From a bacterium (lineage in GTDB: Bacteria; 4484-113; JALSIF01): 7,107 nucleotides of DNA. This document shows, one piece after another, positions 1 to 7,107 of the stretch. Location of the stretch: positions 1-7,107 of the forward strand of contig JALSIF010000002.1 in NCBI GenBank assembly GCA_026981635.1, in the 5' to 3' direction. Numbering within the stretch: the stretch's first letter is position 1; each line of letters opens with the position of its first letter. The notes under the pieces are model-generated. The model searched no databases. It was not told the DNA's origin and was given only the letters and a program-made list of their open reading frames with translations. The position numbers were made by a program, and so were the translations under genes.

Positions 1-1
1 G

Positions 2-133
2 TACATGGGCGTCCAGCGCTCCACCTTCCTCATTGACCCGCAGGGAAAGATCGCCAAGGTGTGGGAGAAGGTGAACCCCGACGGCCACGCCGAGGAGGTC
101 ATCCAGGCCCTAAGGGAGCTCACCCGGGGCTGA
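2..133 (+). CDS. bcp: Bcp-type peroxiredoxin, C-terminal end (partial)
   Basis: Only the last 43 codons and the TGA stop lie in the window; the 5' part is beyond the left edge. The visible peptide contains RSTFLIDPQGKIAKVW followed by PDGHAEEV, which is the typical C-terminal strand and helix of bacterioferritin-comigratory-protein (PrxQ/Bcp) peroxiredoxins. These are thioredoxin-dependent thiol peroxidases that reduce H2O2 and organic hydroperoxides in the cytoplasm. The catalytic cysteines would be upstream and cannot be checked here. The gene runs toward the minus-strand gene ending at 146, leaving only 12 bp between the two stop codons. The family call is secure; the exact paralogue is not. 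Confidence 0.9.
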   Translation, partial: YMGVQRSTFLIDPQGKIAKVWEKVNPDGHAEEVIQALRELTRG

Positions 134-145
134 CCAGAAAGCTTT

Positions 146-1057
146 CTAGCGCTGAAGCCGAGATAGCAAGGCCTCAACGATGCCGCCCAGCTCCCGCTCA
201 AGCCTCCTTCGCTCCGCCGGGGGGATGTCGCTTAGGTCAAAGTAGACCCTCACCCCAAACACCTCCGCCCCCTCCGGCGAAAGCATCACCACCGGAGGTA
301 CCTCACCTGTACCTTCCCTAGCTGGTCTTTTCATCGTAGGCCTAACCGATTGCCCCCGCGGCGGCCTGGGGCTGGCCCTGGCGGTAGTTTTCACCATGGA
401 AGGACTGGAAGTAGGATGGGATTGCCCCCCATCCCCCGCCAGCTTTTTCTTAGAACCGCTTGCCTCGGTCAAGACCGGGTGGGGTGAAAGCTTCAAGTAG
501 GCCCGCTGGTAGGGTCGGTCAAGTTCGGCCGGCTCAATGGCGGCAAGCCCCAGGGCGTAGAGGCGGAGGTTTATCAGACCCAGGTGGTCAAAGAGGTAGA
601 TGCAGGGGCCGCCCTTACAGCGCCCCCCATACTTGGCCCTAAGGGTCTTTCCCCTAAGCTCCTCCTCCAGCCAGCGGGCAAGACTCTTGTATCTTCCCCC
701 GCTTGCCCTGGCGATGCGCTCCCCCCCGTAGGGGAGCACCCCGGCCAGGTTGACCCACTGGGCCCCACCCCCCGGCCGCCGGATGAGCATCCTCAGCCGC
801 TCGCCCTGCCTTACGGTCAGCACCTCAACCGGAAAGGCTCCCACTCCAGGCTCAATGGCCCAGGCGGGTCGGGGCGGGGGCTGCTTCTCGGCCAGCTCTC
901 TTGCGATCTCCTCCGGGGTGGGCTCCTCAAAGGCCACCAGCCGGGCCGACGGGGAAAGCTTCATCTCCCGCTCCATGGAGAGGCTCAGGGTGGCCAGGGA
1001 GACTGCCGCCACCCAGCTCACCAGCAGGACCACCAGGGTGGTAGCCACCAGCGCCAC
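146..1057 (-). CDS. Membrane-anchored protein with degenerate SNase-like domain
   Basis: This 303-aa protein starts at GTG, with a purine-rich ribosome-binding site (GGAGGGGGAGGG) just upstream, inside the end of the preceding gene. Residues about 4-26 form one hydrophobic helix, a signal anchor. Residues about 74-190 follow the staphylococcal/thermonuclease pattern: VEVLTVRQGERLRM, then VNLAGVLPYGGE where nucleases have VRLIGIDAPE..GE, then a helix with ARWLEEELRGKTL, then INLRLYALGLAAI, and a final helix RPYQRAYLKL. The Arg, Asp and Glu of the first catalytic motif and the GR of the YGR motif are missing, so nuclease activity is unlikely. The only cysteines, C147 and C152, form a CX4C pair. 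A low-complexity Ser/Pro/basic linker (about 198-252) leads to a small C-terminal alpha/beta segment (255-303) that I do not recognise. The gene lies 3 bp after the stop of the exported redoxin gene, so the two are probably co-transcribed. The fold assignment rests on pattern only. Confidence 0.72.
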   Translation of the reverse strand: MALVATTLVVLLVSWVAAVSLATLSLSMEREMKLSPSARLVAFEEPTPEEIARELAEKQPPPRPAWAIEPGVGAFPVEVLTVRQGERLRMLIRRPGGGAQWVNLAGVLPYGGERIARASGGRYKSLARWLEEELRGKTLRAKYGGRCKGGPCIYLFDHLGLINLRLYALGLAAIEPAELDRPYQRAYLKLSPHPVLTEASGSKKKLAGDGGQSHPTSSPSMVKTTARASPRPPRGQSVRPTMKRPAREGTGEVPPVVMLSPEGAEVFGVRVYFDLSDIPPAERRRLERELGGIVEALLSRLQR

Positions 1058-1060
1058 CGG

Positions 1061-1678
1061 CTATCCCTCCCCCTCCCTGCTCATCTGCTGGAGGGCATAG
1101 TCGGTAAAGATCACCTCCCAGAGGCGGTCGCTGAGGTAGCGCTCCACCCCGCGAAAGATGCCCACCAGGGTGCCGTCGGGCCGATAAAGCACGATCAGCG
1201 GTATGCCCAATTCCTCCAGCTTGTAAGTCTTTCCGGTCCTCACCCCTAGCGGGTCAAGCACGATGGGGAAGGAGAAGTTTCGCTCCTCCACATAGGGGAT
1301 GAGCTCCCTCTCCCCCAGGGCGTCAATGGCCACCCCGATGATGCGGGCGGGGATGCGCCGCTTCCCATCCAGCCTGCCCCGCTCAGGAATGGAGAGATAG
1401 AACTCCTCCACCGCAGGAAGCTCCAGCTCGGCCAGGGGGCAGGTGGAGGAGAAGAAGACCACCGCCGTGTAGTAGCCGCGGGCAAACTCGGAGAGGCGGA
1501 TCTTGCTGCGGGGCTCACCCAGGCGGGGAAGCTCAAAGTCGGCCTCCCCAACCGAGCTGAACTCATACCACTCCTGCTTCTCCGCCGGATAGTAGCGGGC
1601 AAGGGCGGGAGGGGCCGAGGTGGCAAGGGCGATCCCGCCAAGGAGGATTGCGCCAAGAAATCTTATGCCGGTTCCCAT
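1061..1678 (-). CDS. Exported redoxin (thioredoxin-fold) protein, single cysteine
   Basis: This is a 205-aa protein. I chose the ATG at 1678 over a longer reading frame (to 1783) because AAGGAAG lies just upstream and because the protein then opens with a signal peptide: MGTGIRFLGAILLGG..., cleavage likely after PPALA (residue 27). The mature part has the redoxin/TlpA order: ADFELPRLGEP..IRLSEF (about 46-65), the strand and active-site turn VVFFSSTCPLAELELP (73-88), then RIIGVAID (112-119), FSFPIVLDP (135-143) and the cis-proline turn LGIPLIVLYRPDGT (157-170). C80 is the only cysteine; the second cysteine of the TlpA CXXC motif is alanine. It could be a 1-Cys peroxiredoxin-like enzyme or a protein that needs a partner thiol. 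It probably acts outside the cytoplasmic membrane. It is first in a two-gene unit with the membrane-anchored SNase-like protein downstream. Confidence 0.85.
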   Translation of the reverse strand: MGTGIRFLGAILLGGIALATSAPPALARYYPAEKQEWYEFSSVGEADFELPRLGEPRSKIRLSEFARGYYTAVVFFSSTCPLAELELPAVEEFYLSIPERGRLDGKRRIPARIIGVAIDALGERELIPYVEERNFSFPIVLDPLGVRTGKTYKLEELGIPLIVLYRPDGTLVGIFRGVERYLSDRLWEVIFTDYALQQMSREGEG

Positions 1679-1687
1679 TTTGCTTCC

Positions 1688-1716
1688 TTTATACCTGACC
1701 TCACCTCGGTTGATAA
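1688..1716 (-). promoter_or_regulatory. Candidate sigma-70 type promoter for the redoxin gene
   Basis: On the minus strand, TTATCA (1716-1711) and TATAAA (1693-1688) are separated by exactly 17 nt, each matching the -35/-10 consensus at 4/6 and 5/6 positions. The ATG at 1678 lies only 9 nt past the -10 box, so a transcript from this promoter would carry a leader of about 2-3 nt and would not include AAGGAAG. Either the mRNA is almost leaderless, or AAGGAAG is the real ribosome-binding site and transcription starts further upstream. The box overlaps the candidate promoter of the divergent gene. Confidence 0.45.
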
Positions 1717-1719
1717 AGT
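1714..1719 (+). promoter_or_regulatory. Candidate -10 box (TANNNT) of a leaderless transcript for the PseG-like gene
   Basis: TAAAGT sits 7 nt before the GTG at 1727. No Shine-Dalgarno sequence is visible before that GTG or before the ATG at 1733. A TANNNT hexamer about 7 nt before the start codon is the known arrangement for leaderless mRNAs in several bacterial groups. I see no good -35 element. Six bases is weak evidence by itself. Confidence 0.3.
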
Positions 1720-1726
1720 TCGCTTT

Positions 1727-2761
1727 GTGCGGATGCTCATTATCACCCGGGGTGGAGGAGACTTTGCCACCGGCCACCTCCACCGCCAGCTATACCTCCT
1801 CCGCGAGCTTGAGACTGGCCTGGGGGAAAGGGATCTTTCCCCCCAGGCAGTAATCCTTGCCAACCCCCACCCAGTCTGCTACCGCTTCTTCACCGGGGCC
1901 TTCTCCACATCCCTGCCCTGCTCAATCCACTTTGCAGACACGCCGCAGAAGCTCCTTGACAGTACCGGTAGAAGCCGGTTTGACCTGGTCATTACTGACC
2001 TGCTGGAGCTTGATCCACCCCTGATGGATATGCTCTCTGACCTTCCTAGCCTGCCCAAGGTGATCTTTGACGATCCCAGGCCACTTCCCTTTCCTGCTCT
2101 CCGGATAAACAGCCTGGTCATCCCCCCTGAAATACCTTCCGGTGAGAGCTCCCGCTGGAAGGTGGGCAACCGCTACCTGGTGCTGAATCCTGTCCTAAGG
2201 GAGATTGAGCCTCCACCGGCGCAAGAGCGGCGGGGAGTGGTGGCAACCTTCGGGGGAAGCGACCCCCACCACCTGAGCGAGGCCCTGCTGGAGCTGGCAA
2301 GGAAGGAAGAAGAAAGCTTTGCCCCCCTCCTTCCCCTGACTCTGGTGGTGGGGTCAGGAAAGGTCCTAGAAGGTCTCCAGCCTCCCCCCCTGGTTGACCT
2401 GCTCATAAGCCCGCCCGACTTTCACCGCCGCCTGGCTGGGGCCAGCCTAGCCATAACCACCGGCGGGATAACTGCCTTTGAGGCCGCCTGCTTGGGGACT
2501 CCCTTGGTGGGCACCGCAAGGAGCGGGCATGAGCTGGCAAACCTCCGCCGCCTCTCCGGGGCGGCCATTGTCATAGACGCCACCTGCCGCCTTGACCGGC
2601 CTGTGGAGGTGTTGAGGGAGACCCTCCTAGCCGCCCTGGAACTGCTTCATGAGCCTGCAAGGCTCGCCCAGATGGGAAGCTGGGGAAGGAGCCAGGTTGA
2701 CCCCCTGGGAGCTAGGCGGGTCTGGCAGGAGATCCTAAGCTGGATGAAAGAGGGAGGCTAG
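1727..2761 (+). CDS. PseG/MurG-like (GT-B fold) sugar-nucleotide protein
   Basis: This 344-aa protein may start at GTG 1727 or at ATG 1733 (third codon); no ribosome-binding site decides between them. The N-terminal half opens with MLIITRGGG..ATGHLHR (residues 3-20), the glycine-rich loop and histidine cluster typical of PseG, SpsG and MurG-type proteins. The C-terminal half has VVATFGGSDPHHLSEAL (171-187), a hallmark of PseG (UDP-2,4-diacetamido-2,4,6-trideoxy-L-altrose hydrolase), and ITTGGITAFEAACLGTPLVG (243-262), the nucleotide-binding turn of family-28 glycosyltransferases. PseG acts in pseudaminic acid synthesis, but no other pse gene is in the window. It could equally be a transferase or hydrolase for another UDP-sugar. 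The gene is divergent from the redoxin gene and stands alone. Its TAG stop overlaps the stop of mnmA on the other strand. Confidence 0.78.
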   Translation: MRMLIITRGGGDFATGHLHRQLYLLRELETGLGERDLSPQAVILANPHPVCYRFFTGAFSTSLPCSIHFADTPQKLLDSTGRSRFDLVITDLLELDPPLMDMLSDLPSLPKVIFDDPRPLPFPALRINSLVIPPEIPSGESSRWKVGNRYLVLNPVLREIEPPPAQERRGVVATFGGSDPHHLSEALLELARKEEESFAPLLPLTLVVGSGKVLEGLQPPPLVDLLISPPDFHRRLAGASLAITTGGITAFEAACLGTPLVGTARSGHELANLRRLSGAAIVIDATCRLDRPVEVLRETLLAALELLHEPARLAQMGSWGRSQVDPLGARRVWQEILSWMKEGG

Positions 2762-3873
2762 GGGGAAGCCTTCACCAGCTCTTCTTCAAACTCAGCCTCC
2801 AGGGTGGTGGAAGCGATCTCCCCTCCCCCCAGCACCAGCTCCTCCCGGTAGAGGACCGCCCACTGGCCGGGGGCCACCGCCTCCAAAGGCTCCTCTAGCT
2901 CTATCAGCGGCTGGCCTCCGTCCAGAACCAGCCGCCCCGGCACCGGCCGCTGGCGGTAGCGGGCCTGAACCTGATAGACCTCCCCCGGCTGCAGCGAACC
3001 GGGGGTAATCTCGTTTAGCTCCCGCAGGCGGATCTGCCTTACCGGCAGCAGGAAGCGGGGCCCCACATAGACCGTCCTGCTCTCCGGGTCAATCCGGTAG
3101 ACGTAGACCCGCTCTCCCGCCGAGACCCCGATGGAGCGCTGTCCGATGGTGAAGTGCTCAATCCCCTCATGCTCCCCCAACACCCTTCCGCGGTAGTCAA
3201 CGATCAGCCCCCTGCCGTTGGCACCGGCCCCCAGCCGCTCGCGGATGAACTCCCGTCGGCTGCGGTAGTCCTCCAGGAAGCAGATGTCCTGGCTCTCCGG
3301 CTTTCTGGCGGTAACCAGACCCTCCTCCTCGGCGATCCCCCTTACCTCCCCCTTGGTGAGCTCGCCCACCGGAAAGATGAGCCGGCCAAGCTGCTTAGGG
3401 GTGATGCAGGCCAGAAAGTAGCTCTGGTCCTTGCTCCGGTCAGCTCCCCGGGCAAGGTAAAGCCTGCCCTCCCGCTCCACGGTGCGGGCGTAGTGGCCGG
3501 TGGCAAGAAGCTCCGCCCCCAGGTCGCGGGCGATCCTAAGCATCAGATCAAACTTGACGAACCGGTTGCAGGCGATGCAGGGGTTGGGGGTAAGGCCACG
3601 TCGGTAGTAATCAACGAAGCTCTCAATCACCATGCGGGAGAAGGGCTCGCGAAGATTCACCGTGTAGTGGCGTATACCCAGGCGCTCGCAGACCCGCTTG
3701 GCATCACCGGTAGCAATGAGGGAGCAGCAGCGGCCACCGGTGGTGCGGCCAAGGAGATCGGCGGTCATCCCAATCACCTCATATCCCTGCCGCACGAGAA
3801 GCAGGGCGGCCACCGACGAGTCAACCCCGCCGCTCATGGCCACCACCACCCGCCTGTTGCTACCCGCTCCCAT
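2758..3873 (-). CDS. mnmA: tRNA-specific 2-thiouridylase MnmA
   Basis: This 371-aa protein is close to the usual family length. It activates U34 of the glutamate, lysine and glutamine tRNAs with ATP and inserts sulfur to give 2-thiouridine. The PP-loop motif SGGVDSS is at residues 14-20. The catalytic cysteine lies in NPCIACN (C99) and the second, persulfide-forming cysteine in SQDICF (C198). GHYAR (126-130) and DQSYFL (149-154) are further family signatures. The C-terminal beta-barrel that contacts tRNA spans roughly 210-360. The CCS motif near residues 49-51 marks the subgroup common in Gram-positive and Chloroflexota-type bacteria. The ATG at 3873 is preceded by TAGGA and lies 14 nt after the desulfurase stop, so sulfur donor and acceptor are in one operon, as with YrvO-MnmA. 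Its stop overlaps the stop of the convergent PseG-like gene. Confidence 0.97.
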   Translation of the reverse strand: MGAGSNRRVVVAMSGGVDSSVAALLLVRQGYEVIGMTADLLGRTTGGRCCSLIATGDAKRVCERLGIRHYTVNLREPFSRMVIESFVDYYRRGLTPNPCIACNRFVKFDLMLRIARDLGAELLATGHYARTVEREGRLYLARGADRSKDQSYFLACITPKQLGRLIFPVGELTKGEVRGIAEEEGLVTARKPESQDICFLEDYRSRREFIRERLGAGANGRGLIVDYRGRVLGEHEGIEHFTIGQRSIGVSAGERVYVYRIDPESRTVYVGPRFLLPVRQIRLRELNEITPGSLQPGEVYQVQARYRQRPVPGRLVLDGGQPLIELEEPLEAVAPGQWAVLYREELVLGGGEIASTTLEAEFEEELVKASP

Positions 3874-3887
3874 CGTTCCTACGCCAT

Positions 3888-5042
3888 CTAACCTACCCTG
3901 ATTCCTTGCCGCAGTGTCCTAACCACCCTAACCACCCGCTCTGCCGCCCACTCCACATCTTCCATGGTGTTAGTGAGCCCGAAGCTGAAGCGGACCGCAC
4001 TCCTAGCCCGCTCATCACCCACCCCGATTGCCCTGAGCACGTGGCTTACCTCCAGCGAGCCCGAGGTGCAGGCGCTTCCCGCACTGCAGGCCACCCCCTC
4101 AAGGTCAAGCCTCAGCACCAAGGTTTCGCTGGACAGGCCGGGAAAGCTCAGGTTGGAGATGCCCTCCGCCCGCCGTTGGGGATCGCCGTTTACCACCGCC
4201 CCCACCTCGGCGGCGAGCACCATCTCCTCAAAGCGGTCCCGCATCTCTCTGATGCGCTGGGCATAATCCCTGCGCTCCGCCAGTAGCATCTCCAGGGCCA
4301 TCGCCCCTCCCCCGATGGCGGGCAAGTTGTGGGTTCCCGCCCTCAGGTCAAACTCGTGGGCTCCACCCCGCACTACTCCCATCAGGGGGACCTCGCCCTT
4401 CCTAATCAGCACTCCCACCCCCTTGGGGCCATAGAACTTGTGGCAGGCGATAGTGATGAGGTCAGCGGGAAAGTCCCGCAGGTCAAACCCCGGATGGGCC
4501 ACCGCTTGAACGGCGTCGCAGTGGAAAGTAACCCCCCGCTCCCTTAGGGCCGCATAGATCTCCCCGATGGGCTGGATGGTGCCCAGCTCGTTGTTGACCG
4601 CCATTACCGAGACCAGCACGGTGTCCTCCCTCACCGCCGCCAAGACCCGCTCAGTCTCTGCCACCCCCGAAGGCCCCACCTCAACCAAGGTCACCTCCAT
4701 CCCCAGCCTCCGGGCCAGTTCAAGGTGGTGGAGGACCGAGTGGTGCTCAATGGTGAGGGAGACCAGGTGCCCCCTAAGTTCCCTGGCCAGGGCGGTCCCC
4801 AGGATGGCCAGGCCGTTGGCCTCGCTTCCGCAGGCGGTGAATATCACCCCTTGGGGGGGGACACCAAAGGCACGGGCAAAGGTATCCCGCGACCGCTCAA
4901 GCTCCGAGCGGGCAGCCTGCCCGGGGGTGTGGACGCTTTCCGGGTTGGCCGGGTAGCGCCAGGCCAGCTCCGCCATCCGCTCTACCACCTCCCGCCGGGG
5001 TGGCGTGGTGGCGGCGTGGTCCAGATAGATGGACTCAACCAT
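3888..5042 (-). CDS. iscS: Cysteine desulfurase (NifS/IscS family)
   Basis: This 384-aa PLP enzyme converts L-cysteine to alanine and holds the sulfur as an enzyme persulfide for transfer. The N-terminus IYLDHAATTPP (5-15) is diagnostic. Further motifs are TACGSEANGLAI (69-80), EHHSVLHHLE (99-108) with the PLP-stacking histidine, HCDAVQA (174-180) with the PLP-pyridine aspartate, and HKFYGPKGVG (201-210) with the PLP lysine K202. SAGSACTSGS (320-329) carries the catalytic C325 on a loop of the IscS/NifS (class I) type. The substrate-side motif is GGAHEFDLRAGT, a variant of the usual GGGQERGLRAGT. The start has AGAGGGGAG just upstream. The gene is 17 nt after the thioredoxin-like gene and 14 nt before mnmA. 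No Fe-S scaffold gene (iscU/nifU) adjoins it, so its likely main job is feeding MnmA; the gene symbol is therefore approximate (a YrvO-type role). Confidence 0.95.
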   Translation of the reverse strand: MVESIYLDHAATTPPRREVVERMAELAWRYPANPESVHTPGQAARSELERSRDTFARAFGVPPQGVIFTACGSEANGLAILGTALARELRGHLVSLTIEHHSVLHHLELARRLGMEVTLVEVGPSGVAETERVLAAVREDTVLVSVMAVNNELGTIQPIGEIYAALRERGVTFHCDAVQAVAHPGFDLRDFPADLITIACHKFYGPKGVGVLIRKGEVPLMGVVRGGAHEFDLRAGTHNLPAIGGGAMALEMLLAERRDYAQRIREMRDRFEEMVLAAEVGAVVNGDPQRRAEGISNLSFPGLSSETLVLRLDLEGVACSAGSACTSGSLEVSHVLRAIGVGDERARSAVRFSFGLTNTMEDVEWAAERVVRVVRTLRQGIRVG

Positions 5043-5059
5043 GGCTCCCCTCTACCCCG

Positions 5060-5413
5060 CTAGGCTTTTTCCGCCTGTGGCCCTATCTCCAGGAGCTGAT
5101 TAACCTTCTCCCGCAGATAGTCCTCACTATGGACTCCGGTGGTCCTGCCCACTCGCCTGCCTGCCCGATAGAAGAGCAGGGTAGGCACAGTAAGCACCCC
5201 CAGGCGGTAGGCCGAAGTGGGAAACTCGTCAACATTGATCTCCAGGAACTCCACCAGCCCCTCAAACTCCTCCCGGAGCTGGCGTACGATGGGCTGGAGA
5301 TACTTGCTGGGCGCCGACCAGGGGGAGGTAAAGACCACGATTACCGGCCCCTCGTGGTGCTGGAGGAAGCTCTCCAGCGCCCCGTCCACCAGCTCAGCCT
5401 GGGAGATGGCCAT
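5060..5413 (-). CDS. Thioredoxin-fold protein lacking both active-site cysteines
   Basis: This 117-aa protein has the complete thioredoxin length and layout: VIVVFTSPWSAPSKYLQPIV (24-43), VEFLEINVDEFPTSAYRLGV (54-73), cis-proline turn TVPTLLFYRAGR (75-86) and a C-terminal amphipathic helix. The active site reads WSAPSK (32-37) where thioredoxins have WCGPCK. Both cysteines are serine, encoded by TCG and AGC, and the whole protein has no cysteine, so it cannot carry out thiol-disulfide exchange. It may serve as a chaperone-like partner or scaffold. I chose the ATG at 5413 because it gives standard thioredoxin length; an in-frame ATG at 5443 would add ten residues. Neither has a clear ribosome-binding site. 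The next gene, the cysteine desulfurase, begins 17 nt after its stop, with mnmA behind, which suggests a link to sulfur transfer. Confidence 0.9.
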   Translation of the reverse strand: MAISQAELVDGALESFLQHHEGPVIVVFTSPWSAPSKYLQPIVRQLREEFEGLVEFLEINVDEFPTSAYRLGVLTVPTLLFYRAGRRVGRTTGVHSEDYLREKVNQLLEIGPQAEKA

Positions 5414-5420
5414 CGGGGAT

Positions 5421-5426
5421 ATCTTA
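5421..5426 (-). promoter_or_regulatory. Candidate -10 box (TANNNT) for the thioredoxin-desulfurase-mnmA operon
   Basis: TAAGAT on the minus strand lies 7 nt before the ATG at 5413, the same spacing as TAAAGT before the GTG at 1727. No Shine-Dalgarno sequence precedes that ATG, so a leaderless mRNA is plausible. A separate promoter is expected here because the RNA gene upstream ends in its own terminator. No -35 element is recognisable. Confidence 0.3.
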
Positions 5427-5453
5427 ACCGCCCGGGGAGGCATAGGGGCAGGG

Positions 5454-5480
5454 AAAGAAATAGAAACGCCCCGCGGGAGC
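5454..5480 (-). terminator. Rho-independent terminator of the 6S RNA gene
   Basis: On the minus strand, GCTCC-CGC-GGGGC (5480-5468) forms a five-pair hairpin with a three-base loop, followed by GTTTCTATTTCTTT (5467-5454). During transcription this hairpin would release the RNA. In the finished RNA the same 3' arm can instead pair with the 5' end to close the 6S rod. Confidence 0.65.
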
Positions 5481-5620
5481 CGGTCAGCGGGAGTTCACCT
5501 CGAGCCTGGCCTACCAGGTGGGTGTCCAGCGGAGGGCCCACGGGCACACTCCGTCGAGGACCCCCTCATGCTCGGGTGTTGGCTCCGTGACTCTTCCCGC
5601 CTTTCGCACTCCGCAGGGCT
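5468..5620 (-). ncRNA. ssrS: 6S RNA (regulator of RNA polymerase)
   Basis: About 153 nt fold by hand into the canonical 6S rod. Closing stem: GCCCTGCGG (5619-5611) pairs with CCGCGGGGC (5476-5468). Next come GCGGGA (5600-5595) with TCCCGC (5492-5487), TCAC (5590-5587) with GTGA (5498-5495), and GAGCC (5585-5581) with GGCTC (5506-5502). Then a central bubble: 15 nt on the 5' side (5580-5566) and 13 nt on the 3' side (5519-5507). The 3' side can form the small hairpin CCTGG-TAGG-CCAGG (5518-5505), as in known 6S RNAs. The apical arm is GGG-G-GTCC with GGAC-A-CCC, then CGGAG (5553-5549) with CTCCG, ending in a CGTG loop. AGTCACGGAGCC resembles AGUCCCCUGAGCC of E. coli 6S, and GGCTCGAGGTGA resembles GGUUCAAGGGUUA. 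A TATAAT box and a terminator flank it. 6S RNA binds the housekeeping RNA polymerase by mimicking an open promoter. The ends are estimates. Confidence 0.87.
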
Positions 5621-5626
5621 AGAGGG

Positions 5627-5632
5627 ATTATA
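5627..5632 (-). promoter_or_regulatory. Perfect -10 box (TATAAT) of the 6S RNA promoter
   Basis: TATAAT on the minus strand places a start site about 7 nt downstream, at 5620, exactly where the closing stem of the predicted 6S RNA begins. No good -35 hexamer is present at 16-18 nt; the upstream context is CTTGGA. A perfect consensus hexamer stands out in such GC-rich DNA. Confidence 0.7.
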
Positions 5633-5661
5633 TCCAAGCCACCACAGCCACGAGGGGTCGC

Positions 5662-6531
5662 TCAGGCTGAGCCTTTATCGCCCTCCGGCATTACCACCCT
5701 GAGACCGCTGTCACCCACCTCAATCAGGTCCCCATCGGCAAGCAGCCTAGCCTCGCTTATGCGGCTGCCATTCACGTAGGTGCCGTTTGTGCTGCCCAGG
5801 TCCCTGATCTCAAGCCCCACCGGGGACAGGCTGAACTCAGCGTGGAGACGGGATACCCGAGGGTCGTTCAGCCTTATCTCCACCCCCTCACCCCGACCCA
5901 GTCGCCAGGGTCCCTCTCCGGTGAGGGGGAAAAAGCTGCCCGCCTGCTCTCCTGCCACCACCGAGAGACCTCGCCGTACTGCCTGGGCCGGCCCCTCCGC
6001 CTTATGGGCGGCTGGCTCCCCCGCTGGAGACTCCGCTGTGGGTGGGGAGACTTGCCCAGGAAAGGCTGTCTCACCCGGCGAGGGGCTGGAAGCCACCCCA
6101 GCCGGTGGGGGGGATACCGGAGCAGGCGCTGCCTTCTCCTTGGGTCGGGGCGGCGGGGGTGCACCCCCTACCCCAGCGTGAAGCTCCCGGAAGGCCAGAA
6201 AAAGGTTGAGCAGGGCAAAGACCAGCACGCCCGCTGCCGCCAGGATGAAGCGGTCGCTAACCTGAAGCACCACCTCTCCCCTGACCATCCGGTAGCCGCT
6301 GATGAGAAAGCCCAGCTCCCCCAGCATCCCCAGGTTGACCAGCAGAAATCCCCAGCCCGCCTCCTCCATCAGGCTCCAAATCAGGAGTAGCACCAGCCCG
6401 CCTCCCAGCATGAAGAGGGCGGCCAGGCGGGGCTCATGTAGTATCACCTGGGGTTGGGCAAGACTGGCCAGAAGCTCATAGCCCGAGACCGATACGGCGG
6501 CAACCAGAAAGAGACTGGAGAGCCACTTCAC
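5662..6531 (-). CDS. Four-helix membrane protein with C-terminal FHA domain
   Basis: This 289-aa protein starts at GTG, with GGGAGGAGG about 12 nt upstream, a slightly long spacing. Four hydrophobic segments lie at about 5-25, 36-53, 60-80 and 95-114. A Pro/Ala/Ser-rich linker (about 120-185) leads to an FHA domain (about 195-281) with the key residues present: LGRGE (G212, R213), the phosphothreonine-contacting SRLH (227-230) and GSTNGTYVNG (246-255). FHA domains bind phosphothreonine peptides, so the protein probably recruits a phosphorylated partner to the membrane from the cytoplasmic side. No Ser/Thr kinase or phosphatase gene is in the window. It lies 47 nt after secA and may be co-transcribed with it. 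The membrane part is not a family I recognise. Confidence 0.88.
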   Translation of the reverse strand: MKWLSSLFLVAAVSVSGYELLASLAQPQVILHEPRLAALFMLGGGLVLLLIWSLMEEAGWGFLLVNLGMLGELGFLISGYRMVRGEVVLQVSDRFILAAAGVLVFALLNLFLAFRELHAGVGGAPPPPRPKEKAAPAPVSPPPAGVASSPSPGETAFPGQVSPPTAESPAGEPAAHKAEGPAQAVRRGLSVVAGEQAGSFFPLTGEGPWRLGRGEGVEIRLNDPRVSRLHAEFSLSPVGLEIRDLGSTNGTYVNGSRISEARLLADGDLIEVGDSGLRVVMPEGDKGSA

Positions 6532-6578
6532 TGGCCTAAGCTTCCTCCTCCCATCGGTTTGGGGGGTTGTTCAACCAT

Positions 6579-7107
6579 CTAGCGGCGCTTGCGACGCCTG
6601 AGCATCCTGCGCTGGCGTCGGTTGAGGGGCTGGGGCGCCCCCCTCATCTCCGCCGTCCGGTCCTGGGCGGCCACCGCCGCTCCCGCCTTCTCCCGCTCCT
6701 GGCGGCGAAGCTCCCTGATCTCTTCTGCCACCCCATACTCGGGCTGGCGGGCCGCCTCGGCGTAGTTGTCCCCCCGCTCGCGGAAGACCCTGCGCCGCTC
6801 CAGGGTCTTCCTCAGTGGCTCAACGTTGATCTGGGCCCTAAATAGGGTGCTTACGACCTCCTTTTGGATCTCCGCCTTGAGCTGCTCAAACATCTCAAAG
6901 GCTTCCTTGGAGTAGACCACGATGGGGTCAATCTGGCCATAGCCCCTAAGCCTTACCCCCTCGCGCAGCTGCTCCATGGCGTTGAGGTGCTCAATCCACA
7001 GGCGGTCAATGGTGCGAAGCATCACCACCCGCTCAAGCTCCCGCATCCAGTTGGGCCCTTCCACCCCCAGTTCCTGCTGGATGCGCAGCACCTCCTCCTC
7101 CTTCTCC
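6579..7107 (-). CDS. secA: Preprotein translocase ATPase SecA, C-terminal part (partial)
   Basis: The frame is open to the right edge; 175 residues and the TAG stop are visible. SecA is the motor ATPase that drives proteins through SecYEG. The region MLRTIDRLWIEHLNAMEQLR, followed by LRGYGQIDPIVVYSKEAFEMFEQL and VVSTLFRAQI, is the conserved helical-scaffold/wing end of SecA. After it comes a charged, helix-prone linker of about 80 residues ending in an arginine-rich tail, LNRRQRRMLRRRKRR. The SEC-C zinc-binding motif (CXCXSXKKYKXCH), which binds SecB or ribosomes in many SecA proteins, is absent. The ATPase domains are outside the window. Confidence 0.96.
   Translation of the reverse strand, partial: EKEEEVLRIQQELGVEGPNWMRELERVVMLRTIDRLWIEHLNAMEQLREGVRLRGYGQIDPIVVYSKEAFEMFEQLKAEIQKEVVSTLFRAQINVEPLRKTLERRRVFRERGDNYAEAARQPEYGVAEEIRELRRQEREKAGAAVAAQDRTAEMRGAPQPLNRRQRRMLRRRKRR

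What the first reader, a model, noticed from the sequence alone, without database searches (positions are those of the whole stretch)
5060..5413. Cysteine-free thioredoxin in an operon with cysteine desulfurase and MnmA
The fold, the tryptophan, the lysine after the motif and the cis-proline are kept, yet both catalytic cysteines are serine (TCG and AGC codons) and no other cysteine exists. TGC to TCG needs two base changes, so a sequencing error is unlikely. A redox-dead thioredoxin held beside a persulfide-transfer pair suggests a structural role, such as docking the desulfurase to MnmA or guarding the persulfide.
Basis: partly seen in the sequence, partly recalled or inferred. Interest (0 to 1): 0.62.

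Follow-up and report, generated by a model that had tools for sequence, protein, structure and literature searches.

The report
Cysteine-free thioredoxin beside cysteine desulfurase
A small thioredoxin-like protein that has lost both of its chemically active cysteines is kept by selection in seven of the ten sampled genomes of one little-known group of bacteria, and in two branches of that group its gene sits tightly in front of a sulfur-releasing enzyme, so it probably works as a binding partner and not as a redox enzyme.

Summary
Confirmed and extended. Window 5060-5413 (-) encodes a 117-aa thioredoxin (Pfam PF00085, E 8e-16; AlphaFold2 pLDDT 84.6, top PDB matches all ordinary Trx) with SAPS in place of CXXC and no cysteine. 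It is not a sequencing error or a pseudogene. Seven of the ten genomes held for the phylum (MAGs labelled UBP7) carry such a paralogue (SAPS, SKPS, SKPA, SRPA), beside an orthologous WCPPC Trx. Two more (family f3) carry CSAC and CRPS versions that lack the same buried Asp26. dN/dS is 0.17 and 0.025. In 385 genomes sampled, the best hits outside the phylum are ordinary CXXC Trx.

The desulfurase link is real but partial: trx directly precedes nifS in the window (17 bp) and in two genomes of another family (ATGA overlap). The desulfurases are of two different lineages (AU p = 0.014), so the pairing outlived or repeated a desulfurase change. MnmA is linked only in the window, so 'docking NifS to MnmA' is not supported. 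In family f2 the protein persists with no nifS nearby.

Best reading: a non-catalytic Trx-fold adaptor or chaperone using the retained groove; in f1 and f4 its partner is probably the desulfurase. New variant of a known kind; interaction untested.

The parts
5060..5413 (-). Cysteine-free thioredoxin paralogue (117 aa)
   Evidence: AlphaFold2 pLDDT 84.6, pTM 0.78; PDB fold matches are classical Trx
5306..5317 (-). S33-A34-P35-S36 in place of CXXC (codons TCG GCG CCC AGC)
   Evidence: aligned to CGPC of E. coli Trx
5333..5335 (-). Val27 in place of the buried catalytic Asp26 of E. coli Trx
   Evidence: V/T/A in all Cys-free members, F in f3, D in all CPPC paralogues and in the outgroups
5183..5185 (-). 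Retained cis-Pro77 of the binding groove
   Evidence: invariant
5043..5059 (-). 17-bp gap between trx and nifS, with a Shine-Dalgarno-like GAGGGGAG
3888..5042 (-). NifS/IscS-type (class I) cysteine desulfurase, active-site loop with catalytic Cys intact (ACSAGSACTSGS)
   Evidence: TIGR03402 E 1.7e-105; Aminotran_5; loop
2758..3873 (-). MnmA, tRNA 2-thiouridine synthase, PCIACN and DICF cysteines present; 14-bp gap after nifS; next to nifS only in this genome of the class
   Evidence: NF001138 378 bits, cut-off 284

Best explanation
A Trx-fold protein that has given up thiol chemistry and works as a non-covalent binding protein (adaptor or small chaperone) through the retained thioredoxin client groove. 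Shown: loss of both catalytic cysteines and the buried Asp26, retention of the fold and of the groove backbone (motif Pro, cis-Pro-Thr, Gly92), purifying selection, no member seen outside one phylum, a separate canonical Trx in the same genomes. Inferred: in families f1 (window) and f4 its main client is the class I cysteine desulfurase encoded directly downstream. There it would hold or cover the desulfurase near its persulfide loop, or aid its folding, without reducing the persulfide as a canonical thioredoxin would.
For: Seven of ten genomes of the class have it, with SXP[SA]. Every genome also has an orthologous WCPPC Trx (tree), so redox duty is covered. dN/dS 0.17 (G007/G008) and 0.025 (G003/G006), the latter below that of the CPPC Trx and of nifS for the same pair, 0.081 and 0.053. 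The seven form one clade (SH-aLRT/UFBoot 79/90; 84/82 with the active site masked), and grouping the window protein with its own genome's CPPC Trx is rejected (AU p 0.005). Groove positions are more conserved than random columns (0.61 against 0.37, permutation p 0.008). Family-specific residues lie next to the groove: Leu73 and Arg89 in 7/7, against 0/10 in the CPPC paralogues. trx-nifS pairing: 17-bp gap in f1, ATGA overlap in both f4 genomes, with desulfurases that do not group as orthologues (AU p 0.014 and 0.0008). Precedent: Salmonella TrxA without its cysteines still binds nearly all tested partners (PMC9584953); canonical Trx reduces SufU persulfide in B. subtilis (review PMC8300815).
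Against: No interaction has been shown. In f2 (four genomes) no nifS is adjacent, so the desulfurase is not the universal partner. Only three genomes in two families carry the pair, and the two f4 genomes are one genus. Groove conservation is also seen in the CPPC paralogues (0.86 against 0.55), so part of it is fold constraint. The f4 proteins have lost the groove Trp31. The G000 nifS branch is long, which weakens the non-orthology result.
Confidence: 0.5

Rival explanations
1. A general holdase or chaperone of the phylum, like the redox-inactive Trx domain of E. coli CnoX, with no special tie to sulfur transfer; the nifS neighbourhood in f1 and f4 reflects operon happenstance or shared regulation.
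For: Found in f2 with changing neighbours. In f3 the CSAC/CRPS relative is followed by the same zinc-ribbon TPR gene in both genera, which recalls the Trx+TPR make-up of CnoX. E. coli CnoX has SXXC and no oxidoreductase activity (PMC6282202).
Against: It does not explain tight coupling to two different desulfurase lineages. No TPR domain here, and none of the extra cysteines that SXXC CnoX proteins use.
Confidence: 0.27
2. A persulfide guard or decoy: it occupies the site on NifS (or its acceptor) that canonical Trx would attack, so that persulfide sulfur goes to MnmA or IscU and is not released as sulfide.
For: Same fold as the canonical Trx present in the cell; Ser invariant at the nucleophile position in 7/7; Trx reduces SufU persulfide in B. 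subtilis (Zheng 2019, cited in PMC8300815); the trx-nifS pair.
Against: No direct test. Family-specific groove changes (Leu73, Arg89) could as well mean a different client from canonical Trx. f2 members have no nearby desulfurase.
Confidence: 0.13
3. A decaying duplicate on the way to loss.
For: Graded cysteine loss across families: CSAC, CRPS, SXP[SA]; absent or missed in G009.
Against: dN/dS 0.025 to 0.17, intact frames in nine genomes, groove conserved, and G009 is only 77% complete.
Confidence: 0.05
4. Still catalytic in another way, with the invariant Ser33 as nucleophile or ligand.
For: Ser at the nucleophile position in 7/7, by both codon classes (AGC in f4, TCN in f1 and f2), which suggests it was reached more than once or kept by selection.
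Against: The buried Asp26 and Lys57 that tune the nucleophile are gone in all; Cys to Ser is the simplest near-isosteric loss; no Ser-dependent Trx reaction is known to me.
Confidence: 0.05

Closest known systems
Bacterial thioredoxin TrxA (PF00085)
   Same: Fold, length, cis-Pro, motif Pro, Trp (in f1 and f2); PDB matches at 25-35% identity
   Different: No CXXC, no Asp26, no Lys57; below the thioredoxin equivalog cut-offs
CnoX/YbbN chaperedoxin (E. coli, SXXC)
   Same: Trx domain with the nucleophile Cys replaced by Ser and no oxidoreductase activity (PMC6282202)
   Different: CnoX has a TPR domain and a further cysteine that forms mixed disulfides; here one domain and no cysteine
Redox-independent binding by TrxA (Salmonella TrxA with response regulators)
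   Same: Trx surface used for binding without the cysteines (PMC9584953)
   Different: There a side function of an active Trx; here a dedicated Cys-free paralogue
HyaE/HupG family of hydrogenase maturation chaperones (Trx fold without CXXC; from memory, not tested)
   Same: Small Trx-fold protein thought to act as an assembly chaperone
   Different: No Pfam match to that family among hits; no hydrogenase context in the window
YrvO-MnmA pair (B. subtilis)
   Same: Class I desulfurase as sulfur source for 2-thiouridine (PMC8300815); nifS-mnmA gene pair
   Different: I know of no thioredoxin that is part of that pair

Membership tests
Thioredoxin family (fold, PF00085) | Match above Pfam gathering score; Trx fold in model | tested here: met
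   58.4 bits against 23.5; model and PDB search
Thioredoxin TrxA (redox-active equivalog) | WCXPC active site | tested here: not met
   WSAPS, zero cysteines
Thioredoxin TrxA (redox-active equivalog) | Buried Asp26 and Lys57 | tested here: not met
   Val and Glu
Thioredoxin TrxA (redox-active equivalog) | Curated NCBIfam cut-off | tested here: not met
   63.9 bits against 96.8
CnoX/YbbN | C-terminal TPR domain | tested here: not met
   117 aa, only the Trx domain
CnoX/YbbN (SXXC type) | Second conserved cysteine for mixed disulfides | tested here: not met
   No cysteine in the window protein
CnoX/YbbN | Holdase activity | not testable with these tools
   Needs purified protein
Phylum-level Cys-free Trx paralogue (described here) | SXP[SA], no Asp26, Leu73, Arg89, one clade | tested here: met
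Dedicated desulfurase accessory protein | Gene coupled to nifS wherever both occur | tested here: inconclusive
   Coupled in 3 of 7 genomes with the Cys-free protein (f1, f4). The f2 nifS-like genes are a distant lineage and not adjacent
Dedicated desulfurase accessory protein | Physical interaction with NifS | not testable with these tools
   No complex prediction available here

The most novel reading that the evidence does not exclude
A dedicated, redox-dead thioredoxin-fold accessory subunit of a bacterial cysteine desulfurase that binds the enzyme and steers or shields its persulfide, evolved by stepwise loss of a CXXC thioredoxin within one phylum.
Probability: 0.25. Interest if true: 0.75.

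Novelty: new variant of a known kind. Interest (0 to 1): 0.5.

Why it matters
It gives a natural series, CSAC to CRPS to SXP[SA], in which a thioredoxin paralogue loses its chemistry but keeps its fold and binding groove inside one phylum. That makes it possible to ask what thioredoxin does as a pure binding protein. If the desulfurase partner is confirmed, it would be a new kind of control over where persulfide sulfur goes.

Tried and rejected
Scan of viral contigs for the window protein: nothing. A1 was too divergent to make patterns for genome contigs; the tighter A2 worked and gave the named MAGs. Sequencing error or pseudogene: rejected by conservation and dN/dS. Window trx as a recent copy of the genome's own CPPC trx: rejected (AU p 0.005). 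Window trx grouped with the phylum's whole CPPC set: not rejected (AU p 0.15), so the exact origin is open. f3 CSAC/CRPS proteins as sisters of the Cys-free clade: compatible but not proven (AU p 0.62). A scaffold between NifS and MnmA: rejected as a general role because mnmA is not next to nifS elsewhere in the class. IscU/SufU-like genes lie on other contigs, so they give no operon clue. No sigma-70-like promoter found. Literature: no paper found on a Cys-free Trx tied to a desulfurase, within an open-access library only.

Full report
1. The observation. The reading frame at 5060-5413 (-) is a 117-residue thioredoxin by sequence (PF00085, E 7.6e-16; best solved relatives are ancestral and classical thioredoxins, best E 3e-20) and by fold (AlphaFold2 from five sequences, mean pLDDT 84.6, pTM 0.78; the Foldseek hits are classical thioredoxins, mostly at rmsd 1.2-1.8 A). 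The active site reads W-S-A-P-S-K, and there is no cysteine. It can be strengthened: the buried catalytic acid (E. coli Asp26) is Val and Lys57 is Glu.

2. It is a family, not an accident. The window lies in a genome whose phylum, as held here, has ten genomes in one class. Four of them were identified by name through their contigs: MAGs JAHEFU, JAGRNT ('UBP7 HKST-UBA03'), JAFGCY and JADZFO. All ten have a WCPPC thioredoxin that behaves as an orthologue set. Seven of the ten have in addition a thioredoxin with no active-site cysteine: G000 SAPS, G007 and G008 SKPS, G005, G003 and G006 SKPA, G001 SRPA. Five are wholly free of cysteine; the two f4 proteins keep one cysteine elsewhere. Two further genomes (family f3) have a second thioredoxin with CRPS (G004) or CSAC (G002) that also lacks Asp26 and Lys57. 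These two look like each other's orthologues, being followed by the same zinc-ribbon TPR gene. The tenth genome, G009, is 77% complete and shows only the WCPPC form.

3. Selection and descent. dN/dS is 0.174 for G007/G008 and 0.025 for G003/G006; for G003/G006 this is lower than for their WCPPC thioredoxin (0.081) and for nifS (0.053). The seven Cys-free proteins form one clade with moderate support, also with the active-site columns removed. Joining the window protein with its own genome's WCPPC thioredoxin is rejected (AU p 0.005). Whether the f3 proteins are the sister group is not resolved (AU p 0.62), though Arg89 and the loss of Asp26 are shared. Ser at the nucleophile position is coded by AGC in f4 and by TCN in f1 and f2. 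These are not one step apart, but AGC and TCC are each one step from TGC, so the change may have happened more than once (inference).

4. Range. A profile of the seven scores them at E 2e-44 or better in 385 genomes; the next hits, outside the phylum, are at 3e-27. Of the 23 such loci examined, 20 gave a readable motif and all were CXPC. The 22 best outside hits of the first search are likewise all CXPC. So the family was not seen outside this phylum in the sample; this is not a full census.

5. Gene neighbourhood. In the window the order is trx, 17 bp with a Shine-Dalgarno-like GAGGGGAG, nifS, 14 bp, mnmA. In G003 and G006 (another family) trx and nifS overlap by four bases (ATGA), the classical sign of translational coupling, and mnmA is on a different contig. 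The desulfurase of the window and that of f3/f4 are not orthologues in the tree (AU p 0.014 for grouping with f3 and f4, 0.0008 with f4 alone; the window branch is long). Either the pair formed twice or the desulfurase was exchanged while the pair stayed. Both would point to a working link (inference). Against a general link: in f2 there is no nifS nearby; the neighbour is an Mrp/NUBPL-type Fe-S carrier, tail to tail, in G005 and G008, and other genes in G001 and G007. Outside the phylum, 9 of 27 nifS loci have mnmA downstream and none of these has a trx in the 1.5 kb upstream; one genus (G082, G223) has a canonical CAPC trx upstream of nifS.

6. How it most likely works. Thiol chemistry is excluded by the absence of any cysteine in five members (established chemistry). 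What is kept is the groove in which thioredoxin binds its clients: motif Pro, cis-Pro-Thr, Gly92, mostly Trp31, with family-specific Leu73 and Arg89 beside it. Groove columns are more conserved than random ones (permutation p 0.008), but this is true of the WCPPC group too, so it is support and not proof. Non-redox binding by thioredoxin has been shown directly: Salmonella TrxA without its cysteines binds nearly all tested regulators (PMC9584953). The proposal is therefore an adaptor or chaperone whose client in f1 and f4 is the desulfurase. One specific form, a guard that keeps canonical thioredoxin from reducing the persulfide, fits the finding that the Trx system reduces SufU persulfide in B. 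subtilis (Zheng 2019, as reviewed in PMC8300815). No step of this has been tested experimentally.

7. Place among known things. It is a thioredoxin by fold but not a redox thioredoxin by its defining features. It resembles the redox-inactive Trx domain of E. coli CnoX in its Ser-for-Cys change (PMC6282202) but has neither the TPR domain nor a cysteine, so it is not a CnoX. Redox-dead Trx-fold proteins are a known kind; a phylum-wide single-domain Cys-free paralogue, with a graded series of cysteine loss and a tight desulfurase pairing in two lineages, was not found in the papers searched.

8. Verdict.

Noticed in passing
L041:7437-8717 and L072:16821-18067: In family f3 the CSAC/CRPS thioredoxin is followed by the same zinc-ribbon TPR gene in two genera, a Trx next to a TPR protein as in CnoX but in separate genes.
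   Followed up: partly
L047:1064-2594 and L065:9326-10767: In G008 and G005 the Cys-free trx is tail to tail with an Mrp/NUBPL-type Fe-S carrier gene.
   Followed up: partly
window 1064-1783 (-): AhpC/TSA-like redoxin with a CPLA motif: a single cysteine where a second would be expected.
   Followed up: no
L119 and L114: In one genus of another phylum a canonical CAPC thioredoxin lies upstream of nifS (about 0.3 kb in L119), without mnmA.
   Followed up: partly
L039:7092-11159: Three tandem HtrA-like protease genes upstream of the trx-nifS pair in G003; Hdr-like and NuoE/F-like genes lie downstream of nifS (named by eye).
   Followed up: no
window 1727-2761 (+): PseG-like protein (TIGR03590, well below cut-off) converging on mnmA with a 4-base overlap of the 3' ends.
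   Followed up: no
L070:7082-7339: G002 has a third, very divergent WCGPC thioredoxin on a long branch.
   Followed up: no
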